Made by a program: the position numbers and the translations under genes. DNA of 64,000 nucleotides, from contig CALZDP010000001.1 of the NCBI GenBank assembly GCA_945638575.1, forward strand, positions 1 to 64,000. Direction: 5' to 3'. The stretch is from an uncultured Clostridia bacterium. Its GTDB lineage: Bacteria > Bacillota > Clostridia > Christensenellales > Borkfalkiaceae. Positions 1-64,000 of this stretch are shown piece by piece (position 1 is the stretch's first letter; each line of letters opens with the position of its first letter). Under the pieces are notes generated by a model, which ran no database searches, was not told the origin of the DNA, and saw only the letters and a list, made by a program, of their open reading frames with translations.

Positions 1-1632
1 ATCAATTATTATCGTTTTCAACGCCAAACAATTATTAAACGCAGCTGGATAAATTACCCTTACGCTGCCAGGGATTTCCACGCTCGTTAAGCTATGGCAA
101 CCAGAGAACGCAGAATCACTAATCGAAGTTACGCTATCGGGAATTTCCACGCTTGTTAAACTGCTGCAAGCATAGAACGCATAATCCCCAATTCTCGTCA
201 CACTGTCAGGGATTTCCACGCTCGTTAAGCTATGGCAACCATTGAACGTATAACCCTCAATTCTCGTCACACTGTCAGGGATTTCCACGCTCGTTAAACT
301 GCTGCAAGCAGAGAACGCATAACCCCCAATACTCGTCACACTGTCAGGGATTTCCACGCTCGTTAAGCTATGGCAACCAGAGAAAGCAGAAGTGCCGATA
401 CTTTTCACCGCAATGCCTTTATAAGTAGAGGGAATTTTTACTTCCTTTGCATTACCCGTATAATCAATTACTTCATATCCTTGTAATTCTTCGCTGTATT
501 TATAAGTCAAACATTTTGCCGAATCTTCATAGTGAGCGTATAGCGTATAATTGCCAAGTTCAGTTATGGTTTTTATTTCATTTTTTCCTGCTTCGGCCGT
601 CGTCCATTTGACAAAGCTTTGCGTATCCGTGCCTTGGGGAATAGGCAAATGATAGGGTAGGTTATAAATAGCATACTCATACATCACGCCATCATGCGGC
701 ATCTGCCCACCGTTTAAGTTGTACGTTATCGTATACCTATTTTCCGTCCATTGCGCATAAATATCCGTATTTTCCGTAATGGTAACCGTATCTCCAGCTT
801 GTTTTAACTGCTCATTTATACGCCAACCGTCAAAGGTGTATCCTTTTTCCTCAAATTCGGGCAATTTCAAAACGGTATTTTCCATAACAGTTACCGTTTC
901 AGGCATTTTCCCTGCATAATACCAAAAGGTCACGTCGTAAAAGGTAAGCGGAGGCGTTTCCGGCGGATTGTTTTCGTTTTCATTGCTACCACTATTGTTA
1001 TCGCTAGAACTATTATCATTCGTGCTATTGTTACCACTACTTGAAGTATTTCCAGAACCATTATCAAAGTACGTATCCAAATCTTTTACGTAAACGCCCG
1101 TGAAATGCAGTTCTCCCTCTTCCGATACGTATAAATACATTGTATTTTGTTTTCCAATCAAATTAACCGTAGAAATTTTAATAACGCCGTCTTTGATACG
1201 ATACGTTCCCGACGCGTTCTCAACAGGTCTATCCGCATTGAAATAGCTTACCGTACCGTCTAAATTAAACGTATACGCCAAACTAATTCCGCCGTTACTG
1301 TATTCCCATAAAGTCGTAGAAAAATTCTTATTCCGTTCGGTAATGCGCCCCGAATCAAATTCCACAATCACGTCAAAGGAAAGCACTTTTCCGTGCTCAT
1401 AAAAATGCATATCCCCCGTATATCCCTCTATCGAAAGCGTATTCCCGTCAATGGTATATGTACGTTTTTCCCCGTTTATCTCCACACAATCCTTCTTTAT
1501 CTCAAGGGTAGTGCTTTGGTCTTTATAAACCCCATAATATTTTTCATTTTCGTCTTTACAAGCCGTAAACCCAAAAGTACAAAAAATAACCGCCAAAATA
1601 GTCAAGCATAACGTCAAACACCTTTTTTTCAT
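1..1632 (-). CDS. BspA-type leucine-rich-repeat lipoprotein, C-terminus beyond window
   Basis: Predicted surface lipoprotein, probably for adhesion or host/matrix interaction. The frame is open from the ATG at 1632 to base 1 (544 residues) and continues beyond the left edge. Residues 1-25 form a signal peptide ending in a lipobox-like FTAC with C25 as lipid anchor. A region of about 150 residues of unknown fold follows, then an Asn/Ser-rich linker (about residues 185-220), then InlB/Listeria-Bacteroides-type repeats (motifs such as GYTFDGWRINEQ and YAQWTENRYTITYNLNGG), and finally 23-residue BspA leucine-rich repeats of the type LTSVEIPDSVTSIG. AGGAGG precedes the ATG at good spacing. A promoter, a long structured leader and a terminator lie upstream, so expression is probably conditional. 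The family assignment is firm; the ligand is unknown. Confidence 0.88.
   Translation of the reverse strand, partial: MKKRCLTLCLTILAVIFCTFGFTACKDENEKYYGVYKDQSTTLEIKKDCVEINGEKRTYTIDGNTLSIEGYTGDMHFYEHGKVLSFDVIVEFDSGRITERNKNFSTTLWEYSNGGISLAYTFNLDGTVSYFNADRPVENASGTYRIKDGVIKISTVNLIGKQNTMYLYVSEEGELHFTGVYVKDLDTYFDNGSGNTSSSGNNSTNDNSSSDNNSGSNENENNPPETPPLTFYDVTFWYYAGKMPETVTVMENTVLKLPEFEEKGYTFDGWRINEQLKQAGDTVTITENTDIYAQWTENRYTITYNLNGGQMPHDGVMYEYAIYNLPYHLPIPQGTDTQSFVKWTTAEAGKNEIKTITELGNYTLYAHYEDSAKCLTYKYSEELQGYEVIDYTGNAKEVKIPSTYKGIAVKSIGTSAFSGCHSLTSVEIPDSVTSIGGYAFSACSSLTSVEIPDSVTRIEGYTFNGCHSLTSVEIPDSVTRIGDYAFYACSSLTSVEIPDSVTSISDSAFSGCHSLTSVEIPGSVRVIYPAAFNNCLALKTIIID
60..410 (-). repeat. 69-bp coding repeats of the LRR domain, alternating A/B types
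   Basis: Nearly identical 69-bp units start at about 71, 140, 209, 278 and 347 and encode 23-residue leucine-rich repeats. Two versions alternate strictly: one encodes GCHSLTS, the other ACSSLTS. The real repeat unit is therefore a 138-bp dimer, which suggests recent amplification of a two-repeat block. Confidence 0.8.
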
Positions 1633-1645
1633 TAAATACCTCCTA

Positions 1646-1680
1646 TAAAATAAAAAGTGCGCCGACCGAAGCCAACGCAC
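1646..1680 (-). terminator. Intrinsic terminator inside the leader, just before the RBS
   Basis: On the minus strand a 10-bp stem (1671-1680 with 1657-1666, three G-U pairs) is capped by a UUCG tetraloop closed by C-G, and is followed by TTTTTATTTTAT. It lies between the promoter at 1863-1891 and the AGGAGG that precedes the ATG at 1632. Its position inside the leader makes it a candidate attenuator rather than an end-of-gene terminator. Confidence 0.75.
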
Positions 1681-1857
1681 AAAAACGCAAACTCCAATCG
1701 TCGCTAAACCAATCTAAATGAAAAATAAGGGAAACACCCGTACACTCTTTTAGTGGAATTTGCATTTTATCAAATTCTAAAAAAGAGTGTATTAAAAATA
1801 TGCCTCTCAAAAAAAAGAGATGCCCCTACAATTTTTCATTATTAAATTGGTTTAGCA
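1681..1857 (-). promoter_or_regulatory. Structured 5' leader RNA of the lipoprotein gene (riboswitch-like)
   Basis: Starting almost at the predicted transcript 5' end, 1846-1855 can pair perfectly with 1704-1713 (10 bp) and 1831-1839 with 1718-1726 (9 bp), forming a closing stem. The enclosed RNA has two hairpins: 1741-1751 with 1781-1791 (11 bp) extended by 1756-1762 with 1771-1777 (7 bp), and a smaller one around 1803-1826. The leader then runs into the UUCG terminator. I do not recognise it as a known riboswitch class. The stems are read directly from the sequence; a regulatory role is inference. Confidence 0.55.
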
Positions 1858-1862
1858 TAATC

Positions 1863-1891
1863 AGTATATCACTTTTCTAAATAAAACACAA
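1863..1891 (-). promoter_or_regulatory. Promoter of the LRR lipoprotein gene
   Basis: Minus strand: -35 TTGTGT (1886-1891), 17-bp spacer, -10 TATACT (1863-1868) with the extended TG motif one base upstream. The predicted start near 1856 gives a leader of about 220 nt. Confidence 0.7.
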
Positions 1892-1913
1892 GCATTTTTT
1901 GCGTTTTGCACAA

Positions 1914-1964
1914 TTTTAACGATTAGGGTATCTCTTTAACGATTACCCATAATTTTAACGATTA
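1914..1964. repeat. Three helically phased repeats, candidate activator site
   Basis: The sequence TTTAACGATTA occurs three times, with AACGATTA at 1918-1925, 1938-1945 and 1957-1964, i.e. 20 and 19 bp apart, about two helical turns. The array lies 27-73 bp upstream of the -35 of the lipoprotein promoter, where a transcription activator would bind one face of the DNA. The regulator is not identifiable. Confidence 0.5.
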
Positions 1965-2042
1965 GGTTGCGTAAAAAAAGTAGGCGCAACCAAAAAAACA
2001 GAATTTTGACGAATTTTTCCGTTCAAAACCCTGTTTTTGTTT

Positions 2043-2387
2043 TTATTTATTTTCTTTCGCCGTATTGATTGAAGCAATCAATAGCCGTCGTATCGTTCCG
2101 CAAGACTTGTATATATCCTTTATTTCTTCTTGTATTGTCAAATCTGCTTTTATAAACAATTCCAACCAATATTCCGTTTCAAAACATTCTTTCAATGCAA
2201 TTTGCAGTTTAGCAATAAAATCGGCTTTCCCATGTGCATAATTCGCTTCTCGAATATTTGCACCGATAGAAGTTGCACTACGCTCCAACTGATTGACAAG
2301 GGAATAATGCCCTTTTATCTTTTCGCAAAACTTAATTGCTTGCACGGCTAATTCCATTGATAGATCTACTAACTTATTTTCTTTCAT
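2043..2387 (-). CDS. Four-helix-bundle protein (23S rRNA intervening-sequence/S23 family)
   Basis: Small helical protein (114 aa) with the family's typical SLVNQLERSATSIGANIREA segment (around residues 29-48) and a following stretch of the type KADFIAKLQIALKECFETEYWL. Members are often encoded in or near rRNA intervening sequences or short palindromic repeats; their molecular role is unclear and some resemble the Avd accessory protein of diversity-generating retroelements. The start is the ATG at 2387, six bases after GAGGTG; the GTG two codons earlier lies inside that ribosome binding site. No reverse transcriptase is nearby. A dense palindrome array lies just upstream. Confidence 0.85.
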   Translation of the reverse strand: MKENKLVDLSMELAVQAIKFCEKIKGHYSLVNQLERSATSIGANIREANYAHGKADFIAKLQIALKECFETEYWLELFIKADLTIQEEIKDIYKSCGTIRRLLIASINTAKENK

Positions 2388-2439
2388 TTGCACACCTCAT
2401 ATATAGTTTACCAAACTCAATGAAATATTGCAAGCAATA

Positions 2440-2580
2440 TGAAATAATTATTAAATTATGAAATTTTTGCTTTGCAAAAATGATATAAAATTTATGCCAC
2501 CATATACGGAGTATATTTAATATCCGTAGGATATTTCATAATTCTATTATTTCACTTATGCCGATAGGCATAAATTTCAT
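2440..2580. repeat. Nested palindrome array
   Basis: Overlapping inverted repeats fill this stretch: an outer pair 2440-2464/2533-2554; AAATTTATGCC at 2488-2498 with its exact complement at 2567-2577; and local hairpins at 2464-2479, 2502-2516 (ATATAC gga GTATAT), 2520-2534 (ATATCC gta GGATAT) and 2556-2573 (TTATGCC gata GGCATAA). No coding potential is visible. The array lies directly upstream of the four-helix-bundle gene. Confidence 0.65.
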
Positions 2581-2581
2581 T

Positions 2582-2622
2582 GGAAAAGGCTATGATTTTG
2601 TATCAAAATCATAGCCTTTTCC
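2582..2622 (-). terminator. Perfect 19-bp hairpin at the 3' end of the tRNA cluster
   Basis: Positions 2582-2600 pair without mismatch with 2604-2622 around a 3-nt loop. The hairpin begins on the base next to the encoded CCA of tRNA-Tyr. No long U-run follows outside the stem, so it may act as a processing or stability element as well as a terminator. Confidence 0.6.
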
Positions 2623-2707
<85 letters not shown>

Positions 2708-2713
2708 GTTTAT

Positions 2714-2788
2714 TGGAGCTGGTGATAGGAGTCGAACCTACAACCTGCTGATTACAAATCAGCTGCTCTGCCATTGAGCCACACCAGC
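2714..2788 (-). tRNA. tRNA-Thr (TGT)
   Basis: 75-nt tRNA with encoded CCA. Acceptor GCTGGTG (2782-2788) pairs with 2718-2724; anticodon loop TTTGTAA gives TGT. Confidence 0.95.
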
Positions 2789-2805
2789 AATATTAGGTAG
2801 TAGGA

Positions 2806-2881
2806 TGGTGCCTCGGGGCGGAATCGAACCACCGACACGGGGATTTTCAGTCCCCTGCTCTACCGACTGAGCTACCGAGGC
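2806..2881 (-). tRNA. tRNA-Phe (GAA)
   Basis: 76-nt tRNA with encoded CCA. Acceptor GCCTCGG pairs with CCGAGGC; anticodon loop CTGAAAA gives GAA. Confidence 0.95.
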
Positions 2882-2921
2882 AAACTTGTAGCCTAATGCA
2901 AAACGCATTGGGCTACAAATA

Positions 2922-2998
2922 TGGCGACCCGGAAGGGACTCGAACCCTCGACCTCTAACGTGACAGGCTAGCGTTCTAACCAGCTGAACTACCGGGCC
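2922..2998 (-). tRNA. tRNA-Asp (GTC)
   Basis: 77-nt tRNA with encoded CCA. Acceptor GGCCCGG pairs with CCGGGTC through one G-U; anticodon loop CTGTCAC gives GTC. Confidence 0.95.
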
Positions 2999-3017
2999 AT
3001 ATAAGTATTTAATTGAA

Positions 3018-3094
3018 TGGTGGGCCTTCACGGACTCGAACCGCGGACCGATCGGTTATGAGCCGACTGCTCTAACCAACTGAGCTAAAGGCCC
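3018..3094 (-). tRNA. tRNA-Met (CAT), elongator type
   Basis: 77-nt tRNA with encoded CCA. Acceptor GGGCCTT pairs with AAGGCCC; anticodon loop CTCATAA gives CAT. The fully paired first acceptor base pair and GGGCC start suit elongator Met. A CAT tRNA modified to read Ile AUA cannot be fully excluded. Confidence 0.9.
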
Positions 3095-3105
3095 TTGTAT
3101 TAACA

Positions 3106-3181
3106 TGGTCGGGGTGACGAGACTCGAACTCACGACCTCATGGTCCCAAACCACGCGCGCTACCAACTGCGCCACACCCCG
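3106..3181 (-). tRNA. tRNA-Pro (TGG)
   Basis: 76-nt tRNA with encoded CCA. Acceptor CGGGGTG pairs with CACCCCG; anticodon loop TTTGGGA gives TGG. It is the first gene of the cluster behind the promoter at 3207-3235. Confidence 0.95.
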
Positions 3182-3206
3182 AAGGGTTTTTTTACAATGC
3201 TCATAA

Positions 3207-3235
3207 ATCATATAATAAATATCAAGCATTGTCAA
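3207..3235 (-). promoter_or_regulatory. Promoter of the tRNA cluster
   Basis: Minus strand: -35 TTGACA (3230-3235), 17-bp spacer, -10 TATGAT (3207-3212). The predicted start is about 20 bp before tRNA-Pro, as expected for a strong stable-RNA promoter. Confidence 0.8.
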
Positions 3236-3310
3236 GTATTTTCGGCAAGATTTCCAAAAATATTGGTAAAATTTTATTATCGATAAACAGTTTTATAGTA
3301 TCAGACAAAA

Positions 3311-3344
3311 TAAGTGGGTACCTTACAAAACAGATACCCACTTA
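3311..3344 (-). terminator. Hairpin after the ispH-S1 gene
   Basis: TAAGTGGGTA (3311-3320) pairs with TACCCACTTA (3335-3344). On the minus strand it is followed only by ATTTTG, so it is a weak terminator. It lies about 20 bp after the stop at 3365. Confidence 0.55.
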
Positions 3345-3364
3345 AATAGAGTTCTGATTAAAAA

Positions 3365-5461
3365 TTATTTATTTAAAAGTTCCGCTATAGAAGCGCCGCC
3401 GAAATCGCTTTCCTTCCATTCATGAACTTCGCCGTCATCGGTAACGGGACGTTCACGTCTTCTGGGCTTTCTGGGTTTATCTTCGCCTTCTTCTTCAGTT
3501 CTTTCACGTCTGGGTTTAGCAGTCGTTTCGGGCTGAGGTAAGCAAGCCTTAATGGAAAGGGTGATTTTTTCCTTTTCGTAATCGATGGAAATGATCTTAG
3601 CGGAAACTTCGTCGCCGACTTTAAGACCTTCGGTAGGCTTTTCAAGCCATTCGTGAGAGATTTGGGAAATGTGAACCAAACCGTCAACGCCTTTTTCGAT
3701 TTCCACGAATACGCCGAAATCAACGATTCTTACGATTTTACCGGTAATAACGTCGCCAACCGAGTATTTGCCGGGAACGGATTCCCAAGGACGAGGTTGA
3801 AGTTGTTTATAACCGATGGAAACCTTCTTGGTTTCTTCGTCGCACTTTAATACTTTGAATTCGTATTCGGTGTTGAGTTCCAAAACTTCGGCAGGGCTCT
3901 TAACGCCTGTCCAAGAAAGGTCGGAAATATGTGCTAAGCAGTCAAAACCGTTTACTTCAACGAAAGCGCCGAAGGAAGCAAATCTGACAACTTTGCCTTT
4001 TACGATGTCGCCGGTGTGTACAGCGGAGAAGAATGCTTCTTCTTTTGCCTGACGTTCAGCGTCCTTTTGAGCCTTTTCGGCTTCCAAAATAACCCTTTGA
4101 GAAGCAACGATTTGTTTTCTTCTTTCAGCGGTTTCTATTCTTTCGGCTTTTACCCTTAAAGTTTTGCCGACGTATTTATCGAGTTCTTTAACAAAACCGA
4201 TTCTGATCTGTGAGGACGGTATAAATACACCGTAAGTGCCGAATCTTGCAGTCAAGCCACCTTTGTTTGTGCCATCGATAGTAACGGTAAAGATTTTGCC
4301 GTTCTTGATTTCTTCGATTTCTTTTTCTTCTTCCGCTAAAGCGCGAATAGCCTTTTCGGAAAGGAGAACAGGGTTAAGACCAATGATAAGGACTTCGATT
4401 TCTTCGCCTACTTTAGATGCATAATCTGCTTTGTCGTACTTTTCGCAGTCAAGCTCTTCTTTAGGCAGAAGGATTTCCTTTTTGGTGTTATTGATGTATA
4501 AAGCTAAACCTTCATCCGTAGCAGAAGAAATAGTTGCAACTATTTTTTGCCCCTTTCTGAATTTTTGTTGGCCGTTTTCAAGTTTTGCGACCGCTTCTTC
4601 CATCTCGTTTACAGTTTTAACTTCAGTGACTACTTCTTCCATTTTTGAGAAAACCTCCATTGATTGCTCGGGTGGAGTAGATGCCCCCGATACAATACCT
4701 ACCTTTAAAAAATTAACATACTTTGATGCGTCAAACGAAGCCGAATCATTCACGAAAAATGTATTTTTGCAATAACGGGAAGATACCTCATAAAGATTAC
4801 GAGTATTACTCGACGTTTTATCGCCGACCACTATTATTGCGTCGCAAGTTTTCGCTAAAAATTTAACTTCCCCCTGACGCTCCCTTGTAGTATAGCAAAT
4901 AGTTTTAAAAATTTCAACTGTTTTTCTATAACTTTTTTTAAAATCATTTAGAAAAATCGCTAATTTTGCTTCGCTTATAGTTGTTTGAGCGACTATGCAG
5001 ACTTTTTCGTGCCGATTATAGTCGTAAGCGGGGTCGAATTCTTCGGTAACGATTGGCGCCTCGCCGGACACCCAACCCGTGGTTGCGATGACTTCGGGAT
5101 GATTTTTATCCCCTACGATAATTATTTTGTAACCTTTTTCGGAATATTCCTTTACGATTGAGTGAATTTTGGAAACGAAAGGACAAGTGCAGTCGATTAC
5201 TTCCATTCCTCTGGATTTAAAAAATTCAATGTCCCTTTCGGTAGCCCCGTGTGAACGGATTATTACTTTGTCTGCGTCCGCTTCTTCTTTGGCGTGAATA
5301 ATTTTCACACAGCTACTAATCAATCCGTCGTTTACCGATTTGTTGTGAACAAGTTCGCCGTAGACGCAAATATTTTGACTTGCCAAACTTTTTACTTTGT
5401 CGACCGCACGTCTTACGCCCATGCAAAAGCCGTTGTTTTTTGCATATATAACTTGCATCAT
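3365..5461 (-). CDS. ispH: IspH (HMBPP reductase) fused to S1 RNA-binding domains
   Basis: N-terminal about 280 residues are 4-hydroxy-3-methylbut-2-enyl diphosphate reductase, the [4Fe-4S] enzyme ending the MEP isoprenoid pathway: GFCMGVRRAV, CTCPFVSKIH and CYTTRERQGE carry the three cluster cysteines and SNTRNLYEVS a substrate-binding segment. The C-terminal half has about four S1 repeats (the last two clearest: FASFGAFVEV...LAHISDLSW and IVDFGVFVEI...LVHISQISHEW), then a charged Arg/Glu/Lys tail. This fusion is known from Clostridia, where the S1 part may serve as the S1-like ribosomal protein. The ATG at 5461 overlaps the plsC stop by 4 nt; the next codon is also ATG and is better spaced from AAAGG. 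Last gene of the operon starting at 8073. Confidence 0.93.
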   Translation of the reverse strand: MMQVIYAKNNGFCMGVRRAVDKVKSLASQNICVYGELVHNKSVNDGLISSCVKIIHAKEEADADKVIIRSHGATERDIEFFKSRGMEVIDCTCPFVSKIHSIVKEYSEKGYKIIIVGDKNHPEVIATTGWVSGEAPIVTEEFDPAYDYNRHEKVCIVAQTTISEAKLAIFLNDFKKSYRKTVEIFKTICYTTRERQGEVKFLAKTCDAIIVVGDKTSSNTRNLYEVSSRYCKNTFFVNDSASFDASKYVNFLKVGIVSGASTPPEQSMEVFSKMEEVVTEVKTVNEMEEAVAKLENGQQKFRKGQKIVATISSATDEGLALYINNTKKEILLPKEELDCEKYDKADYASKVGEEIEVLIIGLNPVLLSEKAIRALAEEEKEIEEIKNGKIFTVTIDGTNKGGLTARFGTYGVFIPSSQIRIGFVKELDKYVGKTLRVKAERIETAERRKQIVASQRVILEAEKAQKDAERQAKEEAFFSAVHTGDIVKGKVVRFASFGAFVEVNGFDCLAHISDLSWTGVKSPAEVLELNTEYEFKVLKCDEETKKVSIGYKQLQPRPWESVPGKYSVGDVITGKIVRIVDFGVFVEIEKGVDGLVHISQISHEWLEKPTEGLKVGDEVSAKIISIDYEKEKITLSIKACLPQPETTAKPRRERTEEEGEDKPRKPRRRERPVTDDGEVHEWKESDFGGASIAELLNK

Positions 5462-6060
5462 TTACCTTTTTTTATAGGGATTTCCCGTGTTTGTAAAAGT
5501 TTTTGTCTAATTGTTTCGTCTGCCTTTTGGATAACTTCGGCATTTACTTTTGCGCCGTAAAATTCGGTAAATTCAAAAGGTTCGCCTATCTTTATATAAT
5601 TGCGCTTAAATAGTTTGCTTTTGCCGTAAATATATATCGTTTGTACAGGAACTTTGCCCTTTAACGCCAACAACGCCGCACCCCCTTTTATGGGAAGTAA
5701 AGGCGCATTGGTTTTGTTTCTGGTACCTTCGGGGAAAATTAAGATTCTTTCGCCGTTTTTCAGCGCTTTAATTAAGCCTATAATGGTTGCGGCGTCGGGG
5801 TTATCTCTATCTATCGGAACGCCCCCTAAAGTGCGTAAAAACCACGATACCGGTTTGGAAGAAAAACTTTCCCTTTTTGTCAAAACTTTAGTTTTTCCTT
5901 TAAACTGCATAGCAACGATAAAAGCATCGGCGTTGGATAAATGGTTGGAAACCACTACACACGGACCTTTACATATATTTTCCTTTCCGATAACTTTGAA
6001 AGGAAAAAATATGTGCATAAATACTGTTACTATTCCCCTTATTATATAGAACATGACCAT
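5458..6060 (-). CDS. plsC: 1-acyl-sn-glycerol-3-phosphate acyltransferase
   Basis: Membrane-associated acyltransferase of about 200 residues making phosphatidic acid from lysophosphatidic acid. It has the HX4D catalytic motif in SNHLSNADAF and the FPEGTRNK phosphate-binding motif, and starts with a hydrophobic segment (FYIIRGIVTVFMHIFF). The protein starts MVMFYII; either Met could be used and no strong ribosome binding site decides. It lies between cmk and ispH-S1, a standard order in Clostridia, and its stop overlaps the ispH start, suggesting translational coupling. Confidence 0.9.
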   Translation of the reverse strand: MVMFYIIRGIVTVFMHIFFPFKVIGKENICKGPCVVVSNHLSNADAFIVAMQFKGKTKVLTKRESFSSKPVSWFLRTLGGVPIDRDNPDAATIIGLIKALKNGERILIFPEGTRNKTNAPLLPIKGGAALLALKGKVPVQTIYIYGKSKLFKRNYIKIGEPFEFTEFYGAKVNAEVIQKADETIRQKLLQTREIPIKKGK

Positions 6061-6119
6061 ATATTACGAAAACTTAATCCTCATATTTTAAACTTTGTGT
6101 ATTCGGACTTTATACCTTA

Positions 6120-6776
6120 TTACTTATTTATAATTGCAAGAATTTTATCCACTACTTCTTCTACGGATAAATCCGAGGTATCTATTAAAATTGCGTCTTC
6201 TGCCTGTTTTAAAGGCGAAATTTTACGATGGCTGTCGTTATAATCACGCCTGTTGATTTCTTCCAAAAGGATATCGAAATCAACTTTTTGTCCTTTATCC
6301 AAAAGATCCAGCCGTCTTCTTTCGGCGCGTACTTCAGGCGTGGCGGTAATATAAAATTTGTAATTTGCATCGGGTAAAACCACGGTGCCGATATCTCTGC
6401 CGTCAAGTATGCAAGGGTTGTTTTTGGCAACAATTCTTTGCATTTCAACCATTTTACGGCGAACGGAAGGCAGTGAAGATATATCCGACGACATCATGGA
6501 TACTTCGTTGTTGCGAATCTTCTGTGAAACGTCTTCGCCGTCGAGAATGGTTTTTTGCTCTCCGTTTTCGTAACGGATTTGCAAGTCGATATCGCCGATA
6601 AAGGCGGAAACCCCTTCTTCGTCAAGACATTTTATATTTTTTTTGAGAGCAGCAAGCGCACACGCGCGGTACATCGCGCCCGTGTCGAGATGTAATATAT
6701 CAAGCCTTTCGGCCAAAATACCCGCAACGGTGCTTTTACCGCTTCCGCTTGGTCCGTCAAGTGCTATGTTAAGCAT
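6120..6776 (-). CDS. cmk: Cytidylate kinase
   Basis: 218-aa CMP/dCMP kinase, which phosphorylates CMP to CDP for nucleic acid and phospholipid precursor supply. The P-loop GPSGSGKST lies near the N-terminus (residues 8-16). LDTGAMYRA and ILDGRDIGTVVLPDA are the nucleotide-binding signatures, and the Arg-rich RAERRRLDLL belongs to the lid. Length is normal. AGGAG precedes the ATG. Second gene of the flavoprotein-cmk-plsC-ispH/S1 operon. Confidence 0.96.
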   Translation of the reverse strand: MLNIALDGPSGSGKSTVAGILAERLDILHLDTGAMYRACALAALKKNIKCLDEEGVSAFIGDIDLQIRYENGEQKTILDGEDVSQKIRNNEVSMMSSDISSLPSVRRKMVEMQRIVAKNNPCILDGRDIGTVVLPDANYKFYITATPEVRAERRRLDLLDKGQKVDFDILLEEINRRDYNDSHRKISPLKQAEDAILIDTSDLSVEEVVDKILAIINK

Positions 6777-6855
6777 TATTATCTCCTTTTTTTTCGTATG
6801 TAAAATCAGGTGTAATATTTTTTTGCGATTACCTTTATATGAAATTTATTTGCGT

Positions 6856-8073
6856 TTAAACTTCACTGCCTGCTTTTACGCCTGTTGCGAAAGCAATCTG
6901 AAGGTTAAAACCGCCCGTTAACGCGTCGACGTCCAAAACTTCCCCCGCAAAGTACAAGCCTTTGACAAGTTTGCTTTCCATTGTCTTGGGGTTTACTTGG
7001 TCGACTGAAACTCCGCCTGCGGTTATTACAGCCTGAGAAAACGGACATAATCCGTCGTAGTCGAGGGTAAAATGTTTTATTACATCAACGATTTTTCGTC
7101 TTTCTTCCCTCGTTATTTCATTGTTTCGCTTACTTTCTTTTATACCGCTTCTTGAGATTACTATCGGAACTAAACTTGACGGAAGAAGTTTAAATAAAGA
7201 GTTTTTCAGTCCTCTGTTTTTTAATTCTTCAAAATCACGGATTATGCGAAGATCGAGTTTTTCTTGATCAAGCGCAGGTTTTAGGTCTATCCACATTTTT
7301 ATCGCGGATTTGTCAAGCCTGTTTATTTTGCTGGAAGCGGTTAAGACAATCGGACCGGAAACACCTTGGTGAGTAAACAAAAGTTCGCCAAATTCCGATA
7401 CGGTTCGCTTGCCGTTATAGTCTACGTTTAAAGTTACGTTTTTTAAGGTAAGTCCCGATAATTCCGTACAATAGTTACCTTTGATTTGAAAAGGCACTAA
7501 CGCCGGAACGGGATTTATTACCTTATGCCCCAAAATTTTTGCAAAGCGGTAGCCGTCCCCCGTCGAACCTGTCAGCGGATAAGAAACTCCGCCGGTTGCC
7601 ACGATTACCTTATCGCAGTCGTAATCGCCGAGGTCTGTAACGACTTTGCTTACTTTACCGTCCTCTGAAATTATATTTTGGACGGTTTCGTTTAATTTTA
7701 CTTCCACCCCTGCCGATTTAAGCATTTGCGACAGCGTTTTTATTACGTCGGAGGACTTGTCCGATAAAGGAAAAACCCTGTTTCCCCTTTCCGTTTTTAA
7801 AGGTAAACCGAAACTTTGTAAAAGCGCCATAAGGTCTTGCGGGGTAAAATTATAAATTGCGCTCGTCAAAAAACGTGGATTGGATATTACGTTGGTGAAA
7901 AATTCGTTTACGTCACACTCGTTTGTAACGTTGCAACGACCTTTACCCGTAATGTACAGTTTTTTGCCGAGCTTTTCGTTCTTTTCTATAAGTATGGTTT
8001 GGTTTCCGTAAAGTGCGGAATAGTATGAAGCCGTCATTCCGGCAGGGCCGCCGCCTATAACTATGGTTTTCAT
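6856..8073 (-). CDS. HI0933/BaiN-family FAD-dependent oxidoreductase
   Basis: 405-aa flavoprotein. The N-terminal Rossmann motif GGGPAGMTASYYSA is followed by KLGKKLYITGKGRCNVTN, a hallmark of this family; a C-terminal FAD segment reads FAGEVLDVDALTGGFNLQIAFATG. Members include BaiN of bile-acid 7-dehydroxylating clostridia, but most have unknown substrates and this one should not be assigned to bile acids. It commonly precedes cmk in clostridial genomes, as here. Likely first gene of the operon, with a ribosome binding site (GGAGGA) before the ATG. Confidence 0.9.
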   Translation of the reverse strand: MKTIVIGGGPAGMTASYYSALYGNQTILIEKNEKLGKKLYITGKGRCNVTNECDVNEFFTNVISNPRFLTSAIYNFTPQDLMALLQSFGLPLKTERGNRVFPLSDKSSDVIKTLSQMLKSAGVEVKLNETVQNIISEDGKVSKVVTDLGDYDCDKVIVATGGVSYPLTGSTGDGYRFAKILGHKVINPVPALVPFQIKGNYCTELSGLTLKNVTLNVDYNGKRTVSEFGELLFTHQGVSGPIVLTASSKINRLDKSAIKMWIDLKPALDQEKLDLRIIRDFEELKNRGLKNSLFKLLPSSLVPIVISRSGIKESKRNNEITREERRKIVDVIKHFTLDYDGLCPFSQAVITAGGVSVDQVNPKTMESKLVKGLYFAGEVLDVDALTGGFNLQIAFATGVKAGSEV

Positions 8074-8100
8074 GCTGTCCTCCTTTCCGAAAACGACTTT

Positions 8101-8132
8101 CTTAACCCGACGGGTATTACCGTCGGGTTAAG
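8101..8132. repeat. Perfect 13-bp inverted repeat upstream of the flavoprotein gene
   Basis: CTTAACCCGACGG (8101-8113) is exactly complementary to 8120-8132 around a 6-nt loop. It starts about 27 bp before the flavoprotein start codon. No U-run follows on either strand, so an operator or a leader hairpin is as likely as a terminator. Confidence 0.6.
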
Positions 8133-8215
8133 GTGATTTATAATGTAAAATTTAGAATTATGTGAAAATCGGTGCCAATCGCTCCCCTGTTTAAGTATCA
8201 GCAAAACTCAGTGAC

Positions 8216-8253
8216 ACAACCCCTCTGTCAACTGTGTTGACATCTCCCCTTGC
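8216..8253. repeat. Dispersed 38-bp intergenic repeat, copy 1
   Basis: 37 of 38 bases match 19099-19136; the core is CTGTGTTGACATCTCCCCTT. A second shared stretch of the type GTATAAGTTTGAGAG lies at 8298-8313 here and 19072-19086 there. The rest of the gap 8133-8453 shows only degenerate, non-coding sequence. Confidence 0.75.
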
Positions 8254-8453
8254 CAAGGTGCGACATAGGTGAATGGTTCGGTGCTTGGTAGTATCCTGTA
8301 TAAGTTTTGAGAGGATCATAACCCCAATCTCTCAAGCACTACTTGAGATCCCTTTGCGCAAGGGCGACTTGCAAGGTTAGTAAATTATTATATAGTTATT
8401 ACCCGACCGCAATTCTTAATTCTTAATTCTAAATTCTTAATTGTTCGTAGCGC

Positions 8454-9860
8454 TTACGCCGGATAAACGCGGTTTTTGTCGGAAGCCAAGTCTTTATCTA
8501 CGCCGGTCTGTTTAGCCTGTCTGTATTTGAAGAAGTTGATTGCAACTTGGTTAAATACGGCGTAAGACAAAACGTCCTCTTCCTGCATGACGTATTCCGC
8601 ACATTCCTTTTTGTACTGTTCAAGTTCGGGTGCGATGTCGTCTGCCGGACGGTGAGTAATGATAGGCTCGTCGCCGACAACCTTTTTAACGATTTCTTGG
8701 TTGGGTTCGGCAGGAAGTTTACCGTATTCGCCGCGTAAAAGTCCTTTAAACTCCTTGGTAACCATTTTGTATCTTTCGCCCATAAGTACGTTTAAAACTG
8801 CCTGAGTGCCTACGATTTGGCTGCTGGGCGTTACAAGCGGAGGATAACCGCAGTCTTTTCTTACGTTGGGGACTTCGGCTAAAACTTCCATAAGTTTTTC
8901 GGACTTATTCTGCTGTTTTAACTGGTTGATAAGGTTGGAAAGCATTCCGCCCGGTACTTGATATACCAAAGTATTGATATCTACCTTTAATACCTTGTCG
9001 GAAAGCACTCCGCTTGCCTTTAATTCGTCCGCAACACCGCGGAAATACTTGGTTATGGGAAGCAGTTTGTTAATATCAATACCCGTGTCGTATTCGGTGC
9101 CTTGTAAGGTTGCGACCAAAGGTTCGGTGGCAGGTTGAGAAGTACCGTTGCCGAGCGGAGATAGCGCACAGTCAACGATGTCGCAACCGGCTTCGATTGC
9201 CTTTAAGTTTACCATATCGCCGGTACCCGACGTATTGTGGGTGTGAAGGTGAATTTTTGTTTCCGGCTTTAAAACCTTTTTCATACCCTTAATCAGTTCG
9301 TAAACGGTATAGGGAAGCAAAAGGTTTGCCATATCTTTAAGACAGATATTGTCGGCGCCCATATCCTCAAGGGTTTTGGCAAGTTTAATGAAGTATTCGT
9401 TGGTATGAACGGGGCTTGTGGTATAGCAAATGGTTGCTTCACAGACACCGCCGTACTTTTTGATTGCCTTCATGGCGGTTTCAAGGTTTCTTACGTCGTT
9501 TAACGCGTCGAAAACCCTGATAATGGATACGCCGTTTTTAATACTTAAACGGACAAACTCGTCAACGACGTCGTCGGCGTAATGTTTGTAACCTAAAAGG
9601 TTTTGTCCCCTTAAAAGCATTTGAATGGGAGTCTTTTTAAGATGCGATTTTAAAATACGCAATCTTTCCCAAGGATCTTCGTTTAAAAACCTTAAACAGG
9701 AATCGAAGGTTGCACCGCCCCATGCTTCCAAAGAATAATAACCGATATCGTCAAGTTGGTCGAGCATAGGAAGCATTTGTTTTAAAGTCATCCTTGTTGC
9801 CGACTGCGACTGATGGGCATCACGCAATATTGTTTCTGTTATATAAACTTTTCTAGCCAT
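8454..9860 (-). CDS. oadA: Oxaloacetate decarboxylase alpha subunit, carboxyltransferase (5S-type)
   Basis: 468-residue carboxyltransferase that moves CO2 from oxaloacetate to the biotin carrier. The HMGL-like TIM barrel begins with ETILRDAHQS; later come DMANLLLPY (contains the catalytic Lys-Asp pair), KIHLHTHNTSGTG (metal-binding His) and LSPLGNGTSQPATE. The C-terminal PYC_OADA conserved domain is present, but there is no biotinyl domain, which is encoded separately at 11271-11624. The start is the ATG at 9860 after AAGGAG. Last gene of the five-gene decarboxylase operon. Related transcarboxylase and pyruvate carboxylase subunits are possible, but oadB and oadG favour a Na+-pumping decarboxylase. 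Confidence 0.92.
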   Translation of the reverse strand: MARKVYITETILRDAHQSQSATRMTLKQMLPMLDQLDDIGYYSLEAWGGATFDSCLRFLNEDPWERLRILKSHLKKTPIQMLLRGQNLLGYKHYADDVVDEFVRLSIKNGVSIIRVFDALNDVRNLETAMKAIKKYGGVCEATICYTTSPVHTNEYFIKLAKTLEDMGADNICLKDMANLLLPYTVYELIKGMKKVLKPETKIHLHTHNTSGTGDMVNLKAIEAGCDIVDCALSPLGNGTSQPATEPLVATLQGTEYDTGIDINKLLPITKYFRGVADELKASGVLSDKVLKVDINTLVYQVPGGMLSNLINQLKQQNKSEKLMEVLAEVPNVRKDCGYPPLVTPSSQIVGTQAVLNVLMGERYKMVTKEFKGLLRGEYGKLPAEPNQEIVKKVVGDEPIITHRPADDIAPELEQYKKECAEYVMQEEDVLSYAVFNQVAINFFKYRQAKQTGVDKDLASDKNRVYPA

Positions 9861-9875
9861 AATATTCACTCCTTA

Positions 9876-11249
9876 TTAAAGTAACGGACATACGGCAAGT
9901 AAAACGCCTGCCGCGATTGCCGAGCCGATAACGCCTGCTACGTTAGGTCCCATAGCATGCATGAGTAAGTGGTTGTCGGGGTCGTATTCCCTGCCGACGT
10001 CTTGTGAAATTCTTGCCGCCATAGGTACTGCGGATACGCCTGCCGAACCGATTAACGGGTTTATCTGTCCGCCGGAAATCCTGTTCATAAGTTTTGCGCA
10101 AAGTAATCCGCCCGTCGTACCCAAACAGAAAGCAAGTAAACCTAAGATTATAATCTTAATGGTGCTCCATGCAAGGAAGGTTGCGCCGATCGCCTTTGAA
10201 CCGACCATTACGCCTAAGAAAATGGTTACGGTGTTCATAAGACCGTTGGAAGCGGTGTCCGAAAGCCTTGCGGTTACTCCCGATTCTTTTAATAGGTTAC
10301 CGAGCATTAACATACCGAGTAGCGGCATCGCGTCGGGAAGAAGCAACCCAACAACTAAGGATACTGCTATCGGGAATATAATCTTTTCAAGTTTTGAAAC
10401 GGTTCTTAACTGTTTCATTTTGATACGGCGTTCCTTATCGGTGGTAAGAAGCCTCATTATAGGCTTTTGAATGATAGGAATAAGCGCCATATAGGAATAT
10501 GCCGAAATGGCGATTGCCGGAAGTAAATCTTCGGCTAGTTTTTTTGTTACGTAAATAGCCGTAGGACCGTCCGCACCGCCGATAATGGCGATAGCGCCCG
10601 ATTCCATCGGTGTAAAGCCCAAAAGGCATAACGCACCGAAGAAGGTTACGAAAATACCGAGTTGAGCCGCCGCCCCTATAAACATACTCTTGGGGTTGGC
10701 GATTAAAGGTCCGAAGTCTGTCATACAGCCGATACCAAGGAAGATAATCGGGGGGAAGATTACCCAATCGACGCCCTTATAAATGTAGTAGAACAAACCG
10801 AAATCACGAATAACCGTTTCGGAAGATAAGGAAAGTTGCTCTGCCGCAAATGTGTATGGGACTCCGCTTAATGTTACGGTAAAGCCTTCCTTCATCGCCG
10901 CCGCAAGCCCGTCGAAATTCATATTGAAATATTTCGCGAGTTCTTCGGCAGTTCCCCTTGCCACTTCGGTATTGGATAAAGTATCGGTTACGATATAACC
11001 CTTTGTACCGAAAAGCACCCCGTATGCACCCGGAATGTTTACTATGAACATACCGAATGCTATAGGTAATAATAGCAAAGGTTCAAATTTTTTAACTATT
11101 GCAAGATAGAATAATATGAAAGATATTAGAATCATTACGTAGTTGCGCCAGTCTGTGCCTTGAAAAACACCCGTTTGCTGCCACAAGTTTGCCAATGATT
11201 CGCCTATACTTTGCCAAAATTCACTTGCGAGTATAGTACCTAAGTTCAT
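9876..11249 (-). CDS. oadB: Na+-translocating decarboxylase beta subunit
   Basis: 457-residue integral membrane subunit that decarboxylates carboxybiotin and exports Na+. It has about ten hydrophobic segments and the family signature GGADGPTAIYV, whose Asp takes part in Na+ binding, plus conserved SAYSYMALIP and the C-terminal HAMGPNVAGVIGSA. Two to three membrane segments precede the family core, as in longer clostridial versions. AGGAG lies about ten bases before the ATG. Only six bases separate it from oadA's leader, so the genes are co-transcribed. Confidence 0.94.
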   Translation of the reverse strand: MNLGTILASEFWQSIGESLANLWQQTGVFQGTDWRNYVMILISFILFYLAIVKKFEPLLLLPIAFGMFIVNIPGAYGVLFGTKGYIVTDTLSNTEVARGTAEELAKYFNMNFDGLAAAMKEGFTVTLSGVPYTFAAEQLSLSSETVIRDFGLFYYIYKGVDWVIFPPIIFLGIGCMTDFGPLIANPKSMFIGAAAQLGIFVTFFGALCLLGFTPMESGAIAIIGGADGPTAIYVTKKLAEDLLPAIAISAYSYMALIPIIQKPIMRLLTTDKERRIKMKQLRTVSKLEKIIFPIAVSLVVGLLLPDAMPLLGMLMLGNLLKESGVTARLSDTASNGLMNTVTIFLGVMVGSKAIGATFLAWSTIKIIILGLLAFCLGTTGGLLCAKLMNRISGGQINPLIGSAGVSAVPMAARISQDVGREYDPDNHLLMHAMGPNVAGVIGSAIAAGVLLAVCPLL

Positions 11250-11270
11250 ACACGCAAATCTCCTTTACGA

Positions 11271-11624
11271 TTAGGCGATAACTGCTAAAGTTGCGCCTGT
11301 TTCTACGTTTGCGCCTTGGCTTACCGTAAATGTAACCGTTCCGTCGCAAGGAGCGTTAAGGTCGTTATCCATCTTCATTGCTTCCAAAATAACGATTACG
11401 TCGCCTTTTTTGACTTTGCTTCCGTTGGCAACGGCAAGTTTTTTAATCATGCCGGGCATCGGCGCATTGAGTTTTGTGCCGTTTGCAGGTGCGCTTTGCG
11501 CAGGTTTAGCCTGTACGGGCGCGGGTTGTGCCGTTTGTACGGGGGCTTGATTGGAAGAAGCGCCGACTTCTTCTACGCCGACTTCGTATTGTTTACCGTC
11601 TATGGTTACTATAAAATTACGCAT
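11271..11624 (-). CDS. Biotin carboxyl carrier protein
   Basis: 117-residue carrier shuttling CO2 between the carboxyltransferase(s) and OadB. A short N-terminal strand region (MRNFIVTIDGKQYEV) is followed by an Ala/Pro/Gln linker (about residues 24-50) and a biotinyl domain with the biotin-accepting lysine in EAMKMDN. Separate small carriers like this replace the fused biotin domain of OadA in many Firmicutes. No biotin ligase gene lies in the window. Confidence 0.93.
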   Translation of the reverse strand: MRNFIVTIDGKQYEVGVEEVGASSNQAPVQTAQPAPVQAKPAQSAPANGTKLNAPMPGMIKKLAVANGSKVKKGDVIVILEAMKMDNDLNAPCDGTVTFTVSQGANVETGATLAVIA

Positions 11625-11636
11625 GATAGATACTCC

Positions 11637-11942
11637 TTAATAAATCCTTTTAATTTTTTTGATTTTGAAATCGCAATTACTTTCGTTGGAAAAGTAATAA
11701 GCGGATAAAACTGCGGTGATTGCCGCGATTTGCTCTGAATTCAGTCCGTCTGCCGTAACTTGCGGAAGAGACTCGGATATAACATTTTCAGGCATTTTTG
11801 TCTTTTTGTTTTTAGACGAAGCCATGATTTTACCGATTACGGTGATAACCAAAACGATTACCGCTATACCGAAAAATACTATCAGCAAGCCAAGTATGAA
11901 AACGAAAAGACCGTTTGAAAGATTGGATGCTAAAAGGTTCAT
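11637..11942 (-). CDS. oadG: Decarboxylase gamma subunit (OadG)
   Basis: 101-residue protein with one N-terminal membrane helix (GLFVFILGLLIVFFGIAVIV) and a hydrophilic tail, the layout of OadG, which anchors the decarboxylase complex. The start is the ATG at 11942, after GAGGTG at good spacing; the longer frame upstream lacks a ribosome binding site and overlaps the previous gene. A C-terminal segment IAAITAVLSAYY resembles that of clostridial OadG proteins. Sequence conservation in this family is low, so the call rests largely on topology and context. Confidence 0.85.
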   Translation of the reverse strand: MNLLASNLSNGLFVFILGLLIVFFGIAVIVLVITVIGKIMASSKNKKTKMPENVISESLPQVTADGLNSEQIAAITAVLSAYYFSNESNCDFKIKKIKRIY

Positions 11943-11952
11943 ATTATCACCT

Positions 11953-13332
11953 CTATATAAGCATCTGCAACGCCGCAATTATATATTGGCGTACGTACTG
12001 CGGTTCGATTACGTCATCTATAAATCCGCCTTTTGCGCCTTTGAAAGGATCAAGTTCGACGGAAGCAAATTTTTCCTTTAAAGCCTCCTTGTCGCCGCCT
12101 GCGGAAGCGTATTCCATTTGAGCGCCGACTTCGGAATTTACCGCGCCGACTTCTGCGTTACAAAATGCGAAAGAATAATCCGCGCCGTAGGCTTTTGAAC
12201 CGAATAATGTATAACCTAAACCGATTGCTTTACCGTAAATTACGTTGATGCGAGGAACAGACCGCGAATAGTCAAGCGCGCATAAAAGATTTGAAAGACT
12301 CTTTAAAACGGTGGAAGAATTGGTTTCTACGTCCTGTTTTAAACCGAGTGTGTTTACAAAGGTCAAAACGGGAAGGTTGTTATCGGTTGCAAAGTATAAG
12401 AAATCTTTTACCTTTTCAACGTTGTTTTTGGTAAGTTCTACGCCATTTTCGCCGTTAAATATTATTGCGGCTACCGAATAACCGCCTACCCTGCCGACGC
12501 CTGTCAAAACTTCTTTTGTATAGGTTTTGCCGAGTTCTATAAACTTGCCGTTATCGAAAACCGCGGATATAAGACATTTTGCGCAGACCTTTTCGTTCAG
12601 ATTGGCGCTTGCCCTGTTGGGGTCGTCGTCCGTTTCTTCGTAAACACCGCCGAATTCAGGTAAAATATCGAATAACGCGGTCATGCTTTCTTTTACGTCG
12701 GACATGGTTTCTACGCTGAAAGTGCAAAGGCCGTTGCCGTTACTATCTCCGCCGATAGCCGTTTCGTTAAAGTTTACTTCGCTTTTAGCCGCTATTACCA
12801 AAGGACTGTTAAAAGCGACGCAAGCGCCCTTTAAATAGTAAGTGTAATCGCACTGTGCCGCCAGAAGAGTTGCCGATCCTAAAACTTTGCCGTAACATAC
12901 AGCAAACTGCGGAACGCTTTGGCTTAACTGTTGGCACTTAGACAGAAGCATTGCCACGCCTTCCAAAGCGTCAACGCCCTCGCCCGCCAAAATACCTTGT
13001 GATGAAATCAGATAAACCACAGGCATATTTGCCATTAGCGCCTTATCCATCAAGTTAACGATTTTTTTGCAGTTAGATAGTCCCAAACCGCCGGAAAGCA
13101 CTTTGCTATTTATGGCGGCAACGTAAACAGGATTATCGTTTATTGTGGCAAAACCCGTTATTACGCCTTCACCGTAAGCACTTTCGCCGTAAAAATCATT
13201 GTGAGAATAACTATAGCTTTGTAATTCCACGAAACTGTTTGCGTCGATAAGTTGGTTCATAAGTTTTCTGACTTCTTCGCTTTCGGCATGCAAACTTTGC
13301 TTCATGGATTTAAGCAAACCTATTTTTTCCAT
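11953..13332 (-). CDS. Divergent acyl-CoA carboxyltransferase (MmdA/PccB-like)
   Basis: 459-residue crotonase-fold carboxyltransferase similar to methylmalonyl-CoA decarboxylase alpha/12S transcarboxylase, with two related halves. The family usually has about 510 residues. Familiar segments are altered: GGLGLSNCKKI stands where GGSLGE..A.KI is usual, SQGILAGEGVDAL replaces SGGARIQEGV, and FVNTLGLKQDVET replaces the usual FVDTPGFLPG.QE acyl-CoA/carboxybiotin loop. AYGADYSFAFCNAEVGAVNSE near the end is recognisable. GGAGG precedes the ATG. First gene of the decarboxylase operon. It may use an unusual substrate or serve mainly a structural role. Confidence 0.75.
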   Translation of the reverse strand: MEKIGLLKSMKQSLHAESEEVRKLMNQLIDANSFVELQSYSYSHNDFYGESAYGEGVITGFATINDNPVYVAAINSKVLSGGLGLSNCKKIVNLMDKALMANMPVVYLISSQGILAGEGVDALEGVAMLLSKCQQLSQSVPQFAVCYGKVLGSATLLAAQCDYTYYLKGACVAFNSPLVIAAKSEVNFNETAIGGDSNGNGLCTFSVETMSDVKESMTALFDILPEFGGVYEETDDDPNRASANLNEKVCAKCLISAVFDNGKFIELGKTYTKEVLTGVGRVGGYSVAAIIFNGENGVELTKNNVEKVKDFLYFATDNNLPVLTFVNTLGLKQDVETNSSTVLKSLSNLLCALDYSRSVPRINVIYGKAIGLGYTLFGSKAYGADYSFAFCNAEVGAVNSEVGAQMEYASAGGDKEALKEKFASVELDPFKGAKGGFIDDVIEPQYVRQYIIAALQMLI

Positions 13333-13370
13333 ATATACCCTCCATACGTTATATAACTTTAAATTGTGTC

Positions 13371-13401
13371 TAAAATAGGACCGCTGTTTTGACCTATTTT
13401 A
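13371..13401 (-). promoter_or_regulatory. Leader hairpin of the decarboxylase operon
   Basis: TAAAATAGG (13371-13379) pairs perfectly with CCTATTTTA (13393-13401) around a 13-nt loop, within the about 125-nt leader between the promoter and the first start codon. A regulatory role is only possible, not shown. Confidence 0.4.
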
Positions 13402-13465
13402 CAGGCGTAAACAAGGCTGTCAGTTTAAAAAATAACCATTCTACGCCAGTTTAATTCTACTATGT

Positions 13466-13494
13466 ATTATACATTATAATTTTCATGATTGCAA
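13466..13494 (-). promoter_or_regulatory. Promoter of the decarboxylase operon
   Basis: Minus strand: -35 TTGCAA (13489-13494), 17-bp spacer, -10 TATAAT (13466-13471). Confidence 0.72.
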
Positions 13495-13496
13495 AC

Positions 13497-13520
13497 AAAA
13501 AAGGCATGAAATCACGCCTT
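13497..13520 (-). terminator. Terminator downstream of the GalT-like gene
   Basis: AAGGCGTG/CATGCCTT stem with one mismatch, 4-nt loop, then T-run on the minus strand. It lies about 110 bp after the stop at 13632 and just before the decarboxylase promoter. The rest of the gap 13521-13631 is featureless. Confidence 0.65.
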
Positions 13521-13631
13521 ATTGGTTCAAAATTTTATTCGGTTGTAAATTTGGGCCGATTAAGTTGAATCGCGCTTCATTTAAGCAACGTTTTTTAGTA
13601 AATCGGCTTAAAGGCAATTATAATCGAAATC

Positions 13632-15071
13632 CTATTTTACGTTGGCGGTAGCAAGGAAACGCCTGAAAGCACGAGCGCCTTCGTCGCCTTCCGCAAAAGC
13701 CGATTTTTTGCAAAGGGAATCTTTTACTTGGGTATAAACGGCACGTTTTACCGCAACTTCCGCCTTTTGAGCGTCCTTAAAATATCCGTTTTCTTTTATT
13801 AAACCTTCCAAAATATTTTTATAGCCGTAAAGGGGTTTGTCATCTGCAAACAAACTGTCGTCAAGCGGAATTTTTTTGGTTAATACGGCACAAAGCATTT
13901 CCGTTGCGGAAGATAAATCGTAAAACACCCTGCCGAAACAGGCGGGATAGAAGGATATTTTTGAAAAAACGGAATCTTCTTCGTTTTTCGGCCCTACCTT
14001 TTCACAGGTTAAAACCAAATTGCAGGAATATCTGTTATCCTGAGAATATTCCACCGAAAGGGCGCAAGCGTTATGAAAAACGCCGTCTATACCCTTACCG
14101 AAAATACCAACGGTAAGGTCGGAATAATTCAGCCACTTGTCGGTAAGGTCTATAACCAAATTTTCAAGAGTATTACGGTTGAACGATTTAAGTTTTATTA
14201 TGCTTAATTCGCCGTTATATAAAGAGATTTCTACGTCGGGATAAAGGTCTGACGACGCTGTAAGCAGGTTTTTGGAAAGGTTTTGCGGAATTGATACACC
14301 GCCCCTGAAATTAACGTGCGGAGTTAAAAAATTACCTTCCGAAAAAACCATTTCCGCCGAGTAATCGGGAAGATACTCGATATAATCGAACATTGACATT
14401 ACTATGTCCTGTACCGTGGGCGAGGAAGAGTGTTCGGAAAAACTTACGGAAGATTCCTGCGGACGGGTACACGAGCGTATGTAACGCATTTTCCATTCCC
14501 TGCCGTTTAAATCAAGGGTAACGCTTCGGCTTGCTCCGCCGTAAAAATCGTCGTTACCGAAAAAGCCCTCGGCTTCTGCGCAAAGCGCACACTTAGGATA
14601 AGCGCCGTCGGTCAATGTTTCTTTATAAAAATCTTTGACTGCGTAAATATCTATCGCGTCCCCTTTATAGTAAGAAGTTGCGTACTTTGAAAAATCCAAA
14701 CCGAAAAGACTTCCGCCGTTTAAGGAAAGATTATAAAGATAATCACAGGCGTAGCGCGCGCCGAACTTTTCACGCAAGGTGCGGAATTTTTTGTTTATAA
14801 AGGACGGAAGGGGCATTAAAATACCGAAAACAAAGCCGATAAAGGCGTTATATTCCCCTTCTTGGCAAATGGAATTTTGCTTTAAAAAATCCAAAAGTTC
14901 CTCTTTTAACGAGGAATAAGAGGTTTCGGTTACGTTAGGCAGCGCTGTGGTTTTAAGGTTAAAAAGTCTTAAAAGTTGATTGCGTTTTACGCATACGTCG
15001 CTTTCGTTCAGTTCTAAATTTTCCTTCGCATAGCAAAGTAACTTTTCGATTAAAATCGTTCCGTCGGTCAT
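13632..15071 (-). CDS. GalT-like protein with a mutated active site (pseudoenzyme candidate)
   Basis: 479-residue relative of class II galactose-1-phosphate uridylyltransferase. The N-terminus (YAKENLELNE, residues 14-23) closely matches YAKENLELDE of the intact GalT at 60825-62180. CALCAEAEGF (161-170) matches CVICRENEGF, and SEH (212-214) matches CEH. The catalytic HXHXQ, HDHYQGG in the intact copy, reads HVNFRGG here (residues 252-258): the nucleophilic His is Asn and the Gln is Arg. Uridylyl transfer by the normal double-displacement route is therefore unlikely. The frame is intact and full length with its own promoter and RBS (AGGTG), so it is probably expressed and does something else, perhaps binding a sugar phosphate or nucleotide. 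Confidence 0.8.
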   Translation of the reverse strand: MTDGTILIEKLLCYAKENLELNESDVCVKRNQLLRLFNLKTTALPNVTETSYSSLKEELLDFLKQNSICQEGEYNAFIGFVFGILMPLPSFINKKFRTLREKFGARYACDYLYNLSLNGGSLFGLDFSKYATSYYKGDAIDIYAVKDFYKETLTDGAYPKCALCAEAEGFFGNDDFYGGASRSVTLDLNGREWKMRYIRSCTRPQESSVSFSEHSSSPTVQDIVMSMFDYIEYLPDYSAEMVFSEGNFLTPHVNFRGGVSIPQNLSKNLLTASSDLYPDVEISLYNGELSIIKLKSFNRNTLENLVIDLTDKWLNYSDLTVGIFGKGIDGVFHNACALSVEYSQDNRYSCNLVLTCEKVGPKNEEDSVFSKISFYPACFGRVFYDLSSATEMLCAVLTKKIPLDDSLFADDKPLYGYKNILEGLIKENGYFKDAQKAEVAVKRAVYTQVKDSLCKKSAFAEGDEGARAFRRFLATANVK

Positions 15072-15101
15072 ATCACACCTAAAAATAATATTTCGCTTTC
15101 A

Positions 15102-15130
15102 ATTATAAACTCTAACGAAAATTTTTACAA
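15102..15130 (-). promoter_or_regulatory. Promoter of the GalT-like gene
   Basis: Minus strand: -35 TTGTAA (15125-15130), 17-bp spacer, -10 TATAAT (15102-15107); the start would be about 24 bp before the ATG. Confidence 0.68.
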
Positions 15131-15148
15131 CAAAATTCTACGGATTTT

Positions 15149-16387
15149 TTAATCTTTCGACGTAAAACCTTGCGGATGAACGGTATGTTGCTTTTCGGGA
15201 TCTTCGCGCGCAATGCGTTTGTCCTTTAAATTTATCGCCTTTTGCACTACGCCCGAGCCGTATCTGTCGCGAATTTGAGTTACGGTTTGGGCAAGTTTCA
15301 GTTTCTTTTCGTAGTCGTCGGGGTTTTCAAAAATGGAAAGTTGAGAAGCGTTTTCGACAAAATTCGACACCGAAACGCCGAGAGAACGAACCCCTTTTTT
15401 AAAATCGTAGTTTTCCTTAAACAGCTGTATGGCGCACGCCAAAATATCTTCCGCAAAAGAGGAAGGCGGATTAAGTTTTGTCTGCCTTACGAAAGTTTGC
15501 AAGTTTTCATCCCTTACGGATATGGAAACGGTGCTTGCTCGCCCTAAATTTTTTCTAATAACGCGCGACGAAACGCTGTCAGAAAGAACGGAAAACATTA
15601 TATGCACGTCTTCTTCGTCCTTTAAATCCCTATAGCAGGTCATACTGTTGCCAACGGATTTTATTTCGTCGGGCTCTTCGTAAAGCCTTACGGGGGAAAG
15701 GTCCTCGCCGTTAGCGAAAAGCCAAAGGGTTTTACCCCATTTGCCGAATGTTTTAACCAAAAAGTCCTGCGAAGTAACGGCTAAATCCCCTATTGTATTT
15801 ACATTAAATTTTTTAAGTTTGTCCGCAGTTCTTCTTCCCACCATTAAAAGGTCTGAAACGGGCAGACGCCATACCGTATTTTTATAGTCGTCTGCGCCGA
15901 TTACCGTAGTGGCGTCCGGCTTTTTCATATCGGAACCGAGTTTAGCGAAAACCTTATTAAAACTAACCCCTACCGAGGCCGTTAAGCCGAGTTTTTTTAC
16001 CCGTGAACGGATTTGGTCGGCAATGGTTTTACCGTCGCCGAAAACTTTGCTGTTGGTAACGTCCAACCAGGCTTCGTCTATACCGAAAGGCTCTACCAAA
16101 TCGGTGTATTCAAGGTAAATTTTTCTTACCTTTTGAGAAAAGTCCAAATATTTATCGAAATCGGCTTCCTTTAAGACAAGTTCGGGGCAAAGGTCTTTGG
16201 CGTTTTTTATGGTCATGCCCGTTTTTACGCCCATGGCTTTTGCCTTTTCGTTTTTGGCAAGAATTATACCGTGGCGGTCTTTTAGACTACCGCACACCCC
16301 CAAAAACATATCTTTCAATTTAGGTTCGTAAGCCTGCTCGCACGAGGCGTAAAAATTATTGAGATCGGAATGAAGAATTGTTCTCAT
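15149..16387 (-). CDS. dinB: DNA polymerase IV (Y-family)
   Basis: 412-residue translesion polymerase. The palm begins LHSDLNNFYASCEQ with the first metal-binding Asp; GIDEAWLDVT holds the second catalytic acidic pair. A helix-hairpin-helix region (GRRTADKLKKFNVNTIGDLA) and the little-finger domain follow. QLSIF near residue 350 resembles a sliding-clamp-binding motif. Its ATG overlaps the stop of the TVP38 gene by 4 nt, so the two form one transcript. No LexA-type box (CGAAC-N4-GTTCG) is visible upstream of this pair. Confidence 0.95.
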   Translation of the reverse strand: MRTILHSDLNNFYASCEQAYEPKLKDMFLGVCGSLKDRHGIILAKNEKAKAMGVKTGMTIKNAKDLCPELVLKEADFDKYLDFSQKVRKIYLEYTDLVEPFGIDEAWLDVTNSKVFGDGKTIADQIRSRVKKLGLTASVGVSFNKVFAKLGSDMKKPDATTVIGADDYKNTVWRLPVSDLLMVGRRTADKLKKFNVNTIGDLAVTSQDFLVKTFGKWGKTLWLFANGEDLSPVRLYEEPDEIKSVGNSMTCYRDLKDEEDVHIMFSVLSDSVSSRVIRKNLGRASTVSISVRDENLQTFVRQTKLNPPSSFAEDILACAIQLFKENYDFKKGVRSLGVSVSNFVENASQLSIFENPDDYEKKLKLAQTVTQIRDRYGSGVVQKAINLKDKRIAREDPEKQHTVHPQGFTSKD

Positions 16388-17286
16388 TTAAATAGCCTTT
16401 TTATTTTACTTAAAACGTTACGGAAGGGTTTATCGCCGTACTTATATATGTAAACGGATAAAGCGGCGGTCGAAAGAAAAATTATTATCCAAATGGAAAC
16501 GCCCAAAGGAGTGTTATACGGTATTATGCTTCCGTTTACGGAATACGCCGTTATAAATGCGGAAACAAGGCGCGTAACGGCTATCATAGGCACAAAATAG
16601 CGACTTGTAAGCGTTGATAAACCTGCCACAAAGCAAAGTAAATCGTCCGGAAAAAAGGGCAATAAAAACATAGCGGTTAAAAAGGCTTTGTCCTTTCCCT
16701 TTAAGGCAGTTTGCGCTTTTTTAAGGCTTTCGTCGCCCACTACGAAGGAAACCACTTTATATCCTAATTTTCTGCCTATATAAAAGCCTGCGACAGAGCC
16801 GGAAAAGATGCCCAAAAAACTTATCAACGCGCCTTTAAACGGACCGAATAAAGCAACCGAAGCGCCTATTGAGATTATGCCCGGAACGGGTAAAATTATT
16901 ACCTGCAAAAACTGTATTACAAGCATTATTATTACCGCATATCCGCCCTTTTTTGCGACGAAACTTCTTAAACTTTCCACCGATGAAAAACTGTTTTTTA
17001 AACCGCTTACGTCAAGGAAATAAAGTAGCGCAAGCAAAAATGCAGAAAAGCCCAAAAAGGAAAGGGTAAGTCTTATTACGAACTGTTTGTCGGTTAAAGA
17101 AAAAACGCTTCCCATTACGCAAAATATGGCTATTACGGTTAAACCGAAATATAAAAAAGGTTTGCGGTAGGTTTTTAAAAACCCGACCGCTCCGTTAAGA
17201 TACAACACAAGCAAAAGGGCTGAAATTACGCTCAATATGAATACGGTTAAAACGGTTAATCCGCTTTCTAATTTCGATTTTTGCAT
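16384..17286 (-). CDS. TVP38/TMEM64 (DedA-like, VTT-domain) membrane protein
   Basis: 300-residue protein with about seven hydrophobic segments and a central VTT/SNARE-associated domain, including PGIISIGASVALFGPFKGAL, GSVAGFYIGRKLGY and FLLPFFPDDLLCFVAG. DedA/TVP38 proteins are thought to move or scramble lipids, including undecaprenyl phosphate, across the membrane; the substrate here is unknown. It is the first gene of a pair with dinB. A second VTT domain occurs in the fusion protein at 56840-58768. Confidence 0.87.
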   Translation of the reverse strand: MQKSKLESGLTVLTVFILSVISALLLVLYLNGAVGFLKTYRKPFLYFGLTVIAIFCVMGSVFSLTDKQFVIRLTLSFLGFSAFLLALLYFLDVSGLKNSFSSVESLRSFVAKKGGYAVIIMLVIQFLQVIILPVPGIISIGASVALFGPFKGALISFLGIFSGSVAGFYIGRKLGYKVVSFVVGDESLKKAQTALKGKDKAFLTAMFLLPFFPDDLLCFVAGLSTLTSRYFVPMIAVTRLVSAFITAYSVNGSIIPYNTPLGVSIWIIIFLSTAALSVYIYKYGDKPFRNVLSKIKRLFK

Positions 17287-17343
17287 ACCTAAAAGTCTTA
17301 TATAGTTATTATACTTAACTTTCAGCCCCGTATATGCAAAAAA

Positions 17344-17784
17344 TTACTGCGTGATTTTTGCTACCTCTTGACGGGCAATTTGGTCGCAACGGTTATTGTA
17401 AACATTGTCGGCATGACCTTTTACTTTTACGAAATTCACCTTGTGGCGGGATAAAAGTTTAATTAAATCCTCCCAAAGTTCACGGTTTTTGACAGGTTTA
17501 TTGTCGGAAGTCTTCCAGCCCCCCTTTTGCCAGTCATATAGCCAGCCTTGACTAACGGCGTTTACAACGTAAGCAGAATCGCTGTACAAAGTTACGTCGC
17601 ACTCTTCCTTTAAGGCGGAAAGGGCTTTTATTACCGCTAAAAGTTCCATGCGATTGTTGGTGGTTTCCCTTTCCCCGCCGGACAAAACCTTTTCGATATT
17701 TTTATATATTAAAATTGCTGCGTAGCCGCCCGGTCCCGGATTATAGGAACAAGCGCCGTCGGTGTAAACGGTTACTTTTTTCAT
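17344..17784 (-). CDS. rnhA: Ribonuclease HI
   Basis: 146-residue type 1 RNase H, which degrades RNA in RNA-DNA hybrids. The DEDD catalytic residues are in YTDGACSYNPGPGG, NNRMELLAVIKAL, LYSDSAYVV and the C-terminal NNRCDQIAR. The basic handle KGGWKTSDNKPVKNRELW is present, as in E. coli RNase HI. Normal length, own promoter, AAGG before the ATG. Monocistronic by appearance. Confidence 0.96.
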   Translation of the reverse strand: MKKVTVYTDGACSYNPGPGGYAAILIYKNIEKVLSGGERETTNNRMELLAVIKALSALKEECDVTLYSDSAYVVNAVSQGWLYDWQKGGWKTSDNKPVKNRELWEDLIKLLSRHKVNFVKVKGHADNVYNNRCDQIARQEVAKITQ

Positions 17785-17824
17785 ACTAAACCTTTTTTAA
17801 CAAGAGGAGTTTTTAACTAAAAAT

Positions 17825-17853
17825 ATTATATACCATGTTTTGTCGATTGGCAA
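17825..17853 (-). promoter_or_regulatory. Promoter of rnhA
   Basis: Minus strand: -35 TTGCCA (17848-17853), 17-bp spacer, -10 TATAAT (17825-17830). Confidence 0.7.
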
Positions 17854-17903
17854 GTTTATTGCAAAGTTAAATGAAGATAACAAAAGACTACTGTCGGAAA
17901 AAC

Positions 17904-17930
17904 AAAAAAATACACCGACTATCGGTGTAT
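17904..17930 (-). terminator. Terminator of the GrpB-family gene
   Basis: Perfect 9-bp stem ATACACCGA/TCGGTGTAT with a 3-nt loop followed by seven T on the minus strand. Confidence 0.85.
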
Positions 17931-18027
17931 CTTAATCAAAAACAGCGTAACGGTAAAAGAGATAAATTTACTTAAACCCTTTTAATTTTAACGACGGGCG
18001 CGTAACTTAACGATAAATTAAAATCCG

Positions 18028-18582
18028 CTAATATCTGTCTTTGTATTTTGCTTTTGCCAAAGTTACGACTTCTTTGACAAAGACTTTCTTACCGTCGGTA
18101 TATAAATCTCTGTTGGGTTTAAATCGGTCAAACAACTTTAACTTCAATTTTTCGTATTCCGCGGCTTTTTGCGGATTATCGTTAAGATAGTCCCTAAAAT
18201 ACAATTCATCGCAGTTTCCGTATTTTTTTATATGAATGTGAAATACTTTGTCGCTATAACCCTTTATGGTATATCCCTTATTGAAAGATATCGCATTTTC
18301 ATTTTCGCTCATTAAAATATAACCGCTATCGAGTAATAAACCTTTTACGTTATCTTTATTATCAAAATTTATTTCTACCAAAATATCGACAATCGGTTTT
18401 GTTTTTATATTTTTGATTGAAGTGCTTCCGATATGACTTATTCTTGTTATATAACCGCCCAACAAAGATTTTAAAATCTTTTCTTCGTCCGAATAAACGT
18501 CTTTAAATTTATCGGTATTGTCCACGAATATTATCGGGAATAATTCCCATAACTTTTCTAAACTCATATCTTGCAATTTCAT
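18028..18582 (-). CDS. GrpB/UPF0157-family nucleotidyltransferase-like protein
   Basis: 184-residue protein of the GrpB family, which shares the nucleotidyltransferase fold. Diagnostic motifs are RISHIGSTSIKNIKTKPIVD, where the GS and D..V positions match the nucleotidyltransferase core, and a C-terminal FRDYLNDNPQKAAEYEKLK. The biochemical function of the family is not established; some members are linked to dephospho-CoA metabolism or resistance by annotation only. AAGGA before the ATG. Single gene between two terminators. Confidence 0.85.
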   Translation of the reverse strand: MKLQDMSLEKLWELFPIIFVDNTDKFKDVYSDEEKILKSLLGGYITRISHIGSTSIKNIKTKPIVDILVEINFDNKDNVKGLLLDSGYILMSENENAISFNKGYTIKGYSDKVFHIHIKKYGNCDELYFRDYLNDNPQKAAEYEKLKLKLFDRFKPNRDLYTDGKKVFVKEVVTLAKAKYKDRY

Positions 18583-18828
18583 AAATTTTCCTTAACAACT
18601 TACCGTTATTTTCAAATTAAGTATGTCGCATATTTTTTAAATGCCTTACGCAAAAAAGGAATATACCTATGCTTCACGTTAAGTACCTTTTTGCCTTGCC
18701 TACAACGATTAGCCTTCTTCGTTTAGGGCGATGAAAAACAAATCTATGCCTTTTAAGGTAAACAAATACCCTTACATTAGAAAATAAAGATTTATTTTTT
18801 TATTTTTCAAATGCTAAAATTTTTAAAA

Positions 18829-18874
18829 GCAAAAACGCAGAATCGGAACAAATAATTGTTACCTTTTCTGCGTT
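18829..18874 (-). terminator. Terminator of tRNA-Trp
   Basis: AACGCAGAA (18834-18842) pairs with TTCTGCGTT (18866-18874), with further inner pairing, followed by TTTTT on the minus strand; it begins seven bases after the tRNA. The stretch 18583-18828 upstream of it shows no gene. Confidence 0.75.
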
Positions 18875-18880
18875 CTTATT

Positions 18881-18955
18881 TGGCAGGGGAGACGCGATTC
18901 GAACACGCAACCTACGGTTTTGGAGACCGCTACTCTACCGTTGAGCCACTCCCCT
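18881..18955 (-). tRNA. tRNA-Trp (CCA)
   Basis: 75-nt tRNA with encoded CCA end. Acceptor AGGGGAG (18949-18955) pairs with CTCCCCT; anticodon loop CTCCAAA gives CCA. Solitary, with its own promoter and terminator. Confidence 0.95.
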
Positions 18956-18973
18956 ATTTCGCTTAGCATTAAG

Positions 18974-19002
18974 ATTTTATAATATTCTTTACTAAATGTC
19001 AA
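18974..19002 (-). promoter_or_regulatory. Promoter of tRNA-Trp
   Basis: Minus strand: -35 TTGACA (18997-19002), 17-bp spacer, -10 TAAAAT (18974-18979). The -35 region is tandemly duplicated upstream (second copy TCGACA, 20 bp away). The same unusual -10, TAAAAT, serves tRNA-Leu. Confidence 0.75.
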
Positions 19003-19098
19003 CGAAAATTCTTAAATGTCGACGAATTTTCGGTCATTTTTTTAATTTTTATTGGATACCCGATAATTTTGCGTATAAGTTTGAGAGAACTCAAGGGT

Positions 19099-19136
19099 AC
19101 AACCCCTCTGTTAACTGTGTTGACATCTCCCCTTGC
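19099..19136. repeat. Dispersed 38-bp intergenic repeat, copy 2
   Basis: One mismatch to 8216-8253. Both copies lie in non-coding gaps downstream of minus-strand genes, and both have a GTATAAGTTTGAGAG-like stretch nearby, in a different relative order. Confidence 0.75.
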
Positions 19137-19166
19137 TGCATCGGCGCCTAATAAGAATGGGAATTT

Positions 19167-19199
19167 TTAAGCGGAAAGGCAAATTGCCTTTCCGCTTAA
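19167..19199. terminator. Very stable hairpin after the exporter-operon lipoprotein gene
   Basis: TTAAGCGGAAAGGCAA (19167-19182) is exactly complementary to 19184-19199. It lies 22 bp after the stop codon, where a terminator is expected, but no T-run follows on the minus strand. Confidence 0.55.
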
Positions 19200-19220
19200 C
19201 GGTTTAGATTTTAATCTGAC

Positions 19221-21545
19221 TTATTTACTTAAAGTATCAAAGCCTAAAACTACTCCGAAGTAAGGAGCATTTGCGGATTTTGAAATAGAACCTGCAGACA
19301 TATAAACGCCGAGCGTCTTATGGGTATCGGTTGCCCAGGCTAAACCGTCGGTTGCGGGATTGAATGCCTGTTGACCTTGAGCGCCTAATGTGTAAAGGTT
19401 TTGGGTATCAGTAAACATAAACAAATCGCCTGTTTGGAAAACAACGGGGAATAAAGTTCCGTTGCCGCCTACTGCCGCCTTTAAACTTTGAACATATAAG
19501 TTATTCATATAGATGTTATCATTGACTGAACCGTCGGCATTTAAGGACTTATAAGCACCGCAAATATTCATTTTTGCATTGTTAAGACCTGATAATAAAT
19601 CGCCCGGTTCGCAGATGATAGCGGCAAGAACGTTTAAATACTGCAAACCGCTTTCACCTGTGAATTGGATGGTTTTACCCATATTGTTGAAAATAGGATC
19701 CATGGTTTTAATGGCAGTAATTAAAGCCTGCGCATTGTAAAGGCTATACCAACTTTCCTCGCCGGTAGCGTAAGCCTGTAAAACGGACTTGCTGTCAACG
19801 GTAAGGTTGGGACCTACGGAGTCGTCGGTACGGATTGTGGACGTAGAACCGTCGCAAAGGATGAATAGCGGACCGCCGGAACCGATAAGTTCACTGTTGG
19901 TGATGTTTATAGCGGCACGCCATGAGTAGAACATATTGCTGTAAGCGTTGTAAAGTTTAACGGAATCTACGTTCAAAACCTTTTGATTGTCGCCGTAAGC
20001 GTCGCAAGTAACGTTGGTGTAATAACTGTTACCGACAACGTTTTTATAATCCATTTGAGAACCGAAATAGTTGTACATCAAAAGACCTGCGGGAACGAAT
20101 TCCGTGGTGTCCTGTTGTCCGCAGTTACCGGTTGTAGCAATATTTTTGAAGGTAAACTTTGTGGTGGGAGCGTCGTCATTTTGGCTTTGATGCATTTGGA
20201 ATACCGCCCAGTGCGGCGTAGGGTTAGCCCTGTTTCCGTCGGAAGAATAGTCTAATACCGAATAAAGGTTTCTTCCGCCTTCGGAAGCGGTGATAGGCGC
20301 GGTAATGCTGTTGTAGTTACCGGATACGCTTGCCCTTAAAGTGCTGTATAAAGCCTTTAGCATGTTAACGCCATTAATACCTGTTTGAGCAGTGTCGCCC
20401 TTCATGTTCATTACACGGAACCATTGGCCGTTGCCTAAACCGTCGCGCAAAGTACCGACAAGTTGTTTTTGAAGTTCGGGATAGCCTTGTAAAGCGCTGT
20501 AAGCGGTTTGGTAACCTTCGGTTTCTTCCGTCCAGAAGTAGTAAGAAGGAAGAAGGTCTGCGTCGATTTCAAAACTGGTGTGTAAAATTACCCAGTCAAC
20601 GTTGCCGACGTATTCGCATAAAGGCTTGTCGTCTGCTTCGAGTTTTACAGAGTCTGCCGTAGCGGTAAGATTGAAATCTGCGTCGATTTCGCACTTCCAA
20701 ACTTCAGCCCAACGGGAAGAGTTAAGGTCGCTCATAACAGAGAAGCCCATTTGGTCGTATACGTTATAACCGCCGTCTACTACTACACATTCGAATTCTA
20801 CGGTGCAGTCGTCTTCGTTCATACCGGAAAGGTTATATTCTTCGCCGTCCAAAGTAACTTCTACCTTATAATACTTACCTGCGGATTCTTTTGAGAATTT
20901 GTAGGTGTTGTTTTCGATGGTTACGATGCCTTCCAAATCGGTATCGGGAAGTAAAACGTATTCCCCGTCGAAAGTAGCCTTTTCATAAACCTTAGCGGTT
21001 GTTTTTGCGTTGGCAATGTTTACTGCGTTGTCGTTTTCGTCAAGAGCAACTGCGGTGGGACGGAAGATAAATTTGTTTACGTTACCGACTTCATAAGTTT
21101 CACCCGTTATACGGAAGTCGCCCCTTGTTTCCGCTTTGCCTTCAGGTCTGTCGGCGGAAGCGGTAAGGTAGTTAACGTAGAAGTTAGGCATACTGAAAGC
21201 GGTAATGAATTCGGGCGCTTCGGATACGGTAATGTTTACGGTGTAAGTAAGCGCGCCGTAGCCGATGGTATAAGAGGTTTCCCCTGCCTGTGTTAAATCG
21301 GCTTCTTTGTTAACGGAAAGATTGAGTTTTGCCAAAATGCCTTCTTTTGAAGTACCGTCTTTGTAAGTGATCTTCACTTGCAAGTTATCATAGTTTATTG
21401 TATCGTTGACTAAATACTCGGTAACGGGATTAACTACTTCGATAGCAGTTGCTTCGGCCTGATTATCCTGACAAGCAACTAAAGTAGTCATCGAAAGAGC
21501 AACCATCATGGTCAAGCACAATAGCAAAATGACTGTTTTTTTCAT
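19221..21545 (-). CDS. Large lipoprotein with N-terminal Ig-like domain, function unknown
   Basis: 774-residue exported lipoprotein. The signal peptide ends in lipobox LVAC with Cys at about residue 25. Residues about 32-105 look like a bacterial Ig-like domain (EYLVNDTINYDNLQVKITYK ... YTVNITVSE). The remaining about 650 residues are not recognised. They are acidic, rich in Asn/Asp/Thr/Tyr, and contain patches suggesting a beta-helix or repeat fold (for example MFYSWRAAINITNSELIG). The start is the ATG at 21545 after AAGGAG; the longer frame has no such site. It is the last gene of the ABC operon beginning near 25916, so it is a likely substrate or partner of that transporter. No catalytic motif seen. 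Confidence 0.7.
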   Translation of the reverse strand: MKKTVILLLCLTMMVALSMTTLVACQDNQAEATAIEVVNPVTEYLVNDTINYDNLQVKITYKDGTSKEGILAKLNLSVNKEADLTQAGETSYTIGYGALTYTVNITVSEAPEFITAFSMPNFYVNYLTASADRPEGKAETRGDFRITGETYEVGNVNKFIFRPTAVALDENDNAVNIANAKTTAKVYEKATFDGEYVLLPDTDLEGIVTIENNTYKFSKESAGKYYKVEVTLDGEEYNLSGMNEDDCTVEFECVVVDGGYNVYDQMGFSVMSDLNSSRWAEVWKCEIDADFNLTATADSVKLEADDKPLCEYVGNVDWVILHTSFEIDADLLPSYYFWTEETEGYQTAYSALQGYPELQKQLVGTLRDGLGNGQWFRVMNMKGDTAQTGINGVNMLKALYSTLRASVSGNYNSITAPITASEGGRNLYSVLDYSSDGNRANPTPHWAVFQMHQSQNDDAPTTKFTFKNIATTGNCGQQDTTEFVPAGLLMYNYFGSQMDYKNVVGNSYYTNVTCDAYGDNQKVLNVDSVKLYNAYSNMFYSWRAAINITNSELIGSGGPLFILCDGSTSTIRTDDSVGPNLTVDSKSVLQAYATGEESWYSLYNAQALITAIKTMDPIFNNMGKTIQFTGESGLQYLNVLAAIICEPGDLLSGLNNAKMNICGAYKSLNADGSVNDNIYMNNLYVQSLKAAVGGNGTLFPVVFQTGDLFMFTDTQNLYTLGAQGQQAFNPATDGLAWATDTHKTLGVYMSAGSISKSANAPYFGVVLGFDTLSK

Positions 21546-21605
21546 ATATAAACTCCTTAAAATAATTACTTGACTGCAAAAATGCAATTAAAAACTCTGT
21601 TAAGA

Positions 21606-22037
21606 TTAACGGAAGTATATCCAAAAGTCCATTTGCGGACCTGTTGCGGAATCTTCCGCCTTGTAAACCAAATGGACGCTTCGTTTTTCGCTGAAAACTA
21701 TCGAACCCCTTTCCGTTACGGTTACGGGCGCGTCTTTTGGTTCTACAACGGTGATTTTGACGTTTTTGTTGGTACTGTTTGCCGGCGTAACCGTGTAGTT
21801 TATAAGAACTTCGAGATTCTCTTCATACGGAACGACCGAGTAATAAACGACTTTACCCTCGTTAACTTGCTGTTTTATATCAAGTTCCTTACCCGAAGTA
21901 GTGGTTATCGAGGTCGGCGTAATATTTTCGCAATATATAAGTTGTTCAAACGGTATTGCCTTCATACCGAAGATGCCTACTATCAATATGGAACCTAAGT
22001 AAACTATAATTAAAATCAAAATGGTGGATTTCTTCAT
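21606..22037 (-). CDS. Membrane-anchored extracytoplasmic protein, unknown family
   Basis: 143-residue protein with one N-terminal membrane helix (ILILIIVYLGSILIVGIFGM) and an outside domain of about 110 residues rich in beta-strand and Thr/Val (ENLEVLINYTVTPANSTN ... VTVTERGSIVFSEKRSVHLV), which could be Ig-like. It starts two bases after the permease stop and precedes the large lipoprotein, so it is probably a structural or adaptor part of the exporter complex. No named family recognised. Confidence 0.6.
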   Translation of the reverse strand: MKKSTILILIIVYLGSILIVGIFGMKAIPFEQLIYCENITPTSITTTSGKELDIKQQVNEGKVVYYSVVPYEENLEVLINYTVTPANSTNKNVKITVVEPKDAPVTVTERGSIVFSEKRSVHLVYKAEDSATGPQMDFWIYFR

Positions 22038-22039
22038 AG

Positions 22040-23692
22040 TCAGTTCTCCACAAAGTAAAGTTCTGTACGGGTAATGAAGGAATATGTCCTATACACGGTG
22101 AACAATACGGCGATTATTAAAAGTATTACGAGCGAACGCACCGTTCCCCTGTCCGCAAAGAAGTAATATAAAAAAGTGAAAAGCGCAGACAGGAAAAAAC
22201 CTATTAGCGTGGCGTTTCTTTCGTTGGGGCTGTCAAACTGCAAGCCTACGGTAGCGTACTGGTCGGCATATGAATGCATTACGTCGAGTTCGGCGCTCCA
22301 CAGAAGGTGCGAAAAAGCAATCAACGCGGTTATTATTCCCATTAAAACTATTTCCGAAACGGCGGAATCCGAAACGGCTATATAACCGACTACAAGTGAT
22401 ATTACCGAAATCAGTATCGCAAATATCCTTATCGAAATTCTGCCGAAAAGTATATATACGGGATTTATAGGCCTTGTTTTAAGCAGGTTGCGCGCACTTG
22501 CTTCTTTGCTGTAAACGGTGGCGTATTCGTTGTTAAAGGATACCAAAATTATCAGCATTACCAAAAAGTTGAAGGTTTTGGTCATCAGTTGCCCTTCGTA
22601 ATTGGTATTCATGGCGGCATACACTTTATTTAGCAGCAGTATTGCTATCGCCGGAAGCGCCAACTGTATCAGCGTAGAGATAAGAAAACGAGTGCTTCTT
22701 AAATTCATAACGGCGCTTTCAACGTAAGGCGCAAGGTATTTTTTATGCAATCTGTTCTTTTTGGGCGGAACGATTGCCTTTTCAAATTCAAACTGGCGCG
22801 AAGCCATTTTTACAAACAGCGGTTTTGCCACCAAAAAGGACAAACCGAGTATAACGGAAAGCACTGCAAGGAATACGAAAAAGATAATAAACGTATCTAA
22901 GGCAAAAAGTTTGCTTCCTATCCGCAAAGTACCGCCGACTATCATACGGGTTAAACAGTAGTAGGGATTAAAGAAATTTGAAAAGTCTGTTAAAAAGTTC
23001 TGTACGCCCCAAAAAATAGTGCCCCACTGCCCCATAATGTTGATATTTTCGGGAATTTTACCGATTAAGCGGACGATGCCGAACATAATTAAACCCGAAA
23101 ACAAGACAACAAGGGAAAATTGCAACCACTTGAAGTTTTTAACAAAAGTTATTACCATAAGTGCGGGAATACTTAACACCGCACCCAAAGCAACGGGGAG
23201 AAGGGATACCGGTATAAAACATAATATCGCCCACGGATAATAGTACCATACCGCACCGTTTATAATGCCGTAAGCCAAAAATACAGGCAATGTAAAGGTT
23301 AAATTTCTTTTTAACTCAAATATATAATATACAAATAACTTGGAAATATATACGGTTGTCGAGGATGCCGGCAAAGTTAATAAAACTTTGTTGTCCGCCG
23401 TCATATAAAGAACGTTTACAAGCCCTGCCGTACAGGTTATAAGGGACATAAGTTGGATTATAACGAAAATAACGTTGACAACCGTGTCCGGTATTATGCC
23501 CATAGGACGGAAAATAGACAAAAGATTACATACGAAAAACAGCAGGAAAAATATTGCCGTTATCAGTGCAAACTTTATTATCCCCAAGGCAATTTTAATG
23601 ATAAAACTGCGTTTGCTTTGCATAAAGGAAAAATCAAGTTTATCCCTTAACTGCATGTATACAAGGGGTTTTAGTTTGGAAAAACCGCGCAT
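22040..23692 (-). CDS. ABC-2-type exporter permease
   Basis: 550-residue polytopic protein with about twelve hydrophobic segments (for example IALGIIKFALITAIFFLLFF and FVFLAVLSVILGLSFLVAKP), similar in layout to putative ABC exporter permeases. A cytoplasmic basic stretch VPPKKNRLHKKY lies near the middle. The start is the ATG at 23692, preceded by AAGGGG and one base after the ATPase stop, so the pair is translationally coupled. With the ATPase encoded just upstream it would form the transport unit; the cargo is unknown. Confidence 0.75.
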   Translation of the reverse strand: MRGFSKLKPLVYMQLRDKLDFSFMQSKRSFIIKIALGIIKFALITAIFFLLFFVCNLLSIFRPMGIIPDTVVNVIFVIIQLMSLITCTAGLVNVLYMTADNKVLLTLPASSTTVYISKLFVYYIFELKRNLTFTLPVFLAYGIINGAVWYYYPWAILCFIPVSLLPVALGAVLSIPALMVITFVKNFKWLQFSLVVLFSGLIMFGIVRLIGKIPENINIMGQWGTIFWGVQNFLTDFSNFFNPYYCLTRMIVGGTLRIGSKLFALDTFIIFFVFLAVLSVILGLSFLVAKPLFVKMASRQFEFEKAIVPPKKNRLHKKYLAPYVESAVMNLRSTRFLISTLIQLALPAIAILLLNKVYAAMNTNYEGQLMTKTFNFLVMLIILVSFNNEYATVYSKEASARNLLKTRPINPVYILFGRISIRIFAILISVISLVVGYIAVSDSAVSEIVLMGIITALIAFSHLLWSAELDVMHSYADQYATVGLQFDSPNERNATLIGFFLSALFTFLYYFFADRGTVRSLVILLIIAVLFTVYRTYSFITRTELYFVEN

Positions 23693-23693
23693 A

Positions 23694-25916
23694 CTACACC
23701 CCTTTTTCAACTAAGATAGGCTCGACTTCACTATCGCTTATGGTCTGCATATAGAACTTTTCAAGGCTTTCGCCCTTTCTTTCCATTTCGTGAACGTCTC
23801 GCACGCATTGGATTTGACCTTTACGGATAATGGCTATCTTGTCGCAGATACGTTCAACCACGTCTATAATGTGGCTTGAGAAGAATACGATGTTCCCCTC
23901 TTTGGCGTGCTGTTTCATACATTCCTTTACTTGGAATATGCTGTTAGGATCTAAGCCCGTTAAAGGCTCGTCCAAAATCCAAACCTTGGGATTGTGTATA
24001 AGCGCGGACATAATGGTTACTTTTTGCTTCATACCGTGTGAATAGGTCTTTATCGGGTTGTCGATTGCCGTTTCAAACTCGAACAACTTGATGAAACGGT
24101 TTAACCTTTCTTCACGGTCCTTTCTGGAAACTTCGTATAAGTCCGCAATATAATTGATATATTCACGCGCGGTTAACTTTTCGTACAAGGCGTAATGGTC
24201 CGGCACGAAGCCTATCTGCATTTTTGCCTGTACGCTTTGGCGTGCAACGTCGTATCCGCAAACTTCGATAGAGCCGTCGGTAATAGTCTGTATGCCTACG
24301 ATACTTTTTATTATCGTAGACTTACCTGCGCCGTTAGGTCCCAAAAAGCCGTAGATTTCTCCGCCGACGACTTCTAAATTAGCGTCTTTTACAGCGTAAA
24401 CGTCGGATTTTGCATAACGTTTTGTGAAATTTTTTAAAACAAGTTTGTTAGTGTTTTCCATAGAAATAGGTTCCGTAATACTTCTTCCTTGCATTTTAAC
24501 TTCAAGCGCAAGCCTGTCCACTTTGATTTTTTCCTTTCTTCTTGCCATATCCTGCCAACCGGATATTACGTTGTAGCCGAGTTCGTATATAAACCACATA
24601 CCGAACGCCGCCGCAAAATATACCGCGAAGAAGATTAGTTGATATACGGGATAGAATAAGAAATGCAAACTGCCGATATCGAATTCCCATTTAAAATTCA
24701 GCAGGCTCATACCGAACGTTCCGAATTTATCGGGAATAAAATCGCCGTTTAAAAAGAAATAGTTTACGTTAGGATCGTAATTAGTGAACCACGCATTTAC
24801 TATAAGCATGGCGATAAAGTAGATTACGAAAGCCACCATACTGTAACGGAATTCCTTTATACCTGGGCGTTTGAAAATACCGACCCCAACAATGAGCAGG
24901 GGCATGAAAAACGCTTGGTAGTGGCTTAAATAGAATTCGCATATAGACGAGGAAAGAATTAACGAATCCCCCGTGTTTGGCATGGTTATAGCCAAAAATG
25001 CGCCTAAAACGTTAATAAAATAGGTAAAATAGAATAACTTTTTAAGCCTAAATGTTAGACACAAAGGGGTTACGTATAAAGCGGTGTTGCATAAGTGAAG
25101 GGGTAACGCCGTTACCCAGCCCGTACCTGTAAAATCCGCAAACTTATGGGTATAAGAAAACATTATAAGCGCAGACCAACTGTAATACAGCATTGCAAAA
25201 CGCCTTGTGTCTTCCGACGATTTATGAAGCAGTAGATATAAAACAACGGGAATAACAAACGCAGGATAAATAAGCAATCTATGATAGTAATTTAAATCGA
25301 TAGGCTTCATCGCATATTTATTTGCGTCGAAAATCGCCTTGGGGTAATAGGGCTGAACGCTTGCGGCAAACATTCCAACTACGGCAAGCGCAAACCAAAG
25401 CCACTCTGTATTTTTTAAAATTACAAATTTGCGGTTTTTTACTACGTAAATTACCGAAACCGCAAGCCCTAAACCTGTTTCAATCGCAAGAAGCAAAGCC
25501 CTGAAAGAAAAAACGGTCGCCGCGGTTTCCCCTATTATCGCGCTTTCGTAATTAAACAAACAAACATAGTTTAATAAGAATGACGGAAATGCGACAAAGG
25601 TTACTAACGCCGGTAGAATTTTTACTTTGAAAAAGGGCGCAAGTATTACGAGCATTATGGAAGCGAAAGACAGCCATACCTCGATAAAGCCGAGCACAAC
25701 TTTTGCTTTTGTCGGAAGCGCCGCTATCGGCGACATAAAGTTTACCGCCGCAATAGCCTCATCCCCCGACATATAGCGGAAGAAGAAGATTACCGCAAGC
25801 AAAATAGACAACGCCTTTATGATTTTGTCATCTTTTTGCTTTCTGTTTAAAAGTAAGCCCGTAAGAGCGGCTATGATTGCCATTGCTCCGCCTGCGGCAT
25901 AGTAAATGAAAGTCAT
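23694..25916 (-). CDS. YwaF-type membrane protein fused to an ABC ATPase
   Basis: About 740 residues. Counting from the upstream TTG at 25952, residues 1-470 hold about twelve membrane segments resembling the YwaF/TP0381 family (signature LPLHLCNTALYVTPLCL at about 283-299). A charged linker with an internal Met follows (about 470-503), then a complete ABC ATPase: Walker A GPNGAGKST (538-546), signature SHGMKQK (638-644), Walker B VWILDEP (657-663), switch His in FSSHI. The ATPase is of the ABC-2 exporter type. I chose the ATG at 25916; the TTG at 25952 has an AGGA upstream and is possible. A single gene encoding both parts is unusual. Head of a four-gene operon behind the promoter at 26043-26071. 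Confidence 0.82.
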   Translation of the reverse strand: MTFIYYAAGGAMAIIAALTGLLLNRKQKDDKIIKALSILLAVIFFFRYMSGDEAIAAVNFMSPIAALPTKAKVVLGFIEVWLSFASIMLVILAPFFKVKILPALVTFVAFPSFLLNYVCLFNYESAIIGETAATVFSFRALLLAIETGLGLAVSVIYVVKNRKFVILKNTEWLWFALAVVGMFAASVQPYYPKAIFDANKYAMKPIDLNYYHRLLIYPAFVIPVVLYLLLHKSSEDTRRFAMLYYSWSALIMFSYTHKFADFTGTGWVTALPLHLCNTALYVTPLCLTFRLKKLFYFTYFINVLGAFLAITMPNTGDSLILSSSICEFYLSHYQAFFMPLLIVGVGIFKRPGIKEFRYSMVAFVIYFIAMLIVNAWFTNYDPNVNYFFLNGDFIPDKFGTFGMSLLNFKWEFDIGSLHFLFYPVYQLIFFAVYFAAAFGMWFIYELGYNVISGWQDMARRKEKIKVDRLALEVKMQGRSITEPISMENTNKLVLKNFTKRYAKSDVYAVKDANLEVVGGEIYGFLGPNGAGKSTIIKSIVGIQTITDGSIEVCGYDVARQSVQAKMQIGFVPDHYALYEKLTAREYINYIADLYEVSRKDREERLNRFIKLFEFETAIDNPIKTYSHGMKQKVTIMSALIHNPKVWILDEPLTGLDPNSIFQVKECMKQHAKEGNIVFFSSHIIDVVERICDKIAIIRKGQIQCVRDVHEMERKGESLEKFYMQTISDSEVEPILVEKGV

Positions 25917-26042
25917 ATCTTTATCCGAATTATAATATAAATTGCGTATCAAATTCGCTTTTCCTAAGATGTATACTTATAATAGGAAAAACGTTTGAAA
26001 AAACAGTAAAAAATAATGCTGTTTTTACACTTTTTCTTCACA

Positions 26043-26071
26043 ATTGTATCACAAAAGACAATTTATGTCAA
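26043..26071 (-). promoter_or_regulatory. Promoter of the YwaF-ABC exporter operon
   Basis: Minus strand: -35 TTGACA (26066-26071), 17-bp spacer, -10 TACAAT (26043-26048). The leader of about 120 nt contains an AT-rich hairpin (AAAAACAG with CTGTTTTT). Confidence 0.78.
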
Positions 26072-26131
26072 CATAAAAACGCTTAAGCGACGTTTTTGTA
26101 TGATTTTGCGATATTTTTACCCTAAAATTAT

Positions 26132-26171
26132 AAAAAAACAGTTAAGCGGTACACCGTAGATGTACCGCTTA
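26132..26171 (-). terminator. Terminator of the hydrogenase operon
   Basis: Perfect 11-bp stem TAAGCGGTACA/TGTACCGCTTA (26143-26153 with 26161-26171), 7-nt loop, then ACTGTTTTTTT on the minus strand, starting 22 bp after the hydA stop. Confidence 0.85.
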
Positions 26172-26192
26172 CTTTAAATATTTAAGATATTT

Positions 26193-27926
26193 TTAATATT
26201 TTTTTCTTGCAACATAGGAAGTGTGCAATACTTTATGGGCTTCGTGGCTTCCCGGTTTACCTAAATATTCGCCGTAAATAGCCTTGATAACGGGGCTTTC
26301 GTGACTCTTACGTAAAGGAAGATTTTTATCGATATCGTATAAAACTTTAGCCCTTAAACCCTGTACGTCAACGTTTCTTCTGGTGTAAGCGTCGACAATA
26401 GGTTGTCCGCCGCCGTTTACGCAACCGCCGGGGCATGCCATGATTTCGATAAATTGATAAGGCGAAGTTCCGTTTTTAATCTGGTCGCAAAGTACCCTTG
26501 CGTTTTCCAAACCGGACGCAACTGCAACTTTTACCTCTAAATCGCCTGCCTTATAAGTTGCTTCCTTAATACCCTTTGTGCCTCTGACTTCGGTAAATTC
26601 GGGATCGGGAAGTTCCTTTCCGGTGATTGTTTCGACTGCAGTACGAAGGGCTGCTTCCATAACGCCGCCTGTCGCGCCGAAAATTACGCCTGCGCCGGTG
26701 TATTCGCCCAAAGGATTGTCAAACTGCGCTTCGGGGATTTCTTTAAACAAAATTCCCGCGCGTTTAATCATCTTGGCAAGTTCACGGCTGGTTAATGCGG
26801 CGTCGATATCAGGATAACCCGTTGCCGCTTGGTCGTCGCGAGTCTTTTCAAACTTCTTGGCAACGCAAGGCATAACGGATACAACGTAAAGTTTTTCCGG
26901 ATCGATGTTCATCTTTTGCGCGTAATAAGTCTTTACGATAGCGCCGAACATCTGTTGCGGAGACTTGCAAGTGGAAAGATTGGGGATAAGGTTGGGATAA
27001 TAGTATTCCAAAAATCTTACCCAACCCGGCGAACAACTTGTAATCATAGGTAAAGTTCCGCCGTTAGTGATTCTTTCGACAAGTTCGTTTGCCTCTTCCA
27101 AAATGGTAAGGTCGGCAGTAACGTTTACGTCAAATACCTTGTCGAAGTTCAACATCTTTAAGGCTTGAACCATCTTACCCTCAACGTTGGTCCCGATGGG
27201 ATAGCCGAATTCTTCGCCGAGGCCTGCCCTTACGGAAGGAGCAACGCCTGCGATAACGATTTTATCGGGATCGGCGATGGCTGCTAAAACTTTGTCTATT
27301 TCGCTCTTTTCGGTCAAAGCGCCTGTGGGGCAAACGTTAATGCACTGTCCGCAACCGGAACAAGGGGTTTCCGCCAAAGTGTCGCCGAAACCGTGTCCGA
27401 TATAGGTTGCAAAACCGCGCGCTTGCGGATTGATTACACCGCAGTGCTGTACTTTGTTGCAAACGGCTACGCATCTTCTGCACAAAATGCACTTTTCGTT
27501 ATCCCTAATTAAATATTCGGAAGAAGTATCCGGTTCGTATTTGTTTTCTACGCCCTTGAAAAATGACGCTTCACAGCCGTATTCATAGGCTAAAGACTGA
27601 AGTTCGCAGTGAAGGTTTCTGTCGCAAGAAAGACATTCTTTTTTATGGTCGGACAAAATAAGTTCGAGAGTGGTTTTTCTTGATTCGCGGATCTTAGGGG
27701 TGTCCGTGAAAACTTCCATACCTTCGGCAACGGGATATACGCAGGCTGCCGCGTATCCCCTTGCGCCTTTGACTTCTACAACGCAGATACGGCAAGCGCC
27801 GATTGCGTTTATATCTTTTAAGTAGCAAAGTGTGGGGATTTTTATGCCTGCCACTCTTGCCGCTTCCAAAATGGTTGTTCCTTCGGGAACGCTTACGGGA
27901 ATGTTATTTATCTTTAAATTTATCAT
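26193..27926 (-). CDS. hydA: [FeFe]-hydrogenase catalytic subunit (HydA, NADP/NAD-coupled type)
   Basis: 577-residue catalytic subunit making or oxidising H2. Modules in order: N-terminal [2Fe-2S] (C34, C45, C48, C62), His/Cys3 cluster segment (DHKKECLSC ... C107), two [4Fe-4S] ferredoxin motifs (CILCRRCVAVC, CSGCGQCINVC), then the H-cluster domain with TSCSPGW (296-302), MPCVAKK (352-358) and MACPGGCVNGGG (496-507), and a C-terminal small-subunit-like tail. In the first motif Ser stands where monomeric hydrogenases have the proton-relay Cys, a pattern I associate with multimeric HydA/HndD proteins. The start is the ATG at 27926 behind AGGTGG. With NuoF and NuoE homologues it should form an electron-bifurcating or NAD(P)-linked complex. 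Confidence 0.95.
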   Translation of the reverse strand: MINLKINNIPVSVPEGTTILEAARVAGIKIPTLCYLKDINAIGACRICVVEVKGARGYAAACVYPVAEGMEVFTDTPKIRESRKTTLELILSDHKKECLSCDRNLHCELQSLAYEYGCEASFFKGVENKYEPDTSSEYLIRDNEKCILCRRCVAVCNKVQHCGVINPQARGFATYIGHGFGDTLAETPCSGCGQCINVCPTGALTEKSEIDKVLAAIADPDKIVIAGVAPSVRAGLGEEFGYPIGTNVEGKMVQALKMLNFDKVFDVNVTADLTILEEANELVERITNGGTLPMITSCSPGWVRFLEYYYPNLIPNLSTCKSPQQMFGAIVKTYYAQKMNIDPEKLYVVSVMPCVAKKFEKTRDDQAATGYPDIDAALTSRELAKMIKRAGILFKEIPEAQFDNPLGEYTGAGVIFGATGGVMEAALRTAVETITGKELPDPEFTEVRGTKGIKEATYKAGDLEVKVAVASGLENARVLCDQIKNGTSPYQFIEIMACPGGCVNGGGQPIVDAYTRRNVDVQGLRAKVLYDIDKNLPLRKSHESPVIKAIYGEYLGKPGSHEAHKVLHTSYVARKKY

Positions 27927-27938
27927 AATTACCACCTA

Positions 27939-29753
27939 TTAACCTTTGCTGATTGCGCCGAACTTACAACCGGCTAAGCATGCGCCGCATTTAACGCATT
28001 TGTTTTTATCGATAGCAAACGAAGCGAGTTTGTGTGAGGGTGCAACGTAATCCGTCCTTGTGATAGCGCTTGCAGGGCAGTTTCTTGCACACATACCGCA
28101 ACCGATACATTTATCTTTATCGATAGTAAAGTTCAAAAGTTTTTTGCATACGCCGGCAGGACAGGTCTTGTCAACGACGTGAGCAATATACTCGTCCCTG
28201 AAATAGCGCAAAGTGGATAAAACGGGGTTGGGCGCCGTTTGACCTAAACCGCAAAGGGAATTTGCCTTTATGTAGTAGCAAAGTTTTTCCATTTTGTCAA
28301 GGTCTTCCATAGTAGCCGTTCCGTCGGTAACTTTGGTTAAAAGTTCAAGTAAACGCTTGTTACCTATACGGCAAGGAGTACATTTACCGCAGGATTCGTC
28401 TACGGTGAACTCTAAGAAGAACTTAGCGATATCAACCATACAGTTGTCTTCGTCCATAACGATAAGACCGCCCGAACCCATCATCGAACCTATTGAAATA
28501 AGGTTGTCGTAATCGATGGGGATATCGAGATGTTCCGCCGGAATGCAACCGCCGGAAGGTCCGCCGGTTTGCGCCGCTTTGAACTTTTTACCGTTGGGAA
28601 TACCGCCGCCGATATCTTCGATAACCGTTCTTAAAGTAGTACCCATAGGGATTTCGACCAAACCTGTGTTGACTATCTTTCCGCCGAGAGCAAATACCTT
28701 GGTACCCTTACTCTTTTCCGTACCCATGGAGGAGAACCAATCCGGTCCTTTTATAATGATTTGACAAACGTTTGCGTAAGTTTCTACGTTGTTAAGCAAG
28801 GTGGGTTTGCCGAATAAACCTTTGATTGCAGGGAAAGGAGGACGGGGACGGGGTTCACCGCGTTTGCCTTCGATAGAGGTCATAAGCGCAGTTTCTTCAC
28901 CGCAGACGAATGCGCCTGCGCCCAAACGTACTTCTAAGTTGAACTTAAAGCCTGTGCCCAAAATGTTGTCGCCGAGTAATCCGTATTCCCTTGCCTGCTT
29001 GATTGCAACCTGCAATCTGTGTACTGCGATAGGATATTCGGCACGAACGTAAATGTAACCTTGATGCGAGCCAACCGCGTATGCGGCAATGGTCATGGCT
29101 TCGATTACTGCGTGAGGATCGCCTTCCAATATGGACCTATCCATGAAAGCGCCGGGGTCGCCTTCGTCCGCGTTACAGCAAACAAACTTTTCTTCGCCGG
29201 GAGCGTCCTTTGTGAACTGCCATTTTCTGCCCGTCGGGAAACCTGCGCCGCCGCGACCGCGAAGCCCTGACTTTAATATAACGTCGATGACTTCTTGACT
29301 CGACATTTCGGTAAGCACTTTGATAAGCGCCTGATAACCGTCGTATGCGATATATTCATCGATATTTTCGGGATCGATTACACCGCAGTTTCTTAATGCG
29401 ACACGAGTCTGCTTTTTGTAGAAGTTGGTTTCGGAAAGCGCGGAAACCTTATGGTCTGCGGTTGCATGGTCGTCTTTATGTAATAATCTGTCTACGATAC
29501 GACCTTTAACGAGGTGTTCTTCTACGATTTCTTTTACGTCTTCAACCTTGATTTTGCAGTAAAAGGCGCCTTCGGGATAAACGATTACGACGGGACCTAC
29601 CGCGCAAAGACCGAAACAACCGGTTTGAACGGTCATTACGTCGTTTTCAAGGTGGTTAGCCTTTATTTGTTCATTAAATTCTTGGAGGATTTTTGCGCTG
29701 TTATTGGAATGACAGCCGGTTCCCCCACATACTAATACGTGACTTCTGTACAT
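27939..29753 (-). CDS. hydB: NuoF-like flavoprotein subunit (HydB) of the hydrogenase complex
   Basis: 604 residues. An N-terminal thioredoxin-like [2Fe-2S] domain (C9, C14, C46, C50) precedes the FMN/NADH domain with GRGGAGFPTG (166-175) and GAGAFVCGEETALMTSIEGK. A SLBB segment and a [4Fe-4S] motif SCGKCTPCRIG follow. The C-terminal 60 residues form a two-cluster ferredoxin (CIGCGMCARNCP, CVKCGACLAGC). This layout is that of HydB/HndC, the NAD(P)H-oxidising, FMN-bearing subunit where bifurcation takes place. GAGGT precedes the ATG. Lies between the thioredoxin-like ferredoxin gene and hydA. Confidence 0.95.
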   Translation of the reverse strand: MYRSHVLVCGGTGCHSNNSAKILQEFNEQIKANHLENDVMTVQTGCFGLCAVGPVVIVYPEGAFYCKIKVEDVKEIVEEHLVKGRIVDRLLHKDDHATADHKVSALSETNFYKKQTRVALRNCGVIDPENIDEYIAYDGYQALIKVLTEMSSQEVIDVILKSGLRGRGGAGFPTGRKWQFTKDAPGEEKFVCCNADEGDPGAFMDRSILEGDPHAVIEAMTIAAYAVGSHQGYIYVRAEYPIAVHRLQVAIKQAREYGLLGDNILGTGFKFNLEVRLGAGAFVCGEETALMTSIEGKRGEPRPRPPFPAIKGLFGKPTLLNNVETYANVCQIIIKGPDWFSSMGTEKSKGTKVFALGGKIVNTGLVEIPMGTTLRTVIEDIGGGIPNGKKFKAAQTGGPSGGCIPAEHLDIPIDYDNLISIGSMMGSGGLIVMDEDNCMVDIAKFFLEFTVDESCGKCTPCRIGNKRLLELLTKVTDGTATMEDLDKMEKLCYYIKANSLCGLGQTAPNPVLSTLRYFRDEYIAHVVDKTCPAGVCKKLLNFTIDKDKCIGCGMCARNCPASAITRTDYVAPSHKLASFAIDKNKCVKCGACLAGCKFGAISKG

Positions 29754-29768
29754 AATATTTTACCTCGA

Positions 29769-30140
29769 TTATTCTTCAGTTCCAACTAAATAGTCGGTGC
29801 AAACATTGCCGTTCACCAAATGGTTTACTACGATATTAACCGCCTTTTCGGGATTAACGTGGCAATAGGTAACCTTTTCTTGATTGGGTGCGTAAACTTC
29901 TACGATAGGCTCTAACTTGCACATACCGAGACAGCCCGTTCTGGAAATTTTTACGTTGGTAAGATTTCTTTTTAACACTTCGTCAACTAAAGTGTTGTAA
30001 ACAGGTCTTGCACCGGCGGAAATTCCGCAAGTTGCCATGCCTACTACAACCCTGATTTCATCGGAGTCTTTATTGTCCCTCATGATGATTTCAGACTGCA
30101 TTTTTTCTTTGATTGCCTTGATGTCGGCTATGCTTTTCAT
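29769..30140 (-). CDS. Thioredoxin-like [2Fe-2S] ferredoxin
   Basis: 123-residue protein with the thioredoxin-like ferredoxin fold seen as a domain in NuoE and HydB. Cluster ligands are probably C38 in MATCGISAGARPV and the pair in GCLGMCK (C70, C74); the fourth ligand is not obvious. It resembles HndB of Desulfovibrio NADP-reducing hydrogenase in size and position. AGAGGTG precedes the ATG, which overlaps the stop of the upstream ATPase gene by 4 nt. Confidence 0.85.
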   Translation of the reverse strand: MKSIADIKAIKEKMQSEIIMRDNKDSDEIRVVVGMATCGISAGARPVYNTLVDEVLKRNLTNVKISRTGCLGMCKLEPIVEVYAPNQEKVTYCHVNPEKAVNIVVNHLVNGNVCTDYLVGTEE

Positions 30141-30685
30141 AATGAAACACCTCTACAATTAGTTTTTATATTTTCGTTTATCATATCGCGCAGAAATACC
30201 AAAATTTCCGGCGTATTTATCGGTATATTTTCAAGTTCGCGCTTAACTTCGTTTGTGTCAAGCGTGAAACTTTCGCCAAAGGCTTGAAAATTAAAAATAA
30301 GTTCGCTGTCGCCTAAGTTGCCGATCATCGATACTATCGTATCCGCTATGTCGCCCAGCGGCGGTCTGTCAACGTTATCTATCATAAACGTTGCGGTAAC
30401 CGTAGTGCCGACGCCTACTTCGGAAGTAATATCGAACGTTCCGCCGCTTTGTTCTGCTACCATTTTAAACAGCGGTATGCCCATGCCCACCTTACGCGTC
30501 GTTCGTGTAGTGGTAAAAGGATCGACAACCCTTTTTAAAAATTCTTCATCCATACCGACGCCGTCGTCTTTTATGGATATTGTCAGTACGTTTCCGCTTT
30601 GGATAATGGAAACTTCCACCGTTTTTGCCTTTGCTTTAAAGGAATTTTCCGCTATATCCAAAACGTTTAGGGATAACTCTCTCAT
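30137..30685 (-). CDS. Histidine-kinase-type ATPase (GHKL) without receiver or sensor domain
   Basis: 182 residues holding a single HATPase_c domain: N box LNVLDIAENSFKA near the N-terminus, G1 box KDDGVGMD, G2 box VGMGIPL. A helical tail of about 60 residues follows. There is no phospho-accepting His domain and no membrane segment. Proteins like this recur in clostridial hydrogenase clusters with PHP and DRTGG proteins. It may phosphorylate or bind a partner in response to redox or H2 status, but the target is unknown. A gap of about 210 bp separates it from the PHP gene upstream. Confidence 0.85.
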   Translation of the reverse strand: MRELSLNVLDIAENSFKAKAKTVEVSIIQSGNVLTISIKDDGVGMDEEFLKRVVDPFTTTRTTRKVGMGIPLFKMVAEQSGGTFDITSEVGVGTTVTATFMIDNVDRPPLGDIADTIVSMIGNLGDSELIFNFQAFGESFTLDTNEVKRELENIPINTPEILVFLRDMINENIKTNCRGVSL

Positions 30686-30865
30686 AATCTTTGTTTTTTA
30701 TATCGCCTGCAGCGTTCAATCGGTCGGTTTTCAATCGACCTAAAATAAAAGCGTTAAAGTAAGTTAATATCGCACTATAAATTTGAATTGTTGCAAAACC
30801 TTAATTTTTTTAAAACCGCAATATAAGACGATGTAACCAACCGCTTTTTAAAATTGTCTTTTCAA

Positions 30866-30899
30866 GGTTGACGCGGTTTGGGTTGACGCGGTTTGGGTT
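30866..30899. repeat. Tandem 15-bp repeat at the PHP gene stop
   Basis: GGTTGACGCGGTTTG occurs twice in direct succession (30866-30880, 30881-30895) plus four bases of a third copy; the array runs into the stop codon of the PHP gene. The remaining gap to 30685 is AT-rich, with no clear promoter. Confidence 0.7.
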
Positions 30900-31593
30900 A
30901 AACGGGGCGGTTTTTCAATTTTTTTATAAGAGACTCGGCGGAAAGGTCTTCTAAATCGATGACGTTGCCCATGGAAATTTTATCCAAAGTGTGCGCGTCG
31001 GAATCGATTATCACGTTAAAACGCTCGGAATATTCTGAAACCTGCTCCGGAGTGGCGCGAGTGGAAAGTTCCACGGCGGTGAATTCTTCGGTTACCGCGC
31101 CCAAAACGGCGACCATACCGTTTTCTTCACGGTCGACGTGGGCAGGAATTGCTATTCCGCCGAAACTGTCGGCTAAATCTTTTACGCCGTCGCAGGAAAG
31201 TTTGCTTGCGTTTAACAGCAGTCTTTCTTCCTTGCCGACGATTTCGTCTTCCGTATCGTAAAGATTTTGTTCGCCGAAAATTTCCGCGCGGTTTTTAATG
31301 TCGTAAAAACCAACCGAGTCGTAAAAGGCTTTTAAACTTTCATAAGTCGGGAAAAGACACAAAACATGAATGTCCTCTGCCGTTTGAAGTTCCATTGCGG
31401 GAACAACCGTTACGCCGTAAGCGTTACCGACTTCCAAACATACTTGGACGTTGCCGATGGCGTTATGGTCGGATACGGCAACCATATCGAGCCCGTTTAA
31501 TTTTGAAAAACCGACGATATTGCAAGGAGTCATGTCGTTTTCCGCACACGGGGAAAGTCCGCTGTGCACGTGAAGATCATATTTGACCTTCAT
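30898..31593 (-). CDS. PHP-domain phosphoesterase
   Basis: 231-residue polymerase-and-histidinol-phosphatase-type metallo-phosphoesterase. Metal ligands: HVH in YDLHVHSGLSPC, SDHN, ME in VVPAMELQ, AH in IAIPAHVDRE, and DSDAH near the C-terminus. Small stand-alone PHP proteins are typical of clostridial sensory hydrogenase clusters; the substrate (phosphoprotein or nucleotide) is not known. Its start overlaps the upstream DRTGG gene by 17 nt, indicating translational coupling. Confidence 0.9.
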   Translation of the reverse strand: MKVKYDLHVHSGLSPCAENDMTPCNIVGFSKLNGLDMVAVSDHNAIGNVQVCLEVGNAYGVTVVPAMELQTAEDIHVLCLFPTYESLKAFYDSVGFYDIKNRAEIFGEQNLYDTEDEIVGKEERLLLNASKLSCDGVKDLADSFGGIAIPAHVDREENGMVAVLGAVTEEFTAVELSTRATPEQVSEYSERFNVIIDSDAHTLDKISMGNVIDLEDLSAESLIKKLKNRPV

Positions 31594-31909
31594 TTACCGC
31601 CTTCTTTATAGCCGTATAAATATCATCGTCGGTTAAAATTACGTTTATACCTTGTTCGGCTGCCTTTTCTTTAAAACCGGGCATAGGTTGACTGCCTTCG
31701 CATATAACCACGCAACTTACGTCGGCTAATGTGGCGACTGCGCATACGTTTACGTTTGTCATAACCGTGAACCACGCAGAGTCGCTTGGCGCTCTTCCCA
31801 TGACAAAACTAAGTAAATCCCCTGCATATCCGCAGGTAATTTGCCTGTTTCCGTCCGCAATATTAACTTTTTGGGCGGATAAAATTCCGCATAAATCGTT
31901 AACAGTCAT
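31577..31909 (-). CDS. DRTGG-domain protein, copy 1
   Basis: 110-residue stand-alone DRTGG-like domain, a module also found in CBS-domain pyrophosphatases and Pta. Features are an N-terminal helix (NDLCGILSAQKVNIA), a central GDLLSFVMGRAP and VVICEGSQPMPGFKEKAAEQGINV. It may bind a small ligand. Six bases after the regulatory hydrogenase gene and overlapping the PHP gene. Paralogous to 33605-33952. Confidence 0.85.
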   Translation of the reverse strand: MTVNDLCGILSAQKVNIADGNRQITCGYAGDLLSFVMGRAPSDSAWFTVMTNVNVCAVATLADVSCVVICEGSQPMPGFKEKAAEQGINVILTDDDIYTAIKKAVNEGQI

Positions 31910-31914
31910 AACTT

Positions 31915-33162
31915 TCAGTTCTTTTTATGTTGAAGTTGGGGGCAAACGGCGTCTGGGGGAAGATTACCGGATACCACGTCTTCACAAAAGGCGCGGCAAC
32001 TCGGCGCACCGCACAAACCGCAATCAATTTGCGGAAGTTTGCCGTACATTTCCTGCACCGCAAGAAGTTTTGAAAAGGCTGAAGCGCGATCGGTAGCGAC
32101 AACAGTGTCTTCGGTTAACTTTTCGGTCATGTAATAGTCGGCAGGCTTACCCGTGTCGGCAAGCGAGTTTGCTATTTGCGGAAACCTTGCGCGCAGATTA
32201 CGTATCCTTGCCTTTGCGACAAAAGGATTTTCAACGTTAAGCACACCGCCGACGCAACCGCCGGTACATGCGTTTAATTCGATAAATTCTATTTCGTTGA
32301 GAGTGCCGTTTTCAACAGACTCTAAAATGCGCATACAGTTTTCGATGCCGTCCGCCGCCAAATATTTTCCGCGCATGGCTGCCGCGGCTTCACCGCCGCT
32401 TGACGCCCACTGTAAACCCATAACGCCCATTTTACTTAAATTTTCGGGGTTTTTTATGAGTTTCATTACGGGAAGAAGTTTCATATACATCTCACCCGAC
32501 GACAAAACGCCGTCAACGTAAGGTTTTATTACCCCCATACCCGATTTTAAGGCGTATACTTTCGCAGGGCAAGGCGAAATAAAGAAAACCCCTATTTCCT
32601 CATCTCTGTAACCCTTTTTCATCGCCTTTTCACGCGCAAGTTTCGCGGAAATGTCTACGGGCGGTAAAACGTTTAAAAGATGCTGTTTTAAATTTGAAAA
32701 TCTTGCGGTAATGAGTTCCAAAATCGCAGGACAAGCCGTACTTATTACGGGCTTGGGAATATTACCTTTATTTAGCAAAATCTGAGTTGCCAAAGTATTA
32801 AGTTCCGCACCCCTGCCTACTTCAAAAACATCGTCAAAACCCAAACGTTTTAAGCCTGCAAGCACGTAATTTACGTCGTTTAAATTATTAAACTGACCAT
32901 AAAAAGAGGGCGCAGGCAGTACGATTTTATATTTGTACTTCGGATTTTGGGTAACCTCGAACTTGTCGTAACTGGTGATTTTTGCGTGATGAGGACACAG
33001 CCTTACACATTCTCCGCAACCGATACACTTGTCGTACATGACACTTGCTTTACCGTCGCGCACCCTTATTGCCTCGGTCGGACAACGCTTCATACACGTT
33101 ACGCACCCTTTACACTTGTCCGGGTCTAAGGTAACAGTATTCAGTCTTTTTAACTCGCTCAT
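31915..33162 (-). CDS. Regulatory-type [FeFe]-hydrogenase-like protein (HydS-like)
   Basis: 415 residues. Two N-terminal [4Fe-4S] ferredoxin motifs (CKGCVTCMKRCP, CIGCGECVRLCP), then an H-cluster domain in which all four ligand Cys remain (C144, C198, C299, C303) but the surrounding motifs differ from catalytic enzymes: STACPAI replaces TSCxPxW, SPCPAKV replaces MPCxxKK, and NACTGGCVGG lacks the usual Met. A C-terminal CGLCGAPSC...C motif (381-407) binds another cluster. The PAS domain of group C HydS is absent, so it is closer to a short group C/D form. Probable H2 or redox sensor for the operon. Starts with AAGGGA before the ATG. Confidence 0.88.
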   Translation of the reverse strand: MSELKRLNTVTLDPDKCKGCVTCMKRCPTEAIRVRDGKASVMYDKCIGCGECVRLCPHHAKITSYDKFEVTQNPKYKYKIVLPAPSFYGQFNNLNDVNYVLAGLKRLGFDDVFEVGRGAELNTLATQILLNKGNIPKPVISTACPAILELITARFSNLKQHLLNVLPPVDISAKLAREKAMKKGYRDEEIGVFFISPCPAKVYALKSGMGVIKPYVDGVLSSGEMYMKLLPVMKLIKNPENLSKMGVMGLQWASSGGEAAAAMRGKYLAADGIENCMRILESVENGTLNEIEFIELNACTGGCVGGVLNVENPFVAKARIRNLRARFPQIANSLADTGKPADYYMTEKLTEDTVVATDRASAFSKLLAVQEMYGKLPQIDCGLCGAPSCRAFCEDVVSGNLPPDAVCPQLQHKKN

Positions 33163-33177
33163 TTTTCCCTTATCATA

Positions 33178-33603
33178 TCAATCGAAACGGGTAACCAAAG
33201 TTACCTTCGTTCCTTTGCCGACTTCGCTTTCTATAATACATTCGTCGGCATACTTTTTCATATTCGGTAACCCCATACCGGCGCCGAAACCCAATGCACG
33301 CACTTCGTCCGACGCAGTCGAATACCCCGGTTGCAAGGCAAGATCTATATCTTTTATGCCTTTACCGGTATCGACCAGAGTTATTATGCATTTGTCTACG
33401 TAAATATCCGCATATGCGTATCCGCCGTTTGCGTGTATTACCATGTTGATTTCCCCCTCATACATGGCAATGGCGACGCGCCTGACGTCCTGCGGATTTA
33501 CGCCCATACCTTTTAAGAAAGTCTTTACGCTTTCGGTGGCGGAACCTGCGGAAACAAAATTTTGACCGTCGACACGGTATTCTAAATGGACGCAGTCCTG
33601 CAT
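33178..33603 (-). CDS. RsbW-like anti-sigma-type ATPase
   Basis: 141-residue GHKL ATPase of the serine/threonine-protein-kinase RsbW type: AIAMYEGEINMVIHANGG (N box), LVDTGKGIKDID (G1), GFGAGMGLPNMKKYAD (G2). Such proteins phosphorylate an anti-anti-sigma partner or hold a regulator. None is encoded nearby, so the partner may be a DRTGG protein or the HydS-like protein. The start is the ATG at 33603, one base after the upstream DRTGG stop; the longer frame would overlap that gene by 100 bp and lacks a ribosome binding site. Confidence 0.87.
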   Translation of the reverse strand: MQDCVHLEYRVDGQNFVSAGSATESVKTFLKGMGVNPQDVRRVAIAMYEGEINMVIHANGGYAYADIYVDKCIITLVDTGKGIKDIDLALQPGYSTASDEVRALGFGAGMGLPNMKKYADECIIESEVGKGTKVTLVTRFD

Positions 33604-33604
33604 A

Positions 33605-33952
33605 TCAGTAACCGCCCGATACAAGCCCTGCCGAATAAAGTTTACCGCACGCGGAAAACATCCTTCTCGGCGTGGAAACGAGAACGATTCCCCTTTCCTT
33701 GGCAAGTTCTATCATTTCGTCGGTAGGCTTTTTGCCGCGCACGAAAATGATGCAGAGCATATCCATCATAACAGCCGTCCTTATTACCTGCGGATTGCAT
33801 AAACCCGTTATAAGTACGGCTTGGTCTTTGGCATAAGCCAAAACGTCGCTCATCATATCCGAACCGCATGCCGCGGTTACTTCTTTATCTTGAAACTCTT
33901 CACAGCAAAGGATAGTGCCTTCGAGTATTTTTGCGGCTTCGCTAATCTTCAT
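33605..33952 (-). CDS. DRTGG-domain protein, copy 2
   Basis: 115-residue stand-alone DRTGG-like domain: EAAKILEGTILCCEEFQDK, a central CGSDMMSDVLAYAKDQAVLI and IIFVRGKKPTDEMIELAKE. It shares layout with 31577-31909 but is well diverged. Lies between nuoE and the RsbW-like gene; AAGGGG precedes the ATG. Two DRTGG genes flanking the regulatory hydrogenase is a known arrangement in Clostridia. Function unknown. Confidence 0.85.
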   Translation of the reverse strand: MKISEAAKILEGTILCCEEFQDKEVTAACGSDMMSDVLAYAKDQAVLITGLCNPQVIRTAVMMDMLCIIFVRGKKPTDEMIELAKERGIVLVSTPRRMFSACGKLYSAGLVSGGY

Positions 33953-33973
33953 TTTATCCCCTTATGGACGGAT

Positions 33974-34462
33974 TTAGTTATATTTTGCCAAAATACCTGC
34001 AACGTCTTTTGCGGTTATTCTGCCGAAAACCTCTCCGTTTACGCACATTACGGGCGCTAAACCGCAACAACCTACGCAACGAGTTGCATCCAACGAGAAT
34101 TTTTTATCGGGCGTAACTTCACCGTTACCGATACCCAACACCTTGGAAATCTCATCAAAGACTTCGCCTGAACCTTTGACGTAACAAGCAGTACCCAAAC
34201 ATACGCTTACCTGATATTTTCCCTTCGGGTAAAGCGAGAATTGGGAATAGAAGGTTGCTACCCCATAAACTTCGGACAGCGGTACGTTAAAGGCTTCCGC
34301 TATCATAATCTGAACTTCCTTGGGAAGATATCCGTAGATTTCCTGTGCTTTTTGAAGCGCGGGCATAAGTCCGCCGGGGACGTTTACCAAAGTTGCAAGT
34401 TCATTTTTAAGTTGCTGTTCCTGTTCCGGCGTGCCGTCAAACGGTATAACGATTTTCTTCAT
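33974..34462 (-). CDS. hydC: NuoE-like [2Fe-2S] subunit (HydC) of the hydrogenase complex
   Basis: 162 residues: helical N-terminal half (LMPALQKAQEIYGYLPKEVQ) followed by a thioredoxin-like [2Fe-2S] domain with CLGTACYVKG and CVGCCGLAPVM providing four Cys. Matches NuoE/HydC/HndA, the third subunit of trimeric bifurcating hydrogenases. First gene of the operon, although hydB and hydA are at its end. GGAGG precedes the ATG; the leader is about 85 nt. Confidence 0.95.
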   Translation of the reverse strand: MKKIVIPFDGTPEQEQQLKNELATLVNVPGGLMPALQKAQEIYGYLPKEVQIMIAEAFNVPLSEVYGVATFYSQFSLYPKGKYQVSVCLGTACYVKGSGEVFDEISKVLGIGNGEVTPDKKFSLDATRCVGCCGLAPVMCVNGEVFGRITAKDVAGILAKYN

Positions 34463-34554
34463 ACAATCCTCCGTGAGTATTAAAAACTGATTTTTAATCT
34501 TGAATTAAATGTGACGTCTTTTTAATATGCTTATAAACTTTCACAATTTGGTTT

Positions 34555-34583
34555 ATTATATCATAATAAAATGGCGGTGTCAA
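34555..34583 (-). promoter_or_regulatory. Consensus promoter of the hydrogenase operon
   Basis: Minus strand: perfect TTGACA (34578-34583), 17-bp spacer, perfect TATAAT (34555-34560), with an extended TG. It is the best housekeeping promoter in the window, which suggests either very strong expression or tight control by a repressor. Confidence 0.88.
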
Positions 34584-34651
34584 CAAAACTTTTGCGACTC
34601 TTGAAACATAGTCGAAAATTTGCTTTTAGTAATTTTTGGCTGAAAAACGGT

Positions 34652-34668
34652 CGATAACGGGCTTATAG
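34652..34668. repeat. 17-nt intergenic repeat, copy 1
   Basis: CGATAACGGGCTTATAG. Read on the minus strand, the inner hairpin ATAAGCCCGTTAT is followed by ACCGTTTTT. Confidence 0.7.
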
Positions 34669-34761
34669 GGTTACTTTTGTAATTTTTTGCCCAAAATCGA
34701 CCGCCTTTTTCAAAGATTTTTTTAACATATTTTATGATTCTTATCAACTTTTCGTACAAGT

Positions 34762-34799
34762 AAAAAAAATGTTGCAACCCATATTTGGGCCGCAACATT
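34762..34799 (-). terminator. Strong terminator downstream of the decayed membrane gene
   Basis: AATGTTGC/GCAACATT outer stem and CCC/GGG inner stem around ATAT, followed by eight T on the minus strand. It lies about 115 bp beyond the likely original stop (34915). The rest of 34584-34914 shows no gene apart from the 17-nt repeat. Confidence 0.8.
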
Positions 34800-34914
34800 T
34801 ATAATGCAACTTTTCAGTTTGCAAAAAAAGCATCTAACCATCGATTAATCGGCGAATGTTTTTAAAATAAAACCTTCCGTTTAATCTTTAAGATATTGCT
34901 GTTTTTTGTAAAAA

Positions 34915-35975
34915 TCACTCTTGAGTTACGGTAGTCTCAAAAAAATCTTCTTTGGACTCTATAATCTTATCGATATCCTTTTGTTTTACGTTCGAACTAA
35001 TTTGCGCTTAATAATCATATTAGCGATTTGAACGGCGGATAAAATTGCCGAGAACACAACGCAAACAGTTAATTCGGCGGTGGCAGGCATACCGAGAATC
35101 ATATATACGATAGGAACAATCGCAACAATAAGCGTAACTAATATTACCATAAACGCATTAGACTCGCTATTCGTTTCAGATTGCTTATTATTTTTTGATT
35201 TTTTCGTTGACTTTATCGAATAATTTAATTTCGGTATGAAGTTATCAGCCAAAAGCGTAGCGAAAATAATACCCAATAGAAGCCTGCCAAAGAAAGGCAA
35301 CAAGTAATAGTAAGAGAAATTCCACGCCTCGGAGCCGAAAGATTTCCAAAAATTAAGCATAAATTGATTGCTGCCGCTTACAATATTCAGCGAAGGTATT
35401 ACGGAAAGAACTACGATTGCACAAATTATACCGATTACACTTGCAATCTGCGTAATTGAAAAATGCTTATTCTGTTCGTCGGATAAAACTCGCATGGTAA
35501 ATATTCTTGCGCAAACGCCGTTCATTAGCGATACGAGAATAACAACTATCAAAGTTGCAATAAGCCCTGTCAAACTTAATCCGCCTATAAACAAACCAAC
35601 CATTGCCGCAACGCACATTTTTTGAGAGGAATTTACCATATTTTTATGTAATTTGTTAAAATCTTTCATGTTTTTCAGCCCTTTTACAGCCGCTGCAATG
35701 AAAATGATAAACATGGCTACAGTAGCGATAATATATCCAAGTAACGCTATCAATAAAAATAGTACCCCTTTAACGACGTTTACTACATCGTTTCCCAAAA
35801 TAACGCTGTCTTCATAAACGAGTTTATATAATACGTCAAAAGAATCGACTTTTGACGTTCCTATGTTTTCGAATGTTTCTTTATGAAGAGCGTCGCCTGT
35901 AAGCATTATTACCGGAAGCATGCCGGCGTTCATTGCTTTTTCATTTATGCCTTTGTAATGTGCGGAATCCGCCAA
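34915..35975 (-). pseudogene. Degenerate polytopic membrane protein gene
   Basis: An open frame of 329 codons (34986-35975) encodes six or so membrane helices (for example VKGVLFLLIALLGYIIATVA, LTGLIATLIVVILVSLM) and is not a family I recognise. Two signs of decay are visible. The frame begins at a TTG with no ribosome binding site, just after an in-frame stop. At the 3' end, a one-base shift near 34990-35008 would continue with a plausible hydrophilic tail (KQKDIDKIIESKEDFFETT) to a stop at 34915. It may still be expressed from an unseen start, so the pseudogene call is tentative. Confidence 0.5.
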
Positions 35976-35990
35976 CCACTTGTTTTCTAT

Positions 35991-36104
35991 ATGAATTCTT
36001 TAGATGGATTAACCAAAGAGTTAGAGAAAGAATTAGCCCACCCGACATATAAAGACAGAGCGGATTATTTGAAGTCGGAAATAGCGCCTAAAAGCGGTCT
36101 ATAA
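35991..36104 (+). pseudogene. Possible 3' fragment of a plus-strand gene
   Basis: Thirty-seven codons from an ATG to TAA encode a helical, charged peptide (LTKELEKELAHPTYKDRADY ...). There is no ribosome binding site. It is wedged between the truncated membrane gene and the hisS 3' end and overlaps the latter by 17 bp. It may be the remnant of a gene cut by the rearrangement that truncated the membrane gene, or chance. Confidence 0.25.
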
Positions 36105-37329
36105 GCCCGTTAACGGGCAATTTTTCCACCGAACCGTCCTGCATTTTTTTCAGGTTCAAATAGCCTTCCGCCAATTCATTGTCCCCTATTACGGCAACGT
36201 ATTCGGCATTTATTTTATCGCTGTATTTAAACTGCGCTTTTATTCCGCGTTCCATATGGTCAAGGTCGGCGTAAACGCCTTTTTGCCTTAACTCGGAAAC
36301 AATTTCAAAGGCTTTTTTATATGCTTCTTCGCCCATGGCTGCAATAAAGACTTTACAGTTTTCCCCTTGGGGAATGTTAATTCCTTTGGCTTCCATAAGC
36401 ATTAAAAGACGCTCGATACCCATACCGAAGCCCACGCCCGGAACATTACCTCCGCCGAGTTGGGAAATCAAATTATCGTATCTGCCGCCGCCGCAAACGG
36501 TTCCTTGCGAGCCAAGGTCTGCGGTTACAAACTCGAAAACGGTTTTGGTGTAATAGTCAAGTCCCCTGACGATTAAAGGATTTACCGTATAGGATAGTCC
36601 TGCCAAATCCAGCAAAGACTTTAAATTTTCAAAATGCGCCTTGCAATCGTCGCAAAGGTAATCGGTTATTTTCGGCGCATTTTTAACAAGTTTTTTACAA
36701 GTTTCCACTTTGCAGTCCAAAATACGCAAAGGATTCTTTTCGTAACGAGTTTGACAGGTTTCGCAAAGGTCGTTAAGGTTATCCTTTAAGTATTCCTTTA
36801 AAGCGGAGTTGTAATCTTTACGACACTTTTCACAGCCCATGCTGTTGATGTTAAGTTTTACGTTTAAACCGAGTTCCGTAAGCACCGAATAAGCAAGCAA
36901 AATTACTTCCGCGTCGGTGTCCGCACCTTTTGCGCCGTAAAATTCCACGCCGAACTGATGATGTTCGCGCAGTCTGCCCGCCTGCGGTCTTTCATAACGG
37001 AAAACGGGGGTTATATAGTACATTTTTAAGGGCATGGCACGATTAGAAAGCCCGTTTTCTATAAAGGAACGGGCAACGCCTGCCGTACCTTCCGGCTTTA
37101 AGGTAATACTGCGCTTGCCTTTATCCTCGAAAGTGTACATTTCCTTATTGACGATATCGGTCGTATCCCCTACTCCGCGCAAAAATAGTTCGGTATGTTC
37201 AAAGGTCGGGGTTCTGATTTCGTTTGCGCCGAAATTTTTGGCTATGCGTCTTACGACGCTTTCGATATACTGCCATTTATACGATTCGTCGGGCAAAACG
37301 TCTTTTGTGCCCTTGGGAATATTTATCAT
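36088..37329 (-). CDS. hisS: Histidyl-tRNA synthetase
   Basis: 413-residue class II synthetase. Motif 2 region FRYERPQAGRLREHHQFGVE, His-specific GLDYYTKTVFE and the motif 3 region GVGFGMGIERLLMLME are all visible. A Cys-rich insertion (CEKCRKDY ... CETCQTRY ... CKVETCKK ... CDDC) probably binds zinc, as in many Firmicutes HisRS. The last codons (PVNGLIDRF and stop) are encoded by a copy of the 17-nt repeat, so the C-terminus may have been reshaped by it. Ten bases separate it from hslU. Confidence 0.95.
   Translation of the reverse strand: MINIPKGTKDVLPDESYKWQYIESVVRRIAKNFGANEIRTPTFEHTELFLRGVGDTTDIVNKEMYTFEDKGKRSITLKPEGTAGVARSFIENGLSNRAMPLKMYYITPVFRYERPQAGRLREHHQFGVEFYGAKGADTDAEVILLAYSVLTELGLNVKLNINSMGCEKCRKDYNSALKEYLKDNLNDLCETCQTRYEKNPLRILDCKVETCKKLVKNAPKITDYLCDDCKAHFENLKSLLDLAGLSYTVNPLIVRGLDYYTKTVFEFVTADLGSQGTVCGGGRYDNLISQLGGGNVPGVGFGMGIERLLMLMEAKGINIPQGENCKVFIAAMGEEAYKKAFEIVSELRQKGVYADLDHMERGIKAQFKYSDKINAEYVAVIGDNELAEGYLNLKKMQDGSVEKLPVNGLIDRF
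36099..36115. repeat. 17-nt repeat, copy 2, within the hisS 3' end
   Basis: CTATAAGCCCGTTAACG; here the core extends to the 14-nt perfect palindrome GCCCGTTAACGGGC. It is the only copy inside a coding region, and on the minus strand it is followed by CGCTTTT. Confidence 0.7.
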
Positions 37330-37338
37330 ACGTTACAC

Positions 37339-38652
37339 CTATAAAATAAACTTTTTGAGATTACGTTTGCTGATGATATCCGAAAGATGTTCGTCAACGT
37401 ATTTTTTGTCGATGGTAAGCGGAATTACCGGGTGGGTTCCGTCGGCGTTGAAGGATATGTCTTCAAGCAAATTTTCCATAATGGTGTGAAGCCTTCTTGC
37501 CCCGATGTCTTCTTGCGTGGCGTTCATTTCAACGCAAAGTTCGGCGATTTCTTCGATAGCGTCGTCGGAAAATTTTAAATCGATTTTATCCACCGCAAGA
37601 AGGGTTGCGTATTGCTTTGTCAATGCGTTTTGCGGTAAGGTCAAAATTCTTACGAAATCTTCTTTTGACAAACTTGAAAGTTCTACGATTATGGGGAATC
37701 TGCCTTGAAGTTCCGGTATTAAATCTTCGACTGCGGCAATGTGGAAAGCCCCTGCGGCGATAAAGAGAATATAATCGGTTTTTACCGTTCCGTATTTGGT
37801 GTTTACAGTCGAACCTTCAACAATGGGCAAAATATCTCTTTGCACCCCTTCGCGAGAAACGTCGGCGCCGTTCGTTTTGCCCTTAGACGCTATTTTATCG
37901 ATTTCGTCTATGAAGATAATGCCTTCCTGCTCTGCACGACGAACGCCTTCTTCCACAACGGAATCTTCGTCGATAAGTTTTGAGGCTTCTTCGTCGATAA
38001 GAATCTTCATCGCTTCTTTAACGGTAAATTTTCTGCGCTTTGTCTTGGGGGGCATAAAGCCTTCGAAAATGGAGCCGATATTGATTTCCGTACCCGACCC
38101 CGGAACAAGTTCCATGGCCTTAGGCTGGTCTAAAATTTCTATTTCTATAACGGTATCGTTTAGTTCGCCGTCGTCGAAACGTTTACGGATGTTTTCTTCG
38201 TAAAGGTTTTCCGGAGTTTCACCCTTTTCGGACTTTAAAGCCTCGTACAGGCTTTTTAAAACCTTGTTTTTGGCAATACCGGTGGCTTTGAAGGAAACTT
38301 CTTTCTTTCTCTCTTCTCTGACAAGCCTTACGCTGTATTCCACTAAGTCCCTAATCATGGATTCGCAATCTCTGCCGACGTAGCCGACTTCGGTAAACTT
38401 AGTTGCTTCAACCTTTACAAAAGGCGCTTTAACAAGTTTTGCAAGTCTTCTGGCGATTTCGGTTTTACCTACGCCCGTAGGACCTTTCATAATGATGTTT
38501 TTAGGGGTTATTTCCTCTTGAAGTTCGGGGGACAAAACACTTCTTCTGTAACGGTTGCGCAGGGCAACGGCGACTTCACGCTTTGCCTTGTCCTGACCGA
38601 TGATGTACTTATCTAATTCGGCGACTATCTGCCTTGGGGAAAAGGTATTCAT
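37339..38652 (-). CDS. hslU: HslU ATPase of the HslUV protease
   Basis: 437-residue AAA+ unfoldase. Starts [20 protein letters not shown]; Walker [10 protein letters not shown], the pore motif GYVGRD, Walker B FIDEIDKI and the sensor 2 region [10 protein letters not shown] follow. The intermediate I domain lies between Walker A and B (about 110-230). Its start overlaps the hslV stop by 4 nt. Together they form the ClpYQ-type protease that degrades specific and misfolded proteins. Confidence 0.97.
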
Positions 38653-39200
38653 AAATCCTCCTTTACCGTTTCGACACGGATGTTATCGTTGGTAAAAATA
38701 CAGATTTTACTTGCGATTTTAAGGGCTTTTTGAGCGATTTGATCGGCTGTGTAGTCGGTTTCTTCATATAGTGCGCGCGCCGCCGCCAAAGCGTAGTTTC
38801 CGCCGCTTCCGATGGCGCAAATATCACCGTCCGGCTCGATAACTTCGCCCGAACCGGATACTATAAGCAAAGTGGTCTTATCTGCGCATATCATCATGGC
38901 TTCCAACTTTCTGCCCACCTTATCGTTACGCCATAACTCGGCAAGTTCGACCGCGCTTCTTAAAAGGTTTCCCGAAAACTTGTTTAGCATGCCTTCAAAA
39001 CGTTCGGTTAATGTAAAGGCGTCGGAAACGGTACCCGCAAAGCCTATTATTACGCTGTCGTTGTAGATTCTGCGAACCTTGACGGCGTTGTTTTTGAAAA
39101 TTACGTTTTCGCCGAAAGTTACCTGTCCGTCGCCTGCGATGGCGGTAACCCCGTTCTTTTTAACGGCACATATGGTTGTGCCTTTGAATTCGTTACTCAT
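38649..39200 (-). CDS. hslV: HslV peptidase of the HslUV protease
   Basis: 183-residue proteasome-like peptidase. After a short propeptide (MSNEFKG) comes [21 protein letters not shown]; removal of the propeptide leaves an N-terminal Thr nucleophile, unlike the Ser seen in Bacillus ClpQ. Later [15 protein letters not shown] is conserved. Overlaps both trmFO and hslU, so translation is coupled. Confidence 0.97.
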
Positions 39201-40515
39201 TTATATACTCCGTTATTTGTTGGATTTTTTGTATCGATCTTTCGGACAATATGCGCTTTTTTTCCGCCTTGTCTCTCATTCTTTCAATCGGACTTAAAAT
39301 GCCGTAATTGGCATTCATGGGTTGAAAATTTTCCGTCTTTAGCGTGCAGTGCAAAGCGAGCGCGCCCATGACCGTTTTATCGGTAAAATCTATCTCTTTT
39401 TTACCCTGTAAACGCCTGTCTAATGATATTGCGGCGGTTAATCCCGAGGCTATACTTTCAACGTAGCCTTCTACCCCCGTTATTTGACCTGCAAAGTAAG
39501 TATACGGCTTACCCTTTACCGAAAAGTTGGCTTCTAAAACTTCGGGCGCGTTAAGATAAGTGTTTCTGTGCATTACGCCGTAACGCAAGAATTCCGCATT
39601 TTTAAGGGCGGGAAAAATTGAAAACACACGCTTTTGTTCCCCCCATAAAAGGTTGGTTTGAAAGCCTACCAAGTTGTACATGGTTGCGTCGTTGTTTTCC
39701 TTTCTTAACTGCATGCAGGCATAAGGCCACCTGCCCGTTTTGGGATCGGTAAGTCCTACCGGTTTAAGCGGTCCGAAACGTAAAGTGTCCACACCGCGTT
39801 TTGCCATAATTTCAACCGGCATACAACCTTCAAAAACCTGCGTTTTTTCAAATTCGTGTTTGTCTGCCGTTTTGGCGGAGATAAGGGCGTTATAAAACTC
39901 TTCGTAGCCCTCTTTATCGATGGGACAGTTTACATAGTCGCCTACACCTTCCTCGCCGTATCTGTCGGTAATAAAGGCGTTTTCCATATCGACCGATTCC
40001 GCCGAAACTATCGGCGCCGCGGCATCGTAAAAATACAGCCCGCCGCCGAAATTTTCCGCAATAAACTTACTTAAACCGTCGGTGGTAAGCGGTCCTGTCG
40101 CAATTATGGTCGGTACGTTGAAGTCGATTTCGCACACGTCTTCGCAACAAAATGTCAAGTTGGGTTGAGAACGCAACTTTTCGGTTATTTTGCCTGCGAA
40201 AAGTTCCCTGTCTACCGCTAAAGCGTTACCTGCAGGTACTTTTGTTTTATCGGCGCACTCTATAACCATAGAGCCTAATATACGCAATTCCTCTTTAAGC
40301 AGTCCGCAAGCGTTACCGTATACGTCGTTGGACTTTAAAGAATTGGAACAGACCAATTCACCGTAATCGGGGTTGCAATGCGCCGGCGTAAACGACTTCG
40401 GCTTTATATCGTAAAGGGTAACCGCGTACCCCTTTTTTGCTAAGTAGTAAGCGGCTTCCGAACCGGCTAATCCGCCGCCGATAACCCTTACTTTAATTTG
40501 GTTATTTTTTGACAT
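39193..40515 (-). CDS. trmFO: TrmFO, folate/FAD-dependent tRNA U54 methyltransferase
   Basis: 440-residue flavoprotein that makes ribothymidine at position 54 of tRNA with methylene-tetrahydrofolate. FAD motif [17 protein letters not shown] at the N-terminus; conserved [21 protein letters not shown] and C-terminal [10 protein letters not shown]. Stands between topA and hslV as in other Firmicutes; a xerC gene, often found between trmFO and hslV, is missing. Overlaps topA by 14 nt. Confidence 0.97.
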
Positions 40516-42787
40516 TTTTTATGCTGTAATTACATTCTTTATCCGAACATCGTACGGTTTTGCCGTCCTTTGAGATTACCAAATATTTGCCGCACTGCGG
40601 ACATTTTTCTCCGGTAGGAATATCCCAACTCATAAACCGACAGTCGGGATAACCCGAACAGCCGTAAAATACTTTGCCCGATTTAGAGGTCATTTTTTGG
40701 GTGGGTTTACCGCATTCCGGACAAACGCCTGCCTTTTCGGTAAGACTCTTTGTAAAGGAGCAACTTTCACACTGCAAATATTTGCCGAATTTGCCTGTTT
40801 TTACCGTCATTGTTCCACCGCACTTTTCGCACTTTTCGTCAGACTTTTCTTCGTTTAAAGGCTTAATGTTGGAACACTGCGGATAGTTCGGACAAGCCAA
40901 AAATTTGCCGTATTTACCCGTTTTATATACCATCATCGCACCGCATTTTTCGCACTTGACGTCGGAAACTTCTTCGTTTTCGGACTTAATGTTGGAACAC
41001 TGCGGATAGTTTGAACAGGCTAAAAATTTGCCGTATTTACCTTTCTTTCTTACCATGGGCGCGCCGCATTTATCGCAAAGAATATCCGTTACTTCGTCGC
41101 CGTCCTGCAACGCCGATTTCAACTGTGCCGAAAAATCGGGATAAAAGTCTGCGATAAGTTGATGCCAATCTTTACCGCCGTTTTCGATGTCGTCAAGGCT
41201 GTCTTCCATATTGGCGGTGAAAGATACGTCCATGATTTCGGGAAAATATTTGATTAAAACGTCGGTCATTTCAAAAGCGATTTGAGTTGGAACTATATAC
41301 TTGCTTTCCTTTTTGGTGTATTTGCGTTTGCTTAAAACGCCTATGATGCTGGAATAGGTACTCGGTCTGCCGATTCCTTTATCTTCCATGGCTTTTACCA
41401 AAGTCGCGTCGGTATATCTTACGGGCGGTTTGGTGAATTTTTGCTCCTTTTCGTACTTTTCGGTATTTAAAGGTTCGCCCTCGGTTAAAATCGGGATGCT
41501 TTTAGCAACTATCACGTCGTCGTCGGTTTGCTTGGTATAATCGTCGTAAACCGCGGTAAAGCCCTTGAAAAGCACCGTTCTTCCGCTCGTTTTAAAGGTG
41601 TAATCTTTTACGCCGACGGATATATTTACCACCTCGTAACGGGCTTCCGCCATTTGAGAAGCGATAAATCTTTCGTAAATAAGTTTATAAACGCCGTAAT
41701 GGTTTTTATCGAGAAGTTTTTTGGCTTCTTGCGGAGTCAGCGATAAATCGATAGGCCTTATGGCTTCGTGGGCGTCCTGAGCCGTCTTTTTGGATTTGTA
41801 GAAGTTGGGCTTATCCGGAATATACTCGTCGCCGTATTTGGCACTAATGTATTTTAACGCTTCCTGCTGAGCCTCTGCCGCGATACGTACAGAGTCCGTT
41901 CTGATGTATGTTACGAATGCGATATGACCTTGCGGTGTATCGACGCCTTCGTATAAATACTGCGCTATAGCCATTACCTGCGGAGAGGACAGCCCTAATT
42001 TGGCGGAAGCGTCCTGCTGCAACGTACTTGTGGTAAAGGGGGGTAATGCGTGCGCTTTCGTAAGCGTCTTTTTTACTTCCGTAACCTTCGCTTTACCCGT
42101 TAAAAGGTCGTTATAAACACTTTCCGCTTCCTCTTTGCAAGTCGGGTGATACTTTTCCCCTGCCTTTTCGGTGAGAAGGGCTTTAAAGGTTTGCTTTGCG
42201 TTGGAAAATTCGCCGTAAATGTTCCAATATTCCTTGGGATTAAAGGCTAAAATTTCCCTTTCCTTTTCAACGACAAGACGGAGCGCAACCGACTGTACCC
42301 TGCCTGCAGAAAGCCCGTCTTTTATCTTTTTGCATAAAAACGGACTTAATTTGTAGCCGACCAGCCTATCCAAAACACGGCGTGCTTGCTGCGAATCGAC
42401 TAAATTGTAGTTTATATCACGCGGATTTGCCAAAGCGTTTTTAACCGCTTTTTCACTGATTTCGTTGAAAACTATTCTTGACGACTTGCCTTTCAGTCCC
42501 AAAACTTCCTGCAAGTGCCACGATATTGCTTCGCCTTCGCGGTCGGGGTCGGTTGCAAGATAAACTTTGTCGCTTTTATCGCACTTTTCCTTTAAACGCT
42601 TGATAACCGCACGCTTATCGGCGGTGATTACGTAGTTTGGCTCGAAATTTTCGGCAACGTTTACGCCGAGATGTTTTTCCGGCAAATCACGAACGTGTCC
42701 GCCGCTTGCGTCGACTTTGATTTTTCCGCCGAGGTATTTTTCTATCGTTTTCGCCTTTGACGGCGATTCCACAATGATAAGTTGCAT
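40502..42787 (-). CDS. topA: DNA topoisomerase I
   Basis: 761-residue type IA topoisomerase relaxing negative supercoils. Toprim domain at the N-terminus (LIIVESPSKAKTIEKYLG; DPDREGEAISW), SAGRVQSVALRL, and the active-site Tyr in FVTYIRTDSVR. The C-terminus has four or five zinc ribbons (CDKCGAPMV ... CSNYPQC; CEKCGAMMV ... CPNYPQC; CEKCGGTMT; CPECGKP; CPQCGKY). AAGGAG before the ATG. In the standard dprA-topA-trmFO order. Confidence 0.97.
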   Translation of the reverse strand: MQLIIVESPSKAKTIEKYLGGKIKVDASGGHVRDLPEKHLGVNVAENFEPNYVITADKRAVIKRLKEKCDKSDKVYLATDPDREGEAISWHLQEVLGLKGKSSRIVFNEISEKAVKNALANPRDINYNLVDSQQARRVLDRLVGYKLSPFLCKKIKDGLSAGRVQSVALRLVVEKEREILAFNPKEYWNIYGEFSNAKQTFKALLTEKAGEKYHPTCKEEAESVYNDLLTGKAKVTEVKKTLTKAHALPPFTTSTLQQDASAKLGLSSPQVMAIAQYLYEGVDTPQGHIAFVTYIRTDSVRIAAEAQQEALKYISAKYGDEYIPDKPNFYKSKKTAQDAHEAIRPIDLSLTPQEAKKLLDKNHYGVYKLIYERFIASQMAEARYEVVNISVGVKDYTFKTSGRTVLFKGFTAVYDDYTKQTDDDVIVAKSIPILTEGEPLNTEKYEKEQKFTKPPVRYTDATLVKAMEDKGIGRPSTYSSIIGVLSKRKYTKKESKYIVPTQIAFEMTDVLIKYFPEIMDVSFTANMEDSLDDIENGGKDWHQLIADFYPDFSAQLKSALQDGDEVTDILCDKCGAPMVRKKGKYGKFLACSNYPQCSNIKSENEEVSDVKCEKCGAMMVYKTGKYGKFLACPNYPQCSNIKPLNEEKSDEKCEKCGGTMTVKTGKFGKYLQCESCSFTKSLTEKAGVCPECGKPTQKMTSKSGKVFYGCSGYPDCRFMSWDIPTGEKCPQCGKYLVISKDGKTVRCSDKECNYSIKNVKK

Positions 42788-42806
42788 AAATCTCCTTGTA
42801 TTATAA

Positions 42807-42900
42807 CTAAAAACGTGGGTTTTTAGCGTAATTATGTATTTTGTCGGTGTTAATTTAACGAAAATTCGGATATTTTTTGCTTTCGTCGGTTTTCGTTAAA
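42807..42900. repeat. Two inverted repeats in the dprA-topA gap
   Basis: TTTAACGAAAA (42854-42864) is exactly complementary to 42890-42900. Closer to topA, CTAAAAAC (42807-42814) pairs with GTTTTTAG (42819-42826). They could terminate dprA transcripts partly or shape the topA leader. Confidence 0.5.
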
Positions 42901-42935
42901 GTAAATTTTATAGACTCGGTTTGTCTATGCCGTAT

Positions 42936-44027
42936 TTATTTGACCGGTTTGTATCTGTTGCCGGCAAGTTTTACTATCAGCCCTTGGATTTCCAAAGAGG
43001 AAAGGGTCGGGGCAATCTCGAAAAACTTAAGATTATTTTTCATACAGTAGTCGGTCATGTCTTCCTGTCCGTTTTTTATGGCTTCGTATAAAACCTTTTC
43101 ATCTTCGTCAAGTTCAAAAACAGGTTCTTCGATATCTTCGTCTTTCAAACCGAATTCCAAAAGAAGGTCTTTTGCTGAATCGCATAATGAAGCGCCGTTT
43201 TTTATAAGTTCGTTACAAAGTTCGCCCGAAGTGATACCGACCGAGTAGGGAAAGGCGTACACTTGCTTAGCGTAGTTTAACGCAAAATCGGCTGTGTGCC
43301 TTGCACCGCTCTTTTTATCACCGCTGGCGATTAAGACGGCGTCGGAGAGCCCTGCTATTATACGGTTCCTTACGGGAAACATCCAAAACTTGGGTACTAC
43401 GTCGGGCGGTTGTTCGGAAACGACAAGTCCGCATTTTGCAACCCTTTCAATAATCGACCGATTACAGTCGGGATAAACGTGATCGATACCGCCCGTCAAA
43501 ACGGAAATAACCTTTCCGCTTTCAAGCGCTGTGGAAAGTACGGTTTTGTCCGCGCCGGAAGCACTGCCCGTAACCAAAGTTACGCCTGCCGCCGCAACGG
43601 GTTTTAAAACTTCCTTTAAAAGGGCTTCGGTATTAGGCAGGGTTTTGCGGCTGCCCACGGCGCCGAGAGTTTTTTGGCTTTTAAGTAAGGACAAATCCCC
43701 CTTTGCGTAGAGAACAAGCGGAGGAGTGTCAATGTTTTTAAGCCTTTCGGGATAACCGTCCGAATAACAGGTTACTGCGGTTACACCGCGCTTTTCAAGA
43801 CCGTCGACTACAGATTCGGCAAAACTTTCGTTTAGCGACAAAAGCACTGTATTGGCTTTTGCTTCGCCGAAAAATTCCGCCAAATACTTTTTAACCGAAT
43901 TTTTGTCTGTAAACAATTCGGCAGGAGTTTTAACGAAAGACAACAAAGCCTTTTCGTGCTTGTATTCAAGCCCGTCTAAAGCGTCCAAACATAGGACCGC
44001 AAGTTCTGTTTTGGTGTAAGAATTCAT
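42936..44027 (-). CDS. dprA: DprA/Smf DNA-processing protein
   Basis: 363-residue DprA, which loads RecA on incoming single-stranded DNA. The Rossmann-like core contains GAVGSRKTLP, GSASGADKTVLSTAL, VLTGGIDHVYP and FPVRNRIIAGLSDAVL. A C-terminal winged-helix region (about 300-360) is present. Encoded next to comM, another natural-transformation gene, which suggests DNA-uptake capacity or at least its remnants. Confidence 0.94.
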   Translation of the reverse strand: MNSYTKTELAVLCLDALDGLEYKHEKALLSFVKTPAELFTDKNSVKKYLAEFFGEAKANTVLLSLNESFAESVVDGLEKRGVTAVTCYSDGYPERLKNIDTPPLVLYAKGDLSLLKSQKTLGAVGSRKTLPNTEALLKEVLKPVAAAGVTLVTGSASGADKTVLSTALESGKVISVLTGGIDHVYPDCNRSIIERVAKCGLVVSEQPPDVVPKFWMFPVRNRIIAGLSDAVLIASGDKKSGARHTADFALNYAKQVYAFPYSVGITSGELCNELIKNGASLCDSAKDLLLEFGLKDEDIEEPVFELDEDEKVLYEAIKNGQEDMTDYCMKNNLKFFEIAPTLSSLEIQGLIVKLAGNRYKPVK

Positions 44028-44060
44028 AAATTTCGGAATTTATCTGTTTAAAGTCGCCTA

Positions 44061-45584
44061 TCAGTTTTCCTTCATATCGAAACTGCGATAACTTATGGCT
44101 TCCAAAAGATGCTTTCTTTGGATGTTTTCGGAATAGTCAAGGTCGGCTATGGTACGGGCGACCTTTAAAATTCTGCTTCTTCCCCTTGCCGATAAGCGCA
44201 AAGTTTCAAAGGATTTTTTGAAAAGTTTTTCGTCTTCCGAGGAAAGTTGACAATATTTGGCAAGTTCCCTTTCGCTCATTTCCGAATTGGTGCGGATTCC
44301 GTCCTCCGAAAAACGTTCACGCTGAATTTTGCGCGCCGTGTTTACCCTTGCGCGTACCGCGGAAGAAGGTTCTTCGGTATCGGTGGACACCAAATCGTCG
44401 TATTTTACGTTGTCTACGTGGATTTGTAAATCGATTCTGTCAAGCAAAGGTCCGGATATTTTTGCGCGATATTTTTTTATCTGCGCATCCGAGCATTTGC
44501 ACTCTGCATTTTCGGAACCGTAGTTTCCGCATGGACAAGGGTTCATGCTTGCGCACAGCATAAATTTTGCCGGATATACGTTGCTTCCTTTGGCTCTTGA
44601 AACGGTTATGACGCCGTCTTCTATGGGCTGACGGAGACATTCCAAAACAGTCCTTGCGTATTCAGGCATTTCGTCAAGGAACAAAACGCCGTTATTGGCT
44701 AAACTTACCAACCCCGGAAGAACGTTCGCACCGCCCCCTACCAAAGAAATTCTTGTTGCGGTGTGATGAGGAGTCATAAACGGCCTTACTTTTATAATAC
44801 CGCTTTTATGCGTAAGATTACCTGCAACCGAGTGAACGGCGGTGGTTTCCAAAGCCTCCTCGAAAGTCATGTCCGGCATGATTGACGGAATACACTTTGC
44901 CAACATGGTTTTACCTGCGCCGGGTGCGCCTACCATTAAAATGTTGTGCCCTCCGCTGACGGCGATTTCTAAGGCGCGCTTGGCGATAAACTGGCCTTTA
45001 ACGTATTTTAAGTCGCTTCTGAAATCTTTTTCTTCAGGCGGGGTGAACTTTTTGAGTTTGGTAACCGCTATTTCTTCACCCTTAAAATACCTTACGGCTT
45101 CGTTTAAAGTGGAAACGGCTATCACCTTTATACCGTCAATGTAACAGGCTTCTTCTTCATTCGCTTTGGGAATTATAAGGGTCGTAAAACCCTTTTCTTT
45201 TGCCGCCAAACAGATGGGCAAAACACCCGTTACCGGTCTTACTGCGCCGTTAAGCGATAACTCGCCCAACACTACCGTTTTATCGATAGGCCTTTCCATG
45301 CCCGTTTCGGTTGCGCGCAAAAGTGAAATCGCTATGGCTAAGTCAAGTTTCGAGCCTTCCTTTTTAACGTCGGCAGGGGCAAGGTTTACGGTAATTACGG
45401 CAACCGGAAAGTTTTTACCGGAATTTTTGATTGCTGCGCGAACCCTTTCTTTGGATTCTTTTACTGCCGTATCGGGAAGTCCGACGATGTCGAATTTAGG
45501 CATTCCGCGTGAAATATCCACTTCGACGTCAACGGGCAAACCGTCCAGACCTTGCAGAGTGTAACTTGTGATTTTCGATAACAT
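44061..45584 (-). CDS. comM: ComM/YifB-family Mg-chelatase-like AAA+ helicase
   Basis: 507 residues: N-terminal Lon-protease-like domain (VDISRGMPKFDIVGLPDTAV), AAA+ core with Walker A GAPGAGKTML and Walker B GVLFLDEMPEY, a Cys-rich insertion (CASMNPCPCGNYG) and a C-terminal chelatase-type domain. ComM drives branch migration during transformation in Gram-negatives; the clostridial homologues are less studied. GAGG precedes the ATG. First gene of the comM-dprA run. Confidence 0.93.
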   Translation of the reverse strand: MLSKITSYTLQGLDGLPVDVEVDISRGMPKFDIVGLPDTAVKESKERVRAAIKNSGKNFPVAVITVNLAPADVKKEGSKLDLAIAISLLRATETGMERPIDKTVVLGELSLNGAVRPVTGVLPICLAAKEKGFTTLIIPKANEEEACYIDGIKVIAVSTLNEAVRYFKGEEIAVTKLKKFTPPEEKDFRSDLKYVKGQFIAKRALEIAVSGGHNILMVGAPGAGKTMLAKCIPSIMPDMTFEEALETTAVHSVAGNLTHKSGIIKVRPFMTPHHTATRISLVGGGANVLPGLVSLANNGVLFLDEMPEYARTVLECLRQPIEDGVITVSRAKGSNVYPAKFMLCASMNPCPCGNYGSENAECKCSDAQIKKYRAKISGPLLDRIDLQIHVDNVKYDDLVSTDTEEPSSAVRARVNTARKIQRERFSEDGIRTNSEMSERELAKYCQLSSEDEKLFKKSFETLRLSARGRSRILKVARTIADLDYSENIQRKHLLEAISYRSFDMKEN

Positions 45585-45677
45585 AAATTCCTCTTAATCG
45601 TAAAACTACTGAAAAAACCAACATTTGGGTACGCAAAAATCAGCACCGACCTAAAATGTTAAAACTTTTCACAATTT

Positions 45678-45706
45678 ATAATGCAACAATTTGAAAAAGT
45701 TGTCAA
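45678..45706 (-). promoter_or_regulatory. Probable promoter of comM
   Basis: Minus strand: -35 TTGACA (45701-45706), 17-bp spacer, weak -10 CATTAT (45678-45683). Confidence 0.5.
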
Positions 45707-45793
45707 CGATTTTGTCCGCAATAATTAAATATTATATATAATTGTGCAAAGACTTTTTGCACCCGTAAAAAGCAAAATTAAGCAAAAACAGGG

Positions 45794-45810
45794 CTATAAG
45801 CCCGTTATCG
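45794..45810. repeat. 17-nt repeat, copy 3
   Basis: CTATAAGCCCGTTATCG, preceded by GGG so that GGGCT-ATA-AGCCC can also form. Exactly 100 bp from copy 4, in the divergent gap between comM and the DUF1292 gene. Confidence 0.7.
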
Positions 45811-45893
45811 AGGCAAAATCAAATATTAGACAAAAAATGACTTTATGCGATTTTAAACATTCCGATTTTTAATGAATTTTTAAAAAAGTCGGC

Positions 45894-45910
45894 CTATAAG
45901 CCCGTTATCG
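45894..45910. repeat. 17-nt repeat, copy 4
   Basis: CTATAAGCCCGTTATCG, identical to copy 3. On the minus strand it is followed by GCCGACTTTTTT. No gene is seen in the gap 45707-45988. Confidence 0.7.
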
Positions 45911-45988
45911 ACTAAAAAACGGCTAAGCACCTATTTTAAGCGAATACGACTTTTTTAGTAATCATAACAAAAAAAATCGCAGATTGTA

Positions 45989-46017
45989 TAGACAAAACGC
46001 AGACCTTGCGATATAAT
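45989..46017 (+). promoter_or_regulatory. Promoter of the DUF1292 gene
   Basis: TAGACA (45989-45994), 17-bp spacer, TATAAT (46012-46017); about 45-nt leader with AAGGAG before the ATG. Confidence 0.8.
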
Positions 46018-46064
46018 GATTTTATGCTAAGCAGGCGTAAAAAAATTTTACTAAGGAGATTATT

Positions 46065-46373
46065 ATGGCAGACGAGAAAAAATTAAACAACGATTTTACA
46101 GGCGACGATGATATCATTACCCTTACAACCGCCGATGGTGAAGAAATAGATTTTATAGAAATAGCAGGCATCGCTTTAAAAAGCGGATTCTACGCTATAC
46201 TTCAGCCGGTCGAACTTTTGGACGGTATGGAAGACGATGAGGCTTTGGTTTTCAGAGTAAAACACGGTAACAACGGAGAAGACAAATTTGAAATTGAACT
46301 TGACGACGAAATAATCGACGCCGTATTCGATGAATACAATCGACTTTTAGATCAAGCGGATTCAGACAATTGA
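46065..46373 (+). CDS. DUF1292 (YrzB-like) protein
   Basis: 102-residue acidic protein of the DUF1292 family: DDIITLTTADGEEIDFIEIA, YAILQPVELLDGMEDDEALV and a C-terminal DEIIDAVFDEYNRLL. In many Firmicutes such genes lie near ruvX/alaS, but not here. Function unknown. First plus-strand protein gene of the window, with its own promoter and terminator. Confidence 0.88.
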   Translation: MADEKKLNNDFTGDDDIITLTTADGEEIDFIEIAGIALKSGFYAILQPVELLDGMEDDEALVFRVKHGNNGEDKFEIELDDEIIDAVFDEYNRLLDQADSDN

Positions 46374-46420
46374 GCGAATTTGCACAGTTGAGCGAATTTA
46401 CACAAACTTAATATTCGATT

Positions 46421-46460
46421 AACCCCATTGGAAATCAAAAGTTTTTCCGAGGGTTTTTTT
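46421..46460 (+). terminator. Terminator after the DUF1292 gene
   Basis: AACCC/GGGTT outer and GGAAA/TTTCC inner stems with a small bulge, followed by eight T. Confidence 0.6.
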
Positions 46461-46469
46461 TGTTTAGTG

Positions 46470-46478
46470 TGGTATAGT
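46470..46478 (+). promoter_or_regulatory. Extended -10 promoter of the DUF421 gene
   Basis: TG-G-TATAGT (46470-46478) just after the preceding terminator; no good -35 seen. Confidence 0.4.
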
Positions 46479-46505
46479 TTTTTATATCGGTTGCAAAATA
46501 ATTTT

Positions 46506-47192
46506 ATGCTTATTATTTTTATCCGAGCAATTATTGTTTTCGTAACTTTAATTATCATTATGCGGCTTATGGGTAAAAGACAGATCGGCGAAATGCAACC
46601 TTTTGAATTCATTATTACCCTGTTAATTGCCGAACTTGCATGCGTGCCCATGACAGACGTATCCATTCCCCTAATCTACGGCATAGTTTCTATCGTGGCG
46701 GTGTTTATTTTGCACCAACTGCTTACGATTTTCGAGCAATTAAGCGTAGGATTTAAATGCGTTGTGGACGGCAAACCTGCCGTTGTTATCAATAAAAACG
46801 GCGTTGATATAAAAGAACTTAAGAAAAACAATATGGACGTAAGCGACCTTATAGAATCTTTAAGGGGCACAGGTAATTTTTCTCTCGATTCCGTCTATTA
46901 CGCTATTTACGAATCAAACGGCAAACTTTCGGTATTGGAAAACGAAAATGCAGAATCCGAAGAAGATTTACCCCTGCTACTTGTTTCGGAAGGAAAAATC
47001 AATAAAAAAAATTACTCTCTTACAGAACTTAACGAAAATATTTTCGATAACTTTTTAAAAGAAAACGGCATAAAAAAAATCGGCGATATAGAAGTTATGA
47101 CCGTTTCCGGCAGCGGAAAAGTGTACTTGCAACTTAAAAAGCAAAAATATAAAATTACGGAAATCAAACTTAAAGAAGGTGTAAAATGGTAA
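46506..47192 (+). CDS. DUF421/YetF-family membrane protein
   Basis: 228 residues. Three N-terminal membrane helices with the family motif RLMGKRQIGEMQPFEFII, then the soluble YetF domain (VVINKNGVDIKELKKNN; LRGTGNFSLDSVYYAIYE). DUF421 proteins such as YetF and YdfS affect spore or cell-envelope properties in Bacillus, mechanism unclear. I start at the ATG at 46506 rather than a TTG at 46428 because that TTG lies within the upstream terminator. The TAA overlaps the start of the DUF4363 gene. Confidence 0.88.
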   Translation: MLIIFIRAIIVFVTLIIIMRLMGKRQIGEMQPFEFIITLLIAELACVPMTDVSIPLIYGIVSIVAVFILHQLLTIFEQLSVGFKCVVDGKPAVVINKNGVDIKELKKNNMDVSDLIESLRGTGNFSLDSVYYAIYESNGKLSVLENENAESEEDLPLLLVSEGKINKKNYSLTELNENIFDNFLKENGIKKIGDIEVMTVSGSGKVYLQLKKQKYKITEIKLKEGVKW

Positions 47193-47563
47193 AATCTGTA
47201 ATAAGCGTAATTGTTGCGACAGCCTTAATTGCTTTTGGCGCGATTTGGGAAAACGTAAAACTAAACAATGCCTTTAACGAACTTATCGTTTGCATTGACG
47301 AGATAAATCTTAAACTTGAGGACGGTACTGCAAGTAAGGACGATATCTTATCCCTTCAAAGTCTTTGGATAAAGAAAAAAGAAGGTCTGCACGTTTATAT
47401 TCCGCATACCGAAATTAAGGAAATAGACCTTTGGATTGCAGAAGCCACCACTTACGTTGTTTACGGTAAAAACGACGAAGCCTTGGCAAAACTTGAAGTT
47501 GTAAAAGAACTATGCGAGCAAATACCGAAAACTTTTTCGGTCAGACTTGAAAATTTGCTATAA
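47186..47563 (+). CDS. DUF4363-family protein
   Basis: 125 residues with an N-terminal membrane helix (VISVIVATALIAFGAIW) and a helical outside domain carrying IWIKKKEGL-like and WIAEATTYVVYGKNDEALA segments. DUF4363 genes typically follow DUF421 genes in clostridia, as here with a 7-nt overlap. The two products probably act together at the membrane. Function unknown. Confidence 0.82.
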   Translation: MVKSVISVIVATALIAFGAIWENVKLNNAFNELIVCIDEINLKLEDGTASKDDILSLQSLWIKKKEGLHVYIPHTEIKEIDLWIAEATTYVVYGKNDEALAKLEVVKELCEQIPKTFSVRLENLL

Positions 47564-47578
47564 ATCAATAAAAACCAA

Positions 47579-47595
47579 CGATAATCGACCTATAG
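47579..47595. repeat. 17-nt repeat, copy 5 (variant)
   Basis: CGATAATCGACCTATAG: ends as in the others, core TCGACC. Read on the minus strand it is followed by TTGGTTTTT. Confidence 0.6.
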
Positions 47596-47657
47596 AAGGA
47601 CTTTTTGTAATAAATTGACATTTACAAAGCAATTTTTGAAAATTTTGTAAAAAATGA

Positions 47658-47674
47658 CGATAATCGACCTATAG
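47658..47674. repeat. 17-nt repeat, copy 6 (variant)
   Basis: CGATAATCGACCTATAG, identical to copy 5, 79 bp away; minus-strand downstream sequence TCATTTTTT. Confidence 0.6.
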
Positions 47675-47690
47675 AGGCATTTATGAGAAT

Positions 47691-47725
47691 AAGCGGCTGT
47701 GAAATAAATCACAACCGCTTTTTTT
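47691..47725 (+). terminator. Terminator of the DUF421-DUF4363 operon
   Basis: AAGCGG-c-TGTGA pairs with TCACA-a-CCGCTT around AATAAA, followed by TTTTTATTTT. Its T-run overlaps the end of uvrA on the other strand. Confidence 0.85.
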
Positions 47726-50537
47726 ATTTTAGTATTTTTTTAAGGAATTGACCTGTGTAACTGTTTTTGCAAATGGCAACTTCTTCAGGAGTACCTTGGG
47801 CGATAACCGTACCGCCGCCGTCACCGCCTTCGGGCCCTAAATCAATGATATAATCGGCAATTTTTATTATGTCAAGATTATGTTCGATAACCAAAACAGT
47901 ATTGCCGTTATCCCTTAACCTATACAAAATATCGATAAGTTTAGATACGTCGTAACTGTGTAGCCCCGTAGTCGGTTCATCCAAAATATAAAGGGTTTTT
48001 CCGGTGGCGCGGCGAGAAAGTTCGGTAGCAAGTTTTACCCTTTGCGCTTCTCCGCCGGATAACGTGGTTGCAGGCTGTCCGAGTTTTATATACCCTAAGC
48101 CGACTTCCTGCAAGCATTTAACCTTCGAGTAAATACGCTGAATATTTTCAAAGTAGTCGACCGCTTCGTCAACCGTCATATTGAGTACGTCGGATATCGA
48201 CTTACCTTTATATTTAACTTGCAAAGTTTCACGGTTATATCGCTGACCTTTACAGACTTCGCAAGTAACGAAAACGTCGGGAAGGAAATTCATGGGTATT
48301 TTTATAATGCCGTCCCCTTCGCAGTGTTCGCACCTGCCGCCCGAGACGTTAAAAGAAAATCTTCCCGCTTTATATCCCCTTTCTTTTGCATCGGGAGTCG
48401 AAGCAAAAAGTTCGCGTATATACCCGAAAACGCCCGTATACGTCGCAGGATTTGAACGAGGAGTTCTGCCTATCGGAGACTGGTCGATGTTTATTACTTT
48501 ATCGAAATACTGTATACCGTCAACCGATTTACAGCCGTCTAAACTGTCTTTGCTGTGGGAAATTTTAGCGTTAACGGCAGGATATAAAGTTTCGTTTACC
48601 AAACTTGATTTTCCGCTGCCCGACACGCCCGTTACCGCACAGATAGTGCCTACGGGAATGTTTACGTCGATGTTTTTAAGATTGTTTTTGCTTGCGCCCT
48701 TTATGGAAAGGTAGCGCCCGTCGGCAGGTTTGCGGAAAGTAGGAACGGCTATTGTTCTTCTGCCTGCCAAGTAATCGCCTGTTATGGATTCCTTGCAGTT
48801 AGCGATCTCTTCGGGGCTTCCGCAAGCGACAACCCTTCCGCCATGCACGCCTGCTTTAGGACCGATATCGACAATAAAGTCCGCCGAACGCATGGTGTCT
48901 TCATCGTGTTCGACGACGATTAAAGTATTACCTAAATCACGAAGGTTTTTTAAAGTCGCAAGCAACTTTTCATTGTCGCGTTGATGAAGCCCGATTGATG
49001 GTTCGTCCAAAATATAAAGTACGCCCGTAAGTCCGCTTCCTATCTGCGTAGCAAGGCGGATACGCTGAGATTCTCCGCCCGAAAGGGTGCTTGCCGAACG
49101 CGATAAAGTTAAATAATCGAGTCCGACGTTTGCCAAAAAATTAAGCCTTGCTTTGATTTCTTTTATAATGGGCGTAGCAATTATTTTTTCGCTTTCAGAC
49201 AAAGAAAGTGAGGCTATATGCCCGTTAACGCCATTTATTGACTTGTTGCAAAGGTCGTAAATATTAAGTCCGCCGACCGTTACAGCCAAAGCTTTATCGG
49301 AAAGTCTTTTACCGTGACAAGCGTTGCAAGGGGTTTTAACCATGTACTTTTCAAGTTCGGTTTTTATATAATCGCTGGTGGTTTCGCGGTAACGTCTTTC
49401 CAAGTTCGGAATAACCCCTTCGTACCTGCTTAAAAAACTGCCCTTAGAGGTTCTTGTAGCGTAACTGACTTCGATTTTTTCGCCGTCGTTACCGTATAAA
49501 AGCATATGAATAATATCTTTAGGAAGATCTTTAACGGGGGTATCAAGACTGAAACCGTAACGCTTTGATAGGGCGCGGAACATCATTTCGGACATCTTAC
49601 CCGTGTCCATATTCCATCCGTTTACCGACATTGCGCCTTCACTTAAACTTTTGTTCCAATCCTTAACCACTTTGTCCACGTCGAAAGAATCTTTATATCC
49701 CAATCCGTAACATTCCGGACAGGCGCCGAAAGGATTATTGAATGAAAAAAGTCGAGGTTCTAATTCTTCCATACTGATTCCGCAGTCGGGACAGGAATAT
49801 TTTGTGGAATATAACGTAGAATTGCCGTCACACTCCACCGCAACAAGCCCGTCGGCAAGTTTTACGGCGGTTTCGATACTGTCGGTAAGGCGTTTTTCGA
49901 TGCCTTCCTTTATAATCAGCCTGTCAACAACAAGGTTTATGGTGTGTTTGACGTTTTTTTCAAGTTTTATGTCTTCTGTAAGTTCGTAGATAATGCCGTC
50001 GATTTCCACCCTGACGAAACCGCTTTTGCGGTATTGGTCGAGTTCGGTTTTAAACTCCCCTTTTCTTCCGCGGACTACCGGAGCGTTTACCAAAATTTTA
50101 GACCTTTCCGGCATAAGTTTTACCCTATCGACGATTTGATCTACCGTTTGGCGGGATATAACTTTTCCGCATTTCGGACAGTGCGGTACACCTATCCTTG
50201 CATACAAAAGTCTTAAATAATCATAGATTTCGGTAACGGTTCCGACCGTCGAACGGGGGTTATTGTTGGTGGTTTTTTGGTCGATGGCTATTGCCGGCGA
50301 CAAACCCTCTATACGATCTACGTCCGGCTTGGACATCTGCCCCAAAAACATTCTTGCGTAACTTGAAAGACTTTCCATATACCGCCTTTGCCCTTCCGCA
50401 AAAATGGTATCGAACGCCAAAGTGGACTTTCCGCTGCCGGAAAGCCCCGTAAAGACTACCAATTTATCCCTCGGGATATCTAAATCGATGTTTTTTAAAT
50501 TGTTTTCGCGCGCGCCGCGAATGGTGATATAATTCAT
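47724..50537 (-). CDS. uvrA: UvrA, excinuclease ABC subunit A
   Basis: 937-residue damage-recognition ATPase of nucleotide excision repair with two ABC modules: Walker [13 protein letters not shown] and [12 protein letters not shown]; signatures [15 protein letters not shown] and [15 protein letters not shown]. Zinc-finger Cys pairs include [19 protein letters not shown] and CEHCEGDG. Encoded 21 bp after uvrB, so both come from the uvrB promoter. Full length. Confidence 0.98.
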
Positions 50538-50558
50538 TTATTTTCGAGATTTTTTATC

Positions 50559-52514
50559 CTATTTGCGCAATTTCTTTTTTAATTCCGTAATGGTATCGCG
50601 GATTTCGATACAACGTTCAAAATCGAGAGAAGCGGAAAACACCTTTAAAAGTCCTTTTAATCTTTCGATTTCTTGCGGAATATCCTGCATTTTTATATCG
50701 CCGACTTTGCTTGCTTTTTTGGTGATTTCCAAGTTTTGGCGAACATCTTTTATAATGGTTTTGGGGATAATGCCGTGTTCCGTATTATAGTCTTGCTGTG
50801 TTTTACGGCGACGTTTGGTTTCATCGATGGCACGTTTCATACTGCCCGTTATTACGTCCGCATACATAATAACCCTGCCTTCAGCGTTACGGGCAGTCCT
50901 GCCGACCGTCTGTATAAGGGCGGTATCGCTACGTAAAAAGCCTTCCTTATCGGCGTCCAAAATGGCAACGAGTTTGACTTCCGGAAGGTCTAAACCCTCT
51001 CTTAAAAGATTGATGCCGACAAGTACGTCAACTTCACCGGTTCTGAGTTCGTTTATTATATCAATACGCTCTAAAGTATCGATGTCGCTGTGCATATAGC
51101 GTACCTTATGCCCGTACTCTTTTAGATAGTCGGTAAGGCTTTCCGCCATTTTTTTTGTAAGGGTGGTAACCAAAACCCTACCGCCTTCCTTGACAACTTT
51201 TATAATTTCGTCATTAAGGTCGTCTATCTGACCTTCGGTTTTTCTGACTTCGATAGGAGGGTCCAACAATCCTGTAGGACGTATAAGTTGTTCCACCGTT
51301 TGGTCGGACAAACCGAGTTCGTAAGGATTAGGCGTCGCAGAAACGCAAATTATCTGCGGAATACGGGCTTCAAATTCTTCAAACTTGAGCGGTCTGTTGT
51401 CAAATGCGCTTTTTAACCTAAAACCGTAGTCGACAAGATTTGTCTTTCTCGACCTGTCGCCGTTATACATTGCGCGCAGTTGGGGTAAGGTCATATGACT
51501 TTCGTCGACGATAATCAAAAAGTCGTCCGGAAAATAATCCAAAAGGGTAAAAGGCGGTTCGCCGGGGGTTCTGCCGTCAAAGTAACGGCTGTAATTTTCA
51601 ACACCGCTGCAATAACCGATTTCCGACATCATTTCTATATCGTAATTGGTACGTTGGCTGAGCCTTTGCGCTTCCAAAAGTTTACCCGCCTTTTTTAAAT
51701 CTTCCACCTCGACTTCCATATCCTTGCGGATTTGAGTTAAGGCCTCGGAAAGTTTTTCACTGCCGACGGCGTAGTGGGAAGCGGGAAAAATCGCCGCATG
51801 ATTAAGTTCGGATATAACGTTACCCGTAACAAAGTCGGTTTCGCAAATTCTTTCGATTTCATCGCCGAAAAATTCCACGCGGATTACGATTTGAGAGTTG
51901 GACGAAGGAAATATATCAACCGTATCTCCGCGAACGCGGAAGGAGGAACGTTGAAAATCCACGTCCCGTCTTTCGTACTGAATGTCGATAAGTCTGCGTA
52001 AAAGTTGGTCGCGGCTTATCTCCATGCCCGGACGCAAGGAAATAGACAGTCTGTAATATTCTTCCGGCGCGCCCAAACCGTAAATACAGGAAACCGACGC
52101 AACCACGATTACGTCGCGCCGTTCCGCCAAAGAACAGGTTGCGCTATGCCGAAGTTTATCGATTTCGTCGTTTATGGATAAATCCTTTTCTATATAAGTA
52201 TCCGTTGACGGAATATAGGATTCAGGTTGGTAATAGTCGTAATAAGAAACAAAATATTCCACGCGGTTTTCGGGAAAAAACTCTTTAAACTCGCTGCAAA
52301 GTTGGGCGGCAAGGGTTTTGTTATGAGCGATTACCAAAGTAGGCCTATCGCAGTTTGCTATAACGTTAGCCATGGTAAAAGTCTTACCGCTGCCCGTAAC
52401 GCCCACCAAGACCTGAGTCCTTAAGCCGTCTTTTACGCCTTCGGTAAGTTTTTCTATCGCCTGCGGTTGGTCGCCGGTCGGCTTAAATTTGCTTTTTAAG
52501 TTAAATAGCGACAT
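50559..52514 (-). CDS. uvrB: UvrB, excinuclease ABC subunit B
   Basis: 651-residue helicase-like subunit that verifies damage and recruits UvrC. Walker [14 protein letters not shown], beta-hairpin region [24 protein letters not shown] box VDESHMTL and helicase motif [13 protein letters not shown]; a UvrC-binding coiled-coil end follows (about 615-650). The start is the ATG at 52514, preceded by AAAAAGGGGGG; a longer frame upstream has no such site. A LexA-like box just downstream of the promoter suggests SOS control of uvrBA. Confidence 0.98.
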
Positions 52515-52576
52515 TGCGCCCCCCTTTTTAGGTTTTCGCTTTGGCGACTTAATGACTGAAATCCGCCGAAAATATG

Positions 52577-52590
52577 CGAACATATATTCT
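52577..52590. promoter_or_regulatory. Candidate LexA (DinR) box at uvrBA
   Basis: CGAACATATATTCT has a perfect CGAAC half and a near half (ATTCT for GTTCG): 12 of 14 positions match CGAACATATGTTCG. It lies at about +5 to +18 relative to the predicted start. uvrBA is a classic Gram-positive SOS operon. Confidence 0.6.
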
Positions 52591-52601
52591 ATATTGACAC
52601 T

Positions 52602-52610
52602 ATTATATCA
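52602..52610 (-). promoter_or_regulatory. Extended -10 promoter of uvrBA
   Basis: Minus strand TG-A-TATAAT; the -10 hexamer is 52602-52607. The -35 (TTTATC at 17-bp spacing) is poor. Confidence 0.6.
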
Positions 52611-52696
52611 CAACAAACCAAGTAGATAAAGCGTTTTAAGGTGGTTTTGCAGGTGATTTTTTAAGATTTTATTTGCTTAAAATTATTTCAAAGTTG

Positions 52697-53050
52697 TTAA
52701 AAAAGGTAAAACAAAAGTCTGCCGACGAAAAATGTTATAAAACCCGTTACCGCGGCGATTAAAATTTTATATATTAGGGTGCGTTTTTGCTGTTCGGTTT
52801 CCCTTTTGAATGCGTAGCCCTTACTTAAAAGATTTATACAAAATATTTCTTTACCGTTTTTGTCGCAGGTAATAAGGTCAAAATAACTGTCAAGTTCAAG
52901 GGACTTTAAAGTGGATTTTATTTTGTTTTCTTTTATACCGCGCTTTTTAATTTGGGCTTGGATTTCCTCTAAAGAAATAAGACAACTTCCTTTGTTTTTA
53001 CACCTTTCGTACACAACCCACATAACCGATTTTTCAGTTTTGTTTAACAT
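52697..53050 (-). CDS. Small winged-helix-like protein with C-terminal membrane anchor, copy A
   Basis: 117 residues. The first about 75 look like a winged helix (LNKTEKSVMWVVYERC ... SLEEIQAQIKKRGI ... KSTLKSLELDSYFDLIT), followed by LLSKGYAFKRE and a single C-terminal membrane helix (ILIAAVTGFITFFVGRLLFY). It is a clear paralogue of the gene upstream (53044-53430), with which it overlaps by 7 nt. The ATG at 53050 is chosen over a TTG two codons earlier. Function unknown; a membrane-tethered DNA- or protein-binding module is inferred. Confidence 0.65.
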   Translation of the reverse strand: MLNKTEKSVMWVVYERCKNKGSCLISLEEIQAQIKKRGIKENKIKSTLKSLELDSYFDLITCDKNGKEIFCINLLSKGYAFKRETEQQKRTLIYKILIAAVTGFITFFVGRLLFYLF

Positions 53051-53430
53051 AGGCAACCTATTATTTTAAGGAGCAATCCCCCTAAAACTATACCGAAAAA
53101 TATTGCTAAAAAAATAAATAAGTAGGGCAATAGGTCGGTTTTCGGCACTTTTTCGATAATTTTGCTTTCCTGTAAATAAGATTCGGCGTACAGTCTTCCT
53201 TTGGGTAAAAGGGATAAACAAAATTCCCCGTCGCTATCGTAACGTATGCTGATGAGACCGTTTTGCGACAAATTTATAAGAATCTGCCTGATAAGGTCCA
53301 AATCCGCACCGAAACGTTCGGGGAATTCTGAAATCAATTCGTCGCCGGATATTACCTTGTAACTACCCGACAAACATTTTTTATTCAATATTTTTAGTAA
53401 AACAGCAGTTCTTTCGTCCAACATATTCAT
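53044..53430 (-). CDS. Small winged-helix-like protein with C-terminal membrane anchor, copy B
   Basis: 128 residues with the same layout as its neighbour: MLDERTAVLLKILNKKC ... ISGDELISEF ... RQILINLSQNGLISIRYD, then SLLPKGRLYAES, then a C-terminal membrane helix (YLFIFLAIFFGIVLGGLLLK). Shared positions with copy A include the start (ML-E/K), LI-, FC(I/L)-LL-KG. The product starts MNMLD; the second Met aligns with copy A. No strong ribosome binding site is visible. Confidence 0.65.
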   Translation of the reverse strand: MNMLDERTAVLLKILNKKCLSGSYKVISGDELISEFPERFGADLDLIRQILINLSQNGLISIRYDSDGEFCLSLLPKGRLYAESYLQESKIIEKVPKTDLLPYLFIFLAIFFGIVLGGLLLKIIGCLC

Positions 53431-53464
53431 ATTAAGTATGAGTTTTTATCGGACCTTTTATTTA

Positions 53465-54019
53465 TTAAGAAACCGCAAAAATGATAAAGCAAACAATCAT
53501 AAACAGATTTACAAGGGTTGCAAGCAAACCTATCCAAAACGCCCAAGTGTTTGACTGAGAGTTTTGGACCTTCAAACCCTTTATCGAGCCTATAAGACCT
53601 ATCAATGATAACACTATGCCCGGAAAAACCAATACCGATAAAAGTAAACCCAATACGCTTAATATAAGATTTACGGTTGCGCCGCCGCGTCTTGCCGAAA
53701 ATTTAACGTCATATGCCTTTTCGGGAGCGTCGTCGGTAAAAATCGGCTCGGTAATTTTTAATTCCGTTTGGTTTTTTGCCGCGGAACGGTCAGCGGAAAA
53801 TTGGGCGTCCGCTGCTATATCGCCGTCCGAGGGCTTTGCAGTTTCGACTGCTTCCTCTGCCATTGTTTCGGGCAAAGTCGCTTCGGGAGTTAAAGTTTCT
53901 TGCTCAGCCGATTCGGGTTGGTCTGAAACCGCGCCGACGTTCGATAAAGAATTATCGGTATCGGCAGAGGTCGGTATGACTTCCTTAAAGGAATCTTGTA
54001 AAATGTTTTTATCGTCCAT
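53465..54019 (-). CDS. DUF4190-like membrane protein with acidic disordered N-terminus
   Basis: 184 residues. Residues 1-105 are acidic, Glu/Ala/Thr/Pro-rich and probably disordered. Residues about 110-184 contain two membrane segments (ATVNLILSVLGLLLSVLVFP and AFWIGLLATLVNLFMIVCFI) linked by SLIGLIGSIKGLKVQNSQSN, a pattern like DUF4190. No catalytic motifs. It could be a cell-envelope protein. It lies just upstream of the two winged-helix genes and may share their transcript. Confidence 0.6.
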   Translation of the reverse strand: MDDKNILQDSFKEVIPTSADTDNSLSNVGAVSDQPESAEQETLTPEATLPETMAEEAVETAKPSDGDIAADAQFSADRSAAKNQTELKITEPIFTDDAPEKAYDVKFSARRGGATVNLILSVLGLLLSVLVFPGIVLSLIGLIGSIKGLKVQNSQSNTWAFWIGLLATLVNLFMIVCFIIFAVS

Positions 54020-54090
54020 AATTATACTTCTATATTTTTTTGTTTTGTGAAAGTATTTGACAAAATTATCTTTTTTTTACTTAAAAATCG

Positions 54091-54119
54091 TTGACAACAC
54101 TTTAAAATAATAGTAAAAT
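54091..54119 (+). promoter_or_regulatory. Promoter of tRNA-Leu
   Basis: TTGACA (54091-54096), 17-bp spacer, TAAAAT (54114-54119), the same -10 as tRNA-Trp. Confidence 0.78.
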
Positions 54120-54152
54120 ATTAACGCTTGCTGCGAGAAGCAGTAAAAATAC

Positions 54153-54236
54153 GTCGGGGTGGCGGAATCGGCAGACGCGTACGTTTGAGGGGCGTATGGT
54201 TAACCCGTGTGAGTTCAAGTCTCATCCTCGACACCA
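54153..54236 (+). tRNA. tRNA-Leu (GAG)
   Basis: 84-nt class II tRNA with encoded CCA. Acceptor GTCGGGG pairs with CCTCGAC through one G-U; anticodon loop TTGAGGG gives GAG; long variable arm. Only tRNA on the plus strand. Confidence 0.95.
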
Positions 54237-54239
54237 GAA

Positions 54240-54267
54240 GGTCGTTACTTTGGTAACGGCCTTTTTT
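54240..54267 (+). terminator. Terminator of tRNA-Leu
   Basis: GGTCGTTAC pairs with GTAACGGCC around TTTG, followed by six T. A further AT-rich palindrome (AAATTTGAAA-A-TTTCAAATTT) lies near 54280-54300. Confidence 0.88.
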
Positions 54268-54335
54268 ACATCTTCTTTTAAATTTGAAAATTTCAAATTT
54301 AAGAAGAAGTTTGCGCCATGCCGCATAAAATCTAT

Positions 54336-54352
54336 CGATAACGGGCCTATAG
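54336..54352. repeat. 17-nt repeat, copy 7
   Basis: CGATAACGGGCCTATAG, in which ACGGGC-CTATA-GCCCGT forms a hairpin followed by six T on the plus strand; on the minus strand it follows the glucokinase gene by about 30 bp. Confidence 0.7.
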
Positions 54353-54384
54353 CCCGTTTTTTGCTGTTTTTAACCGAACGACGA

Positions 54385-55341
54385 CTAATCGCCCGAACGC
54401 ATTTGCGCAAGCCTTACCGCGCCGTAAAAACCTGCGTCGTTACCGAGCGACGCCGTTAAAATTTCAATGGGGGCGTAAGATACTCCGCCGTAAATATGCT
54501 TTAAAACAAGTTTTTTAAGGGGCTTAAAGAGAAGTTCGCCTTCCGCACAAATACCGCCGCCCAAAATTACGGCTTCGGGGCGGAATTCGTTGCAAAGGTT
54601 TAAAACGCCTTCGGATAGGTATTTAACGTAATTATTTACCACCTTTATCGCTGTTTTATCGCCTAAGCGCAAGCCGTCAAAGGCTGTTTTGCCGTCAACC
54701 TTATCGATATCGCCGTCAACCACCTTCCAAAGCAAACTGTCGCTGTTTTTTAGCATTGCGCTTTTGGTTTGACGGATAAGCGCAGTGGCTGAAGCGTAGG
54801 CTTCAAAACACCCCTTTCTACCGCAAGAGCAAAGTTCACCGCCCATTTTTATGACTGCATGACCTATCTCGGCGCCGACCGACTTATAACCCTCAAAAAG
54901 TTTGCCGTCGATGATTATTCCGCCGCCTACGCCGGTACCTAAGGTAATGAATACCACGTTTTGATAGTTTTTGCCGGAGCCGTAAAACTGTTCGCCCAAA
55001 GCGGCAACGTTGGCGTCGTTTGCGACAAAGGCGGGAACGCCTGTAAGATTTTTGATTTTTCCTGCCAAGTCAACGTTTTTCCAACCGATGTTATTATTGT
55101 ATATTACGATACCGTTTTCGCTGTCGATAGACCCCGGAGAGCCTACGCCGATAGCGCTGACTTTTACGCCGACTCGGTTCTGTAAATCCATTACTAAATT
55201 TGCCATGTCCAAAATGATTTTATCCGCTCCCCTTTCTTTTTGAGTGGGAATTTTATCTTTGACTACGACGTTGCCGTCGGAATCTATCAAGGCACACTTA
55301 ATAAAAGTTCCGCCCAAGTCGATACCTGCATAATACTTCAT
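54385..55341 (-). CDS. ROK-family glucokinase
   Basis: 318-residue sugar kinase, most likely glucokinase. ATP motif GIDLGGTFIKCALID at the N-terminus, FVANDANVAALGEQ with the catalytic Asp, TLGTGVGGGIIIDG, and the ROK zinc motif with HxxCxCGxxGC (HAVIKMGGELCSCGRKGC). No helix-turn-helix domain, so an enzyme rather than a ROK repressor. Gluco- versus manno-specificity cannot be told from sequence. Confidence 0.92.
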   Translation of the reverse strand: MKYYAGIDLGGTFIKCALIDSDGNVVVKDKIPTQKERGADKIILDMANLVMDLQNRVGVKVSAIGVGSPGSIDSENGIVIYNNNIGWKNVDLAGKIKNLTGVPAFVANDANVAALGEQFYGSGKNYQNVVFITLGTGVGGGIIIDGKLFEGYKSVGAEIGHAVIKMGGELCSCGRKGCFEAYASATALIRQTKSAMLKNSDSLLWKVVDGDIDKVDGKTAFDGLRLGDKTAIKVVNNYVKYLSEGVLNLCNEFRPEAVILGGGICAEGELLFKPLKKLVLKHIYGGVSYAPIEILTASLGNDAGFYGAVRLAQMRSGD

Positions 55342-55424
55342 ATTTCACCTTTTTTGCTGTTTTCAGCGTCTATTCAGCGCCTGACGGCGTTATTTCTTTT
55401 GTTACGATTTAATAAAAAGTCTGC

Positions 55425-55441
55425 CTATAAGCCCGTTAACG
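55425..55441. repeat. 17-nt repeat, copy 8
   Basis: CTATAAGCCCGTTAACG, two bases from the stop codon of the YfcC gene. On the minus strand it is followed by GCAGACTTTTTATT, so it probably works as its terminator. Confidence 0.7.
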
Positions 55442-55443
55442 GC

Positions 55444-56877
55444 TTAATAGCCGATTACCATAGCCAAGCCGATTATGGCTATTGCAAGCAAAAATACCAC
55501 GATGAAGAAAAGCCAACTTTTTTTAATCCACGTCAAGTAACTTTGACCTGTCATCGATAATCCTATAAGCAGTACGGGTGAGGTCGGGAACAATACGTTG
55601 GTAAATCCGTCCGAGAAAAGATATACCAAAACAATAAGTTCGGGTGAAACGTTGAGCGCACCCGACGACAAAACGCCCGACAAAACGCCCATTACGAATA
55701 CCGCTTTTGCGGTGGAACTGCTGACGAAAAATTCCAAAACCAAAATAATGGCAAAGACGGTAAGCACCGCAGCAAAGGTTGATTTGCCGACAATCGTCTG
55801 TTGGATAAGGTGGGTTATAGTGTCGATAACTTGACCTTCAACGAGTATGTACTTAATACTGAATGCCAAAAGCACCATTACAACGGAAGGAAGCGCGGAC
55901 TTTACGCCCTGCCACATACCTTTAAAAGTGTTTTTGCGACCGAACGCCAAAAAACCTGCGGTAAGTCCGCCGATTAAAAATACCGCAATTAAAATTACAA
56001 TGGAATAGTCCCTAAGAGCGGGTACGGATGACGCGATAAGTACCGTTGCAAATCCGACGAGAAGGAAAACGGTATAGATAATAAATTTACGTTTATCGTT
56101 GCCTTCTACCTTTTCGGTTGGGGTTAAGACTTCGGTTTGCGGTGCTTTTGCTTTTCTTGCTTTCAAATACACAAAGCCCATAACCACAAAGTAATAGATT
56201 AGGAAAACCAAAAGCCTGAACCAAATATTACGAGTTACGCTTGCCCCTATAAGAGTGGAAGCGTAAACCACCGTAAACGGGTTTGTGATGCCGACCGAAA
56301 ACCCTATGCCCGTCGCTAAAGTGCAAACCATAAAACTTACGCTTAAATCATAGCCCAAAGAAAGGCAGATTGCCATTACCATGGGAAGAAGCAGTAAAGT
56401 TTCTTCAAACAGACCGAAACAGGAACCTAAAATCATGAAGAACAGCGTGCAGATTGCTAAAAATAAAAACTTCCTCGTTTTAAACTTATTTACGAATCTG
56501 GAAACTATGGCTTGCATACCGCCGCAGTTTATCATTACCTGAAAAACACCTGCTATGGTAAGTAAGAATACGATGAGCATCAGCGGTTGCAAAAAACCGT
56601 CCGCCGTAAACATCATTATCGGCGCAAAAATACCTTTGAAAATGTTTATACCGCCGGCGTTTTCAAGCGGAACAAACTTGTTGTAATCGGTTATACCGCC
56701 GACTACTTCAAAGTGTCCTTTGGGTAAAACGTAGGTAAGAACGATGGAAACTATCATAAACGCCACTAAAACAAGTAGCGACGCAAGATATATCGCGCGC
56801 GAATATTTTATTATCGCATTATTTTTTTGCTCCGGATTTTCAACCGTTTGCGTCGAGTTCGTTTTTGAATTTTTCAT
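55444..56877 (-). CDS. YfcC/DcuC-family transporter
   Basis: 477 residues with about twelve membrane segments of the DcuC/YfcC ion-transporter superfamily: VLPKGHFEVV, MINCGGMQAIVSRFV, a GSCFGLFEETLLLLPMVMA segment, and FVSSSTAKAVFVMGVLSG near the end. Relatives carry dicarboxylates, arginine/ornithine or other amino acids; the substrate here cannot be assigned. Its start lies 37 nt inside the preceding fusion gene, with AAAGGA in the overlap, so the two are coupled. Confidence 0.85.
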   Translation of the reverse strand: MKNSKTNSTQTVENPEQKNNAIIKYSRAIYLASLLVLVAFMIVSIVLTYVLPKGHFEVVGGITDYNKFVPLENAGGINIFKGIFAPIMMFTADGFLQPLMLIVFLLTIAGVFQVMINCGGMQAIVSRFVNKFKTRKFLFLAICTLFFMILGSCFGLFEETLLLLPMVMAICLSLGYDLSVSFMVCTLATGIGFSVGITNPFTVVYASTLIGASVTRNIWFRLLVFLIYYFVVMGFVYLKARKAKAPQTEVLTPTEKVEGNDKRKFIIYTVFLLVGFATVLIASSVPALRDYSIVILIAVFLIGGLTAGFLAFGRKNTFKGMWQGVKSALPSVVMVLLAFSIKYILVEGQVIDTITHLIQQTIVGKSTFAAVLTVFAIILVLEFFVSSSTAKAVFVMGVLSGVLSSGALNVSPELIVLVYLFSDGFTNVLFPTSPVLLIGLSMTGQSYLTWIKKSWLFFIVVFLLAIAIIGLAMVIGY

Positions 56878-58768
56878 TTTGAAGATTCCTTTGTAATAAA
56901 TCCCATCTTAAGGACCATTTAACTACCGATTGAGGATTTTGCGGATAAAAATATATCAGTTCGGTTCCGACGTAGAATTCAAATTCTTCATTGCAACCGA
57001 ATGCAAGAGAGGTCATTTCTTCCAAGCCCTTTTTATAGGTTACTTTAAGTTCTCCGCCCGAGCCGTCGAAATCGGTTCCGACGTAAGTTATGCCGTTATC
57101 GTCCATGGAAACAACACCGCTGCCGCACCTTTCCATTTTACCGTTTCTAAGTTTTGCTATATAGCAAGTTTCGCTGTAAGTTACGCCTGCATCTTTGTTT
57201 AGTTCCTCTTTTTGCCATTCGCACCAATCGGAAATTTTCGAGCCGTCCGAAAGTTTGTAGCCGCTATCAAAAGTAAAATCCTTTTTACAAGCAGTGCAGT
57301 GCAAAGTATTGCCGGCAGATGTAATCGTATATTCGCTTCCGCATTCCTTACAACGGTATAAAATGTTTTCCAAGCCCTCGACGTTGGCGGTAGGCTTGTT
57401 TTTGATTTCGGCGTAATCGACCGTTTCGTCGTAAGTGTAAAATTCGTTTAACTTTGCGGCGATTTCTTCGTCCGTCGCCGTCTTTAACTGTTCCGCGGTA
57501 ATAATCGGTTCAAGGTGAAGTTCAACCTCGTTTTTGGTAAAAAAGTTACGCCATTTGGGCTTTGCAAAGTAACCGCCGACCGAATAATAGCCGTAAACGT
57601 CAACCCCTAATTTTTTGATTAGTTTTTCGGTATTTTTAACCGCACCCATGCCTGCGCCGCCGTTTGACAGCCTGCCTTCGGAATAGACCACGACGGGACA
57701 CTTTTGGTCAATGGCGGAACGCAAATAGCGCATTGTGTCTATGTCGACGGTAAAAAGTCGTTTGGGAATAGCGCCCATATGCTTTACCCAAAAAGCCGTC
57801 TTTTTATCTTGAAAGAAAAATCTGTTGCAAACGTAGGCTAACCTTTCGGGATAGAGCGCTTTTGCCGTAAAGTAAAAGTCATAAAAGGTAGTGTGCCTGC
57901 CTAATACTATATAGGGCTTGCCTTTGTTTAACTTTCTCGGATTGGCGCAATTTACTTTGCGTATTTTTAACTTCAACGAAAAGTACAAATTTACGAAAAA
58001 GTAAACGACGTGATATAATAGGAAATTCGCTTTATCGTACGCCTTTTTGAAAAATTTGCGTTTTATCAGCGACACAAGGAAGAATAAAAGCAAAAACATC
58101 AAAATTATGGCGACCGTTAAGGCTATTACGAACTGAGTCGTACCCTTGCCTAAAAAATTGTACATTACGTTGCCCACGCAGTAGGAAGTAAGTATGGAAG
58201 GAATTACCCCAGTCGTACACACTAAAGCGTAACGCGGATACTTTATCTTACTTGACGAAGCAAAGTATGCTATCGCGCCGAAAGGTATCAACGGCATTAC
58301 GAAAAGAATGTACATTATTACCGTCATGGATACGTCTTTATTGATTTTGGAAATCAAAGCCTCTATCTTGCCCGTTTTACTTTCGATATAGTCAAGCCTT
58401 AAGTGTAAGCATCTTACTATAACGAAAATTACCGAGGACCCCAAAAAGACGCCGAACATACAAAGGGGCAAGGCTACGTATACGGGATAAGCAAGACCTG
58501 CCGAAATTTGCACGAATTCCGCCGGAATAAATACGACGACCATTTGAGCCATCTCTAAAAACGCTATAATAAACGCGCCTTTTAAGCCGAAACTTTTAAG
58601 ATGCGCCTTTATTTGAGTGTAATCTTTTTTACCGTTTAATCGGTAAAGTTCCAACACCTGATCGGCTATATTGTAATAGATACACGCAATTAAAACTATT
58701 ATCGCAACAACTATGGAATACTCTACAATTTTTCTGAGTACACTTCTGTTTCTTCTAACTTTGGACAT
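56840..58768 (-). CDS. VTT (DedA-like)-acyltransferase-zinc-ribbon fusion protein
   Basis: 642 residues with an unusual domain chain. Residues 1-240: six or so membrane helices with a VTT/DedA-like domain (FIPAEFVQISAGLAYPVY; YILFVMPLIPFGAIAYFA). Residues 245-440: PlsC-like acyltransferase with HX4D (H292-D297, in RHTTFYDF) and YSEGRLS (E364) in place of FPEGTR. Residues 470-500: zinc ribbon CKECG ... CTAC (473, 476, 491, 494). Residues 510-625: a beta-rich domain resembling a PH/GRAM fold (GSGVVSMDDNGITYVG). It probably joins lipid movement or flipping with acyl transfer. Coupled with the YfcC gene. Confidence 0.8.
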   Translation of the reverse strand: MSKVRRNRSVLRKIVEYSIVVAIIVLIACIYYNIADQVLELYRLNGKKDYTQIKAHLKSFGLKGAFIIAFLEMAQMVVVFIPAEFVQISAGLAYPVYVALPLCMFGVFLGSSVIFVIVRCLHLRLDYIESKTGKIEALISKINKDVSMTVIMYILFVMPLIPFGAIAYFASSSKIKYPRYALVCTTGVIPSILTSYCVGNVMYNFLGKGTTQFVIALTVAIILMFLLLFFLVSLIKRKFFKKAYDKANFLLYHVVYFFVNLYFSLKLKIRKVNCANPRKLNKGKPYIVLGRHTTFYDFYFTAKALYPERLAYVCNRFFFQDKKTAFWVKHMGAIPKRLFTVDIDTMRYLRSAIDQKCPVVVYSEGRLSNGGAGMGAVKNTEKLIKKLGVDVYGYYSVGGYFAKPKWRNFFTKNEVELHLEPIITAEQLKTATDEEIAAKLNEFYTYDETVDYAEIKNKPTANVEGLENILYRCKECGSEYTITSAGNTLHCTACKKDFTFDSGYKLSDGSKISDWCEWQKEELNKDAGVTYSETCYIAKLRNGKMERCGSGVVSMDDNGITYVGTDFDGSGGELKVTYKKGLEEMTSLAFGCNEEFEFYVGTELIYFYPQNPQSVVKWSLRWDLLQRNLQNEKFKNELDANG

Positions 58769-58940
58769 ACCGCACCCGACAGGTTAATTTTAAAAATTAC
58801 AAATTTTCGCTTACTGTTCGTATTAAGTATTATTTTATCATATAAACTTAGTTAATGCAAGTGTTTCGTCTTTATTTACCGCTCTAATTTTACAGATAAA
58901 ATGTCCGCCGAAAGCCCCGCTGAAATCTTCGCCGTTCGGC

Positions 58941-58973
58941 AAAAAAAAATCGACGGCAACTTTTATTGCCGTC
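58941..58973 (-). terminator. Terminator of the 235-aa acyltransferase gene
   Basis: GACGGCAA/TTGCCGTC 8-bp stem with a 6-nt loop and nine T (after GA) on the minus strand. A second hairpin TTAGGGCT/AGCCCTAA lies at 59047-59070, right at the stop codon. The gap 58769-58940 shows no other feature. Confidence 0.8.
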
Positions 58974-59072
58974 AAACTGCTGTTTATGGATATTTTGTTG
59001 ATTTTACGGCTTTTAGACCTTTAAGCCGCGGTGTGCGAAGTTTAATTTAGGGCTGAAATTTAAGCCCTAAAG

Positions 59073-59780
59073 TTAACCTGCCGTTTGCGCCGAAAGGTTG
59101 TGCATAACCTCTAAAGCGGCGTTTACGACTTCTTTTTCGGAAACGCCGTTTGATAGTAAACCGTGTACGTCAAACGGCTCGGAAATTAAAATTTTCTTTT
59201 TTAAGGTGTTAAAATAGCAAATGTAAACGGGAAGGGATTCACCGCGCAAACGCTTATAAACCTTTGAAAGAGCGACGAAACCGCCGTGTAACGCCTCCGG
59301 CGGATTTTTATAGCCTTCTTCGGAATCTTCCGGAAAAACCAAAATTGCGGAATTTTGGTCGAGTACCCTGCAACTTTGCTTTAACGATGACAAAAACCGA
59401 CTGTCTTTGTAGGTGGGAATAAGGCCTACGCCTCGATACAAAAGTATGGATATGGGTGAAAACAATGTTGCAACTATGAAAGCGCGGAATTTCCCCCAAT
59501 GAAGTTTTTGCCTATAAAATACGTTATATAGATAATTCCAACGCGACTTTATACCTTCGCACATTTCGTGCGCGCCCCAAGGGGTTATGCGTTTGGGAAA
59601 GTACATTTCATAGGTCATCGGACCGTTTGCGCCGGCGTGGTTACTGATGTATATTGCCTTATCTTTAAGTTCTTCACCGGAAAGATTTACGATTTCCGGT
59701 TTACGCTTGAATAGTGATAAAAATTTTTTTAATAAGGTTATGACTTTACCGCGTTTAAGTTTTAATTGATTATTTGCCAT
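59073..59780 (-). CDS. Atypical PlsC-like acyltransferase lacking the HX4D aspartate
   Basis: 235 residues of the lysophospholipid-acyltransferase fold: SNHAGANGPMTYEMYFP around H48, a basic helix KSRWNYLYNVFYRQKLHWGK and VFPEDSEEGYKNPPEALHGG, equivalent to the FPEG motif. The catalytic HX4D would need Asp at 53, but Gly stands there, with Asn52 next to it. The rest is well ordered, so it is a divergent subfamily rather than a broken gene. Lipid-related role inferred from fold and from the nearby VTT-acyltransferase fusion. Confidence 0.75.
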   Translation of the reverse strand: MANNQLKLKRGKVITLLKKFLSLFKRKPEIVNLSGEELKDKAIYISNHAGANGPMTYEMYFPKRITPWGAHEMCEGIKSRWNYLYNVFYRQKLHWGKFRAFIVATLFSPISILLYRGVGLIPTYKDSRFLSSLKQSCRVLDQNSAILVFPEDSEEGYKNPPEALHGGFVALSKVYKRLRGESLPVYICYFNTLKKKILISEPFDVHGLLSNGVSEKEVVNAALEVMHNLSAQTAG

Positions 59781-59796
59781 AATTCACCAAAAATGT

Positions 59797-59814
59797 CGAA
59801 TAATCGACCTATAG
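59797..59814. repeat. 17-nt repeat, copy 9 (variant, one extra base)
   Basis: CGAATAATCGACCTATAG, 17 bp upstream of the acyltransferase start. On the minus strand GTCGA-TTAT-TCGAC forms a hairpin followed by ATTTTT. The rest of 59815-59982 is AT-rich, with no gene. Confidence 0.6.
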
Positions 59815-59982
59815 CCCCACTTATTTAGAATTTTATGTAGCGTGGCACAAACTTTTTACGCGTAAAATTTTAACACTTTACCATAAATGTGTCAAGATTT
59901 TTTAAATGCGAATTTTATTATCCGTAAAATTTCAAAATTATCACAAAATGCACACAATTCTTGAATTTCAACCCGGATAATT

Positions 59983-60011
59983 AAAAAACAACCGCGGTTT
60001 ACACACGGTTG
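59983..60011 (-). terminator. Terminator of the galT-SDR operon
   Basis: CAACCG/CGGTTG stem, 11-nt loop, six T on the minus strand; 38 bp after the SDR stop. Confidence 0.75.
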
Positions 60012-60049
60012 CTTTAAAACAGGTTTGATTTTATATTGTTTAGTATTGA

Positions 60050-60796
60050 TTAGGTGGTTGCAAGTCCGTCAACGCTTAAAACTACGCCGGATATGTAACT
60101 TGCCTTATCGCTTGCCAAAAATACGAAAGCGTTGGCAACGTCTTCGGGGGTGCCGATTCTTCTTAAAGGAATACGGTTTATAAGGGGCTGAACTAAATTT
60201 TCCGGAACTGCCTTAAACATATCGGTGTCGGTGATACCGGGGGCGACGGCGTTTACGCGGATGCCGAACGGACCTAATTCACGGGCAAGGGATAATGTAA
60301 ACCCGTTTACAGCGAATTTGCTTGTGGGGTATGCTATGCCCGACGGCTGACCGTAACGGCTTACCATACTGCTGGTATTTAAAATTACACCGTAACCCCG
60401 TTGCTTCATTCCGTCAACTACCGCGCGGCTGCAATTATAAACCCCCTTTAAATTGAGATTCATAACCGAATCGAAGGCTTCTTCGGTATAGGATGTGAAA
60501 GGTTGACTTGCCGAAACCCCTGCGTTGTTTACCAAAATATCTATTCTTCCGTAAGTGTTTTCCACTTCCGCAAAAGCCGATTTCACGCTTTCGTAATCGC
60601 TTAATTTAGGATATATACCCGATACGTTATAGGAAGGGTTTTCCTCTTTTAAAGCGTTAACCGCCTTGTCTGCCGTTTCTTTTTTTGAACCGCATAATAC
60701 AACCGTTGCGCCTTCAAGTAAAAATTCACGCACGATGGCATAACCTATTCCGCGCGTACCGCCGGTAACGACGGCGACTTTATCTTTTAAAAGCAT
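60050..60796 (-). CDS. Short-chain dehydrogenase/reductase (SDR), FabG-like
   Basis: 248-residue classical SDR: cofactor motif TGGTRGIG (11-18), NNAG, catalytic Ser in NTSSMVS and the Tyr-Lys pair in YPTSK. The length and C-terminal SGVVLSVDGL fit a FabG-like oxidoreductase, but no fatty-acid synthesis genes are nearby. Since it follows galT by 28 bp, a sugar or polyol substrate is as plausible as 3-oxoacyl-ACP. GGAG before the ATG. Confidence 0.85.
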   Translation of the reverse strand: MLLKDKVAVVTGGTRGIGYAIVREFLLEGATVVLCGSKKETADKAVNALKEENPSYNVSGIYPKLSDYESVKSAFAEVENTYGRIDILVNNAGVSASQPFTSYTEEAFDSVMNLNLKGVYNCSRAVVDGMKQRGYGVILNTSSMVSRYGQPSGIAYPTSKFAVNGFTLSLARELGPFGIRVNAVAPGITDTDMFKAVPENLVQPLINRIPLRRIGTPEDVANAFVFLASDKASYISGVVLSVDGLATT

Positions 60797-60824
60797 AATT
60801 TTATCTCCTTTGATAGTTTATAAT

Positions 60825-62180
60825 TTAAGCCGTATATCCTGCTTTTATCATAAAAGCACAGAAATCTTCTTCCTTTTTAAAGACGGCTGTGTTTTGTAAA
60901 ATTCTGTAACAAATACTTCCGAGTTCTTCTTTCATGGCGGTGTGGACGTCATAACCCTTCTTAACTAAGGTTTTTGTTTCTTCGTAAACAAGTGTGAAAT
61001 CCTCGCTATCGAGGGGCAAACCTTTTTCGATAGCGGTTTCTATCTCGCTTAATTGGGCTTCGAGCCGTCCCGGTAATATGAATAGACCTTGCGCTTCGAT
61101 TAAGCCGATACTTTCCTTTTTGACCGAATGATATTCGGGGTGGGCGTGGAATACGCCGTCCGGATAACGCTCGCTTGTAATGTTACTGCGCAAAATGATG
61201 TTCATTTCGTAACCCGTTGCCGTTTTTATGACCGTCGGACTGATAGCGTTATGTTGCTCTCCGTCATTTGCGACAATGCCGAGATTTGTATCGGTATAAG
61301 ATTCCCAAGTTACCCTGATTTTGTCGGCAACCGCCGAAATAGCCTCTCGGTCGCCGCCGATAATGCGGATTACGGTTCCCGGCCAATCCAAAATGCCGAT
61401 TTTTAAAGAAGGATTACTTTCATCTTTAAAAAACCTTTTTATTTTTGCTTTGAAAAGGGGTAAGACTTCTCCTCCGCCTTGATAATGGTCGTGCGCCAAA
61501 ACGCTTCCGCCGATTCTTTGCAAAGGGGCGTTGCAACCGATAAAGTAATGCGGAAAAATATCCACAAAATCCATAAGGCGCGAAAAAGTTTCCCTGTCTA
61601 CGTGCATGGGAATATGCTCGCAATTAACCGCTATGCCGTGTTGATTAAAATAGCCGTAAGGCGAATACTGCCAAAACCAATTTTGTCCGCCTAAATTAAG
61701 CGAAACCGTACGAAGATTACGCTTGTTTCTTGCGCCGAAACCTTCGTTTTCACGGCAAATGACGCATGAGCAAAATCCGCCGTCGACAGAGTTTCCGGTC
61801 CTTGCTTTGTTAGGATCGCGAAATTCCGGCTTCGCCTTGTTTATGGTTACGATAAGACCGTTTGAAACGTCGAAACGGGGGTTTTTATCCAGCCTGTCCC
61901 GTTTAACGTATTGGTTTTTTACGCAATAATCGTATAGCCAATCGGTGGCTTTTTTGCAATCTTCTTTTACAAGGCGGTGAAACTTTTCGTCTATTTTATC
62001 GGGAGTCAAACTTAGTATGTCGTAAATTTTATCGATATCTTCATCGCTAAAAGGATCGCTGCAAAAAGGTAAGACCTCTAAAAGACGATTTTTGACGTAG
62101 AAAATATTTCGTTCGTCCAACTCTAAATTTTCTTTGGCGTATTGGGTAAGTTTTTCTGCTTCGGTTAAATATTCTTTCAT
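60825..62180 (-). CDS. galT: UDP-glucose-hexose-1-phosphate uridylyltransferase, class II
   Basis: 451 residues of the Firmicutes-type (class II) GalT, the Leloir enzyme exchanging galactose-1-phosphate with UDP-glucose. CSCVICRENEGFG (137-149) probably belongs to the metal-binding region; NCEHIPMHV and the catalytic HDHYQGG (H230-x-H232-x-Q234, nucleophile H232) are intact. It serves as the reference for the defective paralogue at 13632-15071. Followed by the SDR gene in one operon; no galK or galE in the window. Confidence 0.95.
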   Translation of the reverse strand: MKEYLTEAEKLTQYAKENLELDERNIFYVKNRLLEVLPFCSDPFSDEDIDKIYDILSLTPDKIDEKFHRLVKEDCKKATDWLYDYCVKNQYVKRDRLDKNPRFDVSNGLIVTINKAKPEFRDPNKARTGNSVDGGFCSCVICRENEGFGARNKRNLRTVSLNLGGQNWFWQYSPYGYFNQHGIAVNCEHIPMHVDRETFSRLMDFVDIFPHYFIGCNAPLQRIGGSVLAHDHYQGGGEVLPLFKAKIKRFFKDESNPSLKIGILDWPGTVIRIIGGDREAISAVADKIRVTWESYTDTNLGIVANDGEQHNAISPTVIKTATGYEMNIILRSNITSERYPDGVFHAHPEYHSVKKESIGLIEAQGLFILPGRLEAQLSEIETAIEKGLPLDSEDFTLVYEETKTLVKKGYDVHTAMKEELGSICYRILQNTAVFKKEEDFCAFMIKAGYTA

Positions 62181-62225
62181 AATTTTACTCTGTCATTATC
62201 GCCTATTGTAAAGATAATTACATCC

Positions 62226-62254
62226 AAAAAAGGGCGATAACGGACTTATAGCCC
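62226..62254 (-). terminator. Terminator of the PH-like gene, containing 17-nt repeat copy 10
   Basis: On the minus strand GGGCTATAA pairs with TTATCGCCC (one mismatch) around GTCCG, followed by six T. The repeat itself (CGATAACGGACTTATAG) is 62235-62251. The clearest example of a repeat copy acting as a terminator. Confidence 0.8.
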
Positions 62255-62270
62255 CACTTTTTTTAAATAT

Positions 62271-62729
62271 CTATTTATCCGTATCGTCCGATGCGGAAGA
62301 TTGGCTTTCAAAAAGAATCTTTTTGTTTTTACTTCTTAAGGCGTCGACTATATCCATTGTGTTGACGTTTGCAACCGATATTATCATAAAATTATCTTCG
62401 CCGAAAAACACCGTCAATTTATCTTTGTCGGGGTCGTAAAGGGTTTTTGTTATTTCCTTAACCGGGATAACGTTTTTCAATATTCCCCAACGCAAAACAA
62501 AGTTTAAGTCGTTTACTTCGTAATAGGAAGATACAAATATTGAAACTATTAGCACGATTATCAAAATCGATACTAACAATGTGGTAATTAGACCTATTAT
62601 ATGGCTTGGGTCGTACCCTGTTTTTATAAGGCGGTAAACGGACATACCGATAGTTAAACAGGCAAGCAAAAGTGCCGCCGCCATCAAAAGGTAAACGTAA
62701 TTTTTGAATTTATACTTAAATCTTTTCAT
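62271..62729 (-). CDS. Membrane protein with PH-like domain
   Basis: 152 residues: two membrane helices (VYLLMAAALLLACLTIGMSV; LITTLLVSILIIVLIVSIFV) and a C-terminal domain of about 80 residues (YYEVNDLNFVLRWGILKNVI ... KLTVFFGEDNFMIISV) of bacterial PH-domain type. Function unknown. Lies between yhbY and the galT operon and has its own terminator. Confidence 0.7.
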   Translation of the reverse strand: MKRFKYKFKNYVYLLMAAALLLACLTIGMSVYRLIKTGYDPSHIIGLITTLLVSILIIVLIVSIFVSSYYEVNDLNFVLRWGILKNVIPVKEITKTLYDPDKDKLTVFFGEDNFMIISVANVNTMDIVDALRSKNKKILFESQSSASDDTDK

Positions 62730-62760
62730 ATTTGCCTTATATTTGCCTTGTTTTGCGCCG

Positions 62761-63057
62761 TTAAAATTCGATGTGGTTTACGCCGGGTTTTTCGCTTCTT
62801 CTGTATAAAACTATTTTCTTACCGATTACGCAAACTACGTCGGCTCCTGTTTTTTGGGAAAGTTCTTCGGAAAAAGCAACCGCTTCGTCGCCTGCGTTAT
62901 CTAATACGGAAATTTTTATAAGTTCCCTTTTGTCAAGGGCTTTTGTAACCGTTTCTATTAAGGCGTCGGAAACACCGCCCTTGCCTATCTGGGTTATGGG
63001 GGTAATGTTTTGCGCCATGCTTCTTAAATTGCTTCTTTGTTTTGACGTGAAATTCAT
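62761..63057 (-). CDS. yhbY: YhbY-family RNA-binding protein (CRM domain)
   Basis: 98-residue CRS1/YhbY domain, associated with pre-50S ribosome assembly. LTSKQRS-type start (MNFTSKQRSNLRSMAQ), the GxxG-like loop in QIGKGGVSDAL, and VVCVIGKKIVLYRRSEK. The start is the ATG at 63057 after AGAGG; eight further upstream codons lack a site. It follows obg, a common clostridial order, and both products work in 50S assembly. Confidence 0.93.
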   Translation of the reverse strand: MNFTSKQRSNLRSMAQNITPITQIGKGGVSDALIETVTKALDKRELIKISVLDNAGDEAVAFSEELSQKTGADVVCVIGKKIVLYRRSEKPGVNHIEF

Positions 63058-63119
63058 ATTAAAAACCTCTTTACTAATCAATAATCGGATTTTTTTATTA
63101 CCGACCTAAAAATCGAAAA

Positions 63120-64000
63120 CTAATCTAAATAATCGAATTCTACTTCGCCGATGACAACCGTGTCGCCATCCTTTACGCCCATATTTTTAAGGGCTTTGAA
63201 AACACCTTTGTCGCGCAAGGTCTTTTGCATATAGGAAAGAGAATCCATATCGTTTAAAACAACGTTTCTCGTAAGCAAGTCCACCAACGGACCGATAACA
63301 ACGTAAGCGCCGTCCTCGTCCCTTTCGATTTCAAATGAGTTTTCATCCTTTTTTTCATAGACGAATTCTTCGTATTCGATGGGCTTTACGGGGGGCAGGG
63401 TTTTAAGGGTTTGGTAAACTTCGTCCAAAAGGGCTTCTATACCCTCGCCCGAAATTGCCGAAATGGGAAAGATTTTGTACTTTTTGCCAAACTTTTTGAT
63501 AAACTTTTTACAGTTTTCTTCCGCACCGTACATATCCGTTTTGTTTAAAGCCACTATTTGCAAAAGATTTGCGACTTCTTCATCGTAGGCTTTGAGTTCT
63601 GCGTTCAATTTATTAAAATCTTCGATAGGGTCTCTGCCTTCCATGCCGGAAATATCCACAATGTGCACAAGCATTCTCGTCCTTTCGATATGGCGCAAAA
63701 ATTCGTGTCCTAAACCTGCGCCCTCGCTTGCGCCTTCAATAAGCCCCGGTATGTCGGCAACGACGAAGTTATCGTCGTAATGGTTTACCACGCCGAGATT
63801 AGGCGACAGCGTTGTAAAATGGTAGGCGGCAATTTTGGGTTTTGCGCCTGAAATTTTGGATAACAAGGTGGACTTTCCTACGCTCGGGAAGCCCAAAAGT
63901 CCGACGTCGGCGATGGTTTTTAACTCTAAGGTAAGCCTTACCGGTTCGGTCATAACTCCCTTTTGAGAAAAATGGGGGGCGTGGCGTGTGGACGTACAGA
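63120..64000 (-). CDS. obg: Obg GTPase (CgtA), N-terminus beyond window
   Basis: Ribosome-assembly and stress-linked GTPase. G1 GFPSVGKSTLLS, switch regions HFTTLSPNLGVV and VADIPGLIEGASEGAGLG, G4 LNKTD and G5 SAISGEG are present, plus the C-terminal OCT domain (YVVIGPLVDLLTRNV ...). The ATG at 63953 is internal: the same frame continues upstream with TSTRHAPHFSQKGV, matching the end of the Obg N-terminal domain, so the gene runs off the right edge. About 290 residues are visible. Confidence 0.96.
   Translation of the reverse strand, partial: CTSTRHAPHFSQKGVMTEPVRLTLELKTIADVGLLGFPSVGKSTLLSKISGAKPKIAAYHFTTLSPNLGVVNHYDDNFVVADIPGLIEGASEGAGLGHEFLRHIERTRMLVHIVDISGMEGRDPIEDFNKLNAELKAYDEEVANLLQIVALNKTDMYGAEENCKKFIKKFGKKYKIFPISAISGEGIEALLDEVYQTLKTLPPVKPIEYEEFVYEKKDENSFEIERDEDGAYVVIGPLVDLLTRNVVLNDMDSLSYMQKTLRDKGVFKALKNMGVKDGDTVVIGEVEFDYLD

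Follow-up and report, generated by a model that had tools for sequence, protein, structure and literature searches.

A probable riboswitch-like transcription attenuator that appears to move as a promoter–leader cassette among Clostridia genes

The 64,000-nucleotide stretch of DNA analyzed here (the window), from an uncultured Clostridia bacterium, carries a palindromic element directly ahead of a BspA-type leucine-rich-repeat gene. Does this element regulate the gene, or is it a small mobile element that happens to lie there? The first-pass annotation had favored a riboswitch-like leader and had named terminal inverted repeats of a mobile element as the alternative; its observation on the leader is confirmed. 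Judging from sequence comparison, the element is quite probably a signal-responsive, riboswitch-like transcription attenuator of a class without an Rfam match, which would travel as a promoter–leader cassette. It also appears to contain a strand-exchange switch, which the first-pass annotation had overlooked.

All features of the locus lie on the minus strand. The BspA-type gene (positions 1–1632) runs off the contig start, and its product shows a lipoprotein-like N terminus and a match to PF13306 (E = 2e-76), in agreement with the BspA-family lipoprotein proposed before. The ATG start codon (1632–1630) is preceded by the ribosome binding site AGGAGG (1639–1644) and, further upstream, by an intrinsic terminator (1657–1680) with a 10-bp stem, a UUCG loop, and a U-rich tract reaching to ∼1647; read from the sequence, the terminator and AGGAGG follow each other in the order originally described. 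The promoter (1863–1891) consists of TTGTGT (1891–1886), a 17-nt spacer ending in TGA, and the −10 box TATACT (1868–1863), the latter 6 nt upstream of the RNA start that had been placed near 1856. Comparison of copies found in other genomes bears out both this promoter and the gene order. A −10 box is located 3–12 nt before the closing stem in 215 of the 218 family copies with enough sequence (58 of 216 for a control stretch 150 nt away), and in 192 of these 215 it stands exactly 6 or 7 nt before the stem, so that this stem, P1, probably begins at about +1.

The leader RNA (1653–1856) is matched over its full length by our covariance model R1 with 160.7 bits, the window being among the 60 sequences of the model. 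At its inferred 5′ end, the RNA is closed by P1 (5′ strand 1842–1856, 3′ strand 1703–1717), followed by P2 (5′ strand 1831–1839, 3′ strand 1718–1726), whose sequence varies among copies. The closing stem reported earlier is therefore present on the minus strand, where the fold draws it as 15 bp plus 9 bp. Also present in this fold are the two other hairpins of the first-pass annotation, the two-part hairpin P4 (1741–1791) and a small hairpin near 1803–1826, which in the predicted fold is surrounded by a U-rich segment (together 1800–1826). The minus-strand fold has an energy of −74.8 kcal/mol (z = −7.5), and none of 200 dinucleotide shuffles is as stable. Because the element is palindromic, the plus strand folds equally unusually (−59.7 kcal/mol, z = −8.1); folding alone hence cannot assign the strand, which is given by promoter, terminator, and gene order.

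New covariance models from homologues of the leader, which the first-pass annotation had suggested as a check, recover a large family. R1 was built from 60 copies and R2 from 47 short forms. R1 matched 59 of 297 genomes at the level of the order (E ≤ 0.001), 81 of 391 at that of the class (E ≤ 1e-4), and a single one, the own genome, among 299 drawn across the phylum; for R2, the tallies were 98 of the 391 class genomes and, of the 299, likewise none but the own genome. These tallies count the own genome and rest on 6–9 scored candidates per genome, so that copy numbers are lower bounds. The own genome possesses a second, diverged copy (G000:C7), after which no ORF above 25 amino acids was found. 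R2 recognizes both own-genome copies (E = 1.9e-12 and 1.1e-10), each of them a long form, and long and short forms thus constitute one family. By DNA search, 27 of 61 genomes, the own genome among them, matched at E ≤ 0.01, and a pattern scan of named genomes gave at least 117 stretches. Twelve genomes looked at singly, chosen as leader-rich except for the own genome, hold 2 to 18 matches each at E ≤ 0.01, a few of the weakest arising from the opposite strand of a palindromic copy; the maximum of 18 occurs in a genome of about 2.7 Mb. The 80 listed stretches of the pattern scan (L051–L130) come from metagenome-assembled genomes with titles such as Clostridia, Clostridiales, and Oscillospiraceae; the guts of ruminants, deer, and rabbits are the source of many. 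For the comparisons below, 263 model matches were reduced to 245 by removal of opposite-strand overlaps and to 225 copies by removal of duplicates.

The pattern scan also matched four viral contigs. Leader copies are found on virus-classed contigs from IMG/VR (L168, L169, L170, and L171) and on phage MT835503 (L271), where a weak DNA match proved to be a real copy (117 bits with R1). Phages may thus carry the leader module. A weak blastn match to a Bacillus subtilis plasmid is probably due to chance (14 bits with R1, E = 0.088).

The putative switch is formed by three strands and the terminator. Strand 1 (GAATTTG, 1771–1777) and strand 2 (AAAATGCAAATTCC, 1755–1768) lie in P4b, the tip of P4, in which strand 2 provides the loop and the 3′ strand and its second half (CAAATTC, 1762–1756) pairs with strand 1. 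Strand 3 (GGAGTTTGCGTTTT, 1682–1695) is a 14-bp complement of the whole of strand 2. The first four bases of strand 3, GGAG, belong in addition to the 5′ arm of an antiterminator (CGATTGGAG, 1692–1700), whose 3′ arm (CTTCGGTCG, 1663–1671) is common to the terminator. In the antiterminator, this GGAG pairs with the CUUC of the terminator. Since GGAG is common to 2:3 and the antiterminator, the two pairings are mutually exclusive there. The lowest-energy fold of the whole leader in the window holds the antiterminator, not the terminator; the terminator hairpin alone amounts to −14.8 kcal/mol and the 2:3 duplex to −15.9 kcal/mol.

Comparison of the copies establishes these alternative helices, their covariation, and the segment common to them. 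The complementarity of strands 2 and 3 spans 14 positions in a row, and 98.3% of the cells in them are paired. Across the 60 aligned copies, the structure composed of P1, 2:3, and the terminator is paired in 97.9% of cells, and that composed of P1, P4b, and the antiterminator in 96.8%; none of 500 shuffles reached the pairing of either structure, and shifting the partners by 1–3 columns lowered it to 22–57%. The pattern scan demanded exact matches at positions within strand 3 and the 5′ arm of the antiterminator, whose invariance in the loci it returned is therefore partly imposed; the partner strands were left free. When the columns of this alignment (A3) were ranked by mutual information, with no structure as input, pairs from P1, the terminator, and the antiterminator took the top seven places. 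The evidence from covariation covers P1, P4b, 2:3, the antiterminator, and the terminator, P2 and the outer part of P4 being too variable to align.

The reading of the first-pass annotation would have been refuted by a lack of compensatory changes in homologues, but such changes are found in P1, 2:3, the antiterminator, and the terminator. The antiterminator columns 203–245 hold A-U (23), U-A (15), U-G (12), and G-C (5) among the 60 copies. A tree was computed after removal of the main-test columns (columns 14 and 189 were retained); on it, columns 203 and 245 changed jointly on 8 branches, 7 times to a standard pair (null mean 2.2, maximum 6). Joint changes occurred on 4 branches for the 2:3 columns 138–212, all to a pair (null maximum 2), and on 13 branches for the P1 columns 8–192 (null maximum 6). 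Coincident changes exceeded all 500 null draws for P1 (8–192, 3–197, and 14–189), 2:3 (138–212), the antiterminator (203–245), and the terminator (235–245). The terminator columns 233–247, with 6 coincident changes at a null maximum of 7, and three control column pairs did not rise above the 500 draws of this null. A base of the P1 3′ strand (column 192, window position 1710) also covaries with the base that varies in the 5′ arm of the antiterminator (column 203, position 1699), as though the two formed a pair, in 54 of 60 copies; with 6 coincident changes at a null maximum of 6, these columns likewise stay within the tree null, and the corresponding bases of the window, G and G, do not pair with each other. 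A 4-bp hairpin competing with P1 could account for it, as could clade effects.

The pairings also depend on the partners of each individual copy. We replaced partner strands by those of dissimilar copies in 206 of the 225 copies, the remaining 19 having no clear landmarks. The own partner surpassed the mean of the swapped partners in 206 of 206 copies for P1, 204 for the terminator, 174 for the antiterminator (weaker in short forms, 15 of 21, p = 0.024), and 146 for 2:3 (20 of 21 in short forms). The swap effect on 2:3 is small in long forms (114 of 185, p = 0.01) because 2:3 is nearly invariant there. Two control pairings showed no swap effect (90/206 and 120/206, p = 0.22 and 0.18). Of 206 copies, 158 fold the tail after P1, taken alone, as antiterminator and 47 as terminator, the second copy of the own genome being among the latter; with the post-P1 strand shuffled, the antiterminator is obtained in 2 of 206.

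In short forms, strands 2 and 3 are replaced together, and changes on both sides are seen in 8 of 15 pairs. Examples are AAAAAUGCGUAC with GUACGCGUUUUU in L245 and AAAAAAUGCGGAA with UUCCGCAUUUUUU in L231. By eye, the antiterminator is also swapped as a unit in single short forms (ACAAAGC/GCUUUGU in L303, UUGGAG/CUCCAA in L307, and AUGAGC/GCUCAU in L239); in the MAFFT columns, the short-form antiterminator pairs poorly at three outer positions (28/47, 17/46, and 20/45). Similar to a riboswitch, the leader combines a structured 5′ domain, conserved by compensatory change in P1, P4b, and 2:3, with an expression platform of mutually exclusive structures that have the terminator 3′ arm and GGAG as common segments. 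The earlier description as riboswitch-like is thus supported in the sense of an attenuator, whose homologues keep the promoter, the closed domain, the antiterminator/terminator, and mostly the downstream gene.

We infer from this arrangement how the switch might work in the cell. Transcription would start at the foot of P1, and the RNA would fold into a closed domain with an apical hairpin carrying strand 2. Strand 3, right after P1, would then choose between two partners that exclude each other over GGAG. In the putative OFF state, strand 3 would pair with strand 2 as a pseudoknot across P1, and the terminator would form and stop transcription. In the putative ON state, strand 2 would be kept in its own hairpin (1:2), whereas strand 3 would pair with the terminator 3′ arm as antiterminator, allowing read-through into the gene. 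The assignment of 2:3 to OFF and 1:2 to ON follows from 2:3 covering the common GGAG. In the long form, the overlap of 2:3 with the antiterminator is limited to four bases, so that ∼10 bp of 2:3 might persist beside the antiterminator as a kissing pair, and the sign could then be reversed. In the short form, the conserved tracts of strand 1 (U), strand 2 (A), and strand 3 (U) might form a U·A-U triple helix inside the pseudoknot.

The state would be picked by a signal acting on the closed domain, presumably a small signaling molecule or ion, with a protein as second guess and an RNA as a further candidate. According to a passage in a review on riboswitches that were once orphans (PMC7266159), every riboswitch class that senses a signaling molecule either was an orphan earlier or was uncovered from another class. 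We tentatively propose, as something short of an even bet, that all copies represent one sensing RNA class, distributed across gut Clostridia, for one signal, probably a signaling molecule; this class would move as a cassette and wire unrelated, recently gained surface and accessory genes into one regulon under RNA control.

A protein could take the place of the small molecule by stabilizing 1:2 or 2:3. RNA-binding proteins such as LicT/BglG and PyrR act in this manner on their own targets, and a single factor of this type could act on a large number of unrelated genes. Strong conservation is seen for the As in the AAUA segment that follows P1 and for the strand 2 A-tract, and a four helix bundle gene of the 23S rRNA-intervening-sequence family lies upstream in 9 of 273 copies, which provides a lead only. 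However, among the downstream proteins and the one upstream gene that were scanned, no protein factor accompanies the great majority of copies, and we consider a protein-responsive attenuator unlikely.

The downstream genes argue for regulation in cis. A Shine–Dalgarno (SD)-led ORF of at least 30 amino acids begins within 70 nt downstream in 142 of 212 copies (median 22 nt) and within 260 nt in a further 54, whereas 16 have none by the criteria of our scripts. These last copies would suit a stand-alone small RNA that acts in trans and lies beside its neighbors incidentally, and a promoter, a structured RNA of ∼150–220 nt, and a strong terminator do form a complete unit; yet the ORFs of the 142 copies start a median of 22 nt past the terminator, and such an RNA would not need an antiterminator conserved by covariation, which makes it very unlikely. 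Lipoprotein-like products are encoded by 42 of 135 downstream genes and, elsewhere in these loci, by 32 of 611 genes, and a hydrophobic N terminus is found in 85 of 135 versus 111 of 611 (downstream products ≥60 amino acids or cut, background ≥100 amino acids; ORFs, lipoprotein signals, and hydrophobicity were called with simple scripts). In a Pfam scan covering 146 of the 177 listed downstream proteins, the commonest families are BspA leucine-rich repeats (18), LRR_8 (14), and zinc ribbons (8). The 225 distinct downstream ORFs, derived from 273 copies, scatter over 121 clusters, 97 of them single, so that no pathway can be named; given this diversity, we gave up looking to a common theme among the genes for the ligand.

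One of these clusters, with 14 of the 225 ORFs, consists of small cysteine-rich proteins with a motif near ECCCDECDY, which is not present in every member. It is found after the leader in L211, L255, L220, L265, L086, and others, and two members that were tested gave no NCBIfam match.

The leader apparently combines the role of a regulator with that of a cassette that can be exchanged. We compared full-length leaders at different loci that are at least 85% identical, and 39 of 45 such pairs precede unrelated proteins (no similarity in blastp at E ≤ 1e-3); the pairs overlap in members and correspond to fewer independent events. Counted from the model match, the homology of a pair has its median start at −17, at the −10 box, and its end at +6, extending further upstream in a few pairs, to −400 at most. 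These sequences are best read as a promoter–leader unit exchanged among accessory genes that are unrelated and often encode exported proteins.

The same 39 of 45 pairs, with homology from the −10 box to +6 and thus ending at the ends of the element, are what a miniature mobile element would leave behind, its inverted-repeat stems serving transposition and its promoter and terminator being incidental cargo, and copies in series and near tRNA genes fit this picture as well. Its orientation to genes is, however, fixed: a same-strand gene start (SD-led ORF ≥80 amino acids) lies within 100 nt downstream in 121 of 182 copies, but on the opposite side in 12 of 182. Furthermore, compensatory changes keep alternative helices that an inserted palindrome would not need, and no transposase is present among the 25 listed of 75 Pfam families from the 146 downstream proteins. 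A mobile element as sole explanation was therefore rejected as improbable and is retained for the cassette behavior. Of the alternative raised in the first-pass annotation, the copies at unrelated loci stand, whereas its simple form fails on the fixed gene orientation and the switching complementarity within the stems.

Two or three copies occur in series at several loci (L061, L157/L210, L262, L285, L286, and L287); in L061, the second copy has its own promoter. A search of 31 genomes with the stretch 1000–2420 of the window returned an occupied site of partial synteny (G045:C46), where a leader again follows the upstream gene seen in the window.

Among known systems, Rfam 15 returned only tRNAs at gathering score, in the window as well as in 17 loci with other copies, and at E ≤ 10 the matches to the leader are at chance level, far below gathering. 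The element is accordingly without a match to a class in Rfam 15; the first-pass annotation had likewise been unable to assign it to a known class. T-box leaders set an antiterminator against a terminator in 5′ leaders of Bacillota, and the element resembles them in this respect; in contrast, the listed downstream families have no theme of biosynthesis or aminoacyl-tRNA, and a T-box was rejected, with no T-box match at gathering score in the window and the 17 loci. The trp-type attenuator is a cascade of mutually exclusive helices 1:2, 2:3, and 3:4 with a terminator, and the element follows the same cascade, but it shows no sign of a leader peptide and its domain is closed by P1. Despite the shared strand logic, ribosome-dependent attenuation through a leader peptide was rejected as highly improbable, since SD-led ORFs of at least 8 codons start in 40 of 206 leaders as opposed to 143 of 206 reversed sequences, and AAAATGC, the motif holding the AUG of strand 2, is missing from 73 of 206 copies.

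The element also resembles orphan riboswitch candidates whose platforms work by transcription attenuation, with which it has in common a closed multi-stem 5′ domain, a pseudoknot strand overlapping the antiterminator, an intrinsic terminator, and a ribosome binding site. It differs from them in the lack of an Rfam match, in its very mixed gene set, and in that promoter and leader appear to be one traveling unit. The leader is not described in the titles and beginnings of abstracts of the papers listed (preprints, most subscription papers, and supplements lay outside this search), and it is possibly an unnamed entry in a large motif screen. The kind of device, an attenuator, is known; the family and its exchange between unrelated genes appear to be new. 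If our reading as a signal-responsive attenuator is correct, the family would represent a global layer of RNA-based control in Clostridia known from metagenome-assembled genomes (by the 80 titles listed), many of them from animal guts. It would govern BspA-type surface proteins, lipoproteins, zinc-ribbon proteins, and small cysteine-rich proteins, and its signal would probably reveal a condition that these bacteria sense. Cassette-like exchange would be an unusual route for a gene to gain regulation.

Two features of the genomic setting recur. The four helix bundle gene (TIGR02436, PF05635) is found in the window at 2046–2387 on the minus strand, upstream of the leader, and genes with 43–69% identity to it lie 79–207 nt upstream on the same strand, giving 9 of 273 copies in total (beside the window L213, L203, L253, L244, L215, L173, L240, and L104). 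Finally, of the loci of at least 3 kb (219 at most), 36 have tRNA genes at a distance of up to 1 kb from the leader, in the window at 2623–3181. Of 53 such tRNAs, 51 are located upstream, 45 of these on the strand of the leader, a bias that is partly trivial because the gene fills the downstream side. The tRNA density falls from ∼0.14 per kb in the first kilobase from the leader to 0.03 at 1–4 kb, and this proximity suggests tRNA-associated hot spots of accessory genes.
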